A stretch of 5,252 bases of DNA from Anaerolineaceae bacterium (GTDB lineage: Bacteria > Chloroflexota > Anaerolineae > Anaerolineales > Anaerolineaceae), in assembly GCA_028714615.1 (NCBI GenBank), contig JAQTMA010000278.1, forward strand, positions 1 to 5,252. The letters run 5' to 3'. Numbering within the stretch: the first letter of the stretch is position 1; each line of letters starts with the position of its first letter. Positions 1 through 5,252 of this stretch are shown piece by piece. Below the pieces are notes generated by a model. That model saw nothing but the letters and a program-made list of their open reading frames with translations, did not search any database and was not told where the DNA came from. The position numbers and the translations under genes are program-made.

Positions 1-2
1 TC

Positions 3-131
3 GGCCTCACCCTCTCCACCTTCTTCGGCTCGCTGCAGTACCACAAGGCTGGCACCGTCATCCTCTTTATCGTCGTCGTGGTCGCCCTCATGGATTTCAC
101 CAGCGCCAGACTACGGCAGCAGTTGGTTTAA
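3..131 (+). CDS. C-terminal fragment of an ABC transporter permease, PhnE-like (5' end outside window)
   Basis: The only plus-strand gene. Reading from base 3, the frame is open for 42 codons to a TAA at 129-131, and the gene starts left of the window. The visible protein has a loop with 'FGSLQYHKAG', one strongly hydrophobic helix ('TVILFIVVVVALMDF') and a short basic tail ('SARLRQQLV'). A last transmembrane helix followed by an Asp-Phe and an Arg-rich cytoplasmic end is what the C-terminus of PhnE, the inner-membrane permease of phosphonate/phosphite ABC importers, looks like. In that family the permease works with a PhnC ATPase and a PhnD binding protein. The identification is by recall of the family's C-terminal pattern, since only 42 residues are visible; another BPD-type permease remains possible. 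It is convergent with the minus-strand peptide cluster and probably functionally unrelated to it. Confidence 0.68.
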   Translation, partial: GLTLSTFFGSLQYHKAGTVILFIVVVVALMDFTSARLRQQLV

Positions 132-140
132 TCCATCCTC

Positions 141-153
141 CATCCGAGGGATG
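141..153. terminator. Small hairpin in the convergent intergenic gap (possible weak terminator)
   Basis: CATCC (141-145), a three-base loop GAG and GGATG (149-153) form a perfect 5-bp stem. It lies just after the plus-strand stop (131) and just past the minus-strand stop (170), where a shared terminator would be expected. No run of T follows on either strand, so it is not a convincing intrinsic terminator. It may only add to the structure at 165-188. Confidence 0.25.
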
Positions 154-164
154 CCGCAAGGACA

Positions 165-188
165 GCCGATCATCGCAAAGCGATCGGC
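165..188. terminator. Hairpin spanning the stop codon of the C25 protease gene
   Basis: GCCGAT (165-170) pairs with ATCGGC (183-188), and inside it CGC (174-176) pairs with GCG (180-182), leaving a 3-base bulge (171-173) and a 3-base loop. The stem overlaps the last five codons and the TGA stop (170-172) of the minus-strand gene. Neither strand shows a T-tract after it, so Rho-independent termination is doubtful. Its position between convergent genes suggests a transcript-end structure, but it may be coincidental. Confidence 0.25.
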
Positions 189-3136
189 AAGAAGATAGTT
201 CCCAATTCCGGGGCAGGACTCATGGCGAGAGGTAGAGCAGGATCCCCGAACAGTTCGTACGTATCAATCAACGCGCGGTTCGAGCTCGAGTTGGCATACA
301 GGAAATACTTGGCCTGATTCGTAGCCCATCCCAGGCTGCCGGTGTGATCCCGGTAAATCGCCTGAAAAATTCCACGATCCAATAGTTCGTGGCCGGTAGA
401 CAATCCCAAGCCGGTAGGTGACCAGGTGGCGACTGCGCCGGCGCCGTTGGGAGCACGCACTATGCTTTCATCTAAAGACGAGGCATCTGTCGTTGGGGAA
501 GAAGGGTGGATGTAATACCCGGTCAGGCAGGTCATTGGGATAATAATCGGCAGATTCTGTTCGTTTGCTAAAAGAGGTATATCCGTCTTCTGAAAGAGTT
601 GATCCGTTGACCAGAAGGTGGTACTTGCATGGCCATTGTAGTGAATAATTCCTCGCCCCTGGTTCAACCCATCGAGGATGGCCTGGCGAGTAGCTCCGAG
701 ATCCGTATGGGTCACCTGGTCATACACCCTATCCACATGGCTGTTCCACGGATTCAAATAGCCGTCGATGATGGCATCCGAAAGAGCCGCGAAATCTCCA
801 GCGCTGGGGTCGAGCTTGTCTGCCACGAACATGACTTTGCGCGACCAATCCCCCGTCGCATGTTGGTCGTAGGATAATATCTTCGCAATCACGTTGCTGG
901 CTTCGCTCGCAGTTTTGACGGGTAACCGCCCGAGCGCCATGTCTGGCAGAATGTCGTCCCCGCTTACCGTTACATATCGATTGTCTGCTGCGGTTTCGCC
1001 CATCCAGGGGTCTACGTCAGCGAGAAATGGTGGAATGAAATTCGGCTCATCCCGTTTGGTGAAGTTCAGGAAATCGTAATTGCCGTCTCCAACCAGAAGG
1101 ACGTAGGCTGGAGCCGGACTCTCCCAATACTGGTACGCATAAGCCAGGAAATCGTGGATAGCCTGGGGGTCAAAGAGGCCATCACGAAATTCGTCGTACA
1201 CATCCATGACGTTGACCACTTTAACCCGGAATCCTTGGGCTGTACGATAATCCGCCAGCGGCTGGACCGCTTCCAAAAAATCGGGGTGGGTAAGGATGAT
1301 GCTATCCGCTCCGTTTTGGGTCGAATGTAGATCAGCGGGATGAGAAAGTACGGCGCTGGCTGGGCCGGGGATGTTCGCCAGGGAGGATGCCAGGTATTGG
1401 CTTCTGGCAGAGATGTGTTGTTGAAATTGGAGGGAATACTGGTCTCCGACAGGGGTAAATGTTAAATTGTTGATGTTCACGGGGTGGATAGGGTCAGTAA
1501 TATCCCACACCAATGAATCTTTCGTCAGCAAACCACGAAGCTCGTACTGCCACGTTCCGGGGTTGTCGCCTGAGAAGTAGGTCACAGAGCCATCAACCGA
1601 ATAGTCTTTGGCATACTCGATTTCGAACCAGTTGACCAGGACGGTCTCCTGGGTGATCCCCTCGGTTAGTGGGCATTCCACCAGGATGCTATTCTGACCT
1701 TCGATCAAGTAGGATTGGGGGAAATTCACAAGAAAGGTGAATTCCTCCTGGGCAGGCCAGGTATTTTCCGCAATCAGATGGCCATTGATGGAGACGTGCA
1801 CATGATGCATGGGGTTGGCGGAGTATCCCTTAAACAACCCTCTCATCTTCGCTGTGGCTGGCTGGTTTGACACGCGGGTCAGGTCAACCGGATAGGTCCG
1901 GGATGACTTCCCAGGTTGATAAACCGTATTCCAATACCACCGATCCTGGTTTACCCCACTCGGATAACCTGACAAATATATTGTATTCTCTTCGAAATGA
2001 ACCAGGCTCTGAAACGCAGATGGGGTATCCCCTGATCCCAGCCTACCATCCGCGGTGGTGATCCGCAAACCATTGGCGCCACCCCAGGTCAGCCAATACA
2101 CATTAGAAGTAATGTAACGCGAACCGTTCTTTTGTCCATAGAATATCAGATAATCGCCAGGGAGAAATTCATGTACGTTTTCACTTTTGACGTAAATAGC
2201 GATCTCGTTACCCTGGCTCGTCAGGCGCAAGGTTTGTGGGTCAATCCTGTCTACCGGGGCGCCCGCAGATTGCAGATCGGAATAGGTAATTCGCACCAGC
2301 CCATCCTGGATTACCTCAAGCTTTATTTCATGGGCTGCCTTCGGCTGGGCAGTAGCGATCGTCACCGCTTTGGTGCGCCAGCGGCGGGCATCATCGTAAT
2401 TGATCACCTGACTTTGGAGGATTGCTTCGTACATCCCTTCGTCGATTGGTTGAGACTGAGCAAACGTCGCTATCGGTGAAGAAAATTGCACCCGCACATG
2501 TAGCTTGGTATAGTAGCGAAGTTTCCGCGTGACGGGATTATACCGAAAAGGTTTCAGCAGCACCTGGGCTACTTGCTGGCTGCGGATCAAGCCAGTGGTA
2601 CCAAGCTCTGCCAGTGGGCCAGGGGGATAGAACTGGTTCTGTTGGTAGGCGCCAAGGTCCGCTTTTAGAATTTCTCCCTGGCTACCGATCTCACCGGTCG
2701 CCGAGCTATTCACCTTCAGTGTGGCGGACGGGCATATATCGAGGTCTTCGATCTCCTGAGGGGGACTTGATTCTATGATCGTCACCAACGTCTCTGAATC
2801 CGGTGGTTGCCCTACCAGGACCCCTTTGACCGGCAGAGCTGGCTCCCCTGCCTTACCGCTCAATCCCCAGCCAGGTATGCGCACCTGGTGGCAATCCCTA
2901 TCGCTGGTTCGAATAAGCTTGACCTGAAACTCAGGAAGATTGAGTTCGAGGGTTACACCCTGGGGGTCGGAAGATTGCAAGCGGACGTCAGTTCCTCCTG
3001 GCGAAGAAGAGGGGAGCTGGCTGGATGGTACGCCGAACAATAGAACCAGGGTGAAGGTGAAATTAACCCAACGGGCAGCAGACCGGTTGATCAATGCAGC
3101 CTTCCTCAATCCTCCCGAGAACATTTCAGGAATCAA
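170..3136 (-). CDS. Secreted gingipain-type cysteine protease (peptidase family C25) with propeptide
   Basis: A 988-residue exported protease. Residues about 11-45 form a signal peptide: a basic stretch (R11, K12, R18, R22) followed by the hydrophobic run 'FTFTLVLLFGV'. Residues about 60-260 resemble the C25 propeptide, including 'PFRYNPVTRKLRYY' (196-209). Residues about 270-590 are a beta-rich middle part that I cannot name. The C25 catalytic domain covers about 611-966, with the family landmarks 'LLVGDGNYDF' (680-689) and 'LGRLPV' (735-740). The catalytic His836 sits in 'YNGHAS' and Cys870 in 'MTCLTG', 34 residues apart and close to the spacing in gingipain R. The domain closes with 'LFGDPALPL'. 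The protein ends in 'IFLPIALR', with no type IX sorting domain. The start is TTG, directly abutting the TGA of the upstream gene, with GGAAG 9 bases before it. ATG at 3122-3124 has no ribosome site, whereas TTG at 3092-3094 has GAGGAAGG 5 bases before it and would give a shorter, more typical signal peptide. As last gene of the row it may mature the peptide outside the membrane, or be a separate secreted protease. Family assignment is strong; the role is inferred. Confidence 0.93.
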   Translation of the reverse strand: MIPEMFSGGLRKAALINRSAARWVNFTFTLVLLFGVPSSQLPSSSPGGTDVRLQSSDPQGVTLELNLPEFQVKLIRTSDRDCHQVRIPGWGLSGKAGEPALPVKGVLVGQPPDSETLVTIIESSPPQEIEDLDICPSATLKVNSSATGEIGSQGEILKADLGAYQQNQFYPPGPLAELGTTGLIRSQQVAQVLLKPFRYNPVTRKLRYYTKLHVRVQFSSPIATFAQSQPIDEGMYEAILQSQVINYDDARRWRTKAVTIATAQPKAAHEIKLEVIQDGLVRITYSDLQSAGAPVDRIDPQTLRLTSQGNEIAIYVKSENVHEFLPGDYLIFYGQKNGSRYITSNVYWLTWGGANGLRITTADGRLGSGDTPSAFQSLVHFEENTIYLSGYPSGVNQDRWYWNTVYQPGKSSRTYPVDLTRVSNQPATAKMRGLFKGYSANPMHHVHVSINGHLIAENTWPAQEEFTFLVNFPQSYLIEGQNSILVECPLTEGITQETVLVNWFEIEYAKDYSVDGSVTYFSGDNPGTWQYELRGLLTKDSLVWDITDPIHPVNINNLTFTPVGDQYSLQFQQHISARSQYLASSLANIPGPASAVLSHPADLHSTQNGADSIILTHPDFLEAVQPLADYRTAQGFRVKVVNVMDVYDEFRDGLFDPQAIHDFLAYAYQYWESPAPAYVLLVGDGNYDFLNFTKRDEPNFIPPFLADVDPWMGETAADNRYVTVSGDDILPDMALGRLPVKTASEASNVIAKILSYDQHATGDWSRKVMFVADKLDPSAGDFAALSDAIIDGYLNPWNSHVDRVYDQVTHTDLGATRQAILDGLNQGRGIIHYNGHASTTFWSTDQLFQKTDIPLLANEQNLPIIIPMTCLTGYYIHPSSPTTDASSLDESIVRAPNGAGAVATWSPTGLGLSTGHELLDRGIFQAIYRDHTGSLGWATNQAKYFLYANSSSNRALIDTYELFGDPALPLAMSPAPELGTIFLPIALR

Positions 3137-3589
3137 TCAAACCATCTTCCGCAGCCGCCTGAAGATCACCAGGAGAATCCTGCGTAACGGCGCCATGAAC
3201 AGCCATACCCTGACCAATAGTACCGTTCCGGTGTTGTTGATCGCAATGGGTTGGTTATCTCGTAATATCCTGTGGGCGCGCCCGACAATGTCGGAACTTG
3301 AAACAATACCATCCGGGCGGACCAATGCATCCCCTTGAACGATGTAAGCGCCATCCCGGATTGCAACCACCCGGTGAAGCACCAGCAGGTAGGGATGCAG
3401 CCGACAAAGAATTACATCCCCACAATCAAGCTCTTCTGGTTTGACCGGTTCGATTTCTACCAGGTCACCATCCAGGATAAACGGGCGCATGCTAGTTCCC
3501 AGCGCCTTGAAGCGTAAACCGTTTCCACTTTGCAGGATATCGGTTGCCAGTTTTTGGAAATCGATGGGGTCTACGAGGAGATCAGGCAT
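3137..3589 (-). CDS. S26-type signal-peptidase-like serine protease
   Basis: A 150-residue protein carrying the main S26 boxes. 'GTSMRPFILDGDLVEI' (31-46) holds the nucleophile Ser33. 'LVLHRVVAI' (69-77) has His72 where bacterial LepB has the general-base Lys, as in the ER/archaeal-type enzymes (Sec11). 'VQGDAL' (84-89) matches the conserved Gly-Asp box. It is much shorter than LepB and has no N-terminal membrane anchor: residues 1-25 look like a soluble helix. The only hydrophobic stretch is C-terminal (about 121-144), interrupted by Arg and followed by a basic end. The ATG start overlaps the end of the kinase gene by 19 bases and has no clear ribosome-binding site, suggesting translational coupling. 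Short S26/S24-like proteins of this kind are common beside HPr-kinase-like proteins in RiPP clusters (established context). Here it may cut the precursor's leader or process an exported partner (inference). A non-peptidase regulatory role is the main alternative. Confidence 0.85.
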   Translation of the reverse strand: MPDLLVDPIDFQKLATDILQSGNGLRFKALGTSMRPFILDGDLVEIEPVKPEELDCGDVILCRLHPYLLVLHRVVAIRDGAYIVQGDALVRPDGIVSSSDIVGRAHRILRDNQPIAINNTGTVLLVRVWLFMAPLRRILLVIFRRLRKMV

Positions 3590-4443
3590 TGTACGTAGTC
3601 CACAGCGCGTTGGTCAGGGGTGAAACCAAGCTCGTAACAGGGGATGGTGCTGCTCAGGTCTTCAAGGAACTCAAGCGTATTCGCCATCCCGTCACGATCC
3701 CAGAAGGGTAAGTAAGCTCGTGGCAATAATAAGGAAATAGCCTCCGCCGGCCGAAGAGGACGAGCGATATTCTCGCTGGCGTGTTGTAGAACGAAAAGCC
3801 GTTCTAGGGAAGCTGGTCCTGGCTTCGCAACTGTGTCTTTTCCATGCCAGGGTGTTCCATGAAGCCAAAAACAACCGTCCTGTTTCCGGACAGCAACCCG
3901 TTCATCACAGAATAAAGTTGCTCCAGCGTATCTCTTCCATAGAATTGCGGTTGTAGATTTACCTGCTCCGGATATCCCTGTAAAAATCAACCCTCGTCCT
4001 GTACTTGTCTGCAAGCCACAAGAATGGAGCATCACGCCGCAGTGTCTGGAGAGAAGCCAAACTGCCAATAAATGATCCAGGCCGGGGGGAAGTAATTCGA
4101 TTGAGCCATTTTCGTTTCTCTGTCCAAGGCCGACCGAAATGTATAATTCTCCACAGTCTCCATCTGGATTCAAGATAAGCGTATAGGTTCCATTGGTATG
4201 CCATTGGTCCGTAACAAAAAGGCGAATGGCTGTTTGTCGACCGACATGATAAGTGGACCAACTCGTTGATACAAAAACAGGATCGCCTAATTGGTCCTCG
4301 GGATAATCGGTGGGGTATACCGTTATACAAACTTCAGGAGAGCCGGTGATGAAAAAATCTCGGTGGAATAAGGCGGCCGGAAGAACCCATTCCGGCAAAT
4401 TGAAGTTAAATTCGACTTTTATCCCACCCAGTGAAAGGATCAC
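3571..4443 (-). CDS. HPr-kinase-like P-loop kinase of RiPP clusters
   Basis: A 290-residue, apparently full-length protein. The N-terminal half (about 1-125) is a beta-rich domain of unknown role beginning with the family-like 'GGIKVEFNFNLPEW'. The kinase core follows: 'LHSCGL' (139-144), a Walker A loop 'GISGAGKST' (156-164, bases 3952-3978) with Lys162, 'CDERVAVR' (179-186) with the acidic pair Asp180/Glu181 where the Mg-binding residues lie, 'HGTPWHGK' (195-202), and 'LPFWDRDG' and 'IPCYELGF' near the C-terminus. These signatures belong to HPr-kinase-related proteins found in peptide-maturation clusters, frequently labelled PEP carboxykinase in databases. Relatives in lasso-peptide clusters (PadeK, ThcoK) phosphorylate the C-terminal Ser of the precursor. 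No HPr is visible here, so the precursor at 4487-4678 is the natural candidate substrate (inference). The start is GTG at 4441-4443 with no good ribosome site; the in-frame stop TAA at 4474-4476 limits extension. It begins 43 bases after the precursor gene. Confidence 0.85.
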   Translation of the reverse strand: MILSLGGIKVEFNFNLPEWVLPAALFHRDFFITGSPEVCITVYPTDYPEDQLGDPVFVSTSWSTYHVGRQTAIRLFVTDQWHTNGTYTLILNPDGDCGELYISVGLGQRNENGSIELLPPGLDHLLAVWLLSRHCGVMLHSCGLQTSTGRGLIFTGISGAGKSTTAILWKRYAGATLFCDERVAVRKQDGCFWLHGTPWHGKDTVAKPGPASLERLFVLQHASENIARPLRPAEAISLLLPRAYLPFWDRDGMANTLEFLEDLSSTIPCYELGFTPDQRAVDYVQCLISS

Positions 4444-4486
4444 ATTGTACGCTCGTTTGAGAGCTTCGATGAGTTAATGGTTTGCG

Positions 4487-4678
4487 TCAAACATTACATG
4501 TCGTACCGTCGATCTGGCAACCATTAAGGAGGGCTCCCGTGCCGGTAGATCCGGTCAAGCAAATCAGGAGAACGGTTTGTTTGGGTAATAACCCTACAAT
4601 CTCTACATGGGGTTTTTCATAAGGTCGGCGATCTCCTCGGGTATGGTTTTCTTTAGCTTCTCGCTCTGTTCGGTCCAT
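4487..4678 (-). CDS. Candidate RiPP precursor peptide (63 aa) with lasso-type leader motif
   Basis: A 63-residue peptide between a radical SAM/SPASM enzyme and a RiPP-type kinase. Residues 1-27 are strongly charged (Asp, Arg, Glu, Lys, His), as in a leader. Residues 36-63 carry a single charge (Asp57) and are rich in Gly, Thr, Leu and Cys, as in a core. At 20-35 (bases 4574-4621) Tyr20, Pro23, Val25, Gly29 and Thr35 fit Y-x-x-P-x-L-x-x-x-G-x5-T with Val for Leu. This is the leader motif that PqqD-like recognition proteins bind in lasso-peptide systems. The tail holds 'LTGSTGTGALLNG' (41-53) and Cys40, Cys54 and Cys61; the last seven residues are 'GTTCNV' preceded by Asp57. The core lacks Asp/Glu at positions 7-9 after Thr35-Val36, so lasso ring closure is not expected. 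Crosslinking through Cys by the adjacent radical SAM enzyme is a plausible alternative (inference). A perfect AAGGAGG sits 8 bases before the ATG, the best ribosome site in the row, as expected for a highly translated precursor. I do not recognise a named family. Confidence 0.8.
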   Translation of the reverse strand: MDRTEREAKENHTRGDRRPYEKPHVEIVGLLPKQTVLLICLTGSTGTGALLNGCQIDGTTCNV

Positions 4679-4686
4679 TTCGAAAT

Positions 4687-4693
4687 CCTCCTT
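4687..4693 (-). promoter_or_regulatory. Strong Shine-Dalgarno site of the precursor gene
   Basis: On the minus strand this reads AAGGAGG, 8 bases before the ATG at 4676-4678. It lies in the 30-base gap after the radical SAM gene. It fixes the precursor start and is clearly stronger than anything before the GTG of the kinase, the ATG of the S26 protease or the TTG of the C25 protease, so the precursor is probably translated at a higher rate than its neighbours. Confidence 0.85.
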
Positions 4694-4708
4694 ATCAAGG
4701 CTTGCTGA

Positions 4709-5252
4709 TCAATTATCGGTTATACGGAAAGCAGCCGCTCTCAAGTGGCCAACCCTGCAAAAGTATTCAATCGGCTGGTCCATCTGCCCCCCCTCAAGCA
4801 CAGCTTTCCCCGGGCATTGACCACAAAAATCCATCAAACGACAGGTAACGCACCGGCTATTCTCGGCAGCAGGCTGGTTAACCACCTTTGATTGGAACAT
4901 TTCCCAACCATGTGCAAAGGAATTCCTGCGGATGTCATAGCTTTGTGATCGAGATAACAGACAAGGGCTAAGCTGGCCGTAGGGATCAATATGGAAGGTA
5001 TTTTTCCCTGCCCCGCACAGATAAAGCGAGGTATGGTCCGCCGGCCGCGCATCAGCTTGTTTTAGCAAGTCTCGCCATTCCTCCCGCCGGGCTGGGTCGG
5101 ACATATCGACTTGCACCACTTCTTCCGGTGATAGCCGTTGTGCGAACAATTCCTGGTTTCCATCCAGGCCGCCTACCAGCAAGGGGTCGTAACGAAAGCC
5201 AACCCCCCGGCTCTCCGCAAATCCTTTCATCGCTTCCACTTCGCGGCGATTC
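4709..5252 (-). CDS. Radical SAM/SPASM peptide-maturase, C-terminal part (5' end outside window)
   Basis: The frame is open to the window edge, reading 'NRREVEAMKGFAE' at the margin, so the GTG at 5237-5239 is not taken as a start and the gene is partial; about 180 codons are visible. Residue numbers below count from that GTG codon. The seven cysteines of a SPASM domain are all present (bases 4757-5017): C75-x12-G88-x4-C93, including 'IDPYGQLSPC', then C130-x2-C133-x5-C139-x2-C142 ('CVTCRLMDFCGQCPG'), then C161 in 'EYFCRVGH'. SPASM domains bind auxiliary iron-sulfur clusters in radical SAM enzymes that modify peptides, such as sactipeptide, ranthipeptide, PqqE and mycofactocin maturases. The radical SAM barrel with its CxxxCxxC motif should lie beyond 5252 and is not seen. 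The stop is TGA at 4709-4711, 30 bases before the precursor start, so precursor and enzyme are almost certainly partners. The reaction (thioether, C-C bond or other) cannot be told from this part. Confidence 0.9.
   Translation of the reverse strand, partial: NRREVEAMKGFAESRGVGFRYDPLLVGGLDGNQELFAQRLSPEEVVQVDMSDPARREEWRDLLKQADARPADHTSLYLCGAGKNTFHIDPYGQLSPCLLSRSQSYDIRRNSFAHGWEMFQSKVVNQPAAENSRCVTCRLMDFCGQCPGKAVLEGGQMDQPIEYFCRVGHLRAAAFRITDN

Follow-up and report, generated by a model that had tools for sequence, protein, structure and literature searches.

A candidate RiPP operon in an Anaerolineaceae contig combines a radical SAM/SPASM enzyme with an HprK-fold kinase and an archaeal-type S26 peptidase

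Linear polyphosphorylated peptides (LPPs), represented by lppAKBSDN of Paenibacillus alginolyticus, have a pathway that includes an RRE, an HprK-like kinase, a SpI, an NTP-transferase and an MsbA-like transporter, according to the available passages of PMC13381572. The leader consensus given there is YxxPxVLxHQxIxFETxxS; the SpI-like LppS, helped by the RRE, cuts the leader after T-1, and LppK phosphorylates core Ser3, with Thr or Tyr not accepted in its place. The same passages call LPPs restricted to Bacillota, describe HprK kinases as typical of paeninodin-like lasso clusters, report that Bacillota lasso leaders are mostly WxxP and not YxxP, and give [Y/W]xxPx[L/V/I/A/F/Y] as the RRE consensus (PMC13381572). 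YxxP is described as a lasso recognition motif in excerpts among PMC10352776 and PMC12710340. We found no paper in the open literature that joins SPASM with an HPr kinase, or that links HprK, radical SAM and RiPP; HPr kinase and radical SAM are both mentioned in PMC4289311, where the available passage on the kinase concerns lasso clusters.

The window analyzed here is the whole 5,252-nucleotide stretch from an Anaerolineaceae bacterium. Its minus strand encodes, in transcription order, the C-terminal half of a radical SAM/SPASM enzyme (180 aa, 4709..5251, truncated by the contig end), a 63-aa peptide that is a putative RiPP precursor (4487..4678), an HprK/PEPCK-fold kinase (290 aa, 3571..4443), an archaeal-type S26 signal peptidase-like protein (SpI; 3137..3589) and a 988-aa frame for a C25 (gingipain-family) cysteine protease with a C25 propeptide (170..3136). 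The first four genes are spaced by 30, 43 and -19 bases, the last value being the overlap of the S26 gene with the kinase gene, which confirms the four-gene row on one strand reported in a first-pass annotation of this DNA. The contents that it gave to the row, namely a SPASM maturase end, a small leader-core peptide with a good ribosome site, a P-loop HPr-kinase-like protein and an S26-like protease, were borne out by the searches and comparisons below. No match to an RRE, an NTP-transferase or an MsbA-like transporter or other exporter was detected among the five proteins of the row (Pfam, NCBIfam), with the contig ending inside the radical SAM gene. The window has no tRNA; promoter-like sites were below shuffles, and terminator-like sites were about 1 sd above them. 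At its far left, the plus-strand frame 3-131 is the apparent end of another protein, hydrophobic and running towards the C25 gene, and presumably resembles the end of a transporter permease.

In the 63-aa peptide (MDRTEREAKENHTRGDRRPYEKPHVEIVGLLPKQTVLLICLTGSTGTGALLNGCQIDGTTCNV), Y20, P23, V25, G29 and T35 stand at lasso-type leader spacing, forming what we take to be the G/T-containing leader pattern of lasso precursors. The proposed leader comprises residues 1-35, with YEKPHVEIVGLLPKQT at 20-35, and the proposed core residues 36-63, with cysteines C40, C54 and C61 and with S44 as the only serine of the peptide. From its residues, YEKPHVEIVGLLPKQT is predicted to be an RRE-binding leader of lasso/LPP type, its tyrosine and threonine being spaced as in LPP. 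To be read as counts for a pattern chosen after the peptide had been seen, the full leader pattern occurred in 26 of 200,000 shuffles of the peptide, Y/WxxPx-hydrophobic plus T at the same distance in 257/200,000, and the six-residue motif by itself in 2,315/200,000. Across all six frames of the window, the full pattern matched once, in the peptide, while the six-residue motif was found in 11 other places. Upstream sequence of the gene contains a strong ribosome site, the Shine-Dalgarno AAGGAGGA (4686..4693, minus strand). A protein search with the peptide returned only the window's own copy, and Pfam and NCBIfam gave no match up to E 1. Two tblastn matches of the peptide to plasmids, at E 6 under a GGDEF gene and at E 3 under a DUF1127 gene, were taken as chance. 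The identical peptide is listed on a 1243-base contig and not on the 5252-base one, perhaps because this place was assembled a second time.

The truncated enzyme at the contig end is the SPASM part (TIGR04085, E 1.5e-9, NCBIfam), and its conserved SPASM-region cysteines (residues 79, 97, 134, 137, 143, 146 and 165) are nearly invariant in an alignment of relatives (A2). A protein search with this fragment returned 22 proteins, i.e., the presumed continuation P0143 and 21 relatives with 38-57% identity; two plasmid records, from Macrococcoides and Actinomyces, matched at 24-32% identity. P0143 lies on a 2771-base contig and its last 42 residues are identical to residues 1-42 of the fragment; together they make 359 residues, and relatives looking full-length have 354-379 aa. 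Given this 42-residue overlap, on which the link rests, P0143 is most likely the missing half. It has CxxxCxxC as CNLRCGHC and matches PF04055 (E 9.1e-23). Taken with the SPASM part in the window, this presumed continuation makes a radical SAM core very probable, and the objection foreseen in the first-pass annotation, an upstream part lacking that core, very probably fails. No RRE/PqqD domain was detected by Pfam at E ≤ 0.01 in P0143, P0123, P0127 or P0135. Against NCBIfam, P0143 and five relatives matched (best 25 rows each) the heme-pathway models AhbD and NirJ2 as well as MftC, StsB, PqqE and others. Because the heme-pathway models match too, and all of these matches are far below cut-offs, a peptide substrate of the enzyme is unproven by HMMs.

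The kinase protein contains the P-loop GISGAGKST (residues 156-164) and conserved H140 and D180. In the alignment A1, none of the 30 rows varies at the P-loop glycines and lysine or at these two residues. Its identity to the HprK chains 1ko7 and 1kkl is 20%, and its NCBIfam matches are far below cut-offs. Comparison of the predicted model showed the fold of the HprK catalytic domain with its P-loop; the kinase activity is putative. As Foldseek E-values for PEPCK were paired with low TM-scores, the VIA-align 2 figures were used, with rmsd and length. The protein search with the kinase retrieved 726 proteins, with at least 119 relatives among the matches listed, and two plasmid records were also matched, one from Prevotella (L001) and one from Phocaeicola (L002).

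For the S26 protein, TIGR02228 (archaeal-type signal peptidase I) gave E 8.1e-12 and 45.3 bits, below the cut-off of 51.85, and by protein type we consider it a candidate leader peptidase of the archaeal SpI type. LppS has S29, H68 and D93 in the available text of PMC13381572, and the window's S33 and H72 are 39 residues apart, equal to S29/H68. LppS D93 is 25 residues past H68; here a serine takes that place, and D87 and D100 lie close by. S33, H72, D87 and D100 are invariant in a three-row alignment of this protein with two Bacteroidota proteins, and D87 and D100 are candidates for the third catalytic residue. The protein matched two records, from Phocaeicola and Haloarcula, and no solved structure matched it in a sequence search. 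A single-sequence model was set aside as poor (mean pLDDT 52.5).

Scans of genome contigs and viral contigs for the gene order yielded no confirmed locus, so the neighbors of relatives were deduced only from contigs equal in size. We compared the 21 radical SAM relatives (P0143 left out) with 119 kinase relatives among the matches listed, of 726. For 4 of the 21, the longest contig was exactly equal to that of a kinase relative (2538, 2114, 13443 and 26720 bases), compared with a mean of 0.21 matches in a length-jitter null that reached at least four in 4 of 100,000 trials; the other 17 had no equal-sized contig among the kinase matches listed. Since these four contigs are exactly equal in size, the radical SAM-kinase pairing seems to recur, and a recurrent pairing is made likely, with the shared contig deduced from size and not from names. 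On the 2114-base contig, proteins of 320 and 297 aa leave about 257 bases for everything else; the gap from radical SAM to kinase gene in the window is 265 bases, peptide gene included. The spare bases are compatible with a small gene there, without demonstrating one. In a tree of the 30 kinase rows, the window and the four radical-SAM-linked rows fell within one 12-row group (97/95), with no clade of their own. The radical-SAM-linked label, known for the window and the four linked rows, was not significantly clustered on this tree (4 changes; 105 of 500 shuffles as low).

Two Bacteroidota loci also show the kinase and S26 pair again, together with PqqD. In the Prevotella record (L001, 7653-9297, plus strand), an HprK-like kinase frame overlaps an S26-like frame, and a PqqD protein comes next. 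The Phocaeicola plasmid record (L002, 4529-8880) has, in a row, PqqD, NTP_transf_5, an ABC transporter (by reading), an HprK-like kinase relative and S26, and by its gene content is a probable LPP-like set in Bacteroidota. Reading by eye through the frames listed around these two modules revealed no radical SAM frame, and a PF07475 search of the two plasmid records was negative (0/2). A 38-aa frame 3.5 kb upstream of the Phocaeicola row (874-990, plus strand) contains YEAPKVEII, close to YEKPHVEIV of the window.

The C25 protease was clearly assigned to its family by PF01364 (E 1.9e-86), with the propeptide by PF08126 (E 1.6e-21). Its true start is likely the TTG at 3094, from which the N-terminus is signal-peptide-like as judged by eye, and the stretches NGHAS and TCLTG presumably hold the catalytic dyad. 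The score against the model of PorU, the type IX secretion sortase, stayed below the curated cut-off (NF033707, 259.9 bits versus 420), C25 family membership being clear. One unannotated phage-collection record matched at 22.6% identity. The C-terminal end (170-211, minus strand) reads PELGTIFLPIALR, which resembles a C-terminal ending found repeatedly on secreted proteins of some environmental bacteria. The protease is apparently secreted, and its link to the peptide rests on the gene order in this single window.

The gene row very probably makes a small modified peptide. We favor, at roughly 60%, a RiPP operon on the LPP pathway plan with a radical SAM enzyme added. From the genes, their order, the kinase fold and the leader motif, which are observed, we infer the chemical steps, the RRE and the role of the C25 protease as follows. 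The 63-aa precursor would be bound, through the YxxPxV of its leader, by a discrete RRE protein encoded outside the window. Its core would be altered by the radical SAM/SPASM enzyme, most probably at or from C40, C54 and C61 and, as the best guess, by thioether formation. Phosphate would be added to the core by the HprK-fold kinase, with S44 as the site to consider first, and the SpI-type S26 protease would cut after T35 to free a 28-residue core, followed by export. The apparently secreted C25 protease may carry out the last trimming outside the cell, or it may be the target of the peptide. The RiPP reading of the first-pass annotation is supported in part, by the very probable radical SAM core, the HprK fold, the RRE-type leader and the four equal-sized contigs, and is amended by the C25 protease that it had left out. 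It is possible, and we propose it only tentatively, that the locus represents a new RiPP class, in which a radical-SAM-modified cysteine core is combined with HprK-fold phosphorylation, RRE-assisted SpI-type release after threonine and a co-encoded gingipain-family protease as finisher or target.

The low identity of the kinase to HprK chains and its weak family scores, together with the missing LPP Ser3 site and the deeper position of S44 in the core, are also what would be expected if the peptide were radical-SAM-modified and released by S26 as leader peptidase while the kinase fold no longer phosphorylated it, serving another step or regulation instead. We consider this unlikely, given the invariance of the P-loop glycines and lysine, H140 and D180 over the 30 aligned rows and the phosphorylation of the core by the HprK-like kinase of LPP, as described in the accessible part of PMC13381572. 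Alternatively, the 63-aa frame may be no precursor at all and the operon may serve modification and export of the C25 protease, which S26 would process and the radical SAM enzyme would mature. This would account for the position of the large, propeptide-bearing C25 directly after S26 and for the lack of precursor relatives in our searches, but we give it a small chance, as the frame is preceded by a strong ribosome site and encodes an RRE-type leader seldom produced by shuffling, and the same S26 type is the RRE-assisted leader peptidase in LPP (accessible part of PMC13381572).

Lasso peptides have an acidic residue at core position 7-9, and after V36 cleavage these positions would be G43, S44 and T45, none acidic. 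A lasso or paeninodin-like cluster with its macrolactam cyclase and B2 protease beyond the contig end is highly improbable, even though the leader fits the lasso motif including its G and T and HprK kinases are typical of paeninodin-like clusters in the cited LPP text. No asparagine-synthetase or B2 match was detected among the row's five proteins (Pfam, NCBIfam), the contig ending inside the radical SAM gene, and the corresponding operon places are taken by the radical SAM enzyme and the S26 protease.

If the LPP-plan operon is real, the LPP kinase-plus-SpI module would be a portable cassette with a further use in radical SAM chemistry beyond the described LPP set, and doubly modified peptides would result. 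Radical SAM, YxxP peptide, HprK fold and archaeal-type S26 would then form a marker set for genome mining, and the connection of a RiPP to a gingipain-family protease would become testable.

Among described systems, paeninodin-type phosphorylated lasso peptides share the lasso-type leader motif and an HprK-like kinase with the window, whose row is without a cyclase or B2 protease match and whose core is without a ring-forming acid. Sacti- and ranthipeptides (maturases StsB, PapB and AlbA) are alike in having a radical SAM enzyme with SPASM and an adjoining cysteine-containing core, whereas the model scores of the window's enzyme are far below cut-offs; to our knowledge, a kinase and an S26 protease are not part of these classes. 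An LPP-type kinase and S26 combined with a radical SAM enzyme and an adjoining secreted protease is a set that we have not found described. LPP is closest, with an HprK-like kinase (here a fold and P-loop with putative activity), an archaeal-type S26 signal peptidase (here by protein type, with the leader cleavage role shown for LPP in the available passages of PMC13381572) and a short precursor with a YxxPxV leader and a threonine 15 residues past the tyrosine. The earlier statement that no described class could be named is superseded on these three counts. In contrast to LPP, the window leader fits only Y, P, V and T of the consensus and departs from it at L, H, Q, I, F, E and S; the third residue past T35 is L38 instead of Ser3; and the RRE, NTP-transferase and transporter are not visible in the window. 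Because most of the leader consensus and Ser3 are absent, and because a radical SAM/SPASM enzyme, three core cysteines and a downstream C25 protease are added, the set would work like the LPP pathway but is not filed as LPP. The Bacteroidota cassettes resemble the window in that an HprK-like kinase relative overlaps or adjoins an S26 gene, and differ in having PqqD and, in Phocaeicola, also NTP_transf_5 and an ABC transporter (by reading). These kinase, S26 and PqqD cassettes in Prevotella and Phocaeicola records suggest that the module is wider than Bacillota.
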